Assembly (NCBI RefSeq): GCF_900101595.1
Contig: NZ_FMYY01000002.1
Span: forward strand, 1-64,000
Reading direction: 5' to 3'
Length of the DNA stretch: 64,000 nucleotides
Origin: Paenibacillus sp. cl123
Lineage (GTDB): Bacteria; Bacillota; Bacilli; Paenibacillales; NBRC-103111
A model generated the notes under the pieces. The model saw only the letters and a list, made by a program, of their open reading frames with translations. It did no database searches and had not been told where the DNA came from. The position numbers and the translations under genes are program-made. Shown in pieces: positions 1-64,000 of this stretch; the first letter of the stretch is position 1, and each line of letters starts with the position of its first letter.

Positions 1-215
1 ATTCACATACCAAAGTAGCATTATGCGAAGCGGCCTGGGCAATCGCTCGTACGAGAAACAACGGTTTATCCACGAAATTTTGGAAGATCGCATCAAGGCG
101 TGGAAAGAAGAAAGCTTGCATTGCTGTTGCACGAACCATACTGGTCATTGCCTATAACATGCTTAAAAACAAAGAAGCTTACCTAGAAGGCGGACCAAAA
201 AAACGAGCAAGTTAA
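1..215 (+). mobile_element. 3' end of IS110-family transposase gene (cut by window edge)
   Basis: The frame starting at base 3 reads without a stop to TAA at 213-215. Its roughly 70 residues match the C-terminal pattern of IS110/IS1111-type transposases: an LCEAAWAIARTR stretch, then a basic RRGKKKA stretch, then AVARTILVIAYNMLKNKE. In this family the tail follows the DEDD and serine catalytic regions, which lie outside the window. The tail ends soon after the last conserved helix, in AT-rich DNA. I cannot tell whether the full element is intact upstream, so this could be a complete insertion sequence or a relic. Confidence 0.72.
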
Positions 216-218
216 TTA

Positions 219-410
219 TTGTTACCAACTTATAGACAGGATAAACATGGACTCATTGAAATGGAGATCCCGGGCATTGTATTGCCTAAAAACAGAAAAT
301 CGCACACTCATCTGTTTAACGTATTTTCACAGAAAACCGTAAAAGCAATGGGCCTGGATAAATATATGGAAATTATGGAAAGCGGAAGTAAACGGTACTA
401 TGGCAAGTAA
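219..410 (+). CDS. Doubtful small ORF next to the IS110 end
   Basis: A 63-codon frame opens with TTG just after the transposase stop and in the same phase. I see no convincing ribosome-binding site, and the product matches no family I know. The stretch is AT-rich compared with the genes to its right. It may be non-coding DNA flanking the insertion element, or the end of a gene displaced by it. Listed only because the stretch is otherwise empty. Confidence 0.2.
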   Translation: MLPTYRQDKHGLIEMEIPGIVLPKNRKSHTHLFNVFSQKTVKAMGLDKYMEIMESGSKRYYGK

Positions 411-459
411 AGCAATCGCAAATACTCTAGCGTGTCAAGCTTGAGACAGGAGGTTTCGG

Positions 460-1335
460 ATGAGTCGCTTTATCTATGTGACGGATACGCATATCGGCGC
501 AAGCCCGCCCGGGTTTCGCCAGCAGCCCCCTTATCCGCAGCTGATGGGTGAGCTGCTAGCGGCGCTGGGAGACGAAATCCGGCGTCACCGGGCTGAATTT
601 GTCCTGCATGGCGGCGATTTGATTCACGGCTGCAGCGTTGAGATGATCCAGCAGGCATACGCCGATTGCCGCTCTCTTCCGGTCCCTGTCCGCTTATGCT
701 TGGGCAATCACGACATTAGCCGATCTGAAGCGTTGTCGCTTTGGCTGGAGCAAGCTCCGGATCTGTTTGTCGGCTCCTCCGCGGATTATTGCTTCGTGGA
801 GGAGAATTATGTTGTCCATGTATTGGCCAATCATTGGGATCGCAGCGAGCCTTACATATGGAAGGGAGCTTTGGACCCGCATCTGAGCGAGGAGCAGGTG
901 GAGACGCTGGAGCGAAACTTGCGGAAGCATCCGGACAAGCCGCATCTGCTCGCGGTGCATAATCCCGTTTACGGCATGCCTGTGGAGCAAAGCGGATTGC
1001 CGCATGAAATTCATGCGGTTCCCGCCTCGTTTCGCGAACCGCTTGTAGATATGATGGAGCGCTACCCGCAACTCAAGCTGGTGCTCTCCGGGCATAACCA
1101 TTTAAATACAATGAAGCGCTCCCCGCACGGGGCATACATCTCGACCAGCGCTTTTGTTGAAGCTCCTTTCGAATACAAGCTCATTGAAGTGACCGACATG
1201 TTCATCAAAGTGTCTACGCGCCGGGTACCGCTTCCCGCGGCGATCGCCACGTCTATCGAATATGACGAGAGCCGATCTTACGCGCAAGGGCGCAAGCAGG
1301 ACAGGGAGCTTCTAATACCGCTTACGGAGGGATAA
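460..1335 (+). CDS. Calcineurin-like metallophosphoesterase
   Basis: A 291-residue cytosolic protein (no signal peptide) with the full metallophosphoesterase signature: D-x-H near the start (VTDTHIG), GGDLIH around residue 52, GNHD around residue 85, a single His in AVHNP, and GHNH near residue 210. Known members coordinate two metals and hydrolyse phosphomonoesters, phosphodiesters or cyclic nucleotides; the substrate here cannot be read. An AGGAGG ribosome-binding site sits 6-7 bases before the ATG. The stop is 3 bases before the next gene, whose product is a Tat-exported beta-helix protein, so the two are probably co-transcribed. Confidence 0.85.
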   Translation: MSRFIYVTDTHIGASPPGFRQQPPYPQLMGELLAALGDEIRRHRAEFVLHGGDLIHGCSVEMIQQAYADCRSLPVPVRLCLGNHDISRSEALSLWLEQAPDLFVGSSADYCFVEENYVVHVLANHWDRSEPYIWKGALDPHLSEEQVETLERNLRKHPDKPHLLAVHNPVYGMPVEQSGLPHEIHAVPASFREPLVDMMERYPQLKLVLSGHNHLNTMKRSPHGAYISTSAFVEAPFEYKLIEVTDMFIKVSTRRVPLPAAIATSIEYDESRSYAQGRKQDRELLIPLTEG

Positions 1336-1338
1336 TTT

Positions 1339-3495
1339 ATGAACAACGGAAAAGCGATGAGCCGCCGAAGCTTTATAGCCGGATTGGGTGCGGTGGGCGG
1401 CCTGATGGCAGCGCCCGGCTTGCTGGCTGGAACCGGTCGGGCGTATGCGGCCGGAAGTCCGCCGGCGCAAGTGGAATGGCACAAAGTGACCGATCACGGC
1501 GTCGCAGGCGACGGCATCCAGGACAATGCTGCAGCCTTGACCGCCCTGATCGCTTCGGTGGCGGGCGCGGCTGAAGCCACGTTTTACTTCCCCCCCGGAC
1601 AATATCGCCTCGGCAGTGCGGTAACGTTCCCGTCCCGGCTGCGGCTCGTATTCGATTACGGGGCGATGCTGACGCCGGACAGCAGTGTAGTGGCTGTGGT
1701 GAACAGCCATGTGGAAGCCGCGGTGACGACCATTTTCGGCGGAGACGGCGAGGTGACCGGCAATTTCCATGGCGCTCCGGTATATCCGCAGTGGTGGGGC
1801 GCCAAGGGGGATAAGACATCCGACGATACCGTGCCGTTTAAAAAGGTATTTCGGCTGGCCAGGGACATCGGGCAAGAAGTGACCGTCATCGTTCCGAAAG
1901 GAGATTACGTCTGGTCGAGCGTGATGGTTATTTACGGCAAAACTTCCGTGCGCTGCGAGCAAGGGGCGACCTTTTGGCGCAACCATCCGAATACGATGCT
2001 GATCAATTTCGAACCGAACGGGCAAGCGAGTCCGGGATATAGCGGCAATGGAAACATATTGTTTGAAAATGCCCGCTTTGAGTTTGTCGCTTATAATCCG
2101 CCGTCGCTTTGCTACGAAGACGGCAATGTGCTGCAGTTCGCTCACGCTTCCGATTGGACATTCCGCCATTGCGAGTTTTACGATCTGATCGACGGACATG
2201 CGATCGAGATCAACTCCTCCCAAAATGTCACGATCGAGGACTGCAAATTTTACGGGTATCGCGAGCTGGCCACCGACCGCTGGTACGTGGAGGCGGTACA
2301 GCTCGATCTGGCTTATTCCGGCGGCATCTCCGGCGCTTTGCCGGCCGACAACACCCCCTGCAAAAATGTGACCGTGCGCAATTGTTACTTCGGCAAAGGG
2401 CGCTCCTATACGTTTATGAAGGCCGGGATTTCGCAAACGGTGACATTCAGGGCTTGGCCTTGCGGTGTCGGCGGGCATTCGCACAAGGAAGGGCGTTTCC
2501 ATCAAAACATCTCGATCCGCAACAATACGTTTGAGGGAATGACCTATTTCGCTATACATCCTTATAAATGGCTAAATACCATCATAACGGAAAATTATTT
2601 TTTCGAATGCGGCGGCGGCATTTACGCGGTTTGCGGTCCGAATCACGCCACCTTCGGGGCGGCCGGTCCGTTGAGACGGCTTGTAATCAGCAACAACCAG
2701 TTTATCAACATGCAAAGCATTTTTCCGGATCACAACAGCACGCTGCGCCGTTTCGCCATCGGCATCATTTCCATGGACATCGTGTCCGAGGATGTGCGTA
2801 TCGAAGGCAATATCATCAGCGTAGGGGTGGATTCGGCGATCACCGTGCGCAACATTAACCGGATTTCGATTACGGGCAATACGATGAATTATATGACGCA
2901 CGCGGCCGTCGAGATTTCCGGAAGCTCGCATGTGGAGCTTTGCAACAATCAGGTGTATCAGCCGACGGAGCACGCCTTTTATTTGTTTGACAACAACTAC
3001 TGCCAGGTTACCGGCAACCAGATTCGGAAGGCGACGATGCACGCTTTGCTGATGACGAATTGTAATAATGCCAGCGTCCACGACAATGTGCTGCTTGAAA
3101 CGACGCAGGACGGCATTCGGATGGAAAATGTGCAGCATCTCTCGATCCGGTCGAATCAGATTCACAAGAGCAATCATGCCGTGCAGCTGCTTCAGTGCAG
3201 CGATGTGGAGGTCGCCGGCAACAAGCTGATCGATATGGTATATAACTATTTGTACATCCGCCAGGTGACCGACTTCCTGATTATCGCCAATATATTTACA
3301 GAGCCGGAAACGACCGTCTATGACGCCATCCGGGTGGCGGAAAGCTCGCAGTCAGGCATCGTGCGCGATAACTTGCTGCGAGGCACCTATCGTTATGGCA
3401 TCTGGTTTGACACGACAACCGGCGCGGCGAAATACGGCTATAACTCCGGAGGGCTGCGCAACGACAGCAGTCTCGTGCAGCCGCTCCAGGACTGA
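1339..3495 (+). CDS. Tat-exported right-handed beta-helix protein (pectate-lyase-3-like fold)
   Basis: A 718-residue protein. The N-terminus has a twin-arginine signal (SRRSFIAG, then a hydrophobic stretch ending near AYAAG), so folded export by Tat is likely. Residues about 45-80 match the start of pectate-lyase-superfamily domains (a GVAGDGIQDNAAAL motif and then a PPGQYRL strand). From about residue 240 to the end runs a series of beta-helix coils with recurring N-x-I or N-x-F turns and Asn ladders. This fold occurs in polysaccharide lyases, glycosidases and epimerases; no catalytic triad can be assigned by eye, so only a carbohydrate-active extracellular role is inferred. A GGAGGG ribosome-binding site precedes the ATG. 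Confidence 0.82.
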   Translation: MNNGKAMSRRSFIAGLGAVGGLMAAPGLLAGTGRAYAAGSPPAQVEWHKVTDHGVAGDGIQDNAAALTALIASVAGAAEATFYFPPGQYRLGSAVTFPSRLRLVFDYGAMLTPDSSVVAVVNSHVEAAVTTIFGGDGEVTGNFHGAPVYPQWWGAKGDKTSDDTVPFKKVFRLARDIGQEVTVIVPKGDYVWSSVMVIYGKTSVRCEQGATFWRNHPNTMLINFEPNGQASPGYSGNGNILFENARFEFVAYNPPSLCYEDGNVLQFAHASDWTFRHCEFYDLIDGHAIEINSSQNVTIEDCKFYGYRELATDRWYVEAVQLDLAYSGGISGALPADNTPCKNVTVRNCYFGKGRSYTFMKAGISQTVTFRAWPCGVGGHSHKEGRFHQNISIRNNTFEGMTYFAIHPYKWLNTIITENYFFECGGGIYAVCGPNHATFGAAGPLRRLVISNNQFINMQSIFPDHNSTLRRFAIGIISMDIVSEDVRIEGNIISVGVDSAITVRNINRISITGNTMNYMTHAAVEISGSSHVELCNNQVYQPTEHAFYLFDNNYCQVTGNQIRKATMHALLMTNCNNASVHDNVLLETTQDGIRMENVQHLSIRSNQIHKSNHAVQLLQCSDVEVAGNKLIDMVYNYLYIRQVTDFLIIANIFTEPETTVYDAIRVAESSQSGIVRDNLLRGTYRYGIWFDTTTGAAKYGYNSGGLRNDSSLVQPLQD

Positions 3496-3590
3496 GTGTG
3501 CGGGCCGGCGGCCAGCTCGAATAACGAAAACATCGCGATGATAGCGAACAAGGCTGCGGACCAAGCTTAAAGATGAACGGAGCGACAACC

Positions 3591-3636
3591 AATACCGCGT
3601 TTACCGGAGTATTAAATATCCGATAAACGCGGTATT
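3591..3636. terminator. Inverted repeat downstream of the beta-helix gene
   Basis: A perfect 13-bp inverted repeat (AATACCGCGTTTA at 3591-3603 against 3624-3636) encloses a 20-base loop. It separates two genes of different base composition. The T-rich tract after it is weak, so termination is likely but not certain. Confidence 0.55.
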
Positions 3637-3651
3637 GTTGCGGTTAACCTT

Positions 3652-3680
3652 GTATAAGTTGAGGGGAGTTGCACATACTC
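3652..3680 (+). promoter_or_regulatory. Candidate sigma-G-type promoter for the DUF3231 gene
   Basis: GTATA (3652-3656), a 17-base spacer and CATACTC (3674-3680) match the forespore sigma-G pattern GNATR-N17/18-CATNNTA in all but the last base. It lies about 30 bases before the start codon of a DUF3231 gene, a family common in spore formers. This is a pattern match only. Confidence 0.45.
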
Positions 3681-3710
3681 CTATAAAACCACTCTTAAGG
3701 AGTCCTCAGC

Positions 3711-4718
3711 ATGAATGTGAAACATACGGTAGGTCTTTCATCGACAGAAATTGCCGGATTATGGACGACCTATATCAATGATAGCATTTCAATTTGTATT
3801 TCTAAGCATTTTTGGCAACATGCCACGGATGATAATGTTCGATCGCTAGTGAAAAAGTCGCTGGAATTGTCCCAGAAGCACACCGTGGAAATAAAAAAAA
3901 TATTCGAACATGAAAAATTCCCCATCCCTAAAGGTTTTTCGGATGATGATGTCAATCTGAACAGCCCTCCTTTGTTTTTTGATCTTTTTCCATTGAGCTA
4001 TGTGTATGGCATGAGTCGTCTTGGTTTGGTGGCTTACGGTATATTTGTGTCGAATGTAGCCCGGCAGGATATCCGGGCATTTTTTTCCCAATGTCTCCAA
4101 TCGACAATAGAGCTTTATAATGAGTCTGTCAATCTGTTGCTCGCCAAAGGCATATATGATCGGCCGCCGATGATTCCTTATCCGGACCATATTGAATTTG
4201 TTCAAAAGAAAGAAGCTTTCATATCCAAATGGCTGGAAAAGAAGCGTCCTTTAAATGTCCTGGAGTTGTCCGAAATGTTCTTTAACATCGAAAGGAATTA
4301 CTTTGGTCTAGTTTTGCTCACTGCCTTCATCCAAGTTACGAAGGATAAGGTTATTCAACAATATTTGATAAAGGGAAAAGAACTGGCCCAAAGACAGATT
4401 CACTTTCTGAATCATACTTTGATTAAAGAAGATCTGATGGGATCCATAATGGTGAATTCCGAAGTGTCCACTTCAACGACGTCCCCATTTTCAGATAAGC
4501 TGATCATGAATCTCGTGACGATGCTGAATACACAAGGAATTACTTTTATCGGTCATGCGTTGTCGACTTCATCAAGAACGGATCTGGCGGGGGAATATTC
4601 AAAACTAATTCCTGAAATCTTGCAGTACGGCAAAGACGGCGCTGACATCTTGATTGACAGAGGATGGCTGGAAGAACCGCCTCATGCCCCTAATCGCAAA
4701 GAGCTTGCGATGTTATAA
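3711..4718 (+). CDS. DUF3231 family protein
   Basis: A 335-residue protein of the DUF3231 type. It has two similar halves, each beginning with a helix of the form L-S/T-x-x-E-I/M-x-x-L-W/F, rich in His, Glu and Phe, as in the ferritin-like or CotF-like helical proteins of Bacillus and Paenibacillus. No enzymatic function is established for the family; membership is mainly in spore formers. An AAGGAG ribosome-binding site precedes the ATG. The gene is visibly AT-richer than its neighbours and is bounded by inverted repeats on both sides, which suggests a separately acquired cassette. A sigma-G-like promoter lies just upstream. Confidence 0.82.
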   Translation: MNVKHTVGLSSTEIAGLWTTYINDSISICISKHFWQHATDDNVRSLVKKSLELSQKHTVEIKKIFEHEKFPIPKGFSDDDVNLNSPPLFFDLFPLSYVYGMSRLGLVAYGIFVSNVARQDIRAFFSQCLQSTIELYNESVNLLLAKGIYDRPPMIPYPDHIEFVQKKEAFISKWLEKKRPLNVLELSEMFFNIERNYFGLVLLTAFIQVTKDKVIQQYLIKGKELAQRQIHFLNHTLIKEDLMGSIMVNSEVSTSTTSPFSDKLIMNLVTMLNTQGITFIGHALSTSSRTDLAGEYSKLIPEILQYGKDGADILIDRGWLEEPPHAPNRKELAML

Positions 4719-4814
4719 TCGCCGGTACTGCCTGGAAGTCTCATCACGCTGGATAGCAGGAGGAGAGCGGGGCCTTCTTCAACAAGCCGGAAAGCCCTGT
4801 CTTGGGCAGCGAAA

Positions 4815-4838
4815 AAGCCGCTTCTCTCGAGGCGGCTT
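4815..4838. terminator. Hairpin between convergent genes
   Basis: AAGCCGC (4815-4821) pairs with GCGGCTT (4832-4838), with A-rich and T-rich flanks on the respective sides. It lies between the DUF3231 gene (plus strand) and the orphan gene ending at 4841 (minus strand), so it probably terminates both. Confidence 0.7.
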
Positions 4839-4840
4839 CT

Positions 4841-5167
4841 TTATAAGATCGTATGCTTGATTCCGACTGCCGTCGCTTCGGCTTCTCCGGCTGCTTCATC
4901 CTGATAGAAGCTGTGCGCCCAATCCAGCCAACCCTCGGGGAGCCTGTGCATGATCTGGGCCCTGAATTCGACATTGGAGCAGGCTATGTCATAAATCAAT
5001 TTCTCATAGGTCTGCAGTATCCCATCGAAGTCCAAACCGACATCGTCCATCAGCAGTTCCTTGATAGCGCTTTGATTGTCATGGAAGTCTCTGTAGATCA
5101 AGCCATCATAAATTTCCGTAATCAGACCGTCCTGAACACGAACAATTTTTTGACATATTTTCTGCAT
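4841..5167 (-). CDS. Uncharacterised acidic protein, 108 residues
   Basis: I do not recognise this protein. It starts MQKICQKIVRVQDGLI, is acidic, has no signal peptide or membrane segment, and contains a Trp/His-rich patch near the C-terminus (EGWLDWAHSFYQDEA). The start at 5167 is chosen because AGGAG lies 7 bases upstream, whereas the longer frame reaching to 5200 overlaps the -10 promoter element. The upstream TGGTATAAT (5199-5207, minus strand) is a perfect extended -10 box. A bidirectional terminator follows. These signals argue that it is a real, independently transcribed gene. Confidence 0.65.
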   Translation of the reverse strand: MQKICQKIVRVQDGLITEIYDGLIYRDFHDNQSAIKELLMDDVGLDFDGILQTYEKLIYDIACSNVEFRAQIMHRLPEGWLDWAHSFYQDEAAGEAEATAVGIKHTIL

Positions 5168-5198
5168 TGGATCTACTCCTATCGCTGGAATAAAACTC

Positions 5199-5207
5199 AT
5201 TATACCA
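5199..5207 (-). promoter_or_regulatory. Extended -10 promoter element for the orphan gene
   Basis: On the minus strand this reads TGGTATAAT, a consensus TATAAT preceded by the TG extension, about 32 bases upstream of the start codon at 5167. No good -35 box is visible, which is compatible with an extended -10 promoter. Confidence 0.55.
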
Positions 5208-5540
5208 TACGGATTTGCTCGGAAGGTGTAGAATTTTGTAAGTGCTTTCTTATTTTTTAATTAAAATTTACTGCATACGAGCCTCCGGTCATGGGCAATT
5301 TAACAAATGATAACGGAGCTCTCGAAATTTGGCAGTTGGACGCAGGAAAGCATAGCGGCCGGCCAGTGGTAGCGGCTAATCGGGGGCAGCCGGCCGGCAG
5401 CTCGAGGCCGGACATATGAAAGACTTTATGATGCTTATGAGCAATACATACCATTATGTTCGGCTGATTTGAAACCCGGCGGAAGCTTGGGCGCTCTGAC
5501 TATCGGGTATTGCAGGAAAGACGGGGGGAGCAACAAGGAG

Positions 5541-6662
5541 ATGGCCACAAGAACCTTGTGCGGACAGCCGATCCGGATTCGAGGCAAAACGCAGGCCGGC
5601 CGCAGCACGAAACGATTGATCCGCCAGCTTGAGCCCGGCGCGATCGCTGTTATTCATCATGATAATCTGGATGAGCTCGCCGCCGTCGGCCTGATCGAAG
5701 CGAAGGCGGCCGCCGTCATCAACGCTGGGCGTACGATGACGGGAGCGTTCGCCACGACTGCTCCGCTGCGGCTTCTGCAAGCGGGCATTCCGCTGGTCGA
5801 GACGGCGGCCGAAGCCTTCGACAGGATGGCCGCGGCAGACTATGCGGAGCTGTCCGATAACGGGATCGATCTTGGGACCAGCTGGTTGCCCTGCCTGCGG
5901 TTCACGACGGACAAGTGGCATGCGCTCAATACGCTGGCATGCGAGGGGGAGCCGGACAGGCTTGACCGCTTTATCAGCAACACGCTGGAGCATGCGCGGC
6001 TGGAAAAGGAATATTGGCTGACGCCGATTTCGGTCGAAAGCTTAAAGCTGCGCTGCGAGCTTGGCGGCAGACAAACGCTGGTCGTCGCCCGGGGTCCGGG
6101 GTACAGAGCTGATCTGACCGCCCTTAAGCCATATATTCGCCGGGTGAAGCCCGTCATAATCGGAGTGGATGGCGGCGCGGATGCGCTGCTGGACGACGGC
6201 TGGCTTCCCGATCTGATCGTCGGCGATATGGACAGCGTCTCGGACCGGGCGCTGCGGTGCGGCGCTCAGTTGATCGTACATGGCTATCGAAGCGGCGGAG
6301 CGCCGGGGCTGCGGCGCCTGCAGGAGCTGATCCCTCGCGCGGATGTCCAGGTTCTCTGCGCCGGGGGCACAAGCGAGGACGCCGCGCTGCTGCTCGCTTA
6401 TGATGGAGGCTGCGCTTCGATCGTGGGAGTTGGGCTGCACACGCATATGCAGGAGTTTCTCGAAAAAGGACGGCCGGGGATGGGCAGCTCCTGGCTGGTG
6501 CGTATGCGGATCGGGAGCAAATTGGTGGATGCCAAAGGAATCAGCAGTCTGCTCACAGGACGCCGGGAGAGCCTGTGGAGCAGATGGCAGGAGCGGGTCG
6601 CCGCCGCTTGGACAGGGGCGCGAAGATCTCACTACGCCGGCGAAGGAAGGAACCGCATATGA
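5541..6662 (+). CDS. steA: SteA-like putative cytokinetic ring protein (thiamine-pyrophosphokinase-like fold)
   Basis: A 373-residue protein resembling SteA proteins described in actinobacteria, where they associate with septal cell-wall remodelling. The central region carries the family-typical GVDGGADALLDDG (about residues 206-218) followed by PDLIVGDMDSVSD, which resembles the aspartate-rich site of thiamine pyrophosphokinase, although these proteins are not thiamine enzymes. The start at 5541 is preferred because GGGGGAG lies about 10 bases upstream; a longer TTG frame from 5469 lacks a ribosome-binding site. The stop overlaps the next start by 4 bases (ATGA), so translation is probably coupled to the glycosyltransferase. 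Role in this organism: inferred envelope or division function. Confidence 0.8.
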   Translation: MATRTLCGQPIRIRGKTQAGRSTKRLIRQLEPGAIAVIHHDNLDELAAVGLIEAKAAAVINAGRTMTGAFATTAPLRLLQAGIPLVETAAEAFDRMAAADYAELSDNGIDLGTSWLPCLRFTTDKWHALNTLACEGEPDRLDRFISNTLEHARLEKEYWLTPISVESLKLRCELGGRQTLVVARGPGYRADLTALKPYIRRVKPVIIGVDGGADALLDDGWLPDLIVGDMDSVSDRALRCGAQLIVHGYRSGGAPGLRRLQELIPRADVQVLCAGGTSEDAALLLAYDGGCASIVGVGLHTHMQEFLEKGRPGMGSSWLVRMRIGSKLVDAKGISSLLTGRRESLWSRWQERVAAAWTGARRSHYAGEGRNRI

Positions 6663-7384
6663 CAGCAACCAAAGTAACGATAATCATCCCCGCATGGAAT
6701 GAAGCGCAGCGGCTGCCTCTTACGCTTAAAACCTTGCGCAAGCAGATGGCGCAGGGCAGGGAATCTGCCTTGAAGATGCCCTCTGACAACCTCGAGTACG
6801 AACTGATCGTGGTGGATGACGGGAGCCGGGACGGAACTGCCGAAGCTGCCCTGCCATGGGCCGACAAGGTGGTCAAGCATCCGCGGAGAAGGGGCAAGGG
6901 GGCTGCTCTGGAATCCGGCTGGAATGAATCCCGAGGGGATATTCTGATTTTCCTGGACGCCGATCTCGGACTGTCGGCCAAGCATTATCCGCTGCTGCTG
7001 AAGCCCGTGCTGCAAGGCGCTGCCGATATGTGCGTCGCCCGGCTGACTCCTTGCCCCGGCACGGGCGGGTTCGGGCTGGTCCGCGCATTAGCCGTCCGGG
7101 GCGTCCGGCTGCTGACCGGCTTTGAAGCGAGCGCTCCGCTCTCCGGCCAGCGCGCGCTCCGCGCCGAAGCGCTCCAGGCATTGAAGCGTCAGTACGGAGG
7201 CTTCGGCGTGGAGGTCGGGATGTTTGTCGATCTGCTTAAGCTCGGATACCGCGTCGAAGAGACGGAGGCTCCTTTTATGCATAGAACTACAGGCAAAACC
7301 TGGTCCGGCTGGATGCATCGCGGCCGGCAGTTTTTGTCGGTCGGACGCGCTTTGTGGCAGTGCTGGAGAATGCCGATATGCTGA
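6659..7384 (+). CDS. Family 2 glycosyltransferase
   Basis: A 241-residue GT-A fold protein. The N-terminus has the nucleotide-sugar pattern TIIIPAWNEAQRLP, then VVDDGSRDGT near residue 45 and FLDADLG near residue 97, the DXD-type metal site. There is no C-terminal membrane pair, unlike dolichyl-phosphate-mannose synthase fusions. The ATG overlaps the SteA stop by 4 bases, and the 3' end overlaps the start of the next gene. Acceptor and donor cannot be read, but co-translation with a polyprenyl-phosphate sugar-transferase-like protein points to envelope glycan assembly. Confidence 0.85.
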   Translation: MTATKVTIIIPAWNEAQRLPLTLKTLRKQMAQGRESALKMPSDNLEYELIVVDDGSRDGTAEAALPWADKVVKHPRRRGKGAALESGWNESRGDILIFLDADLGLSAKHYPLLLKPVLQGAADMCVARLTPCPGTGGFGLVRALAVRGVRLLTGFEASAPLSGQRALRAEALQALKRQYGGFGVEVGMFVDLLKLGYRVEETEAPFMHRTTGKTWSGWMHRGRQFLSVGRALWQCWRMPIC

Positions 7385-8280
7385 ACGGAGCAGGGCTGGA
7401 ACGGGCGCTGCCGGCCATCGCCGGGCTCGCTTTGCTCGGTGCCTGGACGCATATATGGGGCGTTTCGGCGTTTGTGCGCTTCGCCTGGCGGCATCGGATG
7501 ACGGCGGCGAATTATCGCGGAGAGCAGGTGCCGACGGCGGGAGGGCTGCTGCTGTGGCTGCTGCTGGCCGGAGGTTTCGCAGCCGGGCGCATGACGCTGC
7601 CGGCTGCCGACCTGGCGCGGACGGCTGATTTTGCCGCAGCCGCCTCGTTGGTTGCGGGTGCCGGACTGCTGGACGATCTGATCGGACAGCGCGACATTAA
7701 GGGAATCGGCGGCCATCTTAGGGAGTGGAGACGGACAAGCATTCTCACGACTGGAATCTGCAAACTGCTTGCTGCTGCGGGAGGGGCTTTCCTTGTGCTG
7801 CTTCCGCAAGCGGATAGGCATATGGACTCGCTGCTGCTTGTGCCGCTGCAGGCGCTGCTGATCATGCTGTCGGCCAATAGCGTGAACCTGCTCGACCTGC
7901 GTCCGGGCCGGGCCGGCAAGGCTGCGCTGCTTGTGATGACGGCGACGGCGGTTTGGTATGCGGCTGCTGGAGGGGCAGGACCGCAGGCCAACGCTTTGTG
8001 GCTGTCCGGCCTGTGGCCGGTTATGATCGGAGCGGGTATTTTGCTTGTTCCGGATCTGCGCCGCCGCTTGATGCTGGGAGACACGGGGGCCAATCTACTC
8101 GGCTTTGCGGCAGGCGTTGCGATAACCCAGACGGCAGCGATTGCCGCTCAGGCGGTAATATGCGGCTTGCTGCTGCTGCTTCATCTGTATACGGCGCGCC
8201 GCTCATTGACGGTATTTATCGCCCGCCATCGGCTGCTGCATTGGCTCGATGAGATGGGGAGACCGCGGGAGCGGGCATAG
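7378..8280 (+). CDS. MraY/WecA-like polyprenyl-phosphate sugar-1-phosphate transferase
   Basis: A 300-residue polytopic membrane protein (about eight to ten hydrophobic segments). It keeps family landmarks: an early PTAGG loop, GLLDDL near residue 97 (the DD motif), NSVNLLDLRPGRAGK near 166-180, and MLGDTGANLLG near 232-241. Known relatives transfer a sugar-1-phosphate from a UDP-sugar to undecaprenyl phosphate. The usual NLTDGLDGLA-type loop is changed to NLLDLRPGRA, so it is not the cell's MraY and may use another substrate. Start at 7378 is chosen because GGAG lies 9 bases upstream and the ATG overlaps the preceding stop. Confidence 0.8.
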   Translation: MLNGAGLERALPAIAGLALLGAWTHIWGVSAFVRFAWRHRMTAANYRGEQVPTAGGLLLWLLLAGGFAAGRMTLPAADLARTADFAAAASLVAGAGLLDDLIGQRDIKGIGGHLREWRRTSILTTGICKLLAAAGGAFLVLLPQADRHMDSLLLVPLQALLIMLSANSVNLLDLRPGRAGKAALLVMTATAVWYAAAGGAGPQANALWLSGLWPVMIGAGILLVPDLRRRLMLGDTGANLLGFAAGVAITQTAAIAAQAVICGLLLLLHLYTARRSLTVFIARHRLLHWLDEMGRPRERA

Positions 8281-8382
8281 GGAAGCTCCGCAGGCCGCGA
8301 GTCATTCACCGGACTTCTAGAGGGCTTGCCTAACGACAAATAGCTCCCCTTGGCCGGAGAGCTTGTGCGCAGGCTCTGATTG

Positions 8383-8410
8383 AAGGTAGACTTGTAAGAG
8401 AGTCTACCTT
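8383..8410. terminator. Bidirectional terminator
   Basis: A perfect 10-bp stem, AAGGTAGACT at 8383-8392 against AGTCTACCTT at 8401-8410, with an 8-base loop. It sits between the convergent MraY-like gene and the DUF2627 gene, whose stop codon lies in the right arm. Confidence 0.75.
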
Positions 8411-8673
8411 CTTTGGCGTTTCTTGCGGAAGCGGGGAGCGACGTAATTACGCTTGCGGTCGCGGAAAAAAATCCAGCCTCCGATAAAGGCTACTCCCAGG
8501 CCGAATAAGACGATGCCGAGCAGCAGCTTCCACCACAGGATGCTGCCGTCTCCGCCGGAGGTTTCGAATTGGGCGAACCAGGCGTCCTTCATGGCAAGAA
8601 ATCCGTACGTCGCCATAAGGCCGGGAATGACGAGCAGCAGCATCGCGATAAAACGTTGAATAACGGCTTTCAT
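8404..8673 (-). CDS. DUF2627 family membrane protein (YqzF-like)
   Basis: An 89-residue protein with two membrane segments (about 5-25 and 52-72) and a strongly basic tail (PRFRKKRQRR), matching the DUF2627 family of Bacillus and Paenibacillus. Function is unknown. The start at 8673 has AAGGAG 7 bases upstream; the longer frame to 8757 has no such signal. It is divergent from the branched-chain 2-oxoacid dehydrogenase cluster, as yqzF-type genes often are. Confidence 0.82.
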   Translation of the reverse strand: MKAVIQRFIAMLLLVIPGLMATYGFLAMKDAWFAQFETSGGDGSILWWKLLLGIVLFGLGVAFIGGWIFFRDRKRNYVAPRFRKKRQRR

Positions 8674-8836
8674 GGTGCAACTCCTTAAGTACGGCGATTG
8701 AGCGTTTGCGATTGCATATACTCTCCTAACGTTATCACACTTTGGGCCGGAATTCATGCCATTTCACAAAATGGACTATATTTCCGCAGGCGAATAGAGT
8801 TACAATAAGAAAACCATGGAATCGGGAGGGTTCGCG

Positions 8837-10258
8837 ATGTCACAATCATTTGATACGATCGTGCTGGGCGGGGGAATTGGAGGCTATACCGCCGCTATCC
8901 GGGCGTCTCAGCTCGGCAAAACCGTTGCGATCGTGGAACAGGATAAGCTGGGAGGAACATGCCTGCACCGGGGATGCATCCCCAGCAAAGCGCTGCTGCG
9001 CAGCGCGGAGCTGTTCGCCCTCATGCAGGAGAGCGGACGGTTCGGCATAGAAGCCGAAGCGGTCCGGGTCGATTATGCGAAGGTCAGCCAGCGCAAGCAA
9101 GCGATCGTCGATCAGCTGTACCAAGGCGTTCAATATTTGATGAAAAAGCATAAAATTACGGTGTTCCAGGGTAAAGGACGTATTATCGGGCCATCGATTT
9201 TCTCGCCGCGAAGCGGAACGGTCTCGGTAGAGCAAGCAGACGGCGAAATTTTGAATTTGCTGCCGGACAAGCTGATCATCGCTACGGGCTCGCGCCCGCG
9301 TTCTCTGCCGGGTCTTGAGACGGACGGGGTCCGCGTGCTGAACAGCGACGAAGCGCTGCGGATGGAGCGGCTGCCCCAGTCGGCTCTGATTGTCGGAGGG
9401 GGCGTCATCGGCGTGGAGTGGGCTTCGATGCTAAGCGATTTCGGCGTCCAAGTGACGATCGTGGAATTTGCCCAGCGGCTGCTGCCCGGAGAGGACGAAG
9501 AGGTGTCCCGCGAGCTGGAGCGCATCTTGAAGAAACGCGGCGTGACGATACGCACCGGGGCAGCCGTGCAGACCGAGTCGGTCGTTCGGCAGCCGGACGG
9601 CGTCAAGCTGGCCGTAAAAAGACGCGAGGAGCTGGAAGAGCTGGAAGCCGAAGTCGTGCTTGTATGCGTAGGCCGGCAGGCCAATATCGAGGATATCGGG
9701 CTGCATGCGACGGATATCAAGGTGGAGAACGGCTTCATCAAGGTGAACGCCAATATGCAAACCGCCGAATCTCATATTTACGCTGTCGGCGACTGCATCG
9801 GCGGGCTGCAGCTGGCTCATGCGGCTGCTCATGAAGGCATTGCTGCGGCCGAGCACGGCAGCGGGCAGGCGGTACATCGGGTCGAGGCTCATCAGGTGCC
9901 GCGCTGCGTCTACTCCAGGCCCGAGATTGCCAGCATCGGCTTGACCGAAAGCCATGCCAAGGACCAGGGACGCAAGGTGAAGACGGCGAAGCTGGCCTTC
10001 CAGGGGCTGGGCAAGGCGCAAATATTGGGGGAAACGGACGGCTTTGTCAAGGTGATCGCCGATGAGGAGTCCGGGGATATCGTCGGCGTGCATATGATCG
10101 GCGCTCACGTGACCGACTACATAGCCGAGGCTTCGCTGGCTCAACTGCTCCAGGCGACGCCATGGGAGGTCGGGCAGACGATTCATCCGCATCCGACATT
10201 GTCCGAAATTCTCGGCGAAGCGATGCTGGCGGTGGATGGGAAAGCGATCAGCTTCTAG
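8837..10258 (+). CDS. lpdV: Dihydrolipoyl dehydrogenase (E3)
   Basis: A 473-residue flavoprotein disulfide reductase. It has the FAD-binding GGGIGGYTAA at the N-terminus, the redox-active pair in GGTCLHRGCIPSK (about 38-50), a second nucleotide-binding loop VGGGVIGVEWASM, the FAD motif IYAVGDCIGG, and the C-terminal HPHPTLSE that supplies the catalytic His-Glu. It reoxidises dihydrolipoamide on the E2 of 2-oxoacid dehydrogenases using NAD+. Start 8837 has GGGAGG 6 bases upstream; an ATG at 8816 does not. Position before bkdAA-AB-B indicates the branched-chain complex. The bcd, ptb, buk and bkdR genes found beside lpdV in Bacillus are absent here. Confidence 0.93.
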   Translation: MSQSFDTIVLGGGIGGYTAAIRASQLGKTVAIVEQDKLGGTCLHRGCIPSKALLRSAELFALMQESGRFGIEAEAVRVDYAKVSQRKQAIVDQLYQGVQYLMKKHKITVFQGKGRIIGPSIFSPRSGTVSVEQADGEILNLLPDKLIIATGSRPRSLPGLETDGVRVLNSDEALRMERLPQSALIVGGGVIGVEWASMLSDFGVQVTIVEFAQRLLPGEDEEVSRELERILKKRGVTIRTGAAVQTESVVRQPDGVKLAVKRREELEELEAEVVLVCVGRQANIEDIGLHATDIKVENGFIKVNANMQTAESHIYAVGDCIGGLQLAHAAAHEGIAAAEHGSGQAVHRVEAHQVPRCVYSRPEIASIGLTESHAKDQGRKVKTAKLAFQGLGKAQILGETDGFVKVIADEESGDIVGVHMIGAHVTDYIAEASLAQLLQATPWEVGQTIHPHPTLSEILGEAMLAVDGKAISF

Positions 10259-10270
10259 CTGAAGCAAAAA

Positions 10271-10299
10271 TTGTGTTCATAACCGAATCCGATTATAAT
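10271..10299 (+). promoter_or_regulatory. Candidate sigma-A promoter before bkdAA
   Basis: TTGTGT (10271-10276), a 17-base spacer and a perfect TATAAT (10294-10299) lie in the 155-base gap between lpdV and bkdAA. The -35 box is poor. It suggests that the E1/E2 genes can be expressed separately from lpdV. No sigma-54 type -24/-12 element was found in either gap. Confidence 0.45.
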
Positions 10300-10413
10300 A
10301 TACATATAGCGTCAAGTATTAGCACCAGGTAATAAGAATAGCTGCTATACTTTGCGCTTTCCGAACTCGCTCTGCGGGCGAGCCATCGAAATAGTCAAGG
10401 AGGCGGTTGCCCC

Positions 10414-11427
10414 ATGTCCATCGGACAAAAACAGATGCATCACCAGCTCGGACTGACGGATGAACAAGTCATCGAGATGTACACATACATGCTGAAGGCG
10501 CGCATGTTCGACGAGCGCTGCTTCCTGCTCCAGCGCTCGGGCAAGATCCCGTTCCACGTATCGGGCATCGGGCAGGAGACGGCCCAGGTTGCTGCTGCTT
10601 ATGCGCTTAAGAAAGGAACGGACTATTTTCTTCCCTACTACCGTGATTATGGCTTTGTACTTACTGTCGGCATGACGCTGCGCGAGCTTCTGCTGTCGGT
10701 GTTTCTTAAGGCCGAGGACCCGAACAGCGGCGGCCGGCAGCTCCCCGGTCACTTCGGCTCCAAGAAATTGAACATCGTCACCGGCTCCTCCCCTGTGACG
10801 ACTCAAGTTCCTCACGCCGTCGGCTTTGCGCTGGGAGCCAAGCTGCAGCGAAAGGAGTTCGTTTCCTTCGTCACCTTCGGCGACGGGTCGAGCAACCAGG
10901 GGGACTTCCATGAGGGCTGCAACTTCGCAGGGGTTCACAAGCTCCCCGTCATCTTCATGTGCGAAAACAATCAGTACGCGATCTCGGTTCCTCTCCACAA
11001 GCAGACGGCCGGCAGCATTGCCGAGCGGGCGTTAGGCTACGGCTTTCCCGGGGTCAAGGTGGACGGCCGGGATGCGCTGGAAGTATACCGCGTCGTGAAG
11101 GAGGCGCGCGAGCGTGCGCTGCGCGGCGAAGGACCGACCCTGATCGAAGCGGTTATGTACCGGATTTCGCCGCATTCCACCTCGGACAACGACCTCCTGT
11201 ACCGGACGCGCGAGGAAGTGGAAACGAACCGGGAGCGGGACGGCATACCGCGCTTGCGGAATTATATGATAAGCTGCGGCATCTGGTCGGAGGACCGGGA
11301 AGCGGAGCTTGCCGCGCAAATCAAGCAGGAGCTGACCGAAGCGACGGATTACGCGGAGCAGGCGCCGCATCCGGCATCCGAGGATACGCTGCTCCATGTA
11401 TACGGTGATGGGGGAGGGTTACAGTAA
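10414..11427 (+). CDS. bkdAA: Branched-chain 2-oxoacid dehydrogenase E1, alpha subunit
   Basis: A 337-residue E1-alpha with the thiamine diphosphate motif GDGSSNQG (from about residue 156) closing with CENNQYAIS, and the regulatory-loop-like YRISPHSTSDND near residue 250. With the beta subunit it decarboxylates the 2-oxoacids of Val, Leu and Ile and loads the acyl group onto lipoyl-E2, which supplies primers for branched fatty acids. AAGGAGG lies 10 bases before the ATG. The stop overlaps the bkdAB start by one base (TAATG). Confidence 0.92.
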   Translation: MSIGQKQMHHQLGLTDEQVIEMYTYMLKARMFDERCFLLQRSGKIPFHVSGIGQETAQVAAAYALKKGTDYFLPYYRDYGFVLTVGMTLRELLLSVFLKAEDPNSGGRQLPGHFGSKKLNIVTGSSPVTTQVPHAVGFALGAKLQRKEFVSFVTFGDGSSNQGDFHEGCNFAGVHKLPVIFMCENNQYAISVPLHKQTAGSIAERALGYGFPGVKVDGRDALEVYRVVKEARERALRGEGPTLIEAVMYRISPHSTSDNDLLYRTREEVETNRERDGIPRLRNYMISCGIWSEDREAELAAQIKQELTEATDYAEQAPHPASEDTLLHVYGDGGGLQ

Positions 11428-12410
11428 TGGCGGCTATCACTTACCTCGAAGCGATCCGTACGGCTATGAAAGAAGAGATGGAACGCGATGAGCATGTATT
11501 TGTTCTTGGAGAGGACGTCGGCAAGAAGGGCGGCGTTTTGAATACGACAAAAGGACTGTACGAGCTCTTCGGAGAGGAGCGGGTCATGGATACCCCTCTC
11601 GCCGAATCGGCGATAGCAGGCGTGGCGATCGGCGCCGCCATGTACGGGCTGAGACCGGTGGCCGAGATGCAGTATGCGGACTTTATGTTCCCGGCGACGA
11701 ACCAGATTATTAGCGAAGCTTCGCTTATCCGGTACCGTTCCAACAACGACTGGAATTGTCCGGTCGTCATCCGCGCGCCATACGGGGCAACCGGCGGCGG
11801 AGCGCTGTATCACTCGCAATGTCCGGAGGGCGTATTTTTCGGAATTCCTGGGCTTAAGATCGTAGCTCCCTCGGACCCCTACGATGCCAAAGGGCTGCTG
11901 AAGGCCGCCATCCGCGATGAGGACCCTGTCCTGTACTTCGAGCATAAGAAATGTTATCTGAGCGTGACCGGCGAAGTGCCGGACGAGGACTATATCGTGC
12001 CGATCGGCAAAGCTAAAGTAAAACGCGAGGGGACGGATATTACCGTCATCTCGTACGGCATAACCGTGCAGTATGCGCTGAAGGCGGCCGAGGAGCTTGC
12101 CGAAGAGGGCATCAGCGCTCACGTCCTGGACCTGCGGACGCTGCAGCCGCTGGATAAGGATGCGGTACTTGAGGCGGCAGCCAAGACGGGCAAGGTGCTG
12201 ATCGTTCACGAGGCGAACAAGACAGGCGGCGTCGGCGGCGAGATATCCGCGCTCATCGCCGAGGAGATGTTATTCGACCTGGATGCGCCGATCATGCGCC
12301 TATGCGGGCCGGATACGCCGGCCGTCGGGATGAACCCGGTCATGGAGAAGTTTTACCTGCTTAACACGGACAAAATCAAGGAAGCGATGCGCAAGCTCGC
12401 TGAATTTTAG
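11427..12410 (+). CDS. bkdAB: Branched-chain 2-oxoacid dehydrogenase E1, beta subunit
   Basis: A 327-residue transketolase-like subunit. VLGEDVGKKGGV near residue 26 and DTPLAESAIAG near 55 are E1-beta hallmarks; the C-terminal domain holds SYG and VHEANKTGGVG. It forms the alpha2beta2 E1 with BkdAA. A GGAGGG ribosome-binding site lies inside the end of bkdAA, so the two are translationally coupled and made in equal amounts. Confidence 0.92.
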   Translation: MAAITYLEAIRTAMKEEMERDEHVFVLGEDVGKKGGVLNTTKGLYELFGEERVMDTPLAESAIAGVAIGAAMYGLRPVAEMQYADFMFPATNQIISEASLIRYRSNNDWNCPVVIRAPYGATGGGALYHSQCPEGVFFGIPGLKIVAPSDPYDAKGLLKAAIRDEDPVLYFEHKKCYLSVTGEVPDEDYIVPIGKAKVKREGTDITVISYGITVQYALKAAEELAEEGISAHVLDLRTLQPLDKDAVLEAAAKTGKVLIVHEANKTGGVGGEISALIAEEMLFDLDAPIMRLCGPDTPAVGMNPVMEKFYLLNTDKIKEAMRKLAEF

Positions 12411-12514
12411 TAGGGAGATTACAGGCACGCGGTGAGGCGGCCGCTGCGGGGGCGGCCTGGCATGGTTCGGCGACAAGCAGGAGCCGCCGGTGCATTGTGG
12501 GGAGGAATAGCCAA

Positions 12515-13900
12515 ATGGGCGACAGTATGAAGGGGACCGAGGTTACGGTTCCGCATCTGGCCGAAAGCCTGGTATCGGCCACCATAGGCAAGTGGCTGAA
12601 AAAGCCGGGAGACTATATCGAGCAATACGATGTATTATGCGAGCTTATTACTGAGAAAATTACCGTGGAGATGCCGTCGCCGATCGAAGGAAAGCTGATC
12701 CGTCTGCTCGCGGCCGACGGCGAAACGGCGGCAGTCGGTCAGGCGATCTGCCTTATCGAAGAGCCGGGGGCGGCGGGAGCGGCCGAGCCAACAGGAGCCG
12801 CCCCTCAGCAGGCGGCGGCCGACAGCGCGAACCGGCCGGCAGCGGCGGTGCAAGTAGCGGGCGGCGGGCCGATGAGCGGCCGGTATTCGCCTGCGGTGCT
12901 CAAGCTCGCAGCCGAGCATCGCATCGAGCTTTCCCAGGTTGCAGGTACCGGAGCGGGAGGGAGAGTGACGCGCAAGGACGTGGAAGCTGCCGTCGCAGCC
13001 GGAGGCACAGGGGGCCGGACGCCGTCCCGGCAGCCGGGTCAGTCCGTCGCTGAGGCCAACCGAGAAGCGGCGCAGGCGGCTGCGGAGGAGGGTGTGTTTA
13101 TCGCGAATCCGCCCAAGATGCCGGTCCGCTCCAGCGGCCTGCATTTGTCCGAAAACCCGCCTCTGCCGAATATTGAAGTCGAAGGTCAGCAGCTGGCGGG
13201 CCGGGGCGAATATCTGGTCGATGTCACGCCGATCCGCAATGCGATCGCCAGCAAGATGAAGCAAAGCAAGTCGGAAATTCCGCATGCCTGGACGATGATC
13301 GAGGTGGATGTGACGAATCTGGTGACGCTGCGCAATAAGCTGAAGGGCGAATTCATGCGCGAGGAAGGCATTAACTTGACTTACCTGGCATTTCTGCTGA
13401 AGGCTGTCGTGAACGCGATCAAGGATTACCCGATCATGAACTCCGTTTGGGCGACCGATAAAATTATCGTGAAGCGGGATATCAACATTTCGCTGGCGGT
13501 AGGCACGGAGGATTTCCTCGTGACGCCGGTCATCAAGAAAGCGGATCAGCTCAATATCGCGGGTCTGGCCAGGGAAATCGACGGTTTGACGCGCCGGGCG
13601 CGGACGGGGAAACTGACGCTTGACGAGATGCAGGGGGGCACCTTCACGGTGAATAATACCGGCTCGTTCGGTTCGATCCTCTCGTATCCGGTCATCAATT
13701 ATCCGCAGGCGGCCATTTTGTCCTTCGAATCTATCGTGAAGCGGCCGGTCGTTATTCAGGATATGATCGCGGTTCGCTCCATGGTCAACCTGTGTCTGTC
13801 GCTCGATCACCGGATATTGGACGGTATCGTATGCGGCCGGTTCCTGCAGCGGGTGAAGGAAAATCTGGAGAGCTACAATCAGGAGACCAAGCTGTATTGA
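12515..13900 (+). CDS. bkdB: Branched-chain 2-oxoacid dehydrogenase E2, dihydrolipoyl acyltransferase
   Basis: A 461-residue E2 with one N-terminal lipoyl domain (the lipoylated Lys is in ITEKITVEM, about residue 47), an Ala/Pro/Gly-rich linker, an E3/E1-binding domain (about 126-160, ending GAGGRVTRKDVEAAV), a second linker, and a CoA-dependent acyltransferase domain with DHRILDG near residue 431. Start 12515 has GGGGAGGA 8 bases upstream; the GTG at 12497 has none. The roughly 100-base gap after bkdAB holds a GC-rich hairpin (GGCCGC/GCGGCC around 12438-12459) that might tune E2 level. Confidence 0.92.
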   Translation: MGDSMKGTEVTVPHLAESLVSATIGKWLKKPGDYIEQYDVLCELITEKITVEMPSPIEGKLIRLLAADGETAAVGQAICLIEEPGAAGAAEPTGAAPQQAAADSANRPAAAVQVAGGGPMSGRYSPAVLKLAAEHRIELSQVAGTGAGGRVTRKDVEAAVAAGGTGGRTPSRQPGQSVAEANREAAQAAAEEGVFIANPPKMPVRSSGLHLSENPPLPNIEVEGQQLAGRGEYLVDVTPIRNAIASKMKQSKSEIPHAWTMIEVDVTNLVTLRNKLKGEFMREEGINLTYLAFLLKAVVNAIKDYPIMNSVWATDKIIVKRDINISLAVGTEDFLVTPVIKKADQLNIAGLAREIDGLTRRARTGKLTLDEMQGGTFTVNNTGSFGSILSYPVINYPQAAILSFESIVKRPVVIQDMIAVRSMVNLCLSLDHRILDGIVCGRFLQRVKENLESYNQETKLY

Positions 13901-14081
13901 TTGTGATTGCAGCCGGTAAGCCGAAGCGGCAGGACGCGGGGGACGAAAGACGGCTCATCGGCCCCCTGGAACGGTTCTCCGCCTCGGCATAAAGCCTGCT
14001 CCCGCAAGCAAGGGCGAGCAGAACGCTTGAGGGGCGGCCGACGCCAGGATGAGCAGGCAAGAGCTTGTCCGGGGGCTGAGC

Positions 14082-14177
14082 TTACAGAAAGCTGCTGACG
14101 GTCAGGAGTACGGTGGACAAAACCATCGCAATGAGCGTTACATAGACGATAACCTTGAATATAACTTTATTCTGCAT
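14082..14177 (-). CDS. prli42: Prli42-like stressosome-associated membrane miniprotein
   Basis: A 31-codon gene. The product begins MQNKVIFKVIVYV and is almost entirely one hydrophobic helix ending SSFL, the length and layout of Prli42, the Listeria miniprotein reported to anchor the stressosome (RsbR) at the membrane and conserved across Bacillota. AAAAGGAG lies 9 bases before the ATG. It stands alone, divergent from the M20 peptidase gene and convergent with bkdB. Family knowledge predicts a role in general stress sensing; whether this organism has a full stressosome cannot be seen here. Confidence 0.82.
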   Translation of the reverse strand: MQNKVIFKVIVYVTLIAMVLSTVLLTVSSFL

Positions 14178-14281
14178 AAGGAACGGCTCCTTTTCTGGGA
14201 ATAGTAGAATAAGTGGGTGCGGGAAGCTGAACGCCATCCTCAACATCTATATTAACTCATTTCGTACATAGGAGGGAAGTC

Positions 14282-15424
14282 ATGATCCAGCAAAGCCGAT
14301 TGGTTGCGGAATTTTTGGAGCTTGTTCAGATTGACAGCGAAACGAAACATGAACAGGAAATCAGCCGGGTGTTGAAGCAGAAGTTTACTTCTTACGGCTT
14401 GACGGTAGAGGAGGATGAGTCGGCCGCCCAAACCGGGCACGGCTCCAACAACCTGTTCTTTACGCTGGCAGCTTCGTCGGAAGCGGCCAAGCAGCTGCCG
14501 AAGCTGTTCTTCACTTCGCATATGGACACTGTGACGCCGGGGAAAGGGATCAAGCCGCAGGTTGGCGACGACGGTTATATCCGCAGCGACGGCACCACGA
14601 TACTCGGCAGCGACGACAAAGCGGGATTGGCCGCCATGCTCGAAGCGATCCGGGTGTTGAAGGAAACGAATGCCGAGCACGGGCAGATTCAATTCGTCAT
14701 CACCGCCGGCGAGGAGGCCGGCTTGAAGGGCTCGCGGGCGATGGACCCGTCCAAGCTGAACGCCGACTTCGGGTATGCCCTCGATTCGAACGGGACGATC
14801 GGGGATATCGCGGTGGCTGCGCCTACGCAAGCCAAGATCCATATTACGTTCCGCGGACGTTCCGCTCATGCCGGGGTAAATCCGGAGGATGGGGTAAGCG
14901 CCATTACCGTGGCTAGCAAAGCCATCGCGCGGATGCCGCTGGGCAGGGTCGACAAGGAAACGACCGCCAACATCGGCCGGTTCGAAGGCGGAGTGGAGGG
15001 AGCGACCAACATCGTCGTCGAGGTTGTCAGGCTGGAAGCGGAAGCGCGCAGTCTCACCCAGAAGCGGATGGACGAGCAGGTCGAGAGCATGCGCCAGGCT
15101 TGCCAGGCCGTCGCCGATGAGATGGGAGCGAAGCTGGAATTTCAAAGCGAGGTAATCTACCCCGCCTACATGTACGATGAGTCGGCGCCGGTCGTCAAGC
15201 TGGCTATGACCGCGCTGTCGAACATCGGCTGCAAGCCGCGCACCTTTCATTCGGGAGGCGGCAGCGACGCCAATGTGTTTAACGGCTTTGGCGTTCCGAC
15301 TGTAAATCTGGCCGTCGGTTACCTGGATATTCATACGACCAAGGAGCGCATAGCCATCTCCGATCTGGTGAAAACAACGGAGGCCGTCGTTTCGATAGTC
15401 AAGCAGGTCGCCGCTGCCCAATAA
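14282..15424 (+). CDS. M20 family metallopeptidase (peptidase-T-like)
   Basis: A 380-residue di-zinc peptidase with the expected ligands in order: His in TSHMDTV (about 80), Asp in LGSDDKAG (about 112), Glu-Glu in TAGEEAGLKG (about 143), Asp in YALDSNG, and the C-terminal His in LDIHTTKERI. The inserted dimerisation domain starts at IHITFRGRSAHAG. Closest in style to YqjE/PepT-like tripeptidases of Bacillus. GGAGGGAAG precedes the ATG. It is followed by a strong terminator, so it is probably monocistronic. Confidence 0.9.
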   Translation: MIQQSRLVAEFLELVQIDSETKHEQEISRVLKQKFTSYGLTVEEDESAAQTGHGSNNLFFTLAASSEAAKQLPKLFFTSHMDTVTPGKGIKPQVGDDGYIRSDGTTILGSDDKAGLAAMLEAIRVLKETNAEHGQIQFVITAGEEAGLKGSRAMDPSKLNADFGYALDSNGTIGDIAVAAPTQAKIHITFRGRSAHAGVNPEDGVSAITVASKAIARMPLGRVDKETTANIGRFEGGVEGATNIVVEVVRLEAEARSLTQKRMDEQVESMRQACQAVADEMGAKLEFQSEVIYPAYMYDESAPVVKLAMTALSNIGCKPRTFHSGGGSDANVFNGFGVPTVNLAVGYLDIHTTKERIAISDLVKTTEAVVSIVKQVAAAQ

Positions 15425-15441
15425 GCAAGTTCTGCCTGGAC

Positions 15442-15476
15442 AAATCGCCGCATACTTAGGTATGGGGCGATTTTTT
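15442..15476 (+). terminator. Rho-independent terminator of the M20 peptidase gene
   Basis: AAATCGCC (15442-15449) pairs with GGCGATTT (15466-15473), followed directly by a T run to 15476. Its position rules out the longer frame (from 15462) for the next gene. Confidence 0.85.
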
Positions 15477-15530
15477 GTCTGTCCGGACACAGGGTCATGG
15501 TCATGCGTCCGCCCGGAGAAGGGGGAGCTA

Positions 15531-16916
15531 ATGCGGATTGATTGGGAATGGGGGCATGTGCTTGAAGTGCTTGGGGAGCTTGAGAAGCTTGAAGAGCTTG
15601 AGAAGAAGCATGAGAATCTTGAGAAGCTGCCCGGGCAGCATGGCGGCATGCAGCAGGTGCGGGTCCTGCTGCCCGGATCGGCCCCGACTTCGGAGCTGGC
15701 GCTGCATGATCTGACCTGCTTCCCGCCGCTTGCAGCCGGAGACCGTGTGCTCGTCAACACGACGGCTGTCCGGCTTGGTCTGGGGACGGGCGGCTATCAT
15801 TTCGTGCAGGCCGTCCTACCGAAGGAGCTGCCGGCGGCGCTGCAGCCGGCAGCAGTATGCCCGTCCGCCGCCAGAAAATTCGGCTGCGGAGACTGTCTGC
15901 CGGGCGCTCCGCCGACCACTGGCACGCCGGAGAACGCCGCCGCCATGGCTTCGCCGGGCGAGCCAAGCGAGTCTGCCTCGCCTGACATCCGGCTGCATAA
16001 AGTAGAACAGGCGGGGCTCCAGGCGGAGGGCCACATCATGAAGCTGCGTTACACGTCGGCTCAGCGCGCGGTGCTGGCGGTCGAGGAACCCGGCAGCCCG
16101 CATCATGACATGCTTCGCGCAGCCGATTCGCTTGACGGCGTGCCGGTGCTGATCGGCGAGCTGCACAGCATGCTGCCGGTGGCGGCAGCTTGGCTGAGGC
16201 ATAAAGAGGCCGGACGCGGTCCCGGGTCAACCGGGCTGCGCCTGGCCTATGTCATGAGCGATGGCGGCGCCCTGCCGCTTGGCATCAGCCGTCACGCCGC
16301 CCGCCTTCGCGGGCTCGGCTGGCTTGAGGGCACCGTGACGTACGGCCATGCGTACGGCGGCGATCTGGAAGCGGTGAACAAGTTCACCGCATTGCTGGCG
16401 GCCCGGCATGTGCTGCGCGCCGGGCTGATCATCGCCGTGATGGGGCCGGGCATCGCCGGCACCGGCACGGCCTACGGCTTCAGCGGCATGGAGACCGCCG
16501 AGCTGGTCAATGCTGTGCGCGCGCTCGGCGGCCAGCCGGTCCTCATACCGCGGATCGGCTTCGCCGACAAGCGGGAGCGCCACCGCGGCCTCAGCGCCCA
16601 TACGCGGATCGCGCTCGGACCGGCCGCCCAGGCCCGAGCTGTCGTGCCGCTGCCGCTGCTTGCAGATCAGGCGAAGCGGAGCATGCTGCGCGGGCAGGAG
16701 GCGGAGGCCGCGCTGGCGGCCCGGCATGAAGTGCTGTGGCTCAGCCCGCCGCCGGCGGAAGACATCGGGCTCGCGCTGGCCGCTTACGGCCCGCCTGTTA
16801 CGACGATGGGCCGCGGTCTAGCGGAGGAGCCGGCTTTCTTCCAGGCCGTCTGTACGGCGGCCGGCCATGCCTATGAGCGTTACCTCGCCCTGCGCGCCAG
16901 CCCAAGGGACGAATAA
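15531..16916 (+). CDS. DUF3866 family protein with internal insertion
   Basis: A 461-residue protein with DUF3866 landmarks: IDWEWGHV at the start, GDRVLVNTTAVRLGLGTGGYHFV near 70-90, and a conserved C-terminal half with VTYGHAYGGDLEAVNKFTAL and GPGIAGTGTAYGFSGME. The function of the family is unknown. Two features are odd. Residues 11-33 are a Glu/Leu/Lys repeat encoded by near-identical 9-base units (about 15558-15630). Residues about 100-155 are an Ala/Pro/Ser-rich insertion with three Cys. Start 15531 has GGGGGAG just upstream. The 3' end overlaps the antisense mciZ gene by 37 bases. Confidence 0.85.
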   Translation: MRIDWEWGHVLEVLGELEKLEELEKKHENLEKLPGQHGGMQQVRVLLPGSAPTSELALHDLTCFPPLAAGDRVLVNTTAVRLGLGTGGYHFVQAVLPKELPAALQPAAVCPSAARKFGCGDCLPGAPPTTGTPENAAAMASPGEPSESASPDIRLHKVEQAGLQAEGHIMKLRYTSAQRAVLAVEEPGSPHHDMLRAADSLDGVPVLIGELHSMLPVAAAWLRHKEAGRGPGSTGLRLAYVMSDGGALPLGISRHAARLRGLGWLEGTVTYGHAYGGDLEAVNKFTALLAARHVLRAGLIIAVMGPGIAGTGTAYGFSGMETAELVNAVRALGGQPVLIPRIGFADKRERHRGLSAHTRIALGPAAQARAVVPLPLLADQAKRSMLRGQEAEAALAARHEVLWLSPPPAEDIGLALAAYGPPVTTMGRGLAEEPAFFQAVCTAAGHAYERYLALRASPRDE

Positions 16917-17101
16917 AGCTTGGCCCATCTTTTCACGGACTTTTGACTGCGAGCCCGGCTCGGCTTGATGACATGATCGATCAGATAATCGTTTAATCTC
17001 GTATGCGAATCGGCTTGTCCCGCTACCTTCTGCAAGTAATGACGAATTTCCCACCCTTTGCCTACCAAACACATTTGACTATCTTTTGCGTAAATTTTCA
17101 T
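16880..17101 (-). CDS. mciZ: MciZ-like Z-ring inhibitor, C-terminally extended
   Basis: A 73-residue protein whose first 25 residues fit MciZ, the small FtsZ-binding peptide that blocks Z-ring formation in the Bacillus mother cell: KDSQMCLVGKGWEIRHYLQ compares with the VLVGKAWEIRAKL core. Genomic position next to nudF is also as in Bacillus. It is longer than the 40-residue Bacillus peptide; the extra half is basic. The start at 17101 is chosen because GGGTGA is 7 bases upstream; a second ATG at 17107 directly abuts it. The 3' end overlaps the DUF3866 gene in antisense. Confidence 0.72.
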   Translation of the reverse strand: MKIYAKDSQMCLVGKGWEIRHYLQKVAGQADSHTRLNDYLIDHVIKPSRARSQKSVKRWAKLYSSLGLARRAR

Positions 17102-17250
17102 ATTCATTCACCCGGCTTTCATAGTTTTATAGTTCAAGCTATGCAAGGATCCCGGCGTTTATGACTGTGTGTTTTGACCTGAGGGGCGTTCTTGGGGTAC
17201 ATTGAAGCTTATATAGCCTATTACCCTTGGAGAGAAGAGAGGAATCCGAC

Positions 17251-17817
17251 TTGTCAACCCATTCTCAAAAAAAATTTGAAGAAGTTACGTTATCTACGAA
17301 GCCGATTTTTGAAGGGAAGATCATTTCACTGCAAGTAGATACGGTGCGTCTGCCTGATGGAGGGGAGGCGACCCGGGAAATCGTCAAGCATCCGGGAGCG
17401 GTAGCGGTGCTGGCCTTGACCGGGGACGGCCGGATGATCGTCGTGGAGCAGTACCGCAAGCCGCTGGAGAAAAGCCAGGTTGAAATTCCCGCGGGCAAGC
17501 TGGACGCCGGGGAGGACCCGCTGGAAGCGGCCCGGCGCGAGCTGGAGGAAGAAACCGGTTATACGGCCGGCTCGCTGCGTCACGTCGCTTCCTTCTACAC
17601 GTCGCCGGGATTTGCCGATGAGCTGCTTCATCTGTATGTCGCCGAGCAGCTGGCTTCCGGTGTGTCGAGGCCGGATGACGACGAATTTCTGGAGGCATGG
17701 GGAGTTACGCTGGAAGAAGCGAAGGAACTCATCCGCGAGCGGAGGATCAGCGACGCCAAGACGATCCTGGCCGTATACGCCTGGCAGCTGTACATCCTGA
17801 CGGGGTCCTTCGAATAA
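17251..17817 (+). CDS. nudF: Nudix hydrolase, ADP-ribose pyrophosphatase type
   Basis: A 188-residue Nudix protein. The full Nudix box runs from AGKLDAGEDP through ARRELEEETGY (about residues 82-105), and a downstream PGFADELLHLY matches the ADP-ribose pyrophosphatase subfamily. It would cleave ADP-ribose to AMP and ribose-5-phosphate. A TTG start at 17251 is preferred because GAGAGGAA lies 6-8 bases upstream; a TTG at 17227 has no site. The endonuclease Q gene begins one base after its stop. Confidence 0.88.
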   Translation: MSTHSQKKFEEVTLSTKPIFEGKIISLQVDTVRLPDGGEATREIVKHPGAVAVLALTGDGRMIVVEQYRKPLEKSQVEIPAGKLDAGEDPLEAARRELEEETGYTAGSLRHVASFYTSPGFADELLHLYVAEQLASGVSRPDDDEFLEAWGVTLEEAKELIRERRISDAKTILAVYAWQLYILTGSFE

Positions 17818-17818
17818 G

Positions 17819-19000
17819 ATGGCGCTGAACTCCTATTATGCGGATCTGCATATCCATATCGGGCGGACGGAGGCGGGAGAGGCGGTCAAAATCAGCGCGG
17901 CGAACAATTTGACCTTCTTCGGCATCGCCAAGGAGGCCTCGCAGCGCAAAGGGATGGACATCGTCGGCATCATCGACTGCCATTCCCCGGGTGTTCAGCG
18001 GGACATGCTCCGTTATCTGGATACGGGGGGAATGGAGGAGCTGGCCGGCGGCGGCATCCGGTACCATCAATCGACCGTGCTGCTCGGCTGCGAGCTGGAG
18101 GTGCGCGACCCGGGCATGCGGCCGGCGCATCTGATCGCGTATTTGCCGGGCATTGAAGATATGCGCTCCTTCACGGACTGGCTCCGCCGGCATATGAAAA
18201 ACGTTCAGCTCAGCTCGCAGCGCTTGTATGTACCGGCCAGGGAACTGCAGCAGGAAGTGATCGGCCGCGGAGGGATACTGGTACCGGCGCATATCTTCAC
18301 TCCGCATAAAAGCGTGTACGGCAGCAGCTGCGAGCGGATGTCCGAGCTGCTCGACCTGGACGGAATCGCCGCCGTGGAGCTTGGGCTCAGCGCGGATTCG
18401 GAGATGGCGGGGTGGATATCGGAGCTGGACCGGTACACCTTCCTCACCAACTCGGACGCTCATTCGCTGCCGAAGATCGGCAGAGAATACAACAAGCTGC
18501 GGCTGGCCGAGCCGACGTTCGCGGAACTGAGGCGGGCCCTTAACGGAGAGGACGGGCGGAAGGTGCTTGCCAACTACGGACTGAATCCGCGCCTCGGGAA
18601 ATACCACCGGACGTACTGCGCGGCCTGCGAGTCGATTCTCGACGAGCAGGGGGCAACGGTTGTCGAGCGCTGCCTGTACTGCGGCAGCACCAAAATCGTC
18701 CGCGGCGTGATGGACCGCATCCTGTCCATCTCGGACCGCGAGCGGCCCTTTGTGCCGGAGAGCAGACCGCCGTATGTGTACCAGGTGCCGCTGGAGTTTA
18801 TCCCCGGACTGGGCCCCAAGCTGCTGGCTGCATTGCTGGAACGCTTCGGCACGGAGATGGACCTGCTCCACCGCACCTCTTATGAGGAACTGGCCGAAGC
18901 GGCCGGCGAGCGGATAGCCGGCTACTTGCTGGCGGCCCGGCAGGGCACCCTCGAGCTGCAGACCGGCGGCGGGGGCAAATACGGCAAGGTGGGGCGCTAA
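17819..19000 (+). CDS. Endonuclease Q family protein (PHP-domain DNA repair nuclease)
   Basis: A 393-residue protein. The N-terminal PHP domain has YYADLHIHIGRTEAG and, further on, IDCHSPG and TNSDAHSLPKIGREYN metal-binding motifs. Residues about 266-290 form a Cys-pair zinc element (CAAC then CLYC). The C-terminus carries IPGLGPKLLAALLERFG, a helix-hairpin-helix DNA-binding motif. Characterised EndoQ enzymes from Thermococcales and Bacillus nick 5' to deaminated bases such as hypoxanthine and uracil. The gene lies one base after nudF without its own clear ribosome-binding site, suggesting coupling. Confidence 0.85.
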   Translation: MALNSYYADLHIHIGRTEAGEAVKISAANNLTFFGIAKEASQRKGMDIVGIIDCHSPGVQRDMLRYLDTGGMEELAGGGIRYHQSTVLLGCELEVRDPGMRPAHLIAYLPGIEDMRSFTDWLRRHMKNVQLSSQRLYVPARELQQEVIGRGGILVPAHIFTPHKSVYGSSCERMSELLDLDGIAAVELGLSADSEMAGWISELDRYTFLTNSDAHSLPKIGREYNKLRLAEPTFAELRRALNGEDGRKVLANYGLNPRLGKYHRTYCAACESILDEQGATVVERCLYCGSTKIVRGVMDRILSISDRERPFVPESRPPYVYQVPLEFIPGLGPKLLAALLERFGTEMDLLHRTSYEELAEAAGERIAGYLLAARQGTLELQTGGGGKYGKVGR

Positions 19001-19029
19001 GAGAGGGCTCCTTCTTCGGCGACCCGCTG

Positions 19030-19058
19030 TCATATTCCCGCTTGTCCGCGCATAGGTT
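19030..19058 (+). promoter_or_regulatory. Candidate sigma-E promoter for spoIIM
   Basis: TCATATT (19030-19036), a 14-base spacer and CATAGGTT (19051-19058) fit the mother-cell sigma-E pattern (ATATT, N13-15, CATACAAT). It lies about 30 bases before spoIIM, which is sigma-E dependent in Bacillus subtilis. Confidence 0.55.
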
Positions 19059-19088
19059 GTACTAACCGGACAAGGGGGGCTTGCCAGC

Positions 19089-19736
19089 ATGCCGCATAAC
19101 CGAATGCTAGAGCAGTACTGGAAAGAACATCTGTCGCTGTATGTGTTCATCGGCGTCATCTTTATAACGGGAGTTGTATTTGGCGCCATTATGGTGGGCG
19201 CTTTGTCGCTGGAGCAGAAGCAGGAGATTACACGCTATTTGAGCAACTTTTTCTCGATGGTCGATCAAGGCGAGCTGAACGGGGATGTGACGGCTTCCTT
19301 CCGCGATACGCTTGCTCTTCATATGAAATGGGTGCTGATCATCTGGCTGCTCGGCATGTCGGTCATCGGGCTTCCGCTCATCCTGATTCTGGATTTTCTT
19401 AAAGGAGTGCTCATCGGGTTTACGGTCGGTTACATGGTCGGCACGTTATCCTGGAAGGGACTGCTGTTTGCGCTCGTATCGGTCGTTCCGCAAAATCTGA
19501 TCGTCATTCCGGTCTTCATCGTCTGCAGTGTAACGGCGGTTGCCTTCAGCGTGCGCTTGGTGAAAAACCGGTTTATCCATAAGAAGGGCCAGCTGTTCGA
19601 GCCGCTGATGCGTTTCTCGGGCGTCACGCTCGGTTCAGGTGTGCTGCTGGTTGGCGTGGCGCTGTTCGAAGCCTATATATCCCCGGCGATGATGAAGTGG
19701 GTAACGCCGATGCTTGTCGCGCTGGGAGCGGCGTAA
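19089..19736 (+). CDS. spoIIM: Stage II sporulation protein M
   Basis: A 215-residue polytopic membrane protein with five hydrophobic segments and the DUF95/SpoIIM layout: a first helix VFIGVIFITGVVFGAIM, a middle GLPLILILDFLKGVLIGFTVGY, and a C-terminal helix near LLVGVALFEAYISP. SpoIIM forms the DMP complex with SpoIID and SpoIIP that degrades septal peptidoglycan during engulfment. A G-rich ribosome-binding site precedes the ATG. Position between endoQ and fur is as in Bacillus. Confidence 0.93.
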   Translation: MPHNRMLEQYWKEHLSLYVFIGVIFITGVVFGAIMVGALSLEQKQEITRYLSNFFSMVDQGELNGDVTASFRDTLALHMKWVLIIWLLGMSVIGLPLILILDFLKGVLIGFTVGYMVGTLSWKGLLFALVSVVPQNLIVIPVFIVCSVTAVAFSVRLVKNRFIHKKGQLFEPLMRFSGVTLGSGVLLVGVALFEAYISPAMMKWVTPMLVALGAA

Positions 19737-19741
19737 AAGGT

Positions 19742-19771
19742 TTGACTTTCTTCCATTTCCTCTCCTATAAT
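19742..19771 (+). promoter_or_regulatory. Sigma-A promoter of fur, with a possible PerR-like half site
   Basis: TTGACT (19742-19747), an 18-base spacer and TATAAT (19766-19771) form a good promoter. The sequence TATAATGAT overlapping the -10 resembles one half of the PerR box TTATAATNATTATAA; the other half is poor. PerR control of fur is known in Bacillus subtilis. Confidence 0.7.
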
Positions 19772-19853
19772 GATACCATGATGTTACTTTTCGCGAATCC
19801 GCGCCATGAACAGGCAGCCTAAGCGGATTGATGGCAGCCGTAGGGGGAGGAGC

Positions 19854-20303
19854 ATGGAATCTCGCATTGATAAAATCAAACAGCAGCTGCAGTCGCAGGG
19901 TTATAAACTTACGCCCCAACGCGAAGCAACGGTAAGAGTACTGCTTGAGAACGAGGAAGATCATCTGAGCGCCGAGGATGTCTTTATGCTGGTTAAGGAT
20001 ATCGCGCCCGAGATCGGCCTTGCCACCGTATACCGGACTTTGGAACTGCTCAGTGAGCTTCATGTGGTGGAGAAAATGAACTTCGGGGACGGCGTAGCCC
20101 GTTACGATCTTCGCAACGACAGCAGCCACCATCACCATCATCACTTGATCTGTGTACAGTGCGGCGCCGTTGACGAGATTATGGAAGACTGGCTCGGCGA
20201 GCTGGAGGAGCGGGTGGAACGCGAATACGGATTCCACGTTCTCGACCACCGTCTGGACTTTCAAGGGATCTGCCACCGCTGCCGGGACAAAAACAAAACG
20301 TGA
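19854..20303 (+). CDS. fur: Ferric uptake regulator family repressor
   Basis: A 149-residue Fur protein. The winged-helix domain contains LTPQREATVRVLLENEEDHLSAEDV and GLATVYRTLELL. The metal-binding half has a natural six-histidine run leading into LICVQCG and a second Cys pair in GICHRC (structural zinc). Gene order spoIIM-fur-xerD supports Fur rather than PerR or Zur. Start 19854 follows GGGGGAGG; an upstream in-frame ATG at 19806 lies just after the promoter and lacks a site. The gene has its own promoter and terminator. Confidence 0.88.
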   Translation: MESRIDKIKQQLQSQGYKLTPQREATVRVLLENEEDHLSAEDVFMLVKDIAPEIGLATVYRTLELLSELHVVEKMNFGDGVARYDLRNDSSHHHHHHLICVQCGAVDEIMEDWLGELEERVEREYGFHVLDHRLDFQGICHRCRDKNKT

Positions 20304-20309
20304 ATGAAG

Positions 20310-20347
20310 AAACCTTCGGCTTTGCCCATCGGCAAGTAGGAGGTTTT
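20310..20347 (+). terminator. Terminator of fur
   Basis: AAACCT (20310-20315) pairs with AGGTTT (20341-20346), with an inner GCC/GGC stem, followed by a T run. Confidence 0.75.
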
Positions 20348-20389
20348 TTGCATTCTCCGTCATGAATTTGCGTCGCTCGGCAGAACCTA

Positions 20390-20440
20390 CAGGAAAGCGA
20401 CTATGCACGCTGCTATGCAAGCGGCTATACAAGCGACTAT
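20390..20440 (+). repeat. Degenerate tandem repeat upstream of ald
   Basis: Four consecutive units of about 12-13 bases of the form GCGACTATGCAA or GCGGCTATACAA fill the space immediately before the ribosome-binding site of ald. The purpose is unknown; it could be slippage-generated spacer or a binding array. Confidence 0.55.
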
Positions 20441-20457
20441 GAGGGAGGCATAACGAG

Positions 20458-21582
20458 ATGATTATCGGGATTCCGAAGGAAATTAAAAATAATGAGAATC
20501 GAATCGCATTGACGCCAGGCGGCGCCGCGATGCTGTCGGCAGCCGGACATACGGTGCTCGTCGAGAAGGGAGCGGGGGCCGGCAGCGGCTTCCTGGACGA
20601 GGACTATGCCAAGGAAGGCGCGGTGCTGACCGAAAAGGCGGCCGAGGTTTGGGCGCAAGCCGAGATGATCATGAAGGTGAAGGAACCGCTCGCGGAGGAG
20701 TTCGCTTATTTCCGCGAAGGGCTGACCTTGTTTACATATCTGCATCTGGCGGCCGAGCCGAAGCTGACCGAGGCGCTCGTGCGAAGCAAGGTGACGTCGA
20801 TCGCGTATGAAACGATTCAGCTGCCCAGCGGGGGACTGCCGCTGCTGACGCCGATGAGCGAGGTGGCCGGCCGGATGTCCGTCCAGGTAGGCGCCCAGTT
20901 CCTTGAGCAATTTTACGGCGGACGGGGCATACTGCTGGGCGGGGTTCCAGGCGTTCCGCCGGCCGATGTTATTATTCTGGGCGGAGGAATCGTAGGGACG
21001 AACGCTGCCAAAATCGCGCTCGGGATGGGAGCGAACGTCGTAGTCATCGAGCGGAACGCCGAACGACTCAGATATTTGGACGACGTGTTCCACGGCCGGC
21101 TGCGTACGCTGATGTCCAATCCTTACAATATCGCCAATGCGGTGCAGAAAGCCGATCTGCTGATCGGCGCCGTTCTGATACCGGGTGCCCGGGCGCCGAA
21201 GCTGGTTACCGAGGACATGGTCAAGACGATGAAGCCGGGGGCTGTCATCGTAGACGTAGCAGTCGATCAGGGCGGCTCCATCGAAACGGTCGACCGGGTG
21301 ACGACGCATAGCGAGCCTACTTATGAGAAGCATGGCGTCATTCACTATGCTGTCGCCAATATGCCTGGAGCCGTACCGCGGACCTCCACGCTGGCGCTGA
21401 CAAATGTGACGATAACGTATGCGATGGAGCTGGCGGCCCGCGGCGTAACCCGCGCTTTGTACGGCAATTCGCCGCTCAAGCTCGGCGTCAATACGTATCA
21501 GGGACATGTCACGCATGCGGCTGTAGCCGAAGCGGTCGGGCTTCCGTATACCGGGCTGGATTCTCTGCTGCCCATCAGCTGA
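20458..21582 (+). CDS. ald: Alanine dehydrogenase
   Basis: A 374-residue NAD-dependent alanine dehydrogenase (L-alanine to pyruvate and ammonia). The N-terminal [20 protein letters not shown], the catalytic Lys in MIMKVKEP and His in [11 protein letters not shown], and the Rossmann loop [20 protein letters not shown] are all present, as is the C-terminal [20 protein letters not shown] lies about 10 bases upstream. In Bacillus subtilis ald is needed for normal sporulation, using alanine as energy source; location among sporulation genes here is notable but may be incidental. Confidence 0.95.
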
Positions 21583-21644
21583 CAACTTGTCAGCATATTC
21601 GGCGAGTGAGCGTCATAGGCTACTCTTGGGAGGGGAGAGTAGCT

Positions 21645-21887
21645 ATGATCATTCATATCCGCGCGGGAAGATGGCTGGCACGCCTCCGGTTTGCCCTTGT
21701 ATTTGTCGTATGCACGTTTGCGCTTTATCATCTGCTGATCGTCGCGGCTTCGTTTCTGGAGCCGGTGCACCGGTACAAGGAGCCGAGCGGTCGCGCCATT
21801 AAAGTATTTAAGCAGGACTCCGCCATCGTGGCGAATCCTCAAGGAATGGGAGACCGGCTCAGGCTGTTCTACAAGATCGGGGAGTAG
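21645..21887 (+). CDS. DUF4227 family membrane protein (YqzK-like)
   Basis: An 80-residue protein with one membrane helix (about 15-35) followed by a short basic extracytoplasmic or cytosolic tail with YKEPSGRAIKVF, the DUF4227 signature. Function unknown. In Bacillus the same family lies between fur and xerD, as here. Start 21645 follows GGGGAG; the longer frame from 21606 does not have one. Confidence 0.82.
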   Translation: MIIHIRAGRWLARLRFALVFVVCTFALYHLLIVAASFLEPVHRYKEPSGRAIKVFKQDSAIVANPQGMGDRLRLFYKIGE

Positions 21888-22023
21888 TCCGCCTCCTCCG
21901 GCGCCTTCGTTCGGAACTGGCGAATAATTCCTGAATCGGCCTGGCAATCCGGCAGGAATCCGCCCCCCTGATGTGGAATTATGACAAAAGGCCGCTTTTG
22001 TCACAACATAAAGGGGATTGCTC

Positions 22024-22923
22024 ATGAGAGAGGATTTGCAGGCATTTATTACATTTTTAACCGAGGAACGCGGGCTCGCGCCAAATACGCTCGATTCGTA
22101 CGAGCGCGATATTTTGCAGTATCTCGATTATTTGGAGCAGGCGGGAGTCGTGGCTTGGAGAGAGACGGGCAAAGCCAGCATAGCCGGGTATTTGCACAGT
22201 CTCAAGCAGAAGGGCCGCGCCAGCGCAACGCTGACCCGCGCCGTAATCTCGATTCGCGGCTTCTATCAATTCATGGTTCGCGTGCGGCGGATCGACCATG
22301 ATCCGTCGATACATATGGAGACGCCCAAGCTGGAGAAGCGCATCCCGCAGGTGCTGTCCGTGCAGGAGGTCGGCAAGCTGCTGGACGCGCCGCAGCTGGC
22401 GTCTCCGAATGGTTTTCGGGACAAGGTCATGCTGGAGGTCTTGTATGCGACGGGCATTCGCGTCTCCGAGCTGATCTCGCTGGATGTGGACAGCGTGAAT
22501 CCGGGCCTTGGCTTCATCCGTTGCATGGGCAAAGGCAAGGAGCGGATCGTGCCGCTCGGACAGATCGCCTCCGGCTTCGTACAGACCTACGTGGAGACGG
22601 TACGGGCCCGTCTGCTCAAGCAGGACAAGCAGGAGACCGCGCTCTTCGTCAGCCATCTCGGCACGCGCATGACCCGCCAAGGCTTCTGGAAAATCATGAA
22701 GCGGTACGCCCGCGAAGCCGGCATCGACCAGGAGATCACGCCGCATACGCTGCGCCACTCCTTCGCCGCCCATCTGATTGAGAACGGGGCGGATCTGCGT
22801 TCCGTGCAGGAAATGCTCGGGCATGCCGATATTTCATCGACGCAAATCTATACGCAGTTGACCCGCAGCAAGATGAAGGACGTATACGACCGCTCGCATC
22901 CGCGGGCGCGCATGGAATCTTGA
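22024..22923 (+). CDS. xerD: Tyrosine recombinase XerD
   Basis: A 299-residue tyrosine recombinase. The N-terminal SAM-like core-binding domain is followed by a catalytic domain with Arg in ATGIRVSELISL, Lys in GKGKERIVP, HTLRHSFAAHL, LGHADISSTQIY and the nucleophilic Tyr in IYTQLTR. With CodV/XerC it would resolve chromosome dimers at dif. Start 22024 has GGGGA 6 bases upstream. The position after DUF4227 and before deoB is the same as ripX (xerD) in Bacillus subtilis. Confidence 0.94.
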   Translation: MREDLQAFITFLTEERGLAPNTLDSYERDILQYLDYLEQAGVVAWRETGKASIAGYLHSLKQKGRASATLTRAVISIRGFYQFMVRVRRIDHDPSIHMETPKLEKRIPQVLSVQEVGKLLDAPQLASPNGFRDKVMLEVLYATGIRVSELISLDVDSVNPGLGFIRCMGKGKERIVPLGQIASGFVQTYVETVRARLLKQDKQETALFVSHLGTRMTRQGFWKIMKRYAREAGIDQEITPHTLRHSFAAHLIENGADLRSVQEMLGHADISSTQIYTQLTRSKMKDVYDRSHPRARMES

Positions 22924-22931
22924 CGGCTTGC

Positions 22932-22963
22932 ACCCGTTCTCTTGACCAGGGAACGGGTTTCTT
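22932..22963 (+). terminator. Terminator of xerD
   Basis: ACCCGTTC (22932-22939) pairs perfectly with GAACGGGT (22951-22958), followed by a short T-rich tract. Confidence 0.78.
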
Positions 22964-22978
22964 GTCGGTCTGCCGCTT

Positions 22979-23007
22979 TTGCAAAAACGAAGTGGTTTTG
23001 CGATAAT
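22979..23007 (+). promoter_or_regulatory. Sigma-A promoter of deoB
   Basis: TTGCAA (22979-22984), a 17-base spacer and GATAAT (23002-23007) with a TGC extension in front of the -10. It lies 37 bases before the deoB start. Confidence 0.65.
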
Positions 23008-23043
23008 AGCGGTAGGCATTGAAGAAAGTAGGAGGTCCTGACC

Positions 23044-24219
23044 ATGAAATTCCAACGGATTTGTTTAATCGTGCTTGACAGCGTCGGGATCGGAGAGCTC
23101 CCGGACGCCCCGCGGTTCGGAGATGCCGGCGCCCATACGCTGGGGCATATAGCGCAGCGCGTGCCGGCCTTGAAGCTTCCCCACCTGCAGCGGCTGGGGC
23201 TGGGCAACATCGCTCCCTTGGAAGGCATCGAACCGGCGGACAAGCCCGATGGCTGCTACGGGAAGATGGCCGAGGTTTCAGTCGGCAAAGATACGATGAC
23301 CGGCCATTGGGAGATCATGGGGCTGAAGGTCGAGATTCCTTTCAACGTTTTTCCGGACGGTTTCCCGCGGGAGCTGATTGAGCGCTTTGAGAGCGAGACA
23401 GGACGCAAGGTGATCGGCAACAAACCCGCTTCCGGCACGGAGATCCTGGACGAGCTGGGCGAGGAGCAGATGAGGACCGGAGCATGGATCGTATACACAT
23501 CAGCCGACAGCGTCTTTCAATTGGCCGCCCATGAAGAGGTCATCCCCTTGGAGGAGCTGTACCGGGCCTGCGAAATTGCCCGCAGGCTGACGCTGGAGGA
23601 GCCTTATGCGGTCGGCCGCGTGATCGCGCGCCCGTATACGGGGGAGCCCGGCGCTTTTAAGCGGACGCCGAACCGGCACGATTATGCGGTCAAGCCTCCG
23701 GCGGAGACGGTGATGAACCGGCTGAAGGATGCGGGCCTGGACAGCATCGCTATCGGCAAGATCGGCGATATTTACTCGGGCGAGGGCGTTACGCACAGCA
23801 CTCCGACGAAAAGCAATCGGGACGGCATCGAGCGTACGATTGACGAGCTTGGCAAGCCGTTTCACGGGCTGCTTTTCACCAACCTGGTTGATTTCGATTC
23901 CTTGTACGGGCATCGCCGCGATCCGGAAGGCTATGCGTCCGCGTTGAACGAGTTCGATGAATGGCTGCCTCGCATCATGGAAAGGATAGGTCCGGACGAT
24001 CTGCTGATTTTGACGGCGGATCATGGCAATGATCCGATTCATCCCGGCACCGATCATACGCGCGAATATGTGCCGCTGCTCGTCCACAGCCCTGCGCTTC
24101 AGCAGCGCGGGTCGCTTGGAGTAAGAGGCACATTTGCCGATATAGGCGCTACGGTTGCGGATAATTTCGGCGTGCCCGGGACCGGCAACGGACAGAGCTT
24201 TTTGGCGGAGCTGCGCTGA
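23044..24219 (+). CDS. deoB: Phosphopentomutase
   Basis: A 391-residue alkaline-phosphatase-superfamily mutase. Metal ligands are in [13 protein letters not shown] (N-terminus), [10 protein letters not shown] and [11 protein letters not shown]; the phosphorylated Thr is in [14 protein letters not shown]. It interconverts (deoxy)ribose-1-phosphate and -5-phosphate, linking the nucleoside phosphorylases downstream to central metabolism. AGGAGG lies 8 bases before the ATG. It heads an apparent operon with two purine nucleoside phosphorylases. Confidence 0.95.
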
Positions 24220-24280
24220 CGGCTTGGCGGTTACGCCTTATAGAAGATGCAAGTTACATAAAGAAGGGAGACGAGAGCAT

Positions 24281-25114
24281 ATGGATCAAGTTGAGGCGCC
24301 ATTGCTTAGCCAAATTAAAGAAGCGGCTGGTTTTATAAGAGAGAGGTATCCGGTTAAGCCTGAGATTGCCCTTATACTGGGCTCCGGACTCGGCATATTG
24401 GCCGATCTGGTGGAAGATGCGGTTACGATTCCGTATGAGGAGATTCCGAACTTCCCGGTGTCCACGGTCGAGGGGCATGCAGGCGAGCTGCTGCTCGGCA
24501 CGGTTGCCGGCCGTCATGTGCTGTTGATGAAAGGCCGCTTTCATATGTACGAAGGATACGGGGTTGAGACCGTGTCCTTCCCGGTCCGTGTGATGAAGGA
24601 GCTTGGCGTAGAGAAGCTGCTGGTAACCAATGCGGCGGGCGGCGTCAATACGGCGTACAAGCCGGGCGATTTGATGGTGATTCGCGATCATATCAATTTT
24701 ACTTTCCGCAATCCGCTGATCGGACCCAACTTCGGAGAGCTGGGCGTGCGTTTCCCCGATATGTCGGAGGCTTACAGCCGCAGACTCCGTGAAGTGGCGC
24801 ACCGCGTAGCCAAAGAGCAAGGGCTTGACCTCCAGGAAGGCGTTTATTTCGGGCTGCTGGGTCCCTCCTACGAGACCCCGGCGGAGATCCGGATGATCCG
24901 CACTTTGGGCGGAGACGCGGTCGGCATGTCCACCGTCGCCGAAGTGCTGGTCGCCCGGCATGCCGGGATCGAGGTGCTGGGCTTCTCCTGCATCAGCAAC
25001 ATGGCGGCGGGCATACTGGATCAGCCGTTGTCCCATGAAGAAGTTATCGAAACGACGGATCGGGTGAAGCAAACCTTCCTTAAGCTGATCGTCGGCATCA
25101 TTCCGAGCATGTGA
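24281..25114 (+). CDS. punA: Purine nucleoside phosphorylase, trimeric type, 6-oxopurine site
   Basis: A 277-residue trimeric-class phosphorylase: phosphate-binding GSGLG at the N-terminus and FPVSTVEGHAGE, then GPSYETPAEIRM near residue 195 and SCISNMAAG near 239. In human PNP the corresponding Glu201 and Asn243 contact N1 and N7/O6 of guanine or hypoxanthine; both are conserved here, so inosine and guanosine (and deoxy forms) are the expected substrates. Start 24281 follows AAGGGAG. It is followed after 41 bases by a paralogue with altered residues at these positions. Confidence 0.92.
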   Translation: MDQVEAPLLSQIKEAAGFIRERYPVKPEIALILGSGLGILADLVEDAVTIPYEEIPNFPVSTVEGHAGELLLGTVAGRHVLLMKGRFHMYEGYGVETVSFPVRVMKELGVEKLLVTNAAGGVNTAYKPGDLMVIRDHINFTFRNPLIGPNFGELGVRFPDMSEAYSRRLREVAHRVAKEQGLDLQEGVYFGLLGPSYETPAEIRMIRTLGGDAVGMSTVAEVLVARHAGIEVLGFSCISNMAAGILDQPLSHEEVIETTDRVKQTFLKLIVGIIPSM

Positions 25115-25155
25115 CCTACGTTTGGTTCGGATACAATTTGAAGGGAGCGACGGAT

Positions 25156-26013
25156 ATGAGCGTGGAACATAGTTATGTTCAGCATATTCAAGAAGCGGCT
25201 CAATGGATCAGCGACCAAATTGACAGGCGTCCTTTGCACATTGGCATGGTGTTAGGCTCCGGGCTGGGCGATCTGGCGCATCAGGTCGAACATCCGGTCA
25301 TCATCCCGTATGATCGGGTGCCTCACTTCCCGGTGTCTACCGTAGAAGGACATGCCGGACAGTTCGTCATCGGCGAACTGGAAGGGAAATCGGTTATCGT
25401 CATGCAGGGCAGGTTTCATTATTACGAAGGTTATTCGATGAAGAAGGTTGTTTTCCCCATCTATGTGATGAAGCAGCTGGGGGTGCAATCGCTCATCATC
25501 ACCAACGCCGCGGGCGGCATGAATCCCGCCTTCGCCGCGGGTGACCTGATGCTGATCGAGGATCATCTGAACATGACCGGCGATAACCCGCTGATCGGGC
25601 TGCATCATCCCGAGCTGGGCGTTCGCTTTCCCGATATGTCGCAGTCTTACAGCCGCGCCTACCGGGAGATGGCAAAGAGCGTGGCCGAGCGGATGGGGCA
25701 GGAGCGGGGCGAACCGATCCGGCTGCAATCGGGCGTTTATGCGGGCATCTCGGGCCCGAACTATTTGCCGCCGGCGGAGCTGACGATGCTCGCCAAGCTT
25801 GGAGGGGACGCGATCGGCATGTCGACGGTCGGCGAGGTGATCGCCGCCAGCCACGCGGGATTGAAGGTTCTGGGCATCTCCTGCATAACCGACATGGCGA
25901 TCGGCGAGCAGCTTGAGCCGCTGACCCATGAACAGGTGGTAGCGGTGGCGAATCGGACGAAGCCGGTGTTTATTGAGCTGGTGAAGCGGTTCGTAGCCGA
26001 AGTTGAAGTCTGA
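25156..26013 (+). CDS. Second purine nucleoside phosphorylase with divergent base-binding residues
   Basis: A 285-residue paralogue of the preceding gene with the same GSGLG and STVEGHAG phosphate motifs. At the purine-binding positions it differs: GPNYLPPAEL replaces GPSYETPAEI (Glu to Leu), and SCITDMAIG replaces SCISNMAAG (Asn to Asp). Asp at this site is found in 5'-methylthioadenosine phosphorylases and in adenosine-accepting variants of trimeric phosphorylases, so a preference for 6-aminopurine nucleosides is inferred. AAGGGAG precedes the ATG at 25156. A strong terminator follows. Confidence 0.88.
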   Translation: MSVEHSYVQHIQEAAQWISDQIDRRPLHIGMVLGSGLGDLAHQVEHPVIIPYDRVPHFPVSTVEGHAGQFVIGELEGKSVIVMQGRFHYYEGYSMKKVVFPIYVMKQLGVQSLIITNAAGGMNPAFAAGDLMLIEDHLNMTGDNPLIGLHHPELGVRFPDMSQSYSRAYREMAKSVAERMGQERGEPIRLQSGVYAGISGPNYLPPAELTMLAKLGGDAIGMSTVGEVIAASHAGLKVLGISCITDMAIGEQLEPLTHEQVVAVANRTKPVFIELVKRFVAEVEV

Positions 26014-26063
26014 TTGACGCGCTATGAGCGGCGATTCGCAGATTGCTGCGGCCCATTCTAAAG

Positions 26064-26108
26064 ACTGCTTTTTATCGATGACTCTCGTCGATAAGAAGCA
26101 GTTTTTTT
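26064..26108 (+). terminator. Terminator of the deoB-pun operon
   Basis: ACTGCTTTTTATCGA (26064-26078) pairs with TCGATAAGAAGCAGT (26088-26102) with one mismatch, followed by TTTTTT. Confidence 0.85.
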
Positions 26109-26232
26109 GAAATCCAAAAATGTGTAAGCTTCAGGCCGGCTGATTGTTCGATTTCATGGTGGTAAAAGTACGGCTTTATAAGAAGTCTAAAGCGATTTTC
26201 CCGGGCGCCGCTGCCAGGCTTGCCGTATTGCC

Positions 26233-26272
26233 AAAAAAATGCCCGCGCGCCTGAAGCGGTCAGGGCGTGGGC
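26233..26272 (-). terminator. Terminator of the 26-codon gene
   Basis: On the minus strand, GCCCACGCCCTGA (26272-26260) pairs with TCAGGCGCGCGGGC (26254-26241), one bulge, followed by a run of seven U (26239-26233). It begins 8 bases after the stop codon of the small gene. Confidence 0.8.
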
Positions 26273-26279
26273 GGCAAAA

Positions 26280-26360
26280 TTAGTTCGACTTCTTGGACCC
26301 TTTATCGCTGTTGCGAGTCGTGGTGTTCTGATTGCCGTGACCTTGCTGTTTGTTGGACAT
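26280..26360 (-). CDS. 26-residue hydrophilic peptide, putative forespore small protein
   Basis: A complete transcription unit only 27 codons long. GAGGAGGTG, a near-perfect ribosome-binding site, lies 8 bases before the ATG. The product starts MSNKQQGHGNQN and ends SKKSN; it is wholly polar (Asn, Gln, Lys, Ser, Thr, Gly), with no hydrophobic residue after Met1, resembling in composition the minor small acid-soluble spore proteins, but I cannot place it in a named family. A sigma-G-type promoter (GCATA, N17, CATACTA) lies about 70 bases upstream and a strong terminator follows. Forespore expression is inferred. Confidence 0.72.
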   Translation of the reverse strand: MSNKQQGHGNQNTTTRNSDKGSKKSN

Positions 26361-26692
26361 CGTCTGGCACCTCCTCGGATTGGGCTGCTAGTTACAGCTG
26401 CAAGCTTGCTGTCGGCGGTAAGCGCCACCGATAGTATGCGTCTACGCCACACGCTTATGCGCAAGCGCGGCGGGTAAGAAAAACCTGGACATCGGCCAGA
26501 TCCCCGAAGATCTCCGCTTACGACTCCATGCTCCTTCGGGAGGACCTTGTTTTCTCCAAAAAAAAGTTAGGCAAGGCCCAGAACGCTATATCGAAAGCAT
26601 GAATATCATGATACAATTGGGTAAAAAGAACTATACATTCATGCCTGATATAGGCCCTGTGAATGAGTTTTTCCGGAAAGGTGTGGCCAGCC
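26361..26692. other. 332-base gap around the small gene's promoter
   Basis: The left part holds the leader and sigma-G-like promoter of the 26-codon gene on the minus strand. From about 26461 to 26692 nothing coding is seen. A TACAAT near 26611 and an A/T-rich stretch before 26660 may contain the promoter of the YvyF-like gene, but I cannot assign a -35 box. Confidence 0.4.
26432..26460 (-). promoter_or_regulatory. Sigma-G-type promoter of the 26-codon gene
   Basis: Read on the minus strand: GCATA (26460-26456), 17 bases, CATACTA (26438-26432). The -10 is a perfect match to the forespore sigma-G consensus and the -35 fits GNATR. The same CATACTA box with a comparable spacer occurs upstream of spoVAA in this window. 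Confidence 0.65.
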
Positions 26693-27097
26693 ATGACGAT
26701 GCTTAAGGTCGCGAATTGTCCATCATGCGGTCAAGTATTTCAGAAAAATTTACGCAACCTGTGTCAAGGCTGCCAACGAGCCGTAGATGCCGATTTCACG
26801 GCATGCTCCGACTATTTGCGCAAGGCTCATAAGGCGACCACCTCGGAGCTTAGCGAAGCAACGGGCGTTTCGCTCCGGCAGATCCATGCTTTTATTAAAG
26901 AAAACAAGCTGCCGGCTACGTTTTACCCGGGCTTGACGTATCCGTGCAGCAGCTGCGGAGCGGGAGTCCGCAAGGGACATCTGTGTACGAGCTGCAGCGT
27001 TCGGCTGACTGCGGAGATCCGGCAGATGAGGGACAAAGAGGAAAAGGCGAAGGAGAGGGGAGCGGGCTTTCAGATCCGGGACCGACTTTCCTATTGA
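26693..27097 (+). CDS. YvyF-like zinc-ribbon protein (flagellar-operon protein family)
   Basis: A 134-residue protein with two Cys clusters: an N-terminal NCPSCGQVF and CQGC pair, and a later PCSSCGAGV with CTSC. Between them is a helix-turn-helix-like stretch, TSELSEATGVSLRQIHAFIKENKL. This order matches YvyF/TIGR03826 proteins coded beside flgM in Bacillus flagellar operons. Here it stands alone between nucleoside-salvage genes, so a flagellar role is uncertain. Start 26693 has AAGGTG about 9 bases upstream. The C-terminus is charged (RDKEEKAKERG). Confidence 0.7.
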   Translation: MTMLKVANCPSCGQVFQKNLRNLCQGCQRAVDADFTACSDYLRKAHKATTSELSEATGVSLRQIHAFIKENKLPATFYPGLTYPCSSCGAGVRKGHLCTSCSVRLTAEIRQMRDKEEKAKERGAGFQIRDRLSY

Positions 27098-27111
27098 CCG
27101 CCGGAGGAGAC

Positions 27112-27147
27112 GGCCAGTCCTTGCACGCGCAGGGGCTGGCCTTTGTA
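27112..27147 (+). terminator. Terminator of the YvyF-like gene
   Basis: GGCCAGTCC (27112-27120) pairs with GGGGCTGGCC (27132-27141), followed by a T-rich tract. Confidence 0.7.
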
Positions 27148-27327
27148 CTTTGTTGTTGGCATCGTTTTATGCTAAAATAGCTTTGGACTTGGACAAGCAA
27201 CCCGGAATTTGACGATTTTGTCACAAATCTTTCACGGGAATGTCCCAAATAGGCATGTGTAAAACCATCAGTATTATGTACAATAAACCTATGTGTCTAA
27301 CGGCAAACAAGTAAGGGGGGAATACCT

Positions 27328-27705
27328 ATGCAAAAGTGGATCATGTTTTCACTGTTCATCGTCGCCTGTCTCCTCGGTACGGGAGTGTTGTTCCAGAACA
27401 TCTCGGCTCGGCAAGCGGAAATGGCGAAGGAAGAAGCGGCCGGTCCTACTTTGAAATTCGTTGCTTCGAACTACAAGTTCGATCAAGCGGAATATAAAGT
27501 AAAAGCCGGGGAAAAAATGACGGTTTCCTTGCAGAACAAGGAAGGCCTTCATGCGATGGAAATTGTCGGAACAAGCGTAAAGCTCGACAATAACACGAAG
27601 TCGATGGAATTCACATTCGACAAACCGGGTGAATACGAAGTGCATTGCTCGCTGCCTTGCGGCCCGGGACATGCGGAGATGAAAACAAAGCTGATCGTGG
27701 AGTAA
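27328..27705 (+). CDS. Membrane-anchored cupredoxin with CuA-type ligands
   Basis: A 125-residue protein: one N-terminal membrane helix (about 4-22), then a single cupredoxin domain facing outside. Its ligand set is that of the dinuclear CuA centre: His75, then Cys107-x3-Cys111-x3-His115-x2-Met118. In cytochrome c oxidase subunit II the same spacing binds CuA; here no oxidase subunits adjoin, and the usual Glu between the two Cys is absent. It may pass electrons or copper to a terminal oxidase. AGGGGGGA precedes the ATG. TCACAAA at 27221-27227 (TTTGTGA on the other strand) resembles the core of ResD sites. Confidence 0.8.
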   Translation: MQKWIMFSLFIVACLLGTGVLFQNISARQAEMAKEEAAGPTLKFVASNYKFDQAEYKVKAGEKMTVSLQNKEGLHAMEIVGTSVKLDNNTKSMEFTFDKPGEYEVHCSLPCGPGHAEMKTKLIVE

Positions 27706-27740
27706 GGAAGAACACGTCCGGCTGCCATACCAGTAACCGA

Positions 27741-27780
27741 GAAGGAGGTCTGCGCTTAGCGCCGGGCTTCCTTTTCTTTT
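27741..27780 (+). terminator. Terminator of the cupredoxin gene
   Basis: A GAAGGAGGTCTGCGC arm and a GCGCCGGGCTTCC arm with a TTA loop, followed by TTTTCTTTT. Confidence 0.65.
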
Positions 27781-27834
27781 GGCCGAGATAAGCATATAAT
27801 ACAAGGAATCATGTCTATAGAGAGGTTGATTCCT

Positions 27835-29166
27835 ATGCGGACAGTGGATCTTATCCATAAAAAAAGAAACGGCGGCGAGCTCTCCCGGGAGGAAATCGCC
27901 TGGCTGATCGACGGCTATGTGAAGGGGGCGATCCCGGATTACCAGGTATCCGCTTGGGCGATGGCGATTTATTTTCAAGGGATGAGCGCGCGGGAGACGG
28001 CGGATCTGACAATGGCGATGGCCGCTTCGGGCGACCAGGTCGATCTGAGCGCGATTCCGGGCGTCAAGGTGGACAAGCACAGCACAGGCGGCGTCGGCGA
28101 TACGACTACGCTGATCGTGGCTCCCTTGGTTGCGGCTGCGGGCGTGCCGGTGGCCAAGATGTCAGGCAGGGGGCTCGGGCATACGGGCGGCACGGTAGAC
28201 AAGCTGGAGGCGGTTCCGGGCTTCCAGGTCGAACGATCCAAGGAGCAGTTTCTGCAGCAGGTACGGGACATCGGTATCGCAGTGGTCGGCCAATCCGGCA
28301 ATTTGACGCCTGCCGACAAGAAGCTGTACGGGCTGCGGGATGTGACGGGGACGGTGGACTCGATCCCGCTGATTGCCAGCTCCATCATGAGCAAGAAGAT
28401 TGCGTCCGGGGCGGACCGGATCGTGCTCGATGTCAAGACGGGCAAGGGAGCGTTCATGAAGACGCTGGACGATGCGGTGGCGCTTGCGCAAGCGATGGTC
28501 GGTATCGGCACCGAGGTCGGCCGTGAGACGGTGGCAGTCATCACGAATATGGACGAACCGCTTGGACCTTCGATCGGGAACGCCTTGGAAGTGAAGGAGG
28601 CTTTGGACACGCTCCGCGGAGAAGGGCCGGCCGAGCTGACGGAGCTTTGCCTGGAGCTTGCCGCGCATATGGTGTTTCTCGGAGGTTTGACGGATTCATA
28701 CGATGGAGCATTGGGACGGGTAACGGAGCTGCTGAGAAGCGGCGCGGCGCTGGACAAATTCCGGCAATTCATCGAGGCCCAGGAAGGCGACGGCAGGGTT
28801 GTGGCCGATCCGGACCGTCTTCCGCAGGCGGCCTTCCGGATCGAAGTCCCCGCGCCGCAGGATGGTTATGTCGCCGAGATTGACGCCGAATCGCTCGGTG
28901 TGACGGCGATGCTGCTGGGCGCCGGCCGGGCTACCAAGGAAGACCGGATCGATCTGGCCGTCGGACTTAAGCTCGCCAGACGGGTCGGCGACCGGGTCCA
29001 GGCCGGGGAGCCGCTCGCGGTGTTATATACGAACCGCAACGAGCCCTCCGAGACGGAAAGCATGATCGGGCGCACGGTAGCGGCGTTCAAGTTCGCAAGC
29101 CAGCCGGTGGAGAGGCTGAAGCTGATGTATGCCGTCATAAGCAAGGAAGGAGTCCGTTACCTTTAA
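27835..29166 (+). CDS. pdp: Pyrimidine-nucleoside phosphorylase
   Basis: A 443-residue enzyme of the thymidine phosphorylase family. Phosphate-binding [13 protein letters not shown] and the base/sugar loop [16 protein letters not shown] are intact, as are [23 protein letters not shown] and the C-terminal alpha/beta domain. It splits uridine, deoxyuridine and thymidine with phosphate. The 443-residue length is close to the usual 430-435. Start 27835 has AGAGAGG 9 bases upstream. With deoB and the two purine phosphorylases it completes (deoxy)nucleoside salvage, though it is transcribed separately. Confidence 0.95.
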
Positions 29167-29221
29167 GAGTAGCCGAACTGCTTCGCAAGCCCAGTTGTCC
29201 ACCGGTTGCCCTAATCGCCCT

Positions 29222-29257
29222 AATCGCCCGCAGGAGCTGCCTGCCGGGCGATTTTTT
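29222..29257 (+). terminator. Terminator of pdp
   Basis: AATCGCCCG (29222-29230) pairs with CGGGCGATT (29245-29253), with a further CAGG/CCTG inner stem, ending in a six-T run. Two extra copies of CCTAATCG lie just before it. Confidence 0.85.
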
Positions 29258-29282
29258 GTTTGTCCTAATTATTCTCCGGGAA

Positions 29283-29312
29283 AACGAACCGTTGCGTCTG
29301 CCTGTTGGTCTT
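29283..29312 (+). promoter_or_regulatory. Candidate ECF-type promoter of the sigma/anti-sigma pair
   Basis: CGAACC (29285-29290), 16 bases, then GGTCTT (29307-29312) resembles the AAC and CGTC boxes of ECF promoters. If real it would mean autoregulation. Weak pattern match. Confidence 0.3.
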
Positions 29313-29345
29313 ATTAACAACCGAACAAGGAGGTGGAACGCAAGC

Positions 29346-29867
29346 GTGAACGATTTGGAATTATTTCAAGCTTACCGGAAGGACGTCTACTACTTATGTT
29401 ACTATCTGGTGCACAATGCGGCGGACGCCGAGGATCTGTGCCAGGAAACGTTCGTCCGGGCGCTCCAGGCGGACAGAAGCGGCGTTGAGCGGCTTAAGCC
29501 GTGGCTGCTCCGTATTGCGGCCAATCTGTGCAGCAGTCATGGCGAACGCCGCAAGAAGGGCATGTGGAAGGAAATGGCCTCTTTCCTGCAGCAGCCGAGA
29601 CTAACGCATGAGGCGGCCGACGAATCCGTTCTGCGAGGCGAGGGAGAACTTGAACTTGCGCGCATGCTCGGCAGACTGCCTGCCAAAATGCAGAAAGTGC
29701 TTACGCTCAGATATGTGAATGAGCTGTCGCTGCCGGAAATTGCCGAGTGCCTGGATATCCCGCTCGGTACGGTCAAGTCCAGGATGAACAAAGGCATGCA
29801 GCTGATGCGTAAACAGTTGACAACGGAAACAGCCGGCAAATGGAAAGGGGATGAATGTCTTGACTAA
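29346..29867 (+). CDS. ECF-type RNA polymerase sigma factor
   Basis: A 173-residue ECF sigma factor. Region 2 is DVYYLCYYLVHNAADAEDLCQETFVRAL (split: core DAEDLCQETFVRAL near residue 30); region 4 is LTLRYVNELSLPEIAECLDIPLG followed by TVKSRMNKGM. The GTG start at 29346 follows AAGGAGGTGG at a spacing of about 9; the longer frame from 29256 begins inside the preceding terminator. The last 17 bases overlap the downstream DUF4179 gene, the usual layout of a sigma factor with its cognate membrane anti-sigma factor. Signal and regulon unknown. Confidence 0.88.
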   Translation: MNDLELFQAYRKDVYYLCYYLVHNAADAEDLCQETFVRALQADRSGVERLKPWLLRIAANLCSSHGERRKKGMWKEMASFLQQPRLTHEAADESVLRGEGELELARMLGRLPAKMQKVLTLRYVNELSLPEIAECLDIPLGTVKSRMNKGMQLMRKQLTTETAGKWKGDECLD

Positions 29868-31530
29868 CTTAAAGGATTGGTATGTGGAGGAGCTGGCCCG
29901 CAAGGAGCGTCCGAAGCTTCCTGATTTTGATGCGATGTGGGAAAGGATTCAAGCGCGTGTGGAGGCATCCGGAGCTGGAGATGATACAGCGCAGCAGCCT
30001 GCGTTTGCCACTCCTGCCCGTCGCAGCGTCCGCAAACGCATGCGGCTTCTGCCCGCAGCGGCAGCTATTTCGACGCTGCTGATCGCGGCTCCTGTGGTGG
30101 CGGGGGTAACGGTAGGCTGGCCCGAGCTGTTCGGTCGTTTGGGCGTTACGACGGCGTTCAACAGCGGGTTCGGCAATCCGCTGAAAATCACGATGGAGAA
30201 CGAAGGTGTGACCGTGGGGCTGCATGGGGTCGTGACCGATGACAACCGTCTGGATGTGCTGTTCTCCGCCACAGTTCCGGATATGCCCGACCATGACTAT
30301 GTTACGTTTAAAACAGCTACATTGACCGATGAAAAAGGCAGGACTGGCGAACTGCAAAGTCTGATTCGCCCGGGTGAGGAGAAGGGGCAGCTGAGCGGAC
30401 TGCTGGAGACGGAAAATACCCTCGGGTGGGGGAACAACAGTCTGGTTCTGACGCTGGGCGATCTGAGTTTCTACCGGTATACCGATAATCCGCTGCAAGT
30501 GTCGCCAAGCCGGCTTCGCCCGGGGCAAACGCTCGCTACAGGCACGCCGTATGGCTCTATCGCGATTACCTCGGTAGAACGGAACGGTGAGACGGTCAGC
30601 GTCCGCTATGAGATTCCCGTCAGTCCGCAGGCGACTGGCCAGTCTCATCCTCATTTGTTCCTGAAAATGGGGGAACGGCGCCTCACTTCATCCTATGCGG
30701 CTGTCCTTCCAACCGATAAGCCGGACATTCAGTTCAGCCAGGCCAACTTCCAGTTGACGGAGGAGGAATGGGAGCAAGCGTCACTTCACTTCTCTTACCT
30801 GGAGAACATTCGCACGATCAAAGGCACTTGGGGTGGCGCTACTTTTGAGGTCAATGACGCCAAGGCCAGAGAAGCGACGTATCGCAAGAAGCTGGACTCA
30901 ACCATCCAGGAGGACAACATATCGATGAAGCTGAAGGCGCTGACTGTCACTCCTTTGCAGATCCGGATCGATTATGAGGAAGAACGCGGCAAGCCTGATT
31001 TTACGCAATACGATTACCGCGTTAAGAAGCTGCAGGTTGGCGAGCGGGTTATCGAGGGAGGCCTCTGGCATGACGACAAGTCGGGCTGGCATCTTCGCTT
31101 CGAATCGCCGGAATGGTACAAGGATTGGTCGAATGTTCCGATGAAGCTGCTGTTGTCGGAGCTCGTCGTTCAAAAGCGTTCTACCGATCTGTGGATGCCG
31201 CTGGAACAAATCGATGAGAGCCGCCGGACGATCGAGCAGACGGTGGACGGCTTCCCCGTAACTTTCACCTACTATCGGCAGGGAGACGACCTGGTCGTGG
31301 AATCCGAGTCGCCGGATGACCGGTTCCGGGGGATCTCGCAGACAGCGGTCAACCAGGGAGGCGAGCGGATATATCCGCCCATCGAACCGATGCCGCCGGG
31401 GGGCAACGGGACGAATCGCCGGATTCAAACCTATCCGGGACTGCTGGCGAAGAAGGGCGCGATCGAGCTTAGTCCGGGCTTCTACAGCTACCGGGAACCG
31501 GACATTACCAAGGAAATATCGTTGCAGTAA
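29851..31530 (+). CDS. DUF4179-type membrane anti-sigma factor
   Basis: A 559-residue protein. A short cytosolic N-terminal part (about 1-65) would bind the sigma factor; one membrane helix (about 66-88) follows, then a large extracytoplasmic DUF4179 region beginning LFGRLGVTTAFNSGFG and a beta-rich C-terminal part ending PGFYSYREPD. Overlap with the sigma-factor gene by 17 bases implies coupled translation. Homologous pairs in Bacillus and Paenibacillus sense envelope stress, but the signal here cannot be read. A terminator follows. Confidence 0.82.
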   Translation: MNVLTNLKDWYVEELARKERPKLPDFDAMWERIQARVEASGAGDDTAQQPAFATPARRSVRKRMRLLPAAAAISTLLIAAPVVAGVTVGWPELFGRLGVTTAFNSGFGNPLKITMENEGVTVGLHGVVTDDNRLDVLFSATVPDMPDHDYVTFKTATLTDEKGRTGELQSLIRPGEEKGQLSGLLETENTLGWGNNSLVLTLGDLSFYRYTDNPLQVSPSRLRPGQTLATGTPYGSIAITSVERNGETVSVRYEIPVSPQATGQSHPHLFLKMGERRLTSSYAAVLPTDKPDIQFSQANFQLTEEEWEQASLHFSYLENIRTIKGTWGGATFEVNDAKAREATYRKKLDSTIQEDNISMKLKALTVTPLQIRIDYEEERGKPDFTQYDYRVKKLQVGERVIEGGLWHDDKSGWHLRFESPEWYKDWSNVPMKLLLSELVVQKRSTDLWMPLEQIDESRRTIEQTVDGFPVTFTYYRQGDDLVVESESPDDRFRGISQTAVNQGGERIYPPIEPMPPGGNGTNRRIQTYPGLLAKKGAIELSPGFYSYREPDITKEISLQ

Positions 31531-31547
31531 CTAAAAGCGGGACCAGG

Positions 31548-31572
31548 ACCGGGCGAACAGCCCGGTTTTTTT
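31548..31572 (+). terminator. Terminator of the sigma/anti-sigma operon
   Basis: ACCGGGC (31548-31554) pairs with GCCCGGT (31560-31566), followed by a seven-T run. Confidence 0.88.
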
Positions 31573-31654
31573 GAAGTTATAGCGTCTCTCGCCAAGCATC
31601 TGATCCGGCTTCAAAGCGAAATCCACCCTTTACGGGGCTATTTTGCGTGGTTCC

Positions 31655-31684
31655 GAATATTTCCCTCCAAAAAGGTCAACAATG
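31655..31684 (+). promoter_or_regulatory. Candidate sigma-F promoter of dacF
   Basis: GAATA (31655-31659), exactly 15 bases, then GTCAACAATG (31675-31684) keeps the invariant positions of the early forespore sigma-F pattern (GYWTA-N15-GGNRANANTW). dacF is sigma-F dependent in Bacillus subtilis. Confidence 0.5.
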
Positions 31685-31733
31685 ATTACCAGCACTTTCA
31701 TTAACTAGAAATCCTTCAGGAGGGGTAGAACAG

Positions 31734-32930
31734 GTGAAGATCAAACCGTGGTTCAGATTAGGAATCAGTGTCCTGCTGATGCTGACACTCGTCATGCCGA
31801 CGGCTCAAGCCGAGGAAAAGCCGGCTGCCGAGAAGCCGGCCGAGCAGCAGGTGGACTTGGCGCCGGGCGCGACTTCCGCAGTTGTGATGGACGTGGATAC
31901 GGGCACGCTGATCGTCGATAAAAACAAGGATGCCAGGCTCCCGCCGGCGAGCATTACGAAGGTCATGACGATGCTGCTGATCATGGAAGCGATCGACCAG
32001 GGCAAGCTGAAAATGGATGAGATGGTGCGTACAAGCGAATATGCCGCATCCATGGGCGGTTCGCAAATTTTCCTGGAGCCGGGCGAGGAGATGACGGTTC
32101 AGGATATGCTCAAAGGCATTGCGATGGCGTCAGGCAATGACGCATCCGTTGCCATGGCCGAGAAGATCGGCGGCTCGGAGCAGGCTTTCGTAGCGATGAT
32201 GAATGAGCGCGCCAAGCAGCTCGGAATGAAGAATACGAACTTCGTCAATCCGAATGGACTGCCTGCCGATAATCACTATTCCTCGGCTTACGATATCGCG
32301 CTGATGAGCCAGGAGCTGCTCAAGCATGAGGAAATCACCCAGTTCACCGGCCAGTACCAGGATTATTTGCGCAAGGACACGCCCAAGCCGTTCTGGCTTG
32401 TCAACACAAATAAGCTGGTGCGCTTCTATACGGGAGCGGACGGGCTAAAAACCGGCTATACGAGCGAAGCGAAGTTCTGCCTTACGGCGACGGCCAAGCG
32501 GGATAATCTGCGGGTAATCTCCGTCGTAATGGGCGAGCCGGATACGAAGACGCGGAATGCGGAGGTCACGAAGCTGTTCGACTACGCCTTCTCCCAATAT
32601 ACGAATCTGCCCATCTACAAAACGGGCGATGCGATCGGCGAAATGAAGATCGGCAAGGGGGAAACGCCGGTTGTTCCGCTGACGGCCAAGCACTCGTACT
32701 CCCTGCTGCTCAAAAAAGGCGATGCGGCCGACGGAGTCCGTCATGAGGTCCAGCTGGATCCCGATCTGAAGGCCCCTGTCGCCGTCGGCCAGCCCATTGG
32801 CAAAATCGTCGTTTACAAGGGCGATCAGGTGCTGAAGGAATTCGTCCTCGAGTCGCCGGTGGAAGTCACCAAGGCCGGATGGTGGACATTGACGAAGCGT
32901 ACGGCCAAGCGACTGTTTTTCTTCGATTGA
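31734..32930 (+). CDS. dacF: D-alanyl-D-alanine carboxypeptidase DacF
   Basis: A 398-residue low-molecular-weight penicillin-binding protein. It has a signal peptide (cleavage near TAQA-EE), the SxxK in PASITKVM, the SxN in ASGND, the KTG in GLKTGYT, and the C-terminal PBP5-like beta domain. It removes the terminal D-Ala from peptidoglycan stems, here presumably for the spore cortex or germ-cell wall from the forespore side. The GTG start follows AGGAGGGG at 7-8 bases. Located directly before spoIIAA as in Bacillus, but separated by a terminator. Confidence 0.9.
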   Translation: MKIKPWFRLGISVLLMLTLVMPTAQAEEKPAAEKPAEQQVDLAPGATSAVVMDVDTGTLIVDKNKDARLPPASITKVMTMLLIMEAIDQGKLKMDEMVRTSEYAASMGGSQIFLEPGEEMTVQDMLKGIAMASGNDASVAMAEKIGGSEQAFVAMMNERAKQLGMKNTNFVNPNGLPADNHYSSAYDIALMSQELLKHEEITQFTGQYQDYLRKDTPKPFWLVNTNKLVRFYTGADGLKTGYTSEAKFCLTATAKRDNLRVISVVMGEPDTKTRNAEVTKLFDYAFSQYTNLPIYKTGDAIGEMKIGKGETPVVPLTAKHSYSLLLKKGDAADGVRHEVQLDPDLKAPVAVGQPIGKIVVYKGDQVLKEFVLESPVEVTKAGWWTLTKRTAKRLFFFD

Positions 32931-32942
32931 CTTCTTGAATGT

Positions 32943-32979
32943 CCCCGCAGCAGGAACTATCCGGCTTCGCGGGGATTTT
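32943..32979 (+). terminator. Terminator of dacF
   Basis: CCCCGC (32943-32948) pairs with GCGGGG (32969-32974), followed by ATTTT. It implies that most dacF transcripts end before the spoIIA genes. Confidence 0.75.
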
Positions 32980-33032
32980 CCATACCTTTCGGAAGCTGCG
33001 GCCTCGCGAGAGCCGGCCCCGCTTGCGGTTTC

Positions 33033-33110
33033 TGTCGCTTTACTACTAGTTCTGGCGCATTTCTTCTAGTTTTGTCGGGGGGGAAGGAAAAGCTTTCCTG
33101 CTTGTAGAAA
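33033..33110 (+). promoter_or_regulatory. Sigma-H promoter with degenerate 0A boxes before spoIIAA
   Basis: AGGAAAA (33085-33091), 12 bases, GTAGAAA (33104-33110) matches the sigma-H pattern RNAGGAWWW-N11/12-RNNGAAT in all but the last base. Upstream, TGTCGCT (33033-33039) and TGTCGGG (33073-33079) each match 5 of 7 bases of the Spo0A box TGTCGAA. The spoIIA operon is sigma-H and Spo0A dependent in Bacillus subtilis. Confidence 0.65.
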
Positions 33111-33141
33111 CAGTGATCATGAACCGGAGGGAGTGAACAGC

Positions 33142-33495
33142 GTGAGCTTACAAATCGAGTTGGAGCATTACCGCAATGCGCTTATCGTCAGGCTTCAGGG
33201 GGAGCTGGACCATCATACGGCCGACGCCGTCAAGACTCGCATGGAAGAAGCGATTCTTAGAGGACACAGCACTCACATTATTCTCAGCCTGAAGCAGCTC
33301 AGCTTTATGGACAGCTCAGGGCTTGGCGTGATTCTCGGACGCTACAAGCAGATTACCGGCCGCGGAGGCAAGATGGTCGTATGCGACGTGAATCCATCGG
33401 TATATCGGCTCTTCGAGATGTCGGGTCTGTTCAAGATTTTATCCATCCAAGACAATGAGAGACAAGCGATTCAAAGTTTGGAGGTCGTATCATGA
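33142..33495 (+). CDS. spoIIAA: Anti-sigma-F factor antagonist
   Basis: A 117-residue STAS protein, the exact length of the Bacillus subtilis homologue. The phosphorylated serine is Ser58 in [13 protein letters not shown]. Unphosphorylated SpoIIAA binds SpoIIAB and frees sigma-F in the forespore after SpoIIE acts. The GTG start at 33142 has GGAGGG about 10 bases upstream. Its stop overlaps the spoIIAB start (ATGA). Confidence 0.95.
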
Positions 33496-33938
33496 GTGAA
33501 CGCAATTTTATGAAGCTGCAATTCGCCAGCCGCTCTGAGAACGAATCGTTTGCGCGCGTGACGGTCGCCGCATTCGTCTCCCAGCTGGACCCGACGCTTG
33601 ACGAGCTGACCGATATCAAGACCGTTGTTTCCGAGGCGGTGACGAATTCGATTATCCACGGCTACGATAACAATCCTGAAGGCGTCGTTACGATATCTGC
33701 GGAGATAGATGGAGATACGGTGTTTATATCCGTCGAGGATCAAGGCGGGGGCATCGAGGATCTGGATCTGGCCAAGCAGCCGTTGTACACCTCCAAGCCG
33801 GAGCTGGAGCGCTCGGGAATGGGCTTCACGATCATGGAGAACTTTATGGATGAAGTGGAAGTAACAAGCGAACTGGGCGCCGGAACATCAATCCGAATGA
33901 AGAAGCGAATCGAGTCGAAAAAAGCTTTATTTAATTAG
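33492..33938 (+). CDS. spoIIAB: Anti-sigma-F factor, serine kinase
   Basis: A 148-residue GHKL-type kinase with the Bergerat ATP site: N-box [15 protein letters not shown]1 box [10 protein letters not shown] and G2 box [13 protein letters not shown]. It binds and inhibits sigma-F and phosphorylates SpoIIAA. Four-base overlap with spoIIAA and a 12-base gap to sigF fit one operon with balanced translation. Confidence 0.95.
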
Positions 33939-33950
33939 GGGCTGAGGTCA

Positions 33951-34706
33951 ATGGATGTGGACTTGAAACATGCTTCGCACAGTTATCTGGACGATACCGA
34001 AGTCAAGCGGTTGATCGCGCTCAGCCAATCCGGCGATGCGCTCGCGCGGGAAACGCTTGTCCATTGCAATATCCGGCTCGTATGGTCAGTGGTGCAGCGC
34101 TTCCTGAACCGGGGCTACGAGGCGGAGGATTTGTTCCAGATCGGCTGCATCGGCTTGCTGAAGTCAGTTGACAAATTCGATCTGTCCTATGATGTCAAAT
34201 TCTCGACTTATGCGGTGCCGATGATTATCGGCGAAATTCAACGCTTCCTTCGGGATGACGGCACGCTTAAGGTCAGCCGGTCGCTTAAGGAGCTGGCCAA
34301 TAAAATCCGCAAAACGAAGGATGAGCTGGCAAGACGCCACGGTCGGCTGCCTACGATCAAGGAAGTCGCGGAGGAGCTTGGGATTACGCCGGAGGATGTG
34401 GTTTTCGCCCAGGAGGCGAACAAACCTCTGTCCTCGATTCACGAGACCGTTTTCGAGAATGACGGCGATCCGATTACGCTGATGGATCAGATCGCAGATG
34501 ACGGCCAGGAGAAATGGTTTGACAAGCTCGCATTGAATGAAGCGATCGGCTCGCTCAGCGAGCGTGAACGGCTGATCGTCTATCTGCGGTATTTCCGCGA
34601 CCAGACGCAATCGGAGGTAGCCAGCCGTCTCGGGATATCCCAGGTGCAGGTATCGCGGCTGGAGAAGAAAATTTTGCTGTCCATTAAAAATCAGATCGCC
34701 CAATAA
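33951..34706 (+). CDS. sigF: Sporulation sigma factor F
   Basis: A 251-residue sigma-70 family factor. Region 2 contains EAEDLFQIGCIGLLKSVDKF and YAVPMIIGEIQRFLRDDG; region 3 has LARRHGRLPTIKEVAEELG; region 4 has YFRDQTQSEVASRLGISQ then VQVSRLEKKIL. It directs the first forespore-specific transcription. A GGGGCTGAGG stretch before the ATG is the likely ribosome-binding site. It ends at a very strong terminator before spoVAA. Confidence 0.95.
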   Translation: MDVDLKHASHSYLDDTEVKRLIALSQSGDALARETLVHCNIRLVWSVVQRFLNRGYEAEDLFQIGCIGLLKSVDKFDLSYDVKFSTYAVPMIIGEIQRFLRDDGTLKVSRSLKELANKIRKTKDELARRHGRLPTIKEVAEELGITPEDVVFAQEANKPLSSIHETVFENDGDPITLMDQIADDGQEKWFDKLALNEAIGSLSERERLIVYLRYFRDQTQSEVASRLGISQVQVSRLEKKILLSIKNQIAQ

Positions 34707-34726
34707 CGCGATGTTTGCACCAATCG

Positions 34727-34772
34727 AACCCGAAAAGGGAGCGGCCGTCCGGCCGCTCCCTTTTCGGGTTTT
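34727..34772. terminator. Very strong terminator after sigF
   Basis: A perfect 21-bp inverted repeat (34727-34747 against 34750-34770) with only two unpaired bases between the arms, beginning AACCCGAAAAGGGAGC and ending in GGGTTTTG. It would insulate the spoIIA operon from the spoVA genes. Confidence 0.9.
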
Positions 34773-34862
34773 GTGCCTCTTTCAGCTGTTGTATTAAAAT
34801 GCCTTGCGGCTGCTCTTATTATTCACGACAACCGGCCTCAAATTTTCCCATCCGCGGTGGAC

Positions 34863-34892
34863 GATTACAAGTGCGCGTTCCCAATCATACTA
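34863..34892 (+). promoter_or_regulatory. Sigma-G promoter of the spoVA genes
   Basis: GATTA (34863-34867), 18 bases, CATACTA (34886-34892). The -10 is a perfect sigma-G match and the spacer is ideal; the -35 differs at one position. It lies about 55 bases before spoVAA, a sigma-G operon in Bacillus subtilis. Confidence 0.6.
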
Positions 34893-34946
34893 CACTTATA
34901 CGAAAATAAACTTGCAGGTATATGGCAGAAGGGAGGTTATAGGGGC

Positions 34947-35612
34947 ATGAGGCAATCCAGCGCTTCTTCGCCGCCGCGCATCTATATCCGCTTGCGCCGG
35001 ACGCTCAGCATCAATCCCCGGGAGCCGGTTACCCTGGGTACAGTCGCCCAGATCCTGTCTCCGCCCGAATATGAACGGGAGCTGCTGCAGCTTGAGCTGT
35101 ACCGTCCGAAGGAGTATGACGGCAATCTTGTGCTGGTAGATATGATGCTGATTATCAGCAAGGTGCAGGAGAAGTTTCCGGAGCTGCAGGTCGAGCTATT
35201 CGGAGATCCGCATACGCTTGTCGAGGTGCAGGGAAAGGTCAAGCGTCCGAATAAAGTGCTGATCGTGCTCGTATGGCTGCTTCTGTTCGTCGGCTCGGGC
35301 CTCGCGATTATGAACTTCCATGCCGATGTGAGCATGGCCGAGGTTCACCGGCATATCTACAAGCTGCTGACAGGTCGGGACCAGGCGCATCCGCTGCTGC
35401 TGCAAATTCCTTATTCGCTGGGCATCGGCATCGGAATGATCGTCTTCTTCAATCATCTGTTCCAGAAAAAATTCAACGAGGAGCCAAGTCCACTCGAGGT
35501 CGAAATGTACATGTATCAGGAAAATGTCAATCAATACGTGATCACGGATGAGTATGCCAAGCTGCATCGAAGGGAAAGCGGGGAGCAGAACAGCCGGGAG
35601 AGGCCGGGATGA
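34947..35612 (+). CDS. spoVAA: Stage V sporulation protein AA
   Basis: A 221-residue protein: a soluble N-terminal part starting IYIRLRRTLSINPREPVTLG, then two membrane helices (about 97-115 and 145-165). SpoVA proteins form the inner-membrane channel for dipicolinic acid in spores; SpoVAA and SpoVAB are accessory members. Start 34947 follows GGGAGG; the longer frame from 34773 would begin upstream of the promoter. The stop overlaps spoVAB by 4 bases. Confidence 0.92.
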   Translation: MRQSSASSPPRIYIRLRRTLSINPREPVTLGTVAQILSPPEYERELLQLELYRPKEYDGNLVLVDMMLIISKVQEKFPELQVELFGDPHTLVEVQGKVKRPNKVLIVLVWLLLFVGSGLAIMNFHADVSMAEVHRHIYKLLTGRDQAHPLLLQIPYSLGIGIGMIVFFNHLFQKKFNEEPSPLEVEMYMYQENVNQYVITDEYAKLHRRESGEQNSRERPG

Positions 35613-36034
35613 TCGAATGGCTGGGCTTCATCGGACTTGCGTTTATCGGCTTGGCCGGAGGAATCGCTGTCGGAAGCGGCATGGTCGCCTTCCTGGTCGT
35701 GCTGGACATCATCCCGCGTCTGGCGCAAATTACCCGGTCATACGGTCATATCCGGATCTATGAAGCTGCGGTAATCATCGGGGCGCTTTTCTTTACGATC
35801 ACGGATTTCTTCGAATGGACCTATCACTTTTTCCCGATGTCCGCGGCTCTTTACGGCCTGCTCGCCGGCTGTTTTGTAGGGATGCTCGCCGCAGCGCTGA
35901 CGGAGGTCATTAACGTGCTGCCCATCATCGCCAAGCGAATCGGGATGGAATCTTACATGATCTGGCTGCTGATGGCGATGATTTTCGGTAAAGTATTTGG
36001 TTCGATCATCGACTGGCTGGGCATTCTGGGCTAG
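35609..36034 (+). CDS. spoVAB: Stage V sporulation protein AB
   Basis: A 141-residue protein with four membrane segments, starting MIEWLGFIGLAFIGLAGG and ending SIIDWLGILG. The ATG overlaps the spoVAA stop (ATGA). In Bacillus subtilis spoVAC, AD and AEb follow; here spoVAF comes next, so the core channel genes must lie elsewhere on the chromosome. Confidence 0.92.
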   Translation: MIEWLGFIGLAFIGLAGGIAVGSGMVAFLVVLDIIPRLAQITRSYGHIRIYEAAVIIGALFFTITDFFEWTYHFFPMSAALYGLLAGCFVGMLAAALTEVINVLPIIAKRIGMESYMIWLLMAMIFGKVFGSIIDWLGILG

Positions 36035-36090
36035 CCCATAGCTGCTGCCGGACGTATACCGATATACTTAGATATCAGGAGGACTTTACG

Positions 36091-38196
36091 ATGCAAAAGG
36101 AATTCAAGCGAGCCAAGCTCGTTAGCTCCCATCCGTCCAGACTGAACAAAGGGGAAGACGACGAGGAGAAGGCGCGCAATGCCGAAGAGGCGCCGGACCA
36201 TTCGCCCCAAACCGCACAGGAAGGCGAATCGCATGAAAGCAGTTGGCCCAAGCTGGAAATCAATGCGCATGCCGAGATCGTTGGCGAAGCCCGGGAGCGG
36301 ACTGCAGATCATCGCCCCGAGTCTTCCGGGCGGGGAGGCGGCATAGAGGCGGAAGATAGACAGGAAGGAAGGGAGAGCAGAGACGGAGAGGGGGAAGACA
36401 AGGGGGATAAAGGGAAGAGGCTGAGCAAGCAGACCCCGGATGGGCCGGAAGGGAATGGGCGCAAGCAGTCGGCCGACGAAGACAAGACGCGCAAAATGAA
36501 GGCGGAGACGCATCTGTCGGAGGAAGAGCGAAGGCTGAAGGAAGCTGAAGGTATCCCCGGCTCCTTCGACCGCTTGAAGAGACAGCTGGAGGAACGGGTA
36601 GGCTTGAACAAAAGCTTCGACGTTGTCTTCCGCGAGATGGTATTCGGCGGCCAGCCTACTGCTATTTTCTACTACAACGGATTTGCGAAGGACACCGTTC
36701 TCACCGATATTCTGATGCGGCTGTCCTACGCGGATGCGGAGCATCGCCCGCCGGGAGATAACGAGGGACGCTCCGGCGGACGGGAGAGCGAGGAACGGGC
36801 CGGTCACAGGACCGGAGACGAACAACCGCAGCTTCAAGCCGGGGAGAAGCGGACAAAGGATAAAGCGGAGGCTTCCGAGGGCTCCCGGGAACATGAAGAA
36901 AAGAAGACGGGCGGCCGCACAGGCAAGCTCAATATTATCGACCTGTTCGACCATGCGCTGATCCCGCATATTCAGGTGAAAAAGACTTCCCAAATGAAGG
37001 AAGTCATCGACAATGTCTCCATGGGGGGGACGGCCTTCTTCTTCGAGGGCGAGGAGGAAGCGGTACTCGTTGACGCCAAAAGCTTCCCTGTGCGCTCAAC
37101 GGAGGAGCCGGATCTCGAGCGGGTAGTGCGCGGCTCGCGGGACGGCTTCGTCGAGACGCTGCTCACCAATGTAACGCTGGTGCGCCGGCGGCTTCGCGAT
37201 CCGCGACTCAAGCTGGAGATTACGCAGGTCGGCAAGCGGACGCAAACCGACGTCTGCATCGGGTATATCCAGGATATTTGCGATATGAATATGGTGGAAG
37301 CGGTAAGGGACAAGATCAAGCAGGTGGAGGTTGACGGTCTGCCGCTGGCCGAGAAGCAGCTGGAGGAGGCTATCATCGGCAAGGGCTGGAATCCGTATCC
37401 TTCCGTGCGGTATTCCGAGAGGCCGGATGTCGTCGCGGCCCATCTGCTGGAGGGTCATCTTGCCGTGTTCGTGGATACATCCCCCTCGGTGATGATTACG
37501 CCGGCAACCTTCTTCCACCATGTCCAGCATGCGGAAGAGTACCGCCAGACGCCGCTCGTGGGCTCTTACCTGCGCTGGGTACGGTTTCTCGGCATCGCGG
37601 CGTCGCTATTTCTGCTTCCTCTCTGGTTTCTGATCGTCACCTCTCCGGACCTCAAGCCTATCGGGCTGGATTTCATCGGACCGCAGAAGGTGGGGAAAAT
37701 CCCGATGATCTTGCAATTTCTCATTGCCGAGCTGGGGATCGATCTGATGCGAATGGCGGCCATTCATACGCCTACGCCGCTCGCCACAGCCATGGGACTC
37801 GTAGCGGCTATCCTGATCGGCGATATTGCCGTTAAGACGGGATTGTTCGTTAATGAGGTCATTCTCTATCTGGCCGTGGCCGCCATCGGGACATTTGCAA
37901 CTCCGAGCTATGAGCTCAGCTTGGCCAACCGGCTGGCCAGGCTCGTTCTGCTCATCGCGGCCGCCATATTCAAGGTGCCGGGGCTTGTCGTCGCCTCGAC
38001 GGGGCTGGTTCTGCTGCTGGCGCTGCAGCGCTCGTACAACACTCCGTACTTATGGCCGCTGCTGCCCTTCAATGCGAAGGCCATGCTGGATGTTCTCATC
38101 CGACGGCCGTTTCTGTCCATGCGCGCCCGGATGAGTTTGACGAAAACGGCGGATTCGACGCGCCAGCCTTCTCCCGAGCCGGGCTCCGGATCATAA
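36091..38196 (+). CDS. spoVAF: SpoVAF/GerA-family spore membrane protein with large charged insertions
   Basis: A 701-residue GerA-family protein; Bacillus subtilis SpoVAF is about 490. The conserved part starts near residue 153 with GIPGSFDRLKRQLEERVG and includes FFFEGEEEAVLVDAKSFPVR, ERPDVVAAHLLEGHLAVFVD, PSVMITPATFFHHVQHAEEY and five or so C-terminal membrane helices. Residues 1-152 and about 215-277 are extra: extremely charged (Glu, Asp, Lys, Arg, Gly), no hydrophobic clusters, hence probably disordered. Position between spoVAB and lysA identifies it as SpoVAF. AGGAGG precedes the ATG. SpoVAF has been linked to amplification of germination. Confidence 0.88.
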   Translation: MQKEFKRAKLVSSHPSRLNKGEDDEEKARNAEEAPDHSPQTAQEGESHESSWPKLEINAHAEIVGEARERTADHRPESSGRGGGIEAEDRQEGRESRDGEGEDKGDKGKRLSKQTPDGPEGNGRKQSADEDKTRKMKAETHLSEEERRLKEAEGIPGSFDRLKRQLEERVGLNKSFDVVFREMVFGGQPTAIFYYNGFAKDTVLTDILMRLSYADAEHRPPGDNEGRSGGRESEERAGHRTGDEQPQLQAGEKRTKDKAEASEGSREHEEKKTGGRTGKLNIIDLFDHALIPHIQVKKTSQMKEVIDNVSMGGTAFFFEGEEEAVLVDAKSFPVRSTEEPDLERVVRGSRDGFVETLLTNVTLVRRRLRDPRLKLEITQVGKRTQTDVCIGYIQDICDMNMVEAVRDKIKQVEVDGLPLAEKQLEEAIIGKGWNPYPSVRYSERPDVVAAHLLEGHLAVFVDTSPSVMITPATFFHHVQHAEEYRQTPLVGSYLRWVRFLGIAASLFLLPLWFLIVTSPDLKPIGLDFIGPQKVGKIPMILQFLIAELGIDLMRMAAIHTPTPLATAMGLVAAILIGDIAVKTGLFVNEVILYLAVAAIGTFATPSYELSLANRLARLVLLIAAAIFKVPGLVVASTGLVLLLALQRSYNTPYLWPLLPFNAKAMLDVLIRRPFLSMRARMSLTKTADSTRQPSPEPGSGS

Positions 38197-38209
38197 GCTG
38201 CTTGAAGCG

Positions 38210-38229
38210 TAACCTCGCATGCGAGGTTA
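38210..38229. terminator. Palindrome after spoVAF
   Basis: TAACCTCGC and GCGAGGTTA (38210-38218 against 38221-38229) form a 9-bp stem with a 2-base gap, followed by TTTGCTTGTTG. Probable terminator of the spoVA genes. Confidence 0.7.
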
Positions 38230-38237
38230 TTTGCTTG

Positions 38238-38265
38238 TTGTCTAACAAGCGCGGATTATGATACT
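38238..38265 (+). promoter_or_regulatory. Candidate sigma-A promoter of lysA
   Basis: TTGTCT (38238-38243), 16 bases, GATACT (38260-38265) preceded by TAT. No lysine riboswitch is visible between it and the start codon. Confidence 0.4.
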
Positions 38266-38331
38266 TTAGAGGAGACATGTTTGCAGTTTGCAGATGGCAT
38301 TCTAGCCTTACAGGGGAAGAGGGAGTTAACG

Positions 38332-39663
38332 ATGTATCTACATGGCACCAGTACAATTAACAGTCAGGGGCATCTGGAAATCGGAGGCTGCGATACCGTT
38401 GAGCTGACGAAGGAATACGGCACGCCGCTGTATGTGATGGACGAAGCTCTGATCCGCCAGCGCTGCCGGGAGTTTGTCGAAGCTTTCCGCAGCTCGGGGC
38501 TGCCGTTTCAAGTGGCATATGCGAGCAAGGCGTTTTGCGTGATGGCGATGTGCCGCATCGTCGAGGAGGAAGGCATGTCTCTGGACGTCGTTTCGGACGG
38601 CGAACTATATACGGCGCTGCAGGCCGGATTTCCGGCGGAGCGCATTCATTTTCATGGCAACAACAAAACTCCCGAGGAAATTGAGATGGGGCTTGACGCC
38701 GGCATCGGCTGTTTCGTAGTCGATAATTTCGTCGAGCTGCACATGCTTAATGCGATCGCAGGCGAGAAGCGCAAGAAGACGAAGGTGCTGCTGCGGATTA
38801 CGCCTGGCGTGGACGCGCATACGCATGATTATATTTCTACCGGCCAGACGGATTCCAAGTTCGGCTTCGATCTGCAGAACGGCGCAGCCAAGCAGGCGGT
38901 TGCCGAAGCGACAAATCTCCCGCATATCGAGCTTCTCGGCACCCACTCGCATATCGGCTCGCAAATATTCGAGGTTGGCGGCTTCCAGCTCGCTGTAGAG
39001 AAAGTGATCGGCTTCGCCGTTGAAGTCCGCGCGGAGCTGGGAGTAACGTTCTCCGTGCTGAATCTTGGCGGCGGCTTCGGCATTCGTTACATCGAGGGCG
39101 ATACGCCCCTGCCGGTGGCCGAATATGTGGGCGCTATTACATCGACCGTGCGCGAGCAGTTCGGCAAGCATGGCTACCCGCTGCCGGAGATTTGGACCGA
39201 GCCGGGCCGCAGCATTGTCGGCGATGCGGGAACGACGCTTTATACCGTCGGCACCTACAAGGATATTCCGGGCGTGCGCAAATATGTCGCGGTGGACGGC
39301 GGCATGACCGACAACCCCCGTCCTGCTCTGTACCAGGCGCAGTATGAGGCCATGCTGGCCAACCGCGCCTCCGAGCCGGAGGAAGAGGTTGTTTCGATCG
39401 CAGGCAAATGCTGCGAAAGCGGCGATATGCTGATCTGGGACGCCAAGCTGCCTCGGGTAAACAGCGGGGATGTGCTGGCTGTCGCCTGCACGGGCGCATA
39501 CAACTATGCCATGGCAAGCAATTATAACCGGCTTCGCCGGCCAGCCGTTGTATTCGTCAAGGACGGCGCCGCTGACGTTGCGGTCGAACGCGAAACGTAT
39601 GAGGACATTGTGCGCAAGGACATGCTGCCCGTCCGTTTGAAGCCGGTAACGCAGGCGAGATAA
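38332..39663 (+). CDS. lysA: Diaminopimelate decarboxylase
   Basis: A 443-residue PLP enzyme of the alanine-racemase-like fold. The PLP lysine is in QVAYASKAFC; the phosphate loop is LNLGGGFGIRY; EPGRSIVG and the active-site Cys in AGKCCESGDM are present. It makes L-lysine from meso-diaminopimelate. Start 38332 follows AAGAGGGAG; the longer frame from 38281 has none. The spoVAF-lysA adjacency is as in Bacillus subtilis. Confidence 0.95.
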   Translation: MYLHGTSTINSQGHLEIGGCDTVELTKEYGTPLYVMDEALIRQRCREFVEAFRSSGLPFQVAYASKAFCVMAMCRIVEEEGMSLDVVSDGELYTALQAGFPAERIHFHGNNKTPEEIEMGLDAGIGCFVVDNFVELHMLNAIAGEKRKKTKVLLRITPGVDAHTHDYISTGQTDSKFGFDLQNGAAKQAVAEATNLPHIELLGTHSHIGSQIFEVGGFQLAVEKVIGFAVEVRAELGVTFSVLNLGGGFGIRYIEGDTPLPVAEYVGAITSTVREQFGKHGYPLPEIWTEPGRSIVGDAGTTLYTVGTYKDIPGVRKYVAVDGGMTDNPRPALYQAQYEAMLANRASEPEEEVVSIAGKCCESGDMLIWDAKLPRVNSGDVLAVACTGAYNYAMASNYNRLRRPAVVFVKDGAADVAVERETYEDIVRKDMLPVRLKPVTQAR

Positions 39664-39956
39664 AGCCGCAGCGCGCTCAGAAGCGGATGCGGGATGCTGC
39701 CCGGGTGGGGAAGTGGATGAGCCTGGGGTAACCCGGCTCCGGCGAAGCATGGGAGGTGCCGAGTGCGAATTCGGTATCCTCCCTGCCAGCGTTAGGGCCC
39801 ATCCTGTCGCGACGGCGTTAGTAGCCCGGTTTTTCCTCCGCATGGCAAACATTTTCCTTTCTGCCCGACGTGTAGTAAAATAGGGAGGAACTTGGGCGGT
39901 CTATCCGGCATCGTTCATTCCATCCAAACTATAAGCAAACAAGGAGCGTACATAAC

Positions 39957-40388
39957 ATGGCTAAACAAGCGATTATTAAAATGTCCGACGGCAACGAGGT
40001 CGTTCTGGAATTGTTCGAGAAGGATGCGCCAAACACGGTAGCGAATTTCGAGAAGCTGGCAAGCGAAGGCTTCTATAACGGAACGGTATTCCACCGGGTA
40101 ATCCCCGGCTTTGTTGCCCAAGGAGGTTGCCCGAACGGAACAGGAACGGGCGGCCCTGGCTACACGATCAACTGCGAGATCAATCCGAACAAGCATGAGC
40201 GCGGAACGCTCGCTATGGCGCATGCCGGCCGTAATACAGGCGGCAGCCAATTCTACATCTGCTATAACCCGCAGCCGCATCTCGACGGTCAGCATACGGT
40301 ATTCGGCAAGGTCGTCTCCGGCATGGAGCATGTCGATGCATTCAAGGGACGCGACAAGATGGAGTCTGTTCAGGTAGTGGAAGCTTAA
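39957..40388 (+). CDS. ppiB: Cyclophilin-type peptidyl-prolyl cis-trans isomerase
   Basis: A 143-residue compact bacterial cyclophilin with the catalytic region [25 protein letters not shown] and [20 protein letters not shown] then TVFGKV. Cytosolic protein-folding helper (no signal peptide). AAGGAG lies 10 bases before the ATG. The 293-base stretch before it is GC-rich, without coding signs; a TAAAAT (39876-39881) is a possible -10. Confidence 0.93.
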
Positions 40389-40631
40389 GATAATCCGGAC
40401 GGCTTTCCCGGATGGCAGAGAAGAGGCTGGTCTGCCGTTAGTGGCGGCAAGCTTGAGGAGCGGAGACTGCGAGGGGAACTGAGCTTGTCTCCTGCTGCCC
40501 GGCCGGCTGAATTAATATGCAGCGTATGGGTGGAGTTCGCAGAAAATAACGCGAACTTCTCCGCAGCGCCGCTAAAACGAATGCTGTCGCTCCGATAACC
40601 GGGTTTTCGGCTAGCTTCTGTTAATTCGGGG

Positions 40632-40660
40632 TAGACAAATGGGTGAACTAAGGATATACT
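40632..40660 (+). promoter_or_regulatory. Sigma-A promoter of the riboflavin operon
   Basis: TAGACA (40632-40637), 17 bases, TATACT (40655-40660), each box with one deviation from consensus. It is placed so that the transcript begins about 15 bases before the FMN riboswitch. Confidence 0.75.
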
Positions 40661-40681
40661 GATTTTTAATTGCATAGCTTA

Positions 40682-40844
40682 CCTTTCGGGGCAGGGTGAA
40701 ATTCCCTACCGGCGGTGTTGTACGGCAGCTTCGGCAGCCGTCTCAGTCCGTGAGCTGCGTTACATCTTGCTGCAGCAGCAAGTTATAGCGTTTGCCGACT
40801 CGGTGCAAATCCGAGACCGACAGTATAGTCTGGATGGGAGAAGG
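40682..40844 (+). promoter_or_regulatory. FMN riboswitch (RFN element)
   Basis: All strongly conserved RFN segments are present: CTTTCGGGGCAGGGTGAAAT, TTCCCTACCGGCGGT, a variable stem, AGTCCGTGAGC-like core, GACTCGGTGCAAATCCGAG, ACCGACAGTATAGTCTGGAT and the closing GGGAGAAGG that pairs with the 5' CCTTTC. Binding of FMN represses the downstream rib genes. Confidence 0.95.
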
Positions 40845-41260
40845 GGAAGCGGAATCAAGCGATTCAGGTACCGGTCATAGCAGTTTTGCCTACGGCCCGG
40901 CAATCCGATGGCTTGTTCGACCAGGCGCAGTTTCGACATGCACGCTCAGCCGCTCATTCCGGCAGCTGAGGGGCTTGCCAGCGGGCTGTGGGCGAGCTAC
41001 GCGCTGAATTAAGCCTGCTTCAGGCTTCTTTGAGCATAAGCTTATGCCAGGCCGTTACAGCCGCCGGACGGCAGCGGCAAGCGGTCGCAGCCACGGTCGA
41101 CTCTGTCTGATTCGTGCCTTGTTCGATTCCGTACGTCCGGATGTTTACCATGCGGATGCTTTTTTCTCAAGCCCTTTTTGCTCCGGCGAAAGCGGCTTTT
41201 TTGCATTATGCCGTCACTTTCGGCGGGATTGGAAGAAGAGAAAGAGGAGGCCCGGCGAAG
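40845..41260 (+). promoter_or_regulatory. Long leader between FMN riboswitch and ribD, with two terminator-like hairpins
   Basis: A 416-base leader. First hairpin: AAGCCTG (41011-41017) with CAGGCTT (41021-41027), then CTTTG. Second: AAGCC (41169-41173) with GGCTT (41194-41198) enclosing a CCGGC-GAAA-GCGG hairpin, then a six-T run. One of these is presumably the expression platform; both are far from the aptamer. I see no convincing gene in the leader; frames there lack ribosome-binding sites. Confidence 0.55.
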
Positions 41261-42379
41261 ATGGAAATATGGAACGACGAAGCCTATATGCGTCTCGCTC
41301 TCCAATTGGCCGCGGCGGCCGCAGGCCAGACGGGGATCAATCCGGTCGTCGGCTGCGTGCTCGTCAAGGATGGCCGTATCGTCGGGATGGGAGCGCATCT
41401 GAAGCGCGGGGAAGCCCACGCCGAGGTGCACGCGCTGAATATGGCAGGAGCGGAGGCGGAGGGAGCGACCGCTTATGTGACGCTGGAGCCTTGCAGTCAT
41501 CATGGCCGGACGCCGCCTTGCAGCGACAGGCTGATCCGCGAGAAGGTCCGGCGGGTCGTAGTCGCCGCAACCGATCCGAATCCGCTCGTCGCGGGCAGCG
41601 GCCTCGCGAGGCTGGCCGCGCATGGGGTGGAGGTTCGGGCCGGGGTGCTGGCAGCCGAGGCCGAGGCCTTGAATGAAGCGTTCAACAAGTATATCGTGAC
41701 GCGCATGCCGTTCGTGACCGTCAAGAGCGCGAGCACGCTCGACGGCAAGATCGCCGCCCGCGGCGGAGACAGCAAGTGGATCACGGGCAGCGCGGCGCGC
41801 GCCCAAGGCCACATGCTGCGTCACCGCCACCAGGCGATCATGGTCGGCATCGGCACCGTGCTTGCCGATGACCCGGCCCTGACGACCCGGCTGCCGGTGC
41901 CGGGTCTGAACCCGCTGCGCGTCGTCGTCGACTCGACGCTGAGATTGCCGCACGACGCGCAGCTCGTGCGGGATAAGGCGGCGCCCACGGTCGTGCTGAC
42001 GACCGGGCAGGCGCCGCCTGAACGCCGCCGCGCGCTGGAGGCGCTGGGCGTTGAAGTGATCGACTGCGGCCCGGGGCCCGCCGTCGACCTCCGCGCCGCC
42101 ATGGCGCGGCTCGGCGAGCGCGAGATCGGCTCGCTGCTCGTCGAAGGCGGCGGCAGGCTGAGCGGCGCTCTGCTGGGCGCGGGGCTCGTCGATAAGCTGG
42201 CGCTGTTCCTCGCGCCGAAAATTATCGGCGGCGGGGCGGCCGCGCCGGGCAATTTCGACTTCCCCGGCAGCATGGCGATGAGCCGGGCGATCCGGATCGA
42301 GGGGATGCAGGTCGAGACTTACGGGGAAGACATCTGCCTGACGGGCTATCCCCGTTATGATACCGAAAGCGAGGGGTAG
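41261..42379 (+). CDS. ribD: Bifunctional pyrimidine deaminase/reductase of riboflavin synthesis
   Basis: A 372-residue fusion. The N-terminal deaminase has zinc ligands in HAEVHAL and PCSHHGRTPPCSD; the C-terminal reductase (from about 150) has STLDGKIAARGGDSKWITG, GIGTVLADDPALTTR and SLLVEGGGRLSGALL. It performs steps two and three of riboflavin synthesis from GTP. Start 41261 has GAGGAGG about 10 bases upstream; a frame from 41114 would start before the terminator hairpin. Confidence 0.94.
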   Translation: MEIWNDEAYMRLALQLAAAAAGQTGINPVVGCVLVKDGRIVGMGAHLKRGEAHAEVHALNMAGAEAEGATAYVTLEPCSHHGRTPPCSDRLIREKVRRVVVAATDPNPLVAGSGLARLAAHGVEVRAGVLAAEAEALNEAFNKYIVTRMPFVTVKSASTLDGKIAARGGDSKWITGSAARAQGHMLRHRHQAIMVGIGTVLADDPALTTRLPVPGLNPLRVVVDSTLRLPHDAQLVRDKAAPTVVLTTGQAPPERRRALEALGVEVIDCGPGPAVDLRAAMARLGEREIGSLLVEGGGRLSGALLGAGLVDKLALFLAPKIIGGGAAAPGNFDFPGSMAMSRAIRIEGMQVETYGEDICLTGYPRYDTESEG

Positions 42380-42382
42380 GGC

Positions 42383-43054
42383 ATGTTTACGGGAATTATT
42401 GAAGAGATCGGCGCGATGAAGCGCATCGACCGTCAGGGGCAAGCGATGGTGCTGACCATCGCAGCGAAGCGGGTGCTGGAGGATGTGAAGCTGGGCGACA
42501 GCATCGCCGTGAATGGGGTATGCCTGACAGTGATCGCTTTCGACACGGCCACCTTCTCCGTCGATGTGATGCCGGAGACATTCCGCCGCACAACGCTGGA
42601 GAGCTTGACGACAGGCTCGCCGGTCAATCTGGAGCGGGCGATGGCGGCAAACGGCCGGTTTGGCGGGCATATCGTGCAGGGACATGTCGATGCGACCGGC
42701 CGCATAGCCGCGCGCAGGCAGGAAGAGAATGCCGTCGTGTTCCGGATCGAGCCCGGCGATCCGGGTCTGCTGAAATATGTCATCCCGCATGGCTCGATCA
42801 CGATTGACGGGATTAGCTTGACGGTAGTGGATACGGGGGAGGCGCATTTTACGGTGTCCATCATTCCCCATACGTTGGCCGAAACGGTGCTGCGGTACAA
42901 GCAAGCCGGCGACAAGGTCAATCTGGAAGCCGACGTGCTGGGGAAATATATCGAGCGGCTGCTCGGGTTTAACGGCGGCGCGGCCGCGGGGGCCCGAACC
43001 GGACAGACCGGCGGACTGACGGCTTCGCTGCTGACGGAGCACGGATTTATGTAA
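42383..43054 (+). CDS. ribE: Riboflavin synthase, alpha subunit
   Basis: A 223-residue protein with two lumazine-binding barrels, each starting in the family way: MFTGIIEEIG and GRFGGHIVQGHVD. It dismutates 6,7-dimethyl-8-ribityllumazine to riboflavin. The gap to ribD is 3 bases, with GAGGGG as ribosome-binding site. The C-terminal 25 residues are a Gly/Ala/Thr-rich tail. Confidence 0.94.
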   Translation: MFTGIIEEIGAMKRIDRQGQAMVLTIAAKRVLEDVKLGDSIAVNGVCLTVIAFDTATFSVDVMPETFRRTTLESLTTGSPVNLERAMAANGRFGGHIVQGHVDATGRIAARRQEENAVVFRIEPGDPGLLKYVIPHGSITIDGISLTVVDTGEAHFTVSIIPHTLAETVLRYKQAGDKVNLEADVLGKYIERLLGFNGGAAAGARTGQTGGLTASLLTEHGFM

Positions 43055-43087
43055 AGCGTGAAAATAAGGCAAAGGAGGCGTGGAGCA

Positions 43088-44302
43088 ATGACGGCACCGA
43101 TTACATTCCATACGATTGAGGAAGCGATATACGATCTGATGCGCGGCAAGGTCATTATCGTCGTGGACGATGAGGACAGGGAGAACGAAGGCGATTTTAT
43201 CGCGCTGGCGGAGAAGGCGACGCCCGAAGTCATCAATTTTATGATCAAGGAAGGCAGGGGACTCGTCTGCGCGCCGATCACGGAGGAAAGGGCGCTCCAA
43301 TTGGATCTGCCGCCGATGGTAGCGCGCAATACCGATTACCACGGGACAGCCTTCACTGTGTCCATCGACCACGTGGACACGACGACCGGAATTTCCGCTT
43401 CGGAACGGTCGCTGACCGTGAAGTCGCTGATGGACGACCGGACAAAGCCGGAGCATTTCCGGCGTCCCGGTCATATTTTTCCGCTGATCGCCAAGAAAGG
43501 CGGCGTGCTGCGGCGAAGCGGGCATACGGAAGCGGCTGTCGATCTCGCCCGGATGTGCGGATCTTACCCGGCTGCCGTCATCTGCGAGGTCATCAAGGAA
43601 GACGGAGAGATGGCCCGCGTGCCGGATCTGATGGAGATTGCCGCCAAGCATGAGCTGAAAATCATCACGATCCAGGATCTGATCCAATACCGCAACGTGA
43701 AGGATAAGCTCGTCCGCCGCGAGGTGGAGGTGCGGATGCCGACGGACTACGGCGTTTTCGCCGCCATCGCCTACTCCAATGATGTCGACAACAAGGAGCA
43801 TGTCGCGCTCGTGAAAGGGGAGATTGACCCGGCCAAGCCGACGCTTGTCCGCGTCCATTCCGAATGCTTGACCGGAGACGTCTTTCACTCCCATCGCTGC
43901 GACTGCGGACCCCAGCTGGCCGCCGCGCTCAAGCAGATCGACGAAGCGGGCTCGGGCGTTCTTCTCTATATGAGACAGGAAGGGCGGGGCATCGGCCTGA
44001 TCAACAAGCTGAAGGCCTATAAGCTGCAGGAGCAGGGACTCGACACCGTCGATGCGAATCTGAAGCTTGGCTTCGGCGCCGATCTGCGCGACTATGGGAT
44101 TGGCGCTCAGATCTTGAAGGATCTCGGGATCAGGCAGATCCGGCTGCTGACCAACAATCCGCGCAAAATCCGGGGACTGGAAGGCTATGGGCTGGAAATT
44201 ACCGAGCGCGTTCCGATCCAGATGGAAGAAAACGAAGACAACACGAATTATTTGCATACGAAGCAGCAAAAGCTGGGTCATCTGTTGGATTTCACCATTT
44301 AA
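43088..44302 (+). CDS. ribBA: Bifunctional DHBP synthase / GTP cyclohydrolase II
   Basis: A 404-residue fusion. The RibB half has [12 protein letters not shown] and [11 protein letters not shown]; the RibA half has [17 protein letters not shown] (zinc cysteines) and [11 protein letters not shown]. It supplies both precursors of the pathway. Start 43088 has AAAGGAGG 9 bases upstream; the GTG at 43058 has no site. Confidence 0.95.
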
Positions 44303-44352
44303 GCAAGCCTGTCTGCAAAAAAATATTGAAATCGAAAGGAAGTTGTGAGATT

Positions 44353-44823
44353 ATGACGAAAGTATACGAAGGTCATTTAGTGTCGAAAGGTTTGAAATAC
44401 GGGATCGTAGCCGGGCGGTTTAACGAATTTATTACCGGCAAGCTGGTCAGCGGCGCGCTGGACGCGCTGAAGCGTCATGGCGTGGAAGAGAGCGAGATCG
44501 AGCTGGCTTGGGTGCCAGGCGCCTTCGAAATCCCGCTGATTGCCCAGAAATTGGCGGAAAGCGGCCGTTACGATGCCGTCATTACGCTTGGGGCCGTTAT
44601 TCGCGGATCAACGCCACACTTTGATTATGTGTGCAATGAAGCGGCCAAGGGCGTAGCCGCCATCGGACTTAAGACAGGCGTTCCGACCATTTTCGGCGTG
44701 CTGACGACCGATTCGATCGAGCAGGCCGTCGAACGTGCAGGAACGAAGGCCGGCAACAAAGGCTGGGAAGCCGCGGTTACCGCTATCGAGATGGCGAATT
44801 TGACTCGACAGCTCCAGCAATAA
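44353..44823 (+). CDS. ribH: 6,7-dimethyl-8-ribityllumazine synthase
   Basis: A 156-residue lumazine synthase with [21 protein letters not shown] and [19 protein letters not shown], the substrate and phosphate loops, and [16 protein letters not shown]. It forms pentamers or icosahedral shells in Bacillus. AAAGGAAG precedes the ATG. Last gene of the FMN-controlled operon; scpA follows after 72 bases and may be read through. Confidence 0.95.
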
Positions 44824-44895
44824 TTTTGAAGACGGCCGGCTGACGGATAAGCCGCAATATACAGCAGCAGGCAGACAAGGGGGAATCAAGCGCAG

Positions 44896-45681
44896 ATGAA
44901 AGTTACGGTGAAGCTGGAGACGTTTGAAGGCCCCCTTGATTTGCTGCTTCATCTGATCGACCGGGCGGAAGTTGATATTTATGATATCCCGATCAAGGAT
45001 ATTACCGATCAGTACCTCGAATATTTGGATGCGATGCAGGAGCTGGAGCTGGAGGTCACCAGCGAATTTCTCGTGATGGCGGCCACTTTGCTTTCGATCA
45101 AGAGCAAGATGCTGCTGCCGAAGCCTCCGGTGCTGGATCTGGACTTTGACGATTACATGATGGAAGACGATTACGATCCGCGCGCCGAGCTTGTCGCTAA
45201 GCTGATCGAATACCGCAAGTACAAGGCGATCGCCGATCATCTGCGCGATAAGGAAGTGGAACGGAGCTTGATCTTTACGCGCGAGCCCGAGGATTTGACG
45301 CCTTATGTTCCCGTCGTGCAGGAGAACCCGGTGAAGGGATTGGATGTCAACGATTTGGTGAATGCCTTCCGCAAGGCGATGAGGAGACTCCAAAGCCGCC
45401 AGGCGGTAGCCAGCATCCGCAAGGATGAAATCAGCGTCAAAGACCGCATGTTCCAGCTGGTCGATTCATTGGAACGCAGCGGAGGCAAGCTGCTGTTCTC
45501 CAGGCTCATTGACAGGGAACGTTCGAGAGACTCGATCGTCGTCACGTTTTTGGCCGTGCTGGAGCTCATGAAGGTGAAAAAAATCGTGTGCTTTCAGCAC
45601 AAGCTGTTCGATGATATTGTGATTCAGGCACGGGAGGATGGAAGGTCAGATGGATTTTGGGCAGATGAAATCAGTTATTGA
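44896..45681 (+). CDS. scpA: Segregation and condensation protein A (kleisin)
   Basis: A 261-residue kleisin. The N-terminal VKLETFEGPLDLLLHLIDRAEVDI binds the SMC neck; the acidic middle (LDLDFDDYMMEDDYDPR) binds ScpB; the C-terminal winged helix (TFLAVLELMKVKKIVCFQ) binds the SMC head. Part of the Smc-ScpAB complex for chromosome segregation. AAGGGGG is the likely ribosome-binding site. The 3' end overlaps scpB by about 30 bases. Confidence 0.95.
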   Translation: MKVTVKLETFEGPLDLLLHLIDRAEVDIYDIPIKDITDQYLEYLDAMQELELEVTSEFLVMAATLLSIKSKMLLPKPPVLDLDFDDYMMEDDYDPRAELVAKLIEYRKYKAIADHLRDKEVERSLIFTREPEDLTPYVPVVQENPVKGLDVNDLVNAFRKAMRRLQSRQAVASIRKDEISVKDRMFQLVDSLERSGGKLLFSRLIDRERSRDSIVVTFLAVLELMKVKKIVCFQHKLFDDIVIQAREDGRSDGFWADEISY

Positions 45682-46264
45682 AGGCTTACTGTTCGTGGCG
45701 GGGGACGAAGGACTGGACGCCAAACAGCTCGCTGAGGTGCTGGAACAGGATGCAGCCTTTATAACCGAACTGGTGCTCGATCTGCAGGCTGATATGAAGC
45801 GGGAGGGACGGGGGCTACAGATTGTGCAGCTTGCCGGCACGTTCCAGCTTACCACCGTTCCCGAGCATGCCGCTTACTTCGAGCGGCTTGCCTACTCGCC
45901 ATCGCGCTCTTCCTTGTCGCAAGCGGCTCTTGAGACGCTGGCCATCGTTGCCTACCGCCAGCCGATCACAAGAGTCGAGATTGAAGAAATTCGCGGAGTC
46001 AAGGCCGATCGGGCTCTGCAAACCCTGGTTGCCAAGGACCTCATTCAGGAGGTCGACCGGGCCGATGCGCCGGGTCGACCGATCCTGTACGGAACGACCA
46101 AGCCTTTTCTGGATTATTTTGGCCTGAGCGCGCTGAAGGATCTTCCGGAAACATCGTTGTTCGAGAACGATGATAATCTGGAAGAAGAGACTCGGCTGCT
46201 GTTCGAGAAGCTGGATGGCAGGCAGATGACGTTTGACGAGATGTCGACGGACGACAATGGCTGA
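45650..46264 (+). CDS. scpB: Segregation and condensation protein B
   Basis: A 204-residue protein with two winged-helix domains: an N-terminal VIEGLLFVAGDEGLDAKQLA and a second with LSQAALETLAIVAYRQPITR then VEIEEIRGV. A dimer of ScpB binds the ScpA linker in the Smc complex. The ATG at 45650 is preferred (GGAAGG 4 bases and GGGAGG 12 bases upstream); an ATG at 45638 abuts GGGAGG without spacing. It overlaps scpA, implying translational coupling. Confidence 0.94.
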   Translation: MDFGQMKSVIEGLLFVAGDEGLDAKQLAEVLEQDAAFITELVLDLQADMKREGRGLQIVQLAGTFQLTTVPEHAAYFERLAYSPSRSSLSQAALETLAIVAYRQPITRVEIEEIRGVKADRALQTLVAKDLIQEVDRADAPGRPILYGTTKPFLDYFGLSALKDLPETSLFENDDNLEEETRLLFEKLDGRQMTFDEMSTDDNG

Positions 46265-46312
46265 GCCAAGCCTGGCGGCCCAGCGCATGTTTTGGCAGCA
46301 CAGGGCAATACT

Positions 46313-46374
46313 AACTCCCGTGGAAACGAAGCGGCATGCTTCCGGCCACCCGGGAGTTTATTTGTGTTCGGGGA
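46313..46374 (+). terminator. Terminator after scpB
   Basis: AACTCCCG (46313-46320) pairs with CGGGAGTT (46361-46368) and an inner GAAGC/GCTTC stem, followed by TATTTG. Confidence 0.65.
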
Positions 46375-46404
46375 AGCTTGCGGCATGCGGAGGGGAGATT
46401 GGGC

Positions 46405-47094
46405 ATGATATGGCTTGGAGTGGCCGCGGTTCTTGTATTCCTGGCTGGCCTGTTGTTGTCAAGGCCGGTCAAGATCCGATTTGCGTTTACGCATCAGGAG
46501 CAGAACGACGAGATAACGATTGAGGTTAAGGCGCTGCTCGGACTTGTACATTTCCGTTATGAGGTGCCGGTCATCCGGTTCAAGGGACTGGCGCTCGGGC
46601 TTGAGGTGCGCACGGAGCAGGTGAATGCCAATGCCGGTACTTTGCTGGGCGATCATGACGACCGGATTGATTCGCATAAAATCAAAAGCGCCTACGAGGA
46701 TTTTCGCGAGCTGCTGGAGCATTGCTTTGAATTTAATGAATGGATGAAAAGGCTGATGAGCCGGGTACACTGTACGGAGCTGAGCTGGAAAACATCGGTC
46801 GGGCTGGGGGACGCTCCGGCCACCGCCATGCTCGTCGGCTCGCTGTGGGCGATCAAATCCTCCATGCTGGGCTTCATCTCCCGCTCGATTCGTCTGGACG
46901 CTCAGCCGCAGCTGATGGTGATGCCGGCATTCAACCGGAAGGCCTTCTTGACGGAAGGCACCGGGATGTTTTACATCCGCATCTGGCATCTGCTGAGCGG
47001 CGGGGTCCGGCTGCTGCACCGCATCCGCAAAACGGAGGGAGGATGGGATACCTGGAAACGAATCCTTGCCCGCCGCATGCCCCAGCCTCAATGA
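46405..47094 (+). CDS. DUF2953 family protein (YtfI-like)
   Basis: A 229-residue protein with one N-terminal membrane helix (IWLGVAAVLVFLAGLLLS) and a C-terminal DUF2953 domain starting near LSWKTSVGLGDAPATAMLVG. Function unknown. In Bacillus subtilis ytfI precedes ytfJ and both are sporulation-expressed; the same pairing is seen here. GGAGGGGAG precedes the ATG at 46405. Confidence 0.82.
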   Translation: MIWLGVAAVLVFLAGLLLSRPVKIRFAFTHQEQNDEITIEVKALLGLVHFRYEVPVIRFKGLALGLEVRTEQVNANAGTLLGDHDDRIDSHKIKSAYEDFRELLEHCFEFNEWMKRLMSRVHCTELSWKTSVGLGDAPATAMLVGSLWAIKSSMLGFISRSIRLDAQPQLMVMPAFNRKAFLTEGTGMFYIRIWHLLSGGVRLLHRIRKTEGGWDTWKRILARRMPQPQ

Positions 47095-47177
47095 TCAAGT
47101 ACGCTACATAGTCTGCGCCGGAGAAGGTTAAGCTAACACTGTTCCTTACTCCGACTACAGACAGGGAGGCTTCCAAG

Positions 47178-47660
47178 ATGACAGAGCATCCGATTCAAGG
47201 CTTAATGAAGACGGCTATGGAAAACATCAAGCAAATGGCTGACGTCAATACGATCGTAGGCGATCCGGTTGAAACGCCTGACGGAAGCGTAATTATGCCG
47301 ATCAGCAAAGTGGGGTTCGGCTTCGCCGCGGGAGGCAGCGAGTTCGTATCCGATGACCCACAAGCGGGAGGGGGGCGCACGGACGCCCATAATGCGTCGG
47401 TGTCCTTGCCTTTCGGCGGCGGCAGCGGCGGCGGGGTGTCCATTACGCCCATCGCCTTTCTGGTCGTCGGCAAGCATGGCGTAAAAGTGGTGCCGCTCGA
47501 TAATCAGACGCATCTGATGGAGCGCCTGATCGATTCCGCGCCGCAGGTCGTAGACCGCATCCAATCAATGCTGAAGAGCAGCGGCAAGTCCGGCTCCAGC
47601 GATGAGACAGCCGGAGCCACGCAGGTCACCAATATCGAGAATCAAAACTTTATTGTATAG
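47178..47660 (+). CDS. ytfJ: GerW family sporulation protein YtfJ
   Basis: A 160-residue YtfJ/GerW protein: HPIQGLMKTAMENIKQMADV at the start, then DTIVGDP-like and VIMPISKVGFGFAAGGSEF, and a Gly-rich GGGSGGGVSITPIAFLVV segment. In Bacillus it is a forespore protein needed for normal spore germination. GGGAGG lies before the ATG. A strong terminator follows. Confidence 0.92.
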   Translation: MTEHPIQGLMKTAMENIKQMADVNTIVGDPVETPDGSVIMPISKVGFGFAAGGSEFVSDDPQAGGGRTDAHNASVSLPFGGGSGGGVSITPIAFLVVGKHGVKVVPLDNQTHLMERLIDSAPQVVDRIQSMLKSSGKSGSSDETAGATQVTNIENQNFIV

Positions 47661-47687
47661 CGACCTGGAGACTTTAGAGGCTTACGG

Positions 47688-47712
47688 AAGCTGCCTGCGG
47701 GCAGCTTTTTTT
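47688..47712 (+). terminator. Terminator of ytfJ
   Basis: AAGCTGCC (47688-47695) pairs with GGCAGCTT (47700-47707), followed by a T run. Confidence 0.88.
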
Positions 47713-47741
47713 GTTGGCGTTCTAGGGTATTTTTCTCAATC

Positions 47742-47825
47742 GGATGGCGTGCATATGCGCTCAGGCAGGAGAGGGTGCAGTAGCAGGGTTTATGCACTGG
47801 AACGGAGCTGTACGCCACGCCATCC
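47742..47825. repeat. 84-bp fold-back element between ytfJ and the HD-GYP gene
   Basis: GGATGGCGTG (47742-47751) pairs perfectly with CACGCCATCC (47816-47825). The 64-base interior holds a second stem (GTGCA/TGCAC around 47776-47796). It lies between the ytfJ terminator and the next promoter, so neither neighbouring mRNA should contain it in full. It matches no RNA class I recognise. Confidence 0.5.
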
Positions 47826-47889
47826 ATGAGCATTTCCTCCCATCACCCCACATTTTTTGTTAGTTTTAGCACATTTTCGTGGGCTGTTC

Positions 47890-47918
47890 TTGCTCTTTCC
47901 GGGACCTTGGTCTATAGT
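47890..47918 (+). promoter_or_regulatory. Sigma-A promoter of the HD-GYP gene
   Basis: TTGCTC (47890-47895), 17 bases, TATAGT (47913-47918). It lies inside the longer reading frame that begins at 47826 and so supports the later start at 47976. Confidence 0.6.
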
Positions 47919-47975
47919 AAATTTAGATTAAATTTTCTTGACATTAGGTGGAAAGACACAGGGAGAGGATGGAGA

Positions 47976-49064
47976 TTGCGACTGCTTCCAACGATGTCTT
48001 GTCAGGCCGGCATGCGGCTCGGCAAGTGCATTTTCAGTGAAGAAGGGATCGTGCTGCTCAATGCAGGAGCGGAGTTAAATGAAGCGCTTATCCGGAGGCT
48101 GCAGCAGTTCGGGATCGATTACCTGTACATAGCCGATCCGGTTACCGAGGATGTATGCATATCCGATCCTATCTCGGACGAAACTCGTGCGCGCGCTATT
48201 CAGGAAGTCAGGACCCACTTCCGATCGTTCATGGAGAAGAACAGCATGTCCAAAGTTTCCAAGGGCCAGGTGCTGGGCCGGGCGTTCGGCAATGTGATGA
48301 AGATGATTATCGACGATCTGAGCGACAATAAACCGGGCACGCTTATTATGCTGACCAATATGAATGTCATGAACAACTACTTGTATCAGCATTCGCTGAA
48401 TGTTTGCATATATGTTACGATGCTCGGGATGGTGAATGGCTACACCCGGGAACAGCTTATGACGATCGGCATGGGAGCGCTGCTCCATGATATCGGCTTG
48501 ACCAAGGTGCCGGCCTCGCTGCTGAACAAGGCAGGAAGGCTGACTCCACAGGAGTACGAGGAGATCAAAAAACATCCGGAGCTGGGCTTCAAGCTGCTGA
48601 AGGATGAGCCGAATATGCCGCTGCTATCCGCTCATTGCGCGTTCCAGCATCATGAACGTGAAGATGGAAGCGGATACCCGCGAGGCATCGGGAGCAAGGA
48701 CATCCATGAGTATGCCAAGTGGATCGCCGTAGCGGACAGCTATGACGCGATGACTACGCACCGCGCGCACCGATCGGCGATGCTGCCCCATCAAGCGATG
48801 GAAATTTTATTTGCCGGAGTCGGCACGCTGTACGATCAGAAGAAGGTCGCGCTGTTCCGCGATAATGTAGCTATTTATCCGCTGGGCGTAACGGTGCAGC
48901 TCAGCAGCAGGGAGAAGGGCGTTGTCGTGGGCATTAATCCGGCCGTTCCCCAGCGGCCGATGATCCGCGTGCTGGAGGATGCGGACGGTCAGAAGCTGTC
49001 CCAGCCGTATGAAGTGGACTTGAGCGAGAAGCTTACGTTGTTTATCGAGCAAGTGGAGGTTTAA
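47976..49064 (+). CDS. HD-GYP domain protein, putative cyclic di-GMP phosphodiesterase
   Basis: A 362-residue cytosolic protein. The N-terminal part (GMRLGKCIFSEEGIVLL) is the usual partner domain in Bacillota; the HD-GYP domain has HSLNVC near 138, LLHDIGLTKVP near 170 and HHEREDGSGYPRG near 224, so the metal and GYP residues are complete. Cyclic di-GMP hydrolysis is the family activity. A TTG start at 47976 is inferred from GGGAGAGGA 6 bases upstream, the promoter position, and typical MRL-PxxSCxxGM starts of homologues. Confidence 0.85.
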   Translation: MRLLPTMSCQAGMRLGKCIFSEEGIVLLNAGAELNEALIRRLQQFGIDYLYIADPVTEDVCISDPISDETRARAIQEVRTHFRSFMEKNSMSKVSKGQVLGRAFGNVMKMIIDDLSDNKPGTLIMLTNMNVMNNYLYQHSLNVCIYVTMLGMVNGYTREQLMTIGMGALLHDIGLTKVPASLLNKAGRLTPQEYEEIKKHPELGFKLLKDEPNMPLLSAHCAFQHHEREDGSGYPRGIGSKDIHEYAKWIAVADSYDAMTTHRAHRSAMLPHQAMEILFAGVGTLYDQKKVALFRDNVAIYPLGVTVQLSSREKGVVVGINPAVPQRPMIRVLEDADGQKLSQPYEVDLSEKLTLFIEQVEV

Positions 49065-49087
49065 TCGAACAATAGCAGGCTGCCGTT

Positions 49088-49127
49088 GCCGGAACTGCGC
49101 TCTATGGGCGTTCAGTTCCGGCTTTTT
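49088..49127 (+). terminator. Terminator of the HD-GYP gene
   Basis: GCCGGAACTG (49088-49097) pairs perfectly with CAGTTCCGGC (49113-49122), followed by five T. Confidence 0.88.
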
Positions 49128-49174
49128 GGCTTGGGCTTTCGTTCCCGGAGACGAATATTGGAACGACAAGCCGT

Positions 49175-49203
49175 TCATAACGATAATCCCGCCCGCATAT
49201 ACT
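49175..49203 (+). promoter_or_regulatory. Candidate sigma-E promoter of the dacB operon
   Basis: TCATAACG (49175-49182), 13 bases, CATATACT (49196-49203). The -10 matches CATACANT in 6 of 7 specified bases; the -35 is partial. dacB-spmA-spmB is sigma-E dependent in Bacillus subtilis. Confidence 0.42.
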
Positions 49204-49314
49204 TGAACAAGCATCCGAACTTGTCCTGGATTTTCCGCCTGAGCCGCGGGGCTGATCCGAGTCGGCTTCCTGCCCGTTCGTGTGCTGCCAGCCTTAAAAT
49301 GTAGGAGGAACGAC

Positions 49315-50493
49315 ATGAGAAGAGTACTAGGATTATTGCTGGCCCTGCTGCTGGCCGCCGCTTTTCCGGGGTTCGCGCCGCCGGCGATCGCCGCCCCCCC
49401 GGGAATAAGCACGAGCGCCGAGTCTGCAGCCTTGATCGACGTAGTGTCGGGCCGGCTGCTGTATAGCTCGCGGGGGGACAAGCCGATGCGGATCGCCAGT
49501 CTGACCAAGATTATGACTGCGATAGTGGCTATTGAGCACGGGAAGCTGTCCGATATGGCCAAGGTGAGCAAAAACGCCTTCGGCAAGGAAGGCTCTTCCA
49601 TTTATCTGAAGCTGGGTGAAGAAATGAACCTGAAAGATCTGCTTTACGGCATGATGCTGCGATCAGGCAATGATGCGGCTACCACGATTGCCGAGCATGT
49701 AGGCGGGAGTGTGGAAGGCTTCGCTTATTTGATGAACGAGAAGGCCAGGCTGATCGGGATGACTAACTCAAGCTTCAAAAATCCGTCCGGGCTGGATGAG
49801 GAAGGGCATTTCTCTACGGCGAACGATATGGCCAAGCTGACGGCGTATGCGCTTCGCAATCCGGTATTCCAGGAAATCGTGAAGACGAAAGTGAAGAAGG
49901 TGCCGAATCCTAATGAGTCCTGGGATTATACATGGATCAATAAAAATAAAATGCTCTCGCTCTACGAGGGAGCCGACGGCGTAAAAACAGGCTATACGAA
50001 GCTGGCCCTGCGCTGTCTTGTCTCCTCGGCTACCCGGGGAGGACAGCAGGTTGCGGTTGTCACGCTAAACGATTCAAACGACTGGATCGATCATGCCCGT
50101 CTGCTCGACTACGGGTTCCAGCATTACCCGCTCCAGACACTGATCCAGCCGGGGGAGGCAGTAGACGGCACAGGCTTCGTGGCAGGAGCCGGACTGCGTT
50201 ACCCGGCCAGTGAGGATGAAGCAGGCGGCTTCACCCGCGAGACAATGCTGAATGATCCGGCGTCGACGGAATTTCGCCTGGGCACCGCCGGACGGGTTGA
50301 TTTCAAGCTGGGCGGCAAGCTGATCGGCACCGTGCCGCTCGTGCCTGCCGACAGTCCGAGGCTGTCGGATGCCGGAGGCGGGCATGCCCCCGCATACGCT
50401 GTCGATCAAGCCAACTGGAGTCTGGCGGACAAGTGGCTTTATATCCTGCAGTCGCTGACCCGCATGATGCTCACAGGGCAGACGAATTCATAG
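49315..50493 (+). CDS. dacB: Sporulation D-alanyl-D-alanine carboxypeptidase (PBP5*-like)
   Basis: A 392-residue penicillin-binding protein with signal peptide (cleavage near AIAAPPG), SxxK in ASLTKIM, SxN in RSGND and KTG in GVKTGYT. In Bacillus, DacB lowers cortex cross-linking from the mother-cell side, together with DacF. AGGAGGAAC lies before the ATG at 49315. Its position directly before spmA-spmB is the same as in Bacillus. The C-terminal domain is shorter in conserved motifs than PBP5 and ends with a probable amphipathic anchor (LADKWLYILQSLTRMML). Confidence 0.9.
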   Translation: MRRVLGLLLALLLAAAFPGFAPPAIAAPPGISTSAESAALIDVVSGRLLYSSRGDKPMRIASLTKIMTAIVAIEHGKLSDMAKVSKNAFGKEGSSIYLKLGEEMNLKDLLYGMMLRSGNDAATTIAEHVGGSVEGFAYLMNEKARLIGMTNSSFKNPSGLDEEGHFSTANDMAKLTAYALRNPVFQEIVKTKVKKVPNPNESWDYTWINKNKMLSLYEGADGVKTGYTKLALRCLVSSATRGGQQVAVVTLNDSNDWIDHARLLDYGFQHYPLQTLIQPGEAVDGTGFVAGAGLRYPASEDEAGGFTRETMLNDPASTEFRLGTAGRVDFKLGGKLIGTVPLVPADSPRLSDAGGGHAPAYAVDQANWSLADKWLYILQSLTRMMLTGQTNS

Positions 50494-50544
50494 CTTGCAG
50501 CGCAGAGCGGCCGGCCGGACTGCGGGTAAGCGGAAACGGGAAGC

Positions 50545-50625
50545 GGACTAGCGAACTGCTGAATTGCCGAACTATTGAATTAACGAACTACCGAACTAAC
50601 GAATAACGAACTACCGAACTGGCGG
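50545..50625 (+). repeat. Degenerate direct repeats before spmA
   Basis: At least eight units of 8-9 bases of the form (A/C)CGAACT(A/G), some as TGAATTA, run through the dacB-spmA gap and end about 25 bases before the spmA start. The pattern looks like slippage-derived tandem repetition. Confidence 0.65.
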
Positions 50626-50650
50626 GCACAAGGAAGGAAGGGAAGACGGC

Positions 50651-51250
50651 ATGGTCAATTTTATCTGGTTGTTTTTTATCGTTGCCGGCTTTATCGTAGC
50701 TGCCTTTCAGGGCAGGATCGACCTGGTGACCGAGGCCGTGTTCGACGGAGCCAAAAGCGGGGTCACGGTCTGCTTCGGCCTCATCAGCATCATGGTATTC
50801 TGGCTCGGGATGATGCGGATCGCCGAGGATTCGGGCATGCTGCGCCAGCTTGCCCGGCTGCTGGGCCCCGTTGTCCGGATGTTATTCCCGGGGGTGCCGA
50901 AGGATCATCCGGCTCTTGGCTACATTATGTCGAATATGAGCGCCAATATATTCGGTCTTGGCAACGCCGCCACCCCGATGGGCATCAAGGCGATGCAGGA
51001 GCTGCAGAAGCTGAATCCGCGTAAGGATGCGGCCAGTCCGGCGATGGCCACATTGCTGGCTCTGAACACGGCGAGCATCACGCTGATACCGACGACGCTC
51101 ATTGCGATCCGCATGAGCTATAATTCCGCCAATCCCGCCGAAATTGTGGGCACGACCCTGATTGCGACGATCATCTCCACCGCGGCGGCGATTATGGTCG
51201 ACCGCTGGTACCGTAAGCGCTATACCACGATCGGTCCGGGGAAAGGATGA
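50651..51250 (+). CDS. spmA: Spore maturation protein A
   Basis: A 199-residue membrane protein with a nucleoside-recognition (Gate) domain: GAKSGVTVCFGLISIMVFWL, GYIMSNMSANIFGLGNAATP and MGIKAMQELQ. SpmA and SpmB are needed for full dehydration of the spore core. GGAAGGAAGGGAAG precedes the ATG. The spmB start follows after 7 bases. Confidence 0.94.
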   Translation: MVNFIWLFFIVAGFIVAAFQGRIDLVTEAVFDGAKSGVTVCFGLISIMVFWLGMMRIAEDSGMLRQLARLLGPVVRMLFPGVPKDHPALGYIMSNMSANIFGLGNAATPMGIKAMQELQKLNPRKDAASPAMATLLALNTASITLIPTTLIAIRMSYNSANPAEIVGTTLIATIISTAAAIMVDRWYRKRYTTIGPGKG

Positions 51251-51257
51251 TGAATAA

Positions 51258-51794
51258 GTGTTTGAATTTATAAATCTCATCTCCGCTTGGGCGATCCCGG
51301 TCATCATCGTTTTTATTCCCCTGTATGCCGCTTACCGCAAGGTGCCCGTCTACGAGTCGTTTGTAGACGGGGCCAAGGACGGCTTCGATACGGCGATCCG
51401 CATTATCCCTCACCTGGTCGGGATGATGGTGGCGATCAGCGTATTCCGCGCCTCGGGCGCGATGGACCTGTTCATCGGCTGGCTGAAGCCGATCTGCGAG
51501 CAGCTTGGAGTCCCCAGCGAGATTATCCCGCTGGCGTTTCTGCGCCCGATCACCGGGGCGGGCTCGCTTGCGTTTACGACCGATCTGATCTCCCAGTTCG
51601 GGCCGGATTCCATGGTGGGGCGGATCGCTTCCACGATTCAGGGGAGCACGGATACGACGCTGTATGTCGTCACGGTGTACTTCGGAGCGATCGGCATCCG
51701 CAAGGCCGGCTATGCGCTCAAGGTAGGTCTCATCTCCGATGCCGTGGGCTTCATCGCTTCCATCGTCATCTGCTACCTCGCTTTTTCCGGCTGA
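51258..51794 (+). CDS. spmB: Spore maturation protein B
   Basis: A 178-residue Gate-domain membrane protein with GAKDGFDTAIRIIPHLVGMM, FLRPITGAGSLAFTTDL and GSTDTTLYVVTVYFGAIGI. GTG start after AAAGGATGA. It functions with SpmA. The next gene, a small amidase-like protein, starts 86 bases after the stop. Confidence 0.93.
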   Translation: MFEFINLISAWAIPVIIVFIPLYAAYRKVPVYESFVDGAKDGFDTAIRIIPHLVGMMVAISVFRASGAMDLFIGWLKPICEQLGVPSEIIPLAFLRPITGAGSLAFTTDLISQFGPDSMVGRIASTIQGSTDTTLYVVTVYFGAIGIRKAGYALKVGLISDAVGFIASIVICYLAFSG

Positions 51795-51880
51795 GCCTCG
51801 TCCGTCATCCCTCCGCGTCACCCTGCCGTCAAGCTCTGCATAGACTGCAAGCAGCGAACCTTCGTGAAGAGGTGAGAGCT

Positions 51881-52222
51881 TTGAGCTATGACGGCATCCT
51901 CATGCATCATTCCGTCTGTCCGTCCATTAATGGAAAAGGATATGATCTGTTCATCACCAAAACCGGCGTTATCATCCCTTCCTCTGTCCCGACGGACCCT
52001 TCCTATATTCATATTTGTCTGGAAGGCGACTATTCGCAGCAGGGCGCGTACCTGGAACCAGGCAGCGAAGAGCAGTGGTTTGTGCTGGGCAAATTGATCC
52101 TTCGCTTGTCGGCGATGTACGATTTCCCTCCCGATGCGGTGTATCCGCACTCGGAAACATGTCCCGGCCCGGGTTTTCCGTGGGCGCGTCTTGTGATTTC
52201 ACCTCAGGATAGGTATCATTAG
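51881..52222 (+). CDS. Stand-alone mini N-acetylmuramoyl-L-alanine amidase (Amidase_2-like)
   Basis: A 113-residue protein with no signal peptide. It starts MSYDGILMHHSVCPSINGKG, has YIHICLEGDYS near residue 42 and YPHSETCPGPGFPW near residue 88: the zinc-ligand pattern His (9/10), His90 and Cys94 and the proline-glycine loop of Amidase_2/PGRP-type amidases, shortened to the bare core. TTG start with AGAGGTGAG just upstream. Set between spmB and rluB; the absence of export signals suggests action on internal or spore-compartment murein, or non-classical release. Confidence 0.7.
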   Translation: MSYDGILMHHSVCPSINGKGYDLFITKTGVIIPSSVPTDPSYIHICLEGDYSQQGAYLEPGSEEQWFVLGKLILRLSAMYDFPPDAVYPHSETCPGPGFPWARLVISPQDRYH

Positions 52223-52242
52223 CTTTGAGGTGAATAGAGAAG

Positions 52243-53013
52243 ATGGAACGATTACAGAAAGTGCTGGCCGAGGCCGGCGTTGCATCGCGAAGAAAATGCG
52301 AGGAGCTTATAACCGCAGGCCGCGTGCAGGTGAATGACGAGGTCGTCACCACCCTGGGCGTGAAGGTGGACGCCGGCAGCGATCAGATCCGGGTGGACGG
52401 CAAGCCGATACGCAAACAGGCCAAGGTATATGTGATATTTAATAAACCGAAGGGCGTCATCACCAGCGCGGAAGATCCGGAAGGAAGGAAGACCGTGACC
52501 GATTTCTTCCGGCATATGAAGGAGCGGATTTATCCGATCGGACGGCTGGATTACGATACCGAAGGGCTTCTCCTGATGACCAACGACGGCGAATTTGCCC
52601 ATCTGCTGACGCATCCCAAGCACCATGTGCCGCGCACTTATCTGGCCACGGTGAAGGGGGTGCCGCACGGCAATCTGCTGGACAAGCTGAGAGAGGGCAT
52701 TCAACTGGAGGACGGGATGACTTCGCCTGCCGAGGTCGAGTATCACAACGTGTATCCCGAGAAAAAGGAATCGGTTATTAAAATTACGATCTACGAAGGG
52801 CGCAACCGTCAAGTGCGCCGGATGTTCGACGCCATCCATCATCCCGTGATCAAGCTGAAGCGGGTGCAATTCGGACCGCTGCTGCTCTCCGGGCTGCCGC
52901 GGGGCAAGTTCCGGCTCATGTCGCCGCAGGAAGTGAAGGAGCTGCGCGACGCCGCGCTCGCAATGGAGAACGGCCAGTCACATAAAATTCAAAAAGGCGA
53001 ATCCGACTTGTGA
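52243..53013 (+). CDS. rluB: 23S rRNA pseudouridine synthase B
   Basis: A 256-residue RsuA/RluB-type enzyme. N-terminal S4 RNA-binding domain (ERLQKVLAEAGVASRRKCEE), catalytic Asp in IGRLDYDTEGLLLM, KTYLATV-like RTYLATVKG and EGRNRQVRRMFDAIHHPV. It isomerises a uridine of 23S rRNA helix 93 region in known homologues. GAGGTG precedes the ATG. Upstream of resA as in Bacillus subtilis. Confidence 0.93.
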   Translation: MERLQKVLAEAGVASRRKCEELITAGRVQVNDEVVTTLGVKVDAGSDQIRVDGKPIRKQAKVYVIFNKPKGVITSAEDPEGRKTVTDFFRHMKERIYPIGRLDYDTEGLLLMTNDGEFAHLLTHPKHHVPRTYLATVKGVPHGNLLDKLREGIQLEDGMTSPAEVEYHNVYPEKKESVIKITIYEGRNRQVRRMFDAIHHPVIKLKRVQFGPLLLSGLPRGKFRLMSPQEVKELRDAALAMENGQSHKIQKGESDL

Positions 53014-53029
53014 CATTTTTCGCTATAAT
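53008..53029 (+). promoter_or_regulatory. Candidate resA promoter with ResD-like site
   Basis: A perfect TATAAT (53024-53029) follows the rluB stop, while the -35 region (about 53001-53006) is poor. TTGTGA (53008-53013) in the spacer matches the core of the ResD site TTTGTGAAT. Activator-dependent autoregulation of the res cluster is known in Bacillus subtilis. Confidence 0.42.
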
Positions 53030-53154
53030 AAAGTGAGTAGCCGTTTAATGAGGAACCGCGCCGACTCGCAGCCCTTCGTCGGTCCATGCCGAGGACGACT
53101 GCAGCCGGCGCTTCTTCACGATGGCGAACTAATCGGGTTTGAAGGTGTGGGATG

Positions 53155-53679
53155 ATGGGAAAACATAAAAAGTGGGTACAAATTGCCATTTTCACCGTTA
53201 TTCTTCTGGTCGGCGGCTGGACGCTTGTGAATAACCTGTTTTTCGCCGACAAAAAGCCGACTGAAGGAGCGAATGCGCCTGACTTTAAGCTGGCCAGTCT
53301 GGATGGTCAGACCAGACAGCTGTCCGACTTGAAAGGCAAAGTAGTCGTCATCAACTTCTGGGGCACGTTCTGCGAGCCCTGTCGCAACGAGATGCCGGCG
53401 CTGGAGCAGCAGAAGGCGAAGTGGGCCGGGAAAAACGTGGAGATATGGGGTTTGAATCTGGACGAGCCCAAAGTGGCCGTGGAAAACTTCATCAAGCAGT
53501 ACAAAGTCACTTTCCCGATCTTGTTCGACAAGAACGAGGAGACGCGCAAGCGCTACGGCGTCTCACAGTATCCGACGACGTTCTTCGTCAAGCCTGACGG
53601 CAAAATCGGAGAAATCCGCATCGGCGAGATGGATGCCGCTTACATCGACAAAACGATCGCATCCTTACTGCCCCAATAA
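53155..53679 (+). CDS. resA: Membrane-anchored thiol-disulfide oxidoreductase ResA
   Basis: A 174-residue protein: N-terminal membrane anchor (VQIAIFTVILLVGGWTLV) and a thioredoxin-like domain with the CEPC active site (FWGTFCEPCRNEMP) and cis-Pro in QYPTTFFV. It reduces the disulfide of apocytochrome c before heme attachment, outside the membrane. Two adjacent ATGs occur (53152, 53155); 53155 gives the better distance to AAGGTG. The resB gene follows only after a 257-base gap with a fold-back element. Confidence 0.92.
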   Translation: MGKHKKWVQIAIFTVILLVGGWTLVNNLFFADKKPTEGANAPDFKLASLDGQTRQLSDLKGKVVVINFWGTFCEPCRNEMPALEQQKAKWAGKNVEIWGLNLDEPKVAVENFIKQYKVTFPILFDKNEETRKRYGVSQYPTTFFVKPDGKIGEIRIGEMDAAYIDKTIASLLPQ

Positions 53680-53725
53680 CTTAATGATTACGAAGGAACG
53701 TGCCGGAACCGGTTGGTTTGCTTGT

Positions 53726-53895
53726 CAGATTTGATCAATTTGGTATAAGCGGTGTCAGAATGGGGCGAAGAGTTTACGAGCTGCCTTTGAAATCGGATTT
53801 CTATCTACTTGACAGTTCAATCAGGGAAATCCGATTTCAACAGCAGCCGGAGCCTCATTCTGACAGGAGCGTGCCAGCCTTATTGATCGAATCTG
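53726..53895. repeat. 170-bp imperfect fold-back element between resA and resB
   Basis: Two arms of about 70-76 bases form a long hairpin. Best-matching blocks, left against right: CAGATTTGATCAAT (53726) with ATTGATCGAATCTG (ends 53895), 13 of 14; GTCAGAATGGGGC with GCCTCATTCTGAC, 12 of 13; GCTGC with GCAGC; TTGAAATCGGATTTC with GAAATCCGATTTCAA, 15 of 15. The loop is about 24 bases. It fills most of the resA-resB gap. It could be a MITE-like insertion or a structured RNA within the res transcript; a 68-codon frame across it has no coding signs. Confidence 0.8.
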
Positions 53896-53936
53896 CTTTT
53901 TACTAACCGGCTGCCCTTCCTTCGAGGAGGACCCTC

Positions 53937-55610
53937 ATGATTCACAATACAAAATGCGAATGCGGCCATCAGAATCCCGTCGGCACCCTGCTGTGCGAAT
54001 CTTGCGGCAAGCCGCTGGAGGATGACGGGGGGGAAGGGCCGCTCGAGATGAAGTATGACGGGATGGCCCGTCGCTCCCAGAAGGCCAATCCAGGCGTGAT
54101 CGACCGGGTATGGAACTTTTTCTCCTCGGTCAAGGTGGCCATCTATCTGATCCTGATCACGCTGCTCGGATCGGCGCTCGGCACGATTTATCCGCAAGAA
54201 AACACATTTCTGAACTTCGATCCATCCGTTTATTATGAAGAAACCTATGGGTTGTCCGGAAAAATCTATTACATGCTGGGCTTGTCCCATACGTTCGAGT
54301 CCTGGTGGTTCATTACTCTGCTGTTTATGATCGGCACGTCGCTGGTCGTCTGCAGCCTGGACCGCGTGCTTCCGTTATACCGGGCGCTCAGCAAGCAGCA
54401 GATTCGCAAGCATCTTCGCTTCATTACCCGGCAGAAGGTGACGTACAGCGGTCCAATTCCCGGAGGCTCTTCCGCGCAAGCCGCTGAGGAGTGGAACAAG
54501 CTTGCCGCCAAGGCGCTTGCCAAGTCCGGCTACCGCGTACATACGGAAGGCAGCGCCCTGCTTGCCGAGAAATACCGTTTCAGCCGCTGGGGTCCTTATA
54601 TCAATCATATCGGACTCATTATTTTCCTCGGGGCCGTGCTGATGCGGGGAATTCCCGGGTGGCATATGGACCAGCACATCGGGTTTCCTGAAGGCAAGCT
54701 GGTCAAAATTCCGGAGACCTCGTATTATTTGAAAAACGAGAAATTCACGCTGGAGTATTATACGCCCGAGGAGATGACCGAGGACTTCCGCGCCAAAGGA
54801 ATCGATGTGCCTAAGGTGTACGAGACGCAGGCGGCGCTGTTTATGTGCAAGGCGGACTGCGACGATCCGGCGAAGGAGCCGGTGCTGGAGGAAGTGCACA
54901 AGCAGTCTATTGTCGTGAACAAGCCGCTCTCCTACAAAGGGCTGCTCGCGTACCAGTTTGACTTCAAGCCAGCTCCGACCCTCATCTCCGTCAAGCCGAC
55001 GCTGGTCAACAAGGAAACCGGGGAGTCCTTCGGAGCGTTCGAGCTGTCCATGGACAATCCGCGGGAGCTGTATACGGCCGGTCCTTATCAGCTCAAGCTG
55101 AGCGCCTACTTCCCGGAGTTTGCCGTCGACCCCAAAGGGCTGCCGATGACGAAGTCCAGGGACCCGATTATGCCGGCCTTTGTGTTTACGATTACGGGTC
55201 CGGGCCTTGCCGCCGGTGGCGAGCCTTATATGTATTTCCCGCGTCAGATCGACAAGGTTAATTTCCGCCAGGACGAGATCAACGGCGCGCTCGGTCAGAA
55301 GCTGGAGCTGTCGGTCAGCTCGATGGACAATGTCCAGATATCCGAATATATCAGCTATCTGAACATCCGGGTTGACCGGGCGATGCCGTATATTTGGGTG
55401 GGAGCGGCTATCTCCATGATTGGGCTTATTATGGGCTTTTACTGGAATCACCGCCGGATTTGGCTTCGTATTGACGACGGGGAGCTGTCGCTTGGCGCTC
55501 ACGCTAATAAAAACTGGTACGGGCTTCGCAAGGAAGTCTCGCAGGTTCTCGGAAAAACGGGAATCGTGATTGATCCCAAAGCGCTCGAAAGAAAGGTGGA
55601 ACAAACGTGA
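53937..55610 (+). CDS. resB: Cytochrome c biogenesis protein ResB
   Basis: A 557-residue membrane protein. The N-terminus has a zinc-ribbon-like CECGHQNPVGTLLCESCG, not part of classic ResB. Then the ResB fold: a helix VKVAIYLILITLLGSALG, YMLGLSHTFESWWFITLLFM, INHIGLIIFLGAVLM, a large external domain and a last helix IWVGAAISMIGLIMGFYWNH. With ResC it forms the system II heme lyase. GAGGAGG lies before the ATG. The stop overlaps resC by 4 bases (GTGA). Confidence 0.92.
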   Translation: MIHNTKCECGHQNPVGTLLCESCGKPLEDDGGEGPLEMKYDGMARRSQKANPGVIDRVWNFFSSVKVAIYLILITLLGSALGTIYPQENTFLNFDPSVYYEETYGLSGKIYYMLGLSHTFESWWFITLLFMIGTSLVVCSLDRVLPLYRALSKQQIRKHLRFITRQKVTYSGPIPGGSSAQAAEEWNKLAAKALAKSGYRVHTEGSALLAEKYRFSRWGPYINHIGLIIFLGAVLMRGIPGWHMDQHIGFPEGKLVKIPETSYYLKNEKFTLEYYTPEEMTEDFRAKGIDVPKVYETQAALFMCKADCDDPAKEPVLEEVHKQSIVVNKPLSYKGLLAYQFDFKPAPTLISVKPTLVNKETGESFGAFELSMDNPRELYTAGPYQLKLSAYFPEFAVDPKGLPMTKSRDPIMPAFVFTITGPGLAAGGEPYMYFPRQIDKVNFRQDEINGALGQKLELSVSSMDNVQISEYISYLNIRVDRAMPYIWVGAAISMIGLIMGFYWNHRRIWLRIDDGELSLGAHANKNWYGLRKEVSQVLGKTGIVIDPKALERKVEQT

Positions 55611-56854
55611 GCAGCACGTTACTGCTGATTGCATTTATTATTTATGCGCTGGCCATGCTGGGCTTCGTGATCGGGGTTTCAGGGGGCAAGTCGGTGCAGG
55701 TTGCCGATCCGGTAAGCTACGGGCGTAAATGGGGCCGTATCGGAATTGTTCTCACGATACTGGGCTTCCTCTCGCAAGCGGGCTTTTTCTTTACAAGGTG
55801 GGCGGAGGCCGGACACATCCCTACAAGCAACATGTATGAATTCATGACATTTCTCAGCATGATGATCGTGCTTGCCTTTATCGTCGTTTACTTCTTGTAC
55901 AAGTCTTCCGTGCTTGGCGTTTTCGCGATGCCTGTGGCCATCATCATTATCGGGTACGCTTCCGTTTTTCCCAAAGAGGTGCAGCCGCTAATTCCGGCTC
56001 TGCAGAGCTACTGGCTGAAAATTCATGTGACGACTGCGGCGCTTGGCGAGGCGTTTTTCGCCGTCGGCTTTGCAGCGGGTCTGATGTATCTCGTGCAGAA
56101 CGTCGACTTCAAGGATCGCAGCAAGGCTGCCCGCCGCGAACAGCGCGGGGTGGAATTCACCCTGTTTACGCTGGCGATCGTCGTTGCTTTCGTGGTTGCG
56201 ATCTTCTCCTTCAACGGCATGGGCTATAAAGCGGTATTTTCCAGCAATGCCGTCATGAAGGACGTCAACAATGTCGAGCAGCTCGTGCCTCAGGAGACGA
56301 CGTATGTGCTGCCGCCGCTGGTCGGTCCGCATGAGGCCACGATTCTCCAAATGACGCCGTTCTTCGGCATGACGGAGCCGTTGATGGAAGCTCCGTCATG
56401 GATGAAGGGAGCCAACGCCGGACGCAAGCTGAATACGGTGATATGGTCGCTCCTGGGCGGGATCGTGCTGTATGGGCTGCTTCGGCTGATCGCTCGCAAG
56501 CCGCTGGGAGCGGCGCTTAATCCGCTTATGAAGGGGGTAGACCCCGACGATATCGATGAGATCGGCTATCGGTCCATCGCCATCGGCTATCCGATCTTTA
56601 CGCTTGGCGCGCTCATCTTCGCCATGATCTGGGCGCATGAGGCGTGGGGCCGGTTCTGGGGCTGGGACCCGAAAGAGGTTTGGGCGCTGATCGTATGGCT
56701 TTTCTACGCAGCCTACCTGCACTTCAGGCTGTCGCGAGGCTGGCAGGGCAAGCGCTCCGCCTGGCTGTCGGTTATCGGCTTCCTAGTCGTCATGTTCACC
56801 CTCATCGGGGTCAACCTGGTCATCGCAGGCTTGCATTCGTATTCAGGAACGTAA
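55607..56854 (+). CDS. resC: Cytochrome c biogenesis protein ResC (CcsA-type heme handling)
   Basis: A 415-residue membrane protein with eight or so helices, a long loop, and the tryptophan-rich heme motif WGRFWGWDPKEVWALIVWL near residue 350, with flanking His residues. It delivers heme for attachment to apocytochromes with ResB. GTG start coupled to the resB stop. Confidence 0.93.
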   Translation: MSSTLLLIAFIIYALAMLGFVIGVSGGKSVQVADPVSYGRKWGRIGIVLTILGFLSQAGFFFTRWAEAGHIPTSNMYEFMTFLSMMIVLAFIVVYFLYKSSVLGVFAMPVAIIIIGYASVFPKEVQPLIPALQSYWLKIHVTTAALGEAFFAVGFAAGLMYLVQNVDFKDRSKAARREQRGVEFTLFTLAIVVAFVVAIFSFNGMGYKAVFSSNAVMKDVNNVEQLVPQETTYVLPPLVGPHEATILQMTPFFGMTEPLMEAPSWMKGANAGRKLNTVIWSLLGGIVLYGLLRLIARKPLGAALNPLMKGVDPDDIDEIGYRSIAIGYPIFTLGALIFAMIWAHEAWGRFWGWDPKEVWALIVWLFYAAYLHFRLSRGWQGKRSAWLSVIGFLVVMFTLIGVNLVIAGLHSYSGT

Positions 56855-56894
56855 CACGAACAAGGTTCATACTGATGGAAAGAGGTGCAAAGCC

Positions 56895-57611
56895 ATGACG
56901 GATATGAAGATGAATATTTTGGTAGTGGACGACGAGGAAAGAATCCGCCGTTTGCTTCGGATGTATCTGGAGAAGGAGAATTACCGCATTGACGAAGCCG
57001 AGGACGGGGAGACTGCGCTCCACAAGGCGCTGGAGGTCGACTATGACCTGATCCTGCTGGATGTGATGCTTCCCGGCATCGACGGCAATGAAGTATGCGC
57101 CAGGCTTCGCCAGGTGAAGTCAACCCCGGTCATCATGCTGACAGCCAAGGGAGAGGAAACGAACCGGGTGCAGGGATTTGAGTCGGGCGCTGACGACTAT
57201 GTCGTCAAGCCGTTCAGTCCGCGCGAGGTGATCTACCGGGTCAAGGCGATTTTGCGGCGATCGTCGGTGACGGCCTATTTGTCCAAGGAGGTCAACTCCA
57301 GCAACAATATTGTCTTCCCGAATCTCGTGATCGAGCATGACGCTCACCGGGTCAGTGCAGGAGGGCAAGAGGTTGCGCTTACGCCCAAGGAGTACGAGCT
57401 GCTGCATTACTTGGCCGTATCGCCGGACAAGGTTTTCTCCCGGGAAGAGCTGCTGAAGGATGTATGGAACTACGAATTTTTCGGCGACCTGCGCACGGTC
57501 GACACGCATGTGAAGCGGCTGCGCGAGAAGCTGAACAAGGTTTCGCCGGACGCAGCGGCTATGATTACGACCGTATGGGGCGTCGGCTACAAGCTTGAGG
57601 TGCCGAAATAA
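56895..57611 (+). CDS. resD: Response regulator ResD
   Basis: A 238-residue OmpR-type regulator. Receiver: VVDDEERIRR, phosphoacceptor Asp in LILLDVMLPGIDG, Lys in DYVVKPFSPRE. C-terminal winged helix: LTPKEYELLHYLAVSPDKVF and RTVDTHVKRLREKL. It controls aerobic/anaerobic respiration genes including the res cluster in Bacillus subtilis. AAAGAGGTG precedes the ATG. Confidence 0.94.
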   Translation: MTDMKMNILVVDDEERIRRLLRMYLEKENYRIDEAEDGETALHKALEVDYDLILLDVMLPGIDGNEVCARLRQVKSTPVIMLTAKGEETNRVQGFESGADDYVVKPFSPREVIYRVKAILRRSSVTAYLSKEVNSSNNIVFPNLVIEHDAHRVSAGGQEVALTPKEYELLHYLAVSPDKVFSREELLKDVWNYEFFGDLRTVDTHVKRLREKLNKVSPDAAAMITTVWGVGYKLEVPK

Positions 57612-57612
57612 C

Positions 57613-59469
57613 GTGTTTATTTTCAAAAGCATTGTCGGCAAGCTGTGGATTACGATCATCGGTCTTGTAGTTGTCGTTCTGCTGACGGTAGGGGCGTTTC
57701 TGTTCAAATTTATCGAGACCTCCTTCCCCAAGTCGAAGGATCAGGTCGAAACGCTCAGCCGGCTGGCGACGAAGGTAGCGAGCGAGATATCGCTGCATAA
57801 GGAAGAGCGCCGCTACCTGCAGGTCGTCAATGAGCTGCTGAACGCCCAGGGCGCGAGCGTGCTTGTTGTGACCAAGGATTATGAACTGCAGACCACTCCC
57901 GTAGGACAAGGCGATGAGAAGCGGATCCGGTACGATGATCTGTTCACGAAAAATGAGCTGGCCAAAGTATTCGCGGGCCAGTCGGTTGACAACCGGAGCC
58001 CGATGGTCGCGGCCCGCACGCCGCTCGGACGCGCTTATGCAGCGGTCGCCGTGCCGTTCATGAGCGAGAATCAGGCGGAGGTAGCCGGAGCGCTCATCAT
58101 GTATCAGCTGACGCAGTCGTCCGAGGTGACCCAGGATTATGTGAAAAAGCTGTTCGTCGTCGTGGGCGTTGCGGGCTTTCTGATGACGACGTTTTTTGCT
58201 TTCTTCCTGCTTACCCGGATCACTCAGCCGCTGCTGAATCTGAAAAAGGCGGCCGATCTGATCTCGGAGGGGGAATATGGCAGCCGGGTTCCGATTCAGT
58301 CCTCGGACGAGATCGGGGAGCTGGGCAAGACGTTCAACCATATGGGCGAGCAGCTGCAGGATACGATCAGGGCGCTAAGCCATGAGAAGGAGCATCTATC
58401 CAACGTGCTGCGAAGCATGGCCGACGCCGTCGTCACCTTTGACCCGGAAGGGAATGTCATCCTGGATAATCCTGAGGGAGAACGCATCATCCGCGCCTGG
58501 AATGAACTGGAGTGGCTGGAGGACGACCCGAACGGCACGCCTGCCGGCCGAGACCAAAGCGAGCGGGAATGGAGGCGTATCCCCGAACCGCTGAAGCCGC
58601 TCTTCGAGGAAGTCACCCGTCATCCCAAGGAGATGACGACCAAGCTCCACGTGACCAGCGAGGTGTGGTCGGTCGTCATGGCTCCTCTGTACGTGCAGGA
58701 TACGGTGCGCGGCGTGGTCGCCGTGCTGCGGAATGTGACCGAGGAATACCGGCTTGAGAAGCTGCGCAAGGACTTTGTCGCCAACGTCTCTCATGAGCTT
58801 CGCACGCCGCTCTCTATGCTTCACGGGTACAGCGAAGCGCTGCTGGACGACATTGCGGCAACGCCTGAGGATCGTCAGGAGCTGGCTCAGGTTATCTATG
58901 ACGAATCGAAACGCATGGGCAGGCTTGTTCATGATCTGCTGGATCTGGCCAGAATGGAGAATGGTCATATGGAGCTGAACTTGCGTGAGCTGGACGTTCA
59001 CTCGTTCATCAAGCGCATGCATCGTAAGTTCGCAGCGCTGTCGAAGGAAAAGGGCATCGCGATGACCTATTCGCTGCCGGAAGAGAAGCTGGAGCTGGAG
59101 CGGGCCGATGAGGACCGGCTGGAGCAGGTGCTTACGAATCTGCTCGACAACGCGATCCGGCATACCCCTGCGGAAGCGGAAATCAGCATAACCGCCTCCA
59201 GCACCCGCTTGCGCGGCGAGGAGGCGGTGCTGATCGAGGTAGCGGATCAAGGCTACGGGATCGGGGCCGAGGATCTGCCTTATATTTTCGAACGCTTCTA
59301 CAAGGCCGACAAGGCCCGTACGCGAGGCGCATCGGGCGGGACGGGACTCGGGCTGTCGATCGTACGGAACATTGTGGAGGCGCATCAGGGAACCGTACAA
59401 GCGAAAAGCCAGCCCGGACAAGGTACGACATTTTCTATTATTTTGCCGCGCTATAGCGGGAAAACCTAA
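57613..59469 (+). CDS. resE: Sensor histidine kinase ResE
   Basis: A 618-residue membrane kinase: helix 1 (VGKLWITIIGLVVVVLLTVG), extracytoplasmic domain, helix 2 (FVVVGVAGFLMTTFFAFFLL), HAMP, PAS-like domain, HisKA with the phosphorylated His in ANVSHELRTPLSMLHGYSE, and HATPase with LTNLLDNAIRHTP and GTGLGLSIVRNIVEAHQG. GTG start at 57613 one base after resD, with GAGGTG 10 bases upstream inside resD. It phosphorylates ResD. Confidence 0.94.
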   Translation: MFIFKSIVGKLWITIIGLVVVVLLTVGAFLFKFIETSFPKSKDQVETLSRLATKVASEISLHKEERRYLQVVNELLNAQGASVLVVTKDYELQTTPVGQGDEKRIRYDDLFTKNELAKVFAGQSVDNRSPMVAARTPLGRAYAAVAVPFMSENQAEVAGALIMYQLTQSSEVTQDYVKKLFVVVGVAGFLMTTFFAFFLLTRITQPLLNLKKAADLISEGEYGSRVPIQSSDEIGELGKTFNHMGEQLQDTIRALSHEKEHLSNVLRSMADAVVTFDPEGNVILDNPEGERIIRAWNELEWLEDDPNGTPAGRDQSEREWRRIPEPLKPLFEEVTRHPKEMTTKLHVTSEVWSVVMAPLYVQDTVRGVVAVLRNVTEEYRLEKLRKDFVANVSHELRTPLSMLHGYSEALLDDIAATPEDRQELAQVIYDESKRMGRLVHDLLDLARMENGHMELNLRELDVHSFIKRMHRKFAALSKEKGIAMTYSLPEEKLELERADEDRLEQVLTNLLDNAIRHTPAEAEISITASSTRLRGEEAVLIEVADQGYGIGAEDLPYIFERFYKADKARTRGASGGTGLGLSIVRNIVEAHQGTVQAKSQPGQGTTFSIILPRYSGKT

Positions 59470-59470
59470 C

Positions 59471-59505
59471 AAAACCCCCTTCGGTTCGCTGCCGAAGGGG
59501 GTTTT
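59471..59505. terminator. Terminator of the res operon
   Basis: A perfect 14-bp stem: AAAACCCCCTTCGG (59471-59484) against CCGAAGGGGGTTTT (59492-59505), 7-base loop. Confidence 0.9.
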
Positions 59506-59562
59506 GCGCGAGCTTGCTTTGTAGAAAAAACTTGGCAAATCTTGTTGTCCGTGGAACATAAA

Positions 59563-59594
59563 TGCCGGCCCAGGCCGGAGGGCATGGGCCGGCA
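59563..59594 (-). terminator. Hairpin after serA
   Basis: TGCCGGCCCA (59563-59572) pairs perfectly with TGGGCCGGCA (59585-59594). On the minus strand it follows the serA stop by about 25 bases and is followed by TTTATGTT. Confidence 0.7.
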
Positions 59595-59617
59595 GAATAT
59601 TTGCGGAGGGCAGGAGC

Positions 59618-61201
59618 TTACAGCGACAACTCGCGAACCTGAGTCAGCTCAGGCAGCGCGGACAGCTGATCGAGCACCTGCTGGGAAGCGTGCTTGTCGA
59701 TCGTCAGCACCATGATGGCCGAGCCGCCGATGACCTTGCGTCCCACCTGCATCGTAGCGATGTTAACGTCGTTCGTGCCGAGCAGGGTACCGACCTTGCC
59801 GATGATGCCCGGCTTATCGTTATGGGAGATCAGCAGCAGCGTGCCTTCCGGCGCAAAGTCGACCGGATACTGGTCGATCTGGACGATCCGCTCGCCGTAG
59901 CCGGAGAGCAGGGTGCCGGCCAGCGTGCGCTGTTCGTTTTTCGTCTTCAGCGTAACGGACACGAGGTTCGTGAATGTTTGGGCTGCAGTCGATTTCTGGG
60001 TTACGATGTTCAGATCGCGGGATTTGGCCAGATGCATCGCGTTCACTACGTTGACGCCTTCGAGCTGATGCTGGAGCACTCCCTTGACGATATAGCGGGT
60101 AAGCGGCGACGTATCCACTTCGGTCAGATCGCCCGAGTAGCTGACGACGATCTCGCTGACGGCGCTGTCGATCGTCTGGCCGAGGAAGTTGCCGAGCTTC
60201 TCGCCCAGGTTGAAGTAAGGCTGCAGCGCGCTGAGCACATTGGCCGGTACCGGCGGCATGTTGACGGCATTTTTGAACGGCTCGTCGCGCAGGATGTGCA
60301 GCACTTCCTCGGATACGTCGATGGCCACGTTCTCTTGAGCTTCGACCGTCGAAGCGCCGAGATGCGGCGTCACGATGATGCGCGGGTTGTTCAGGAACGG
60401 ATGATCCGCGGCAGGCGGCTCCGATTCGAATACGTCAAAGGCGGCTCCGGCTACGATGCCAGCATCGATTGCTTCCACGAGCGCCATCTCGTCGATGATG
60501 CCGCCGCGCGCGCAGTTGATGATGCGTGCGCCTTTTTTCATCAGCTCGAATTGCGGACGGCTGATCATATGTCTCGTTTCATTGGTAAGCGGAGTATGCA
60601 CGGTGATGAAATCGGCTTTGCTGCAAATTTCGTTGACCGAACCAAGCTTCACGCCCATCTGTTCGGCTCTCTCTTCCGTCAGGAACGGGTCGTAGCCGAG
60701 AACTACCATACCGAACGCTTTGGCGCGTTTCGCCACTTCGCTGCCGATCCGGCCCATGCCGAGCACGCCCAGCACTTTGTTGCGCAGCTCGACGCCGACG
60801 AACGTTTTGCGGTCCCATTCGCCGCCGACCGTTTTCTTGTAGGCTTGCGGGATCATCCGGGCTGTGGACATCATCATCGCGAAGGTCAGCTCGCAGGTGG
60901 CGATCGTATTGCCGTCAGGTGCGTTGATAACGACGATGCCGCGCTTCGTAGCGCCTTCGAGATCGATATTGTCCACGCCGACTCCAGCGCGGCCTACAAC
61001 CTTCAGGCGGCTGCCTGCGCTCATGATGCGCTCGGTTACCTTGGTCGCGCTGCGGACGAGAATCGCGTCATAATTCGGAATAATGGCAACCAGCTCGTCT
61101 TCGGACAAGCCTACTTTCTTGTCGACCTCAACATCCGGGGCATCGTACAACAACTGAATCCCCATGTCGCTGATTCCATCCATAACAAGCACTTTAAACA
61201 T
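59618..61201 (-). CDS. serA: D-3-phosphoglycerate dehydrogenase
   Basis: A 527-residue enzyme starting serine synthesis. The catalytic/NAD part has GRAGVGVDNIDLEGATKRGI, VLGMGRIGSEVAKRAKAFGM, INCARGGIIDEMALVEAI and VTPHLGASTVEAQ (active-site His); then an intervening ASB domain and a C-terminal ACT domain (LLISHNDKPGIIGKVGTLLG). Start 61201 has GGAGGG 8 bases upstream; the ATG at 61207 is too close to it. Transcribed alone behind a T-box leader. Confidence 0.95.
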   Translation of the reverse strand: MFKVLVMDGISDMGIQLLYDAPDVEVDKKVGLSEDELVAIIPNYDAILVRSATKVTERIMSAGSRLKVVGRAGVGVDNIDLEGATKRGIVVINAPDGNTIATCELTFAMMMSTARMIPQAYKKTVGGEWDRKTFVGVELRNKVLGVLGMGRIGSEVAKRAKAFGMVVLGYDPFLTEERAEQMGVKLGSVNEICSKADFITVHTPLTNETRHMISRPQFELMKKGARIINCARGGIIDEMALVEAIDAGIVAGAAFDVFESEPPAADHPFLNNPRIIVTPHLGASTVEAQENVAIDVSEEVLHILRDEPFKNAVNMPPVPANVLSALQPYFNLGEKLGNFLGQTIDSAVSEIVVSYSGDLTEVDTSPLTRYIVKGVLQHQLEGVNVVNAMHLAKSRDLNIVTQKSTAAQTFTNLVSVTLKTKNEQRTLAGTLLSGYGERIVQIDQYPVDFAPEGTLLLISHNDKPGIIGKVGTLLGTNDVNIATMQVGRKVIGGSAIMVLTIDKHASQQVLDQLSALPELTQVRELSL

Positions 61202-61232
61202 TTCCATTTCCCTCCGTTATCCTTTTTCTAGC

Positions 61233-61541
61233 AAACCAAAAACTCCTCAATCCCGATACGTCTAGCGTATACAAGGGACGAGGAGCTGATTCTCGTGGTA
61301 CCACCCTAATTCGCCGCGTGCTCGCGCATACGGCCTTCATAGGTCTGCTTAAAGCTTAAGGACAGACCGAGATGGGTAACGGCGTCTAGCCGGCTGCAAC
61401 TACTTGAACGTTCGAGGCAGCAACTCGGGAGTGCTCCGCATAGCGTCTACGTCCGGTTCGCACCTTCCACCGGCTCTCTGTACGTTTCGCCTATATGCTT
61501 GGTTCCGTCATCGTTTGTCTTAAATATGTCTGTTAAATTTT
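61233..61541 (-). promoter_or_regulatory. T-box riboswitch of serA
   Basis: On the minus strand the antiterminator motif AATTAGGGTGGTACCACG (61311-61294) is complete. Upstream lie the AGAGAGCCGGTGGAAGGTGC and GAACCGG segments typical of T-box leaders. Downstream, AGCTCCTC pairs with GAGGAG before TTTTT as the terminator (about 61288-61236). Serine codons AGC and UCC both occur in the likely specifier region (around 61420-61435), so I cannot fix which is read; tRNA-Ser sensing is expected from the target. Confidence 0.9.
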
Positions 61542-61548
61542 TCACTAG

Positions 61549-61576
61549 CTTATCATGGAGTTTTCTGGGTTGTCAA
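61549..61576 (-). promoter_or_regulatory. Sigma-A promoter of the serA leader
   Basis: On the minus strand: TTGACA (61576-61571), 16 bases, GATAAG (61554-61549). Perfect -35, moderate -10, placed just before the T-box leader. Confidence 0.65.
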
Positions 61577-61615
61577 GAGGGTTTTCGACACAGGATGTCG
61601 GACGGCCGGTCCGGT

Positions 61616-61644
61616 TTGCCAACTCGGAAGGGCGGCTGTACAAT
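61616..61644 (+). promoter_or_regulatory. Sigma-A promoter of the rhodanese gene
   Basis: TTGCCA (61616-61621), 17 bases, TACAAT (61639-61644), about 37 bases before the start codon at 61681. It supports the late start. Confidence 0.65.
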
Positions 61645-61680
61645 GAACGAGAGTCAGCACCAGAGAGGGAGGAATGCCGT

Positions 61681-62004
61681 ATGACATTTGGCAGAATCGG
61701 TCCGGATGCGTATGCCAGGAAGCAGGCGCAGGGCGAGCTGGCGGATACGCTAACCATCGATGTCAGGCAGCCGGAGGAATGGGAATATTATCATTGGGAG
61801 GAGATGGAGCTCTGCCCGATGATGACCATCCCCGAGAAGCTGGAGGAGCTTCCGAAGGACAAGCCGCTGTATGTCGTTTGCGCGCATGGAGTGCGCAGCG
61901 AGCATGTGTGCCGGTATTTGAGCGAGCGAGGCTTCGACAACGCCGTGAACGTAGAGGGAGGCATGGCTGCTCTGGCCGCTGTCCGAGGCTTCCGGTACGA
62001 TTGA
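61681..62004 (+). CDS. Rhodanese-like domain protein
   Basis: A 107-residue single rhodanese domain: TIDVRQPEEWEYYHWEEMEL, active-site loop VVCAHGVRSEHV (Cys67) and YLSERGFDNAVNVEGGMAAL. Cytosolic; sulfur transfer or sulfide handling is the family activity. Start 61681 has GGGAGGA 7 bases upstream; the frame from 61555 starts before the promoter. Confidence 0.88.
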   Translation: MTFGRIGPDAYARKQAQGELADTLTIDVRQPEEWEYYHWEEMELCPMMTIPEKLEELPKDKPLYVVCAHGVRSEHVCRYLSERGFDNAVNVEGGMAALAAVRGFRYD

Positions 62005-62029
62005 GGCGGGAAACGAGAGCGGGACAGAG

Positions 62030-62064
62030 AAGGCCGCCTATCCTCTACTTGGAAAGGCGGCCTT
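62030..62064. terminator. Bidirectional terminator
   Basis: AAGGCCGCC (62030-62038) pairs perfectly with GGCGGCCTT (62056-62064) between two convergent genes. Confidence 0.82.
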
Positions 62065-62067
62065 GGT

Positions 62068-62979
62068 TCAGTTGGTGAAGAAGGGCAGCTGCGGCAGCGT
62101 TTCATTCGCATAGAGCTTGCCCTTGACCCGGAGGAAATCTCCTTCGCGGACAGCGTCCGTAGCGATCAGCATATCGGCTACCGCTCCGATATCGCTGAGA
62201 TTCATCTTCTTGGCCTGACCGGCAGCGATCATATCGTCGATCCGGCCGCTTAGATCCTGCGGGGTAAAGGCCTGATATCGCTTGCCTGCGAGCAGCATGC
62301 TCGTGATATAGGCGTTTTTCATATTCAGCGTCAAGGTGCCCCATTCCTGAACGGAAATCGGCTTGGTTACATCCACCTCTTTGAACGGCGGAGCGGAGGT
62401 TTGCGCCCACTTGATAATCGAGCTGTAGTATTCGTTCTCCGCCTTCATGGCAAAGTTCCTGGCCTCCGTCAGATAAGCGTCAGACTGCAACTGGGCTATC
62501 AGCTCTCCGCTTGGCATGGCGTTGGCTCTGGAAGCGAAGCCCGGCAGCGCTTCGCTGAACAGCTTAAGGCTCTTCATATAGTCCTTGTGAGCCTCCTGCA
62601 GCAGCGGAGAAGAGGCCGGGGTCGATTTCTGCTGCAGATCATTGTAAACGGCTTGCGATTGCTTGGCCAATTCCTTCAGCAGCAGTGAGGCGTCGGAGGC
62701 GCGATTCGACTGGAGCTGATCCAGCTTGTCGAACCATGCTTTATGAAATTCCCTGTACGGCTGATAAATGGTATGATAGAAGGAGACCAGATACTGCTGA
62801 TGATAGGCCGCAAAGCCGCCGTTCTGTTCTGTTTGCTTGACGAGCAGTTCTTCATACTTGGCGGAGGCGCGCTGCTGGCCGAGCTGCAGTCCGTAGAAAA
62901 ATGCGCCCAGCGCTACGACCAGCATAAAGATGAATGTGACGGCGAATACATAGTCTGTCCGGTTCAAACGTTTTTCCAT
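62068..62979 (-). CDS. Membrane-anchored protein of unknown function
   Basis: A 303-residue protein with a single N-terminal membrane helix (about 9-31, YVFAVTFIFMLVVALGAFFYG) and a helical, Gln/Ala/Lys-rich extracytoplasmic part that includes coiled-coil-like stretches (SLLLKELAKQSQAVYNDLQQ). I do not recognise the family. Start 62979 has GAGGTG 9 bases upstream; the GTG at 62991 lies inside that site. Confidence 0.78.
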   Translation of the reverse strand: MEKRLNRTDYVFAVTFIFMLVVALGAFFYGLQLGQQRASAKYEELLVKQTEQNGGFAAYHQQYLVSFYHTIYQPYREFHKAWFDKLDQLQSNRASDASLLLKELAKQSQAVYNDLQQKSTPASSPLLQEAHKDYMKSLKLFSEALPGFASRANAMPSGELIAQLQSDAYLTEARNFAMKAENEYYSSIIKWAQTSAPPFKEVDVTKPISVQEWGTLTLNMKNAYITSMLLAGKRYQAFTPQDLSGRIDDMIAAGQAKKMNLSDIGAVADMLIATDAVREGDFLRVKGKLYANETLPQLPFFTN

Positions 62980-63047
62980 AAGCGAAGGCACCTCAACTCT
63001 ATTCTATGCAGCTAGTATAGGCGAATTTGTCGAAAAAGGGAATCTTC

Positions 63048-63641
63048 ATGAAAAAATTTAACTTCAAGCAATTCAAGCTGAACCGCGTCCGGGCAGACGA
63101 ACTGACGGACCGGCTTCTGATCATCAATCTGTATGTTACTCAAGCGGTCGTATTGCTGATAGCGGCTGTCATCTTATGGTTTCAAAAGCCAAACCTCCTG
63201 TCCATGTTCGCTGTGCAGCCGATGTGGCAGATAGCGCTGTGGGGAACCGTATATGCCGTCGCCGTGCTTGTGATCGACATGCTGATCTCGCAGTGGGTGC
63301 CGCCTGAAATTACGGACGACGGCGGCATCAACGAGAAGCTGTTCGGCAATCGCCCGCTGTGGCATATCGCCGTGATGTCGCTTGCGGTCGCCATCTGCGA
63401 GGAGCTGCTGTTTCGCGGCGCGATCCAGGCAGCCTGGGGGCCGTATTGGACCAGCATTTTGTTCGCCGCCATCCATTTTCGCTATCTGCAGCACTGGCTG
63501 ATGACAGGACTCGTATTCAGCATCAGCTACGGGCTTGGCTGGATCTACATCCAGACCGGATCGCTTTGGACGCCGATCCTTGCTCACTTTCTCATCGATT
63601 TCGTGATGGGGTGCATCCTAAGATACAGGAGAGAGGCCTAG
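63048..63641 (+). CDS. CPBP family intramembrane glutamic protease
   Basis: A 197-residue polytopic membrane protein with the Abi/CPBP motifs: AICEELLFRGAIQ (motif 1, EExxxR), FAAIHFRYLQ (motif 2, FxxxH) and ILAHFLIDFVMG (motif 3, with Asp in place of Asn). Relatives process prenylated proteins or act in regulated intramembrane proteolysis and bacteriocin immunity. AAAAAGGGAA precedes the ATG at 63048. It is directly followed by a small membrane protein gene with no gap. Confidence 0.88.
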   Translation: MKKFNFKQFKLNRVRADELTDRLLIINLYVTQAVVLLIAAVILWFQKPNLLSMFAVQPMWQIALWGTVYAVAVLVIDMLISQWVPPEITDDGGINEKLFGNRPLWHIAVMSLAVAICEELLFRGAIQAAWGPYWTSILFAAIHFRYLQHWLMTGLVFSISYGLGWIYIQTGSLWTPILAHFLIDFVMGCILRYRREA

Positions 63642-63860
63642 ATGAACGCCAAACGAATGCAGGAAGAACCCACGTACGCGCGGCGGACGGACATGGAAGA
63701 GATTCCGCTCCCCGAGGAGCATTATCTGCCGCCGCGCAAGTCGGTGCATCCGACCGAGAAAGAGAAGTGGCTTCGTATCTTTTATCGGTCGCTGCTGTGG
63801 ATTTTTATACTGCTTGTTACGGGGCTGCTGCTGTGGGGGTGGAAGCGGCTGAATCCGTAA
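63642..63860 (+). CDS. Small tail-anchored membrane protein, 72 residues
   Basis: An acidic and proline-containing N-terminal part (EEIPLPEEHYLPPRKSVHPT) is followed by one C-terminal membrane helix (LLWIFILLVTGLLLWGW). I do not know the family. The ATG immediately follows the CPBP stop; AGGAGAG lies 8 bases upstream within that gene, so translation is coupled. Its 3' end overlaps the opposite-strand deacetylase gene by 44 bases. Confidence 0.68.
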   Translation: MNAKRMQEEPTYARRTDMEEIPLPEEHYLPPRKSVHPTEKEKWLRIFYRSLLWIFILLVTGLLLWGWKRLNP

Positions 63861-64000
63861 GCTCAATCGACTGCGGATCGACGAAGCCGTAACCCTTCTC
63901 TTCCAGCTGCGTCAGCAGCTTGTCGAGCGCTTCGACTGTCCATGGTAGCTCGTGCATCAAGATGTTGCTGCCTGCATGGAGCTGCTCCAGCACATTGGCG
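63817..64000 (-). CDS. Polysaccharide deacetylase, C-terminal part (cut by window edge)
   Basis: On the minus strand a frame enters at 64000 and stops at TAA 63819-63817. The visible 60 residues include LEQLHAGSNILMHELPWTVE, then LDKLLTQLEEKGYGFVDPQS, the last helix and strand of NodB-type deacetylases, in which the HE/H residue of motif 5 (ILMHE) lies. The metal-binding motifs are beyond the window. The last ten residues are a low-complexity Ser/Thr/Ala tail. Confidence 0.8.
   Translation of the reverse strand, partial: ANVLEQLHAGSNILMHELPWTVEALDKLLTQLEEKGYGFVDPQSIELTDSAASTPTAAAP

Follow-up and report, generated by a model that had tools for sequence, protein, structure and literature searches.

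The window analysed here, a stretch of 64,000 nucleotides of Paenibacillus sp. cl123, contains on its minus strand a 26-codon gene that we consider likely to be an independently transcribed, order-specific microprotein gene, under sigma-G control in the forespore and encoding a cationic peptide similar to the small acid-soluble spore proteins (SASPs), with the spore core as its likely location. A forespore microprotein had been proposed in a sequence-only reading of this DNA, and the proposal is now supported by the conservation of both frame and promoter, along with separate sigma-G-type evidence from a partner gene. Its product is probably one of those small spore peptides that escape ordinary gene finding.

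The unit occupies positions 26233-26460 and consists, in the order from promoter to terminator, of GCATA-N17-CATACTA, GAGGAGGTG, an ATG, 26 codons, a TAA, a hairpin and seven T (Table 1). The promoter elements and the 26-residue frame with its start (ATG at 26360) and stop (TAA, 26282-26280) are as the sequence-only reading had described them. A ribosome-binding site is also present, although 7 bases and not 8 separate it from the ATG, and the hairpin with seven U is found after the stop, with the distance from stop to stem corrected to 7 bases. In the terminator the hairpin extends from 26272 to 26241 and the T run from 26239 to 26233; the 3' region (26282-26228) folds with -24.8 kcal/mol (z -3.3, none of 200 shuffles being equally stable), in a structure that also pairs bases beyond the terminator stem. 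The hairpin, whose stem has unpaired bases in the fold, was missed by a simple terminator scan of the window. Since both neighbours are plus-strand genes, one for a phosphorylase (PF01048, 25111-26013) ending toward the unit and one for a zinc-ribbon protein (26663-27097) starting away from it, the microprotein unit stands alone in the window.

Table 1. Elements of the microprotein unit and their positions in the window
Feature	Position	Strand	Basis
-35 element GCATA of the sigma-G-type promoter	26456..26460	-	Sequence; top weight-matrix score among 24 genus loci
-10 element CATACTA, 17-base spacer from -35	26432..26438	-	Sequence; CATACTA kept in 40/137 upstream regions
Ribosome-binding site GAGGAGGTG (strong)	26368..26376	-	Sequence; SD-like string before the start of 132/137 copies
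Microprotein gene MSNKQQGHGNQNTTTRNSDKGSKKSN, 26 codons, TAA included	26280..26360	-	Frame conservation
Intrinsic terminator, GC-rich hairpin and seven T	26233..26272	-	Fold; terminator-like sequence in relatives

Regarding the surroundings of the gene, the product of the plus-strand zinc-ribbon gene is YvyF-like (TIGR03826, 109.6 bits, below the cut-off of 124.15), and relatives of this gene adjoin the microprotein gene in 26 of 80 named loci. Another protein of around 60 residues (EMTVKEALALTG.KF..NHKLET) is encoded on the same strand as the microprotein in 14 of the 80, its gene starting about 320-570 bases upstream (L097, L099-L101, L106 and others); Pfam and NCBIfam gave no match above cut-off for this EMTVKEALALTG protein.

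The distribution of the gene was evaluated at increasing taxonomic distance. With the single peptide as query, matches were obtained at E<=1 in 43 of 99 relatives and in 24 of the 25 genomes of the genus, the same 24 being recovered at E<=0.01 with a profile built from 34 members. At E<=1 this profile gave hits in 84 of the 104 genomes of the family, strong ones in 81 and weak ones (E 0.03-0.9) in three. At E<=0.01 it reached 136 of the 392 genomes of the order, which span 24 of 49 genera. Only two of 398 genomes matched in a class sample (E<=0.01), both inside the order and none beyond it, while a wider profile found the window genome alone among the 398 of a phylum sample (E<=0.01). No match resulted from a tblastn search of plasmids and phages with the peptide of a relative. 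Matches were obtained in 86 named relatives, among them Paenibacillus elgii, P. tyrfis, P. ehimensis, P. validus, several Cohnella and Gordonibacillus. Loci were fetched for 111 of the 136 matching order genomes and for 80 of these 86 relatives, many of them with identical sequences; the frame was found in 211 of 213 scanned loci, and once duplicates were removed 137 distinct loci and 123 distinct peptides were available. Loci L044 and L045 (weak matches with an internal stop) and L223 and L224 (no frame by the search pattern) were left out. The frame had been expected to be conserved in related genomes, and the genus and order counts bear this out: judged from sequence, it is a real gene, confined in the genomes sampled to the order of Paenibacillus and Cohnella. 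In three genomes a further weak match (E 0.4-0.7), some 150-250 bases from the main gene, is possibly a diverged tandem copy of it (G105:C28:68786-68869, G113:C227:19544-19627 and G119:C50:885785-885868).

A signature of purifying selection is evident in the microprotein frame. In 19 of the 24 genus loci, the five not 26 residues long being left out, pN was 0.054 and pS 0.62, so the dN/dS-type check suggested for the frame had a clear outcome (pN/pS about 0.09). We can practically discount that the ORF arose by chance or that its signal derives from the longer frames overlapping the gene, one antisense (26220-26477, plus strand) and one of 130 codons (26072-26464, minus strand): both stand in the ORF list, and one antisense frame likewise has pN below pS (0.08 vs 0.43), but that frame is the codon mirror of the sense frame and gives a weaker signal, the ends of the antisense frame vary among the loci translated on that strand, and the two remaining minus-strand frames show pN above pS, with ratios over 2.5 in the same genus set.

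The sigma-G promoter consensus used here is GHATR-N16-19-CATNHTA. It precedes 36 of the 137 distinct copies (mean 0.49 and maximum 4 in shuffles), and CATACTA is found upstream of 40 compared with 1.4 in shuffles, so that this element is conserved as anticipated, albeit not before every copy. A weight matrix was trained on 15 promoter sites of the partner gene described below, themselves chosen with this consensus; with it 65 of the 137 copies, which as related loci are not independent trials, exceeded the 99% shuffle level, where 1.4 would be expected. Within the genus 19 of 24 copies passed this level, the window site scoring highest, and the controls gave 2/137 on the reverse strand and 0/131 at 550-700 bases upstream. 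The strict motif is absent before 101 of the 137 copies. A relaxed motif, picked after inspection, accounts for 30 of them (1.9 in shuffles, 0/96 in the far control), and 71, most of them outside the genus of the window, have no clear promoter site under either motif. In some loci outside this genus (such as L103, L117, L134, L135 and L188) CATA-N17-18-CANN[AC]TA, a motif chosen after inspection, takes the place of the CATACTA promoter, as if, in an exploratory reading, the -10 element of such copies had drifted.

The exact pattern GHATR-N17-18-CATACTA occurs at 8 sites in the 7.27-Mb genome and at 8 in the backward control, so the pattern alone is no better than chance; on these counts it is the conservation of frame and promoter, rather than the promoter pattern itself, that exceeds chance. 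One of the exact sites lies upstream of an alpha/beta SASP gene (L163/L171) and another before an ORF (L165) that, by eye, we take to be TepA/ClpP-like. The fit of GCATA-N17-CATACTA to a sigma-G promoter, a feature of minor SASP genes, is upheld at the level of sequence by its conservation in relatives. Four of the seven SASP genes of the window genome have CATACTA or CATAATA upstream, joined in two cases by a GHATR box at a spacing of 17-18 bases, and the transcription of SASP genes is described as sigma-G-dependent (PMC3533761).

A further gene that carries this promoter type is linked to the microprotein gene. In 26 of 136 loci the microprotein gene is followed immediately, in the same orientation, by a gene for a two-cysteine protein of about 60 residues with the signature ESNYDC...NKC, whose family is present in 46 of the 99 relatives. 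Of the 22 genus genomes having both genes, 17 carry the partner on the same contig at a distance of about 15-26 kb; in the window genome it is located on another contig, behind GCATA-N17-CATAATA. One locus of the family is L242 (G000:C29:4455-4634, minus strand). Stand-alone partner copies were analyzed in 24 of the approximately 36 partner-bearing genomes, among the 46, that lack the adjacent arrangement: 15 of the 24 have the full sigma-G-type motif (shuffles, mean 0.1 and maximum 1) and 20 have CATA[AC]TA (shuffles, 0.7 and maximum 3). AlphaFold2 predicts two helices for the partner protein (residues 11-30 and 36-55; mean pLDDT 77.7). No family model in Pfam or NCBIfam was above cut-off for it; DUF2524 was considered and rejected, with E=0.015, below cut-off, and a model that also missed the partner in the window genome. 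With its promoter type, the partner family is put forward here as a candidate second uncharacterised forespore family.

A terminator-like sequence was found within 100 nt past the stop of 37 of the 137 microprotein copies, compared with 1.6 in shuffles, which together with the promoter indicates from sequence that both ends of the unit are conserved. Such sequences follow 36 of 111 copies lacking the partner gene and 1 of 26 copies with it, as would be expected if the microprotein-partner arrangement were an operon. A unit this short, bounded by a promoter and a terminator and followed in 26 of 136 loci by the partner gene, could also be a regulatory leader peptide or a small RNA, in which the transcript would matter and the peptide would not. 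We regard this as very unlikely, since synonymous sites vary while the amino acids are kept, the window has no same-strand gene between the microprotein and the terminator, the terminator-like sequences stand mainly behind copies without the partner, and Rfam gave no match at E<=1 over 26000-26700.

The peptides are 23-37 residues long across the 137 distinct loci. KQQG is present in all 137 copies, partly by construction, because some of the searches used KQQG as query pattern, and H (132 of 137), N12 (134), T13 (132) and D19 (135) are near-invariant, so that over the order the head is kept while the tail drifts. Net charge ranges from +1 to +7, with a mean of about +4.7, and after Met1 the 123 distinct peptides contain only 14 residues of I, L, V or F in total. 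The window peptide, described in the sequence-only reading as wholly polar, indeed has no large hydrophobic residue past Met1, and its relatives are alike: all 123 peptides are very small, polar products, as those of minor SASP genes are. Being polar, cationic and almost without hydrophobic residues, the microprotein is probably unstructured.

The frozen KQQG(H) head suggests a specific partner, and a core so nearly invariant exceeds the specificity that a mere filler would need, which counts against a SASP-like protein as the best explanation. The microprotein could instead be a specific forespore binding factor, whose head docks on one target, be it the ribosome, the two-cysteine partner or a nucleoid protein, and which contributes to establishing or ending dormancy. 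The invariance of the head against a drifting tail, the partner as next same-strand gene in part of the loci and the co-occurrence of both genes would agree with this; among 60 family genomes (G000-G059), tabulated by hand, 34 carry both genes, 7 and 6 just one or the other and 13 neither (Fisher p 2e-4, uncorrected for relatedness). On the other hand, the 13 genomes with a single gene, and a KQQG invariance that was partly built in by the searches, speak against such a factor, and we consider it unlikely. Similarly doubtful in our view is the broader proposal that the KQQGH...NTTTR...D peptide founds a class of dormancy effectors new to the forespore. Such a peptide would be disordered and 23-37 residues long, would dock by its head on one core target, and would share a sigma-G module of two genes with the helical two-cysteine protein.

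Our best reading continues to be that the microprotein works like a minor SASP while being outside the known Ssp families. Sigma-G RNA polymerase would read the gene inside the forespore, and the polar, cationic product would most likely be packed into the spore core, where it may bind anionic partners, either nucleic acid or ribosomes, and would be consumed upon germination, as supposed for minor SASPs. We infer forespore expression, core location, disorder and the binding role from the features described above. The family head, nearly frozen over an order, offers a clear target for mutagenesis, and a second uncharacterised protein family is tied to the same promoter type. If this reading holds, promoter and conservation combined can reveal forespore genes below 30 codons.

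Searches for known relatives gave no family in Pfam or NCBIfam at E<=10 for any of the 34 members, a query so short that remote kin could escape. Four PHROGs families with one member each (best E 0.047) and the sole match of a PDB profile search, SpoIIIAG (5wc3, E=4), were taken as chance. SspN (PF08177) and SspP (PF08179) were unmatched in the whole window genome at E<=1, with a positive B. subtilis control. The peptide strings had no match in the literature, and topic searches returned no paper on the peptide, judging by titles and abstract openings.

In comparison with known systems, the likeness to minor SASPs is supported in size, polarity and promoter, with no sequence homology to any named Ssp family. 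Like the microprotein, the minor SASPs of Bacillus (SspG-SspP and Tlp) are encoded by very small, lineage-restricted genes of spore formers, several of them missed in annotation (PMC3533761), although the microprotein is mostly shorter, with 23-37 residues against the 34-50 listed for SspK-SspP (PMC3533761, Table 2). Since minor SASPs are reported as lineage-restricted in comparative work (PMC3533761) and most of them as of unproven function (PMC9147052), a new lineage-specific SASP-like family would be expected in kind. Alpha/beta-type SASPs (PF00269; 8 matches and 7 genes in the window genome) share the promoter type with the microprotein in some of their genes, but they constitute a 59-position domain, and for the microprotein Pfam gave no match at E<=10. 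SpoVM, made under sigma-E control, forms an amphipathic helix that binds membranes, unlike the microprotein with its lack of large hydrophobic residues past Met1. Both are 26 residues long, and annotation often overlooks SpoVM of Bacillus (PMC3533761, Table 2).
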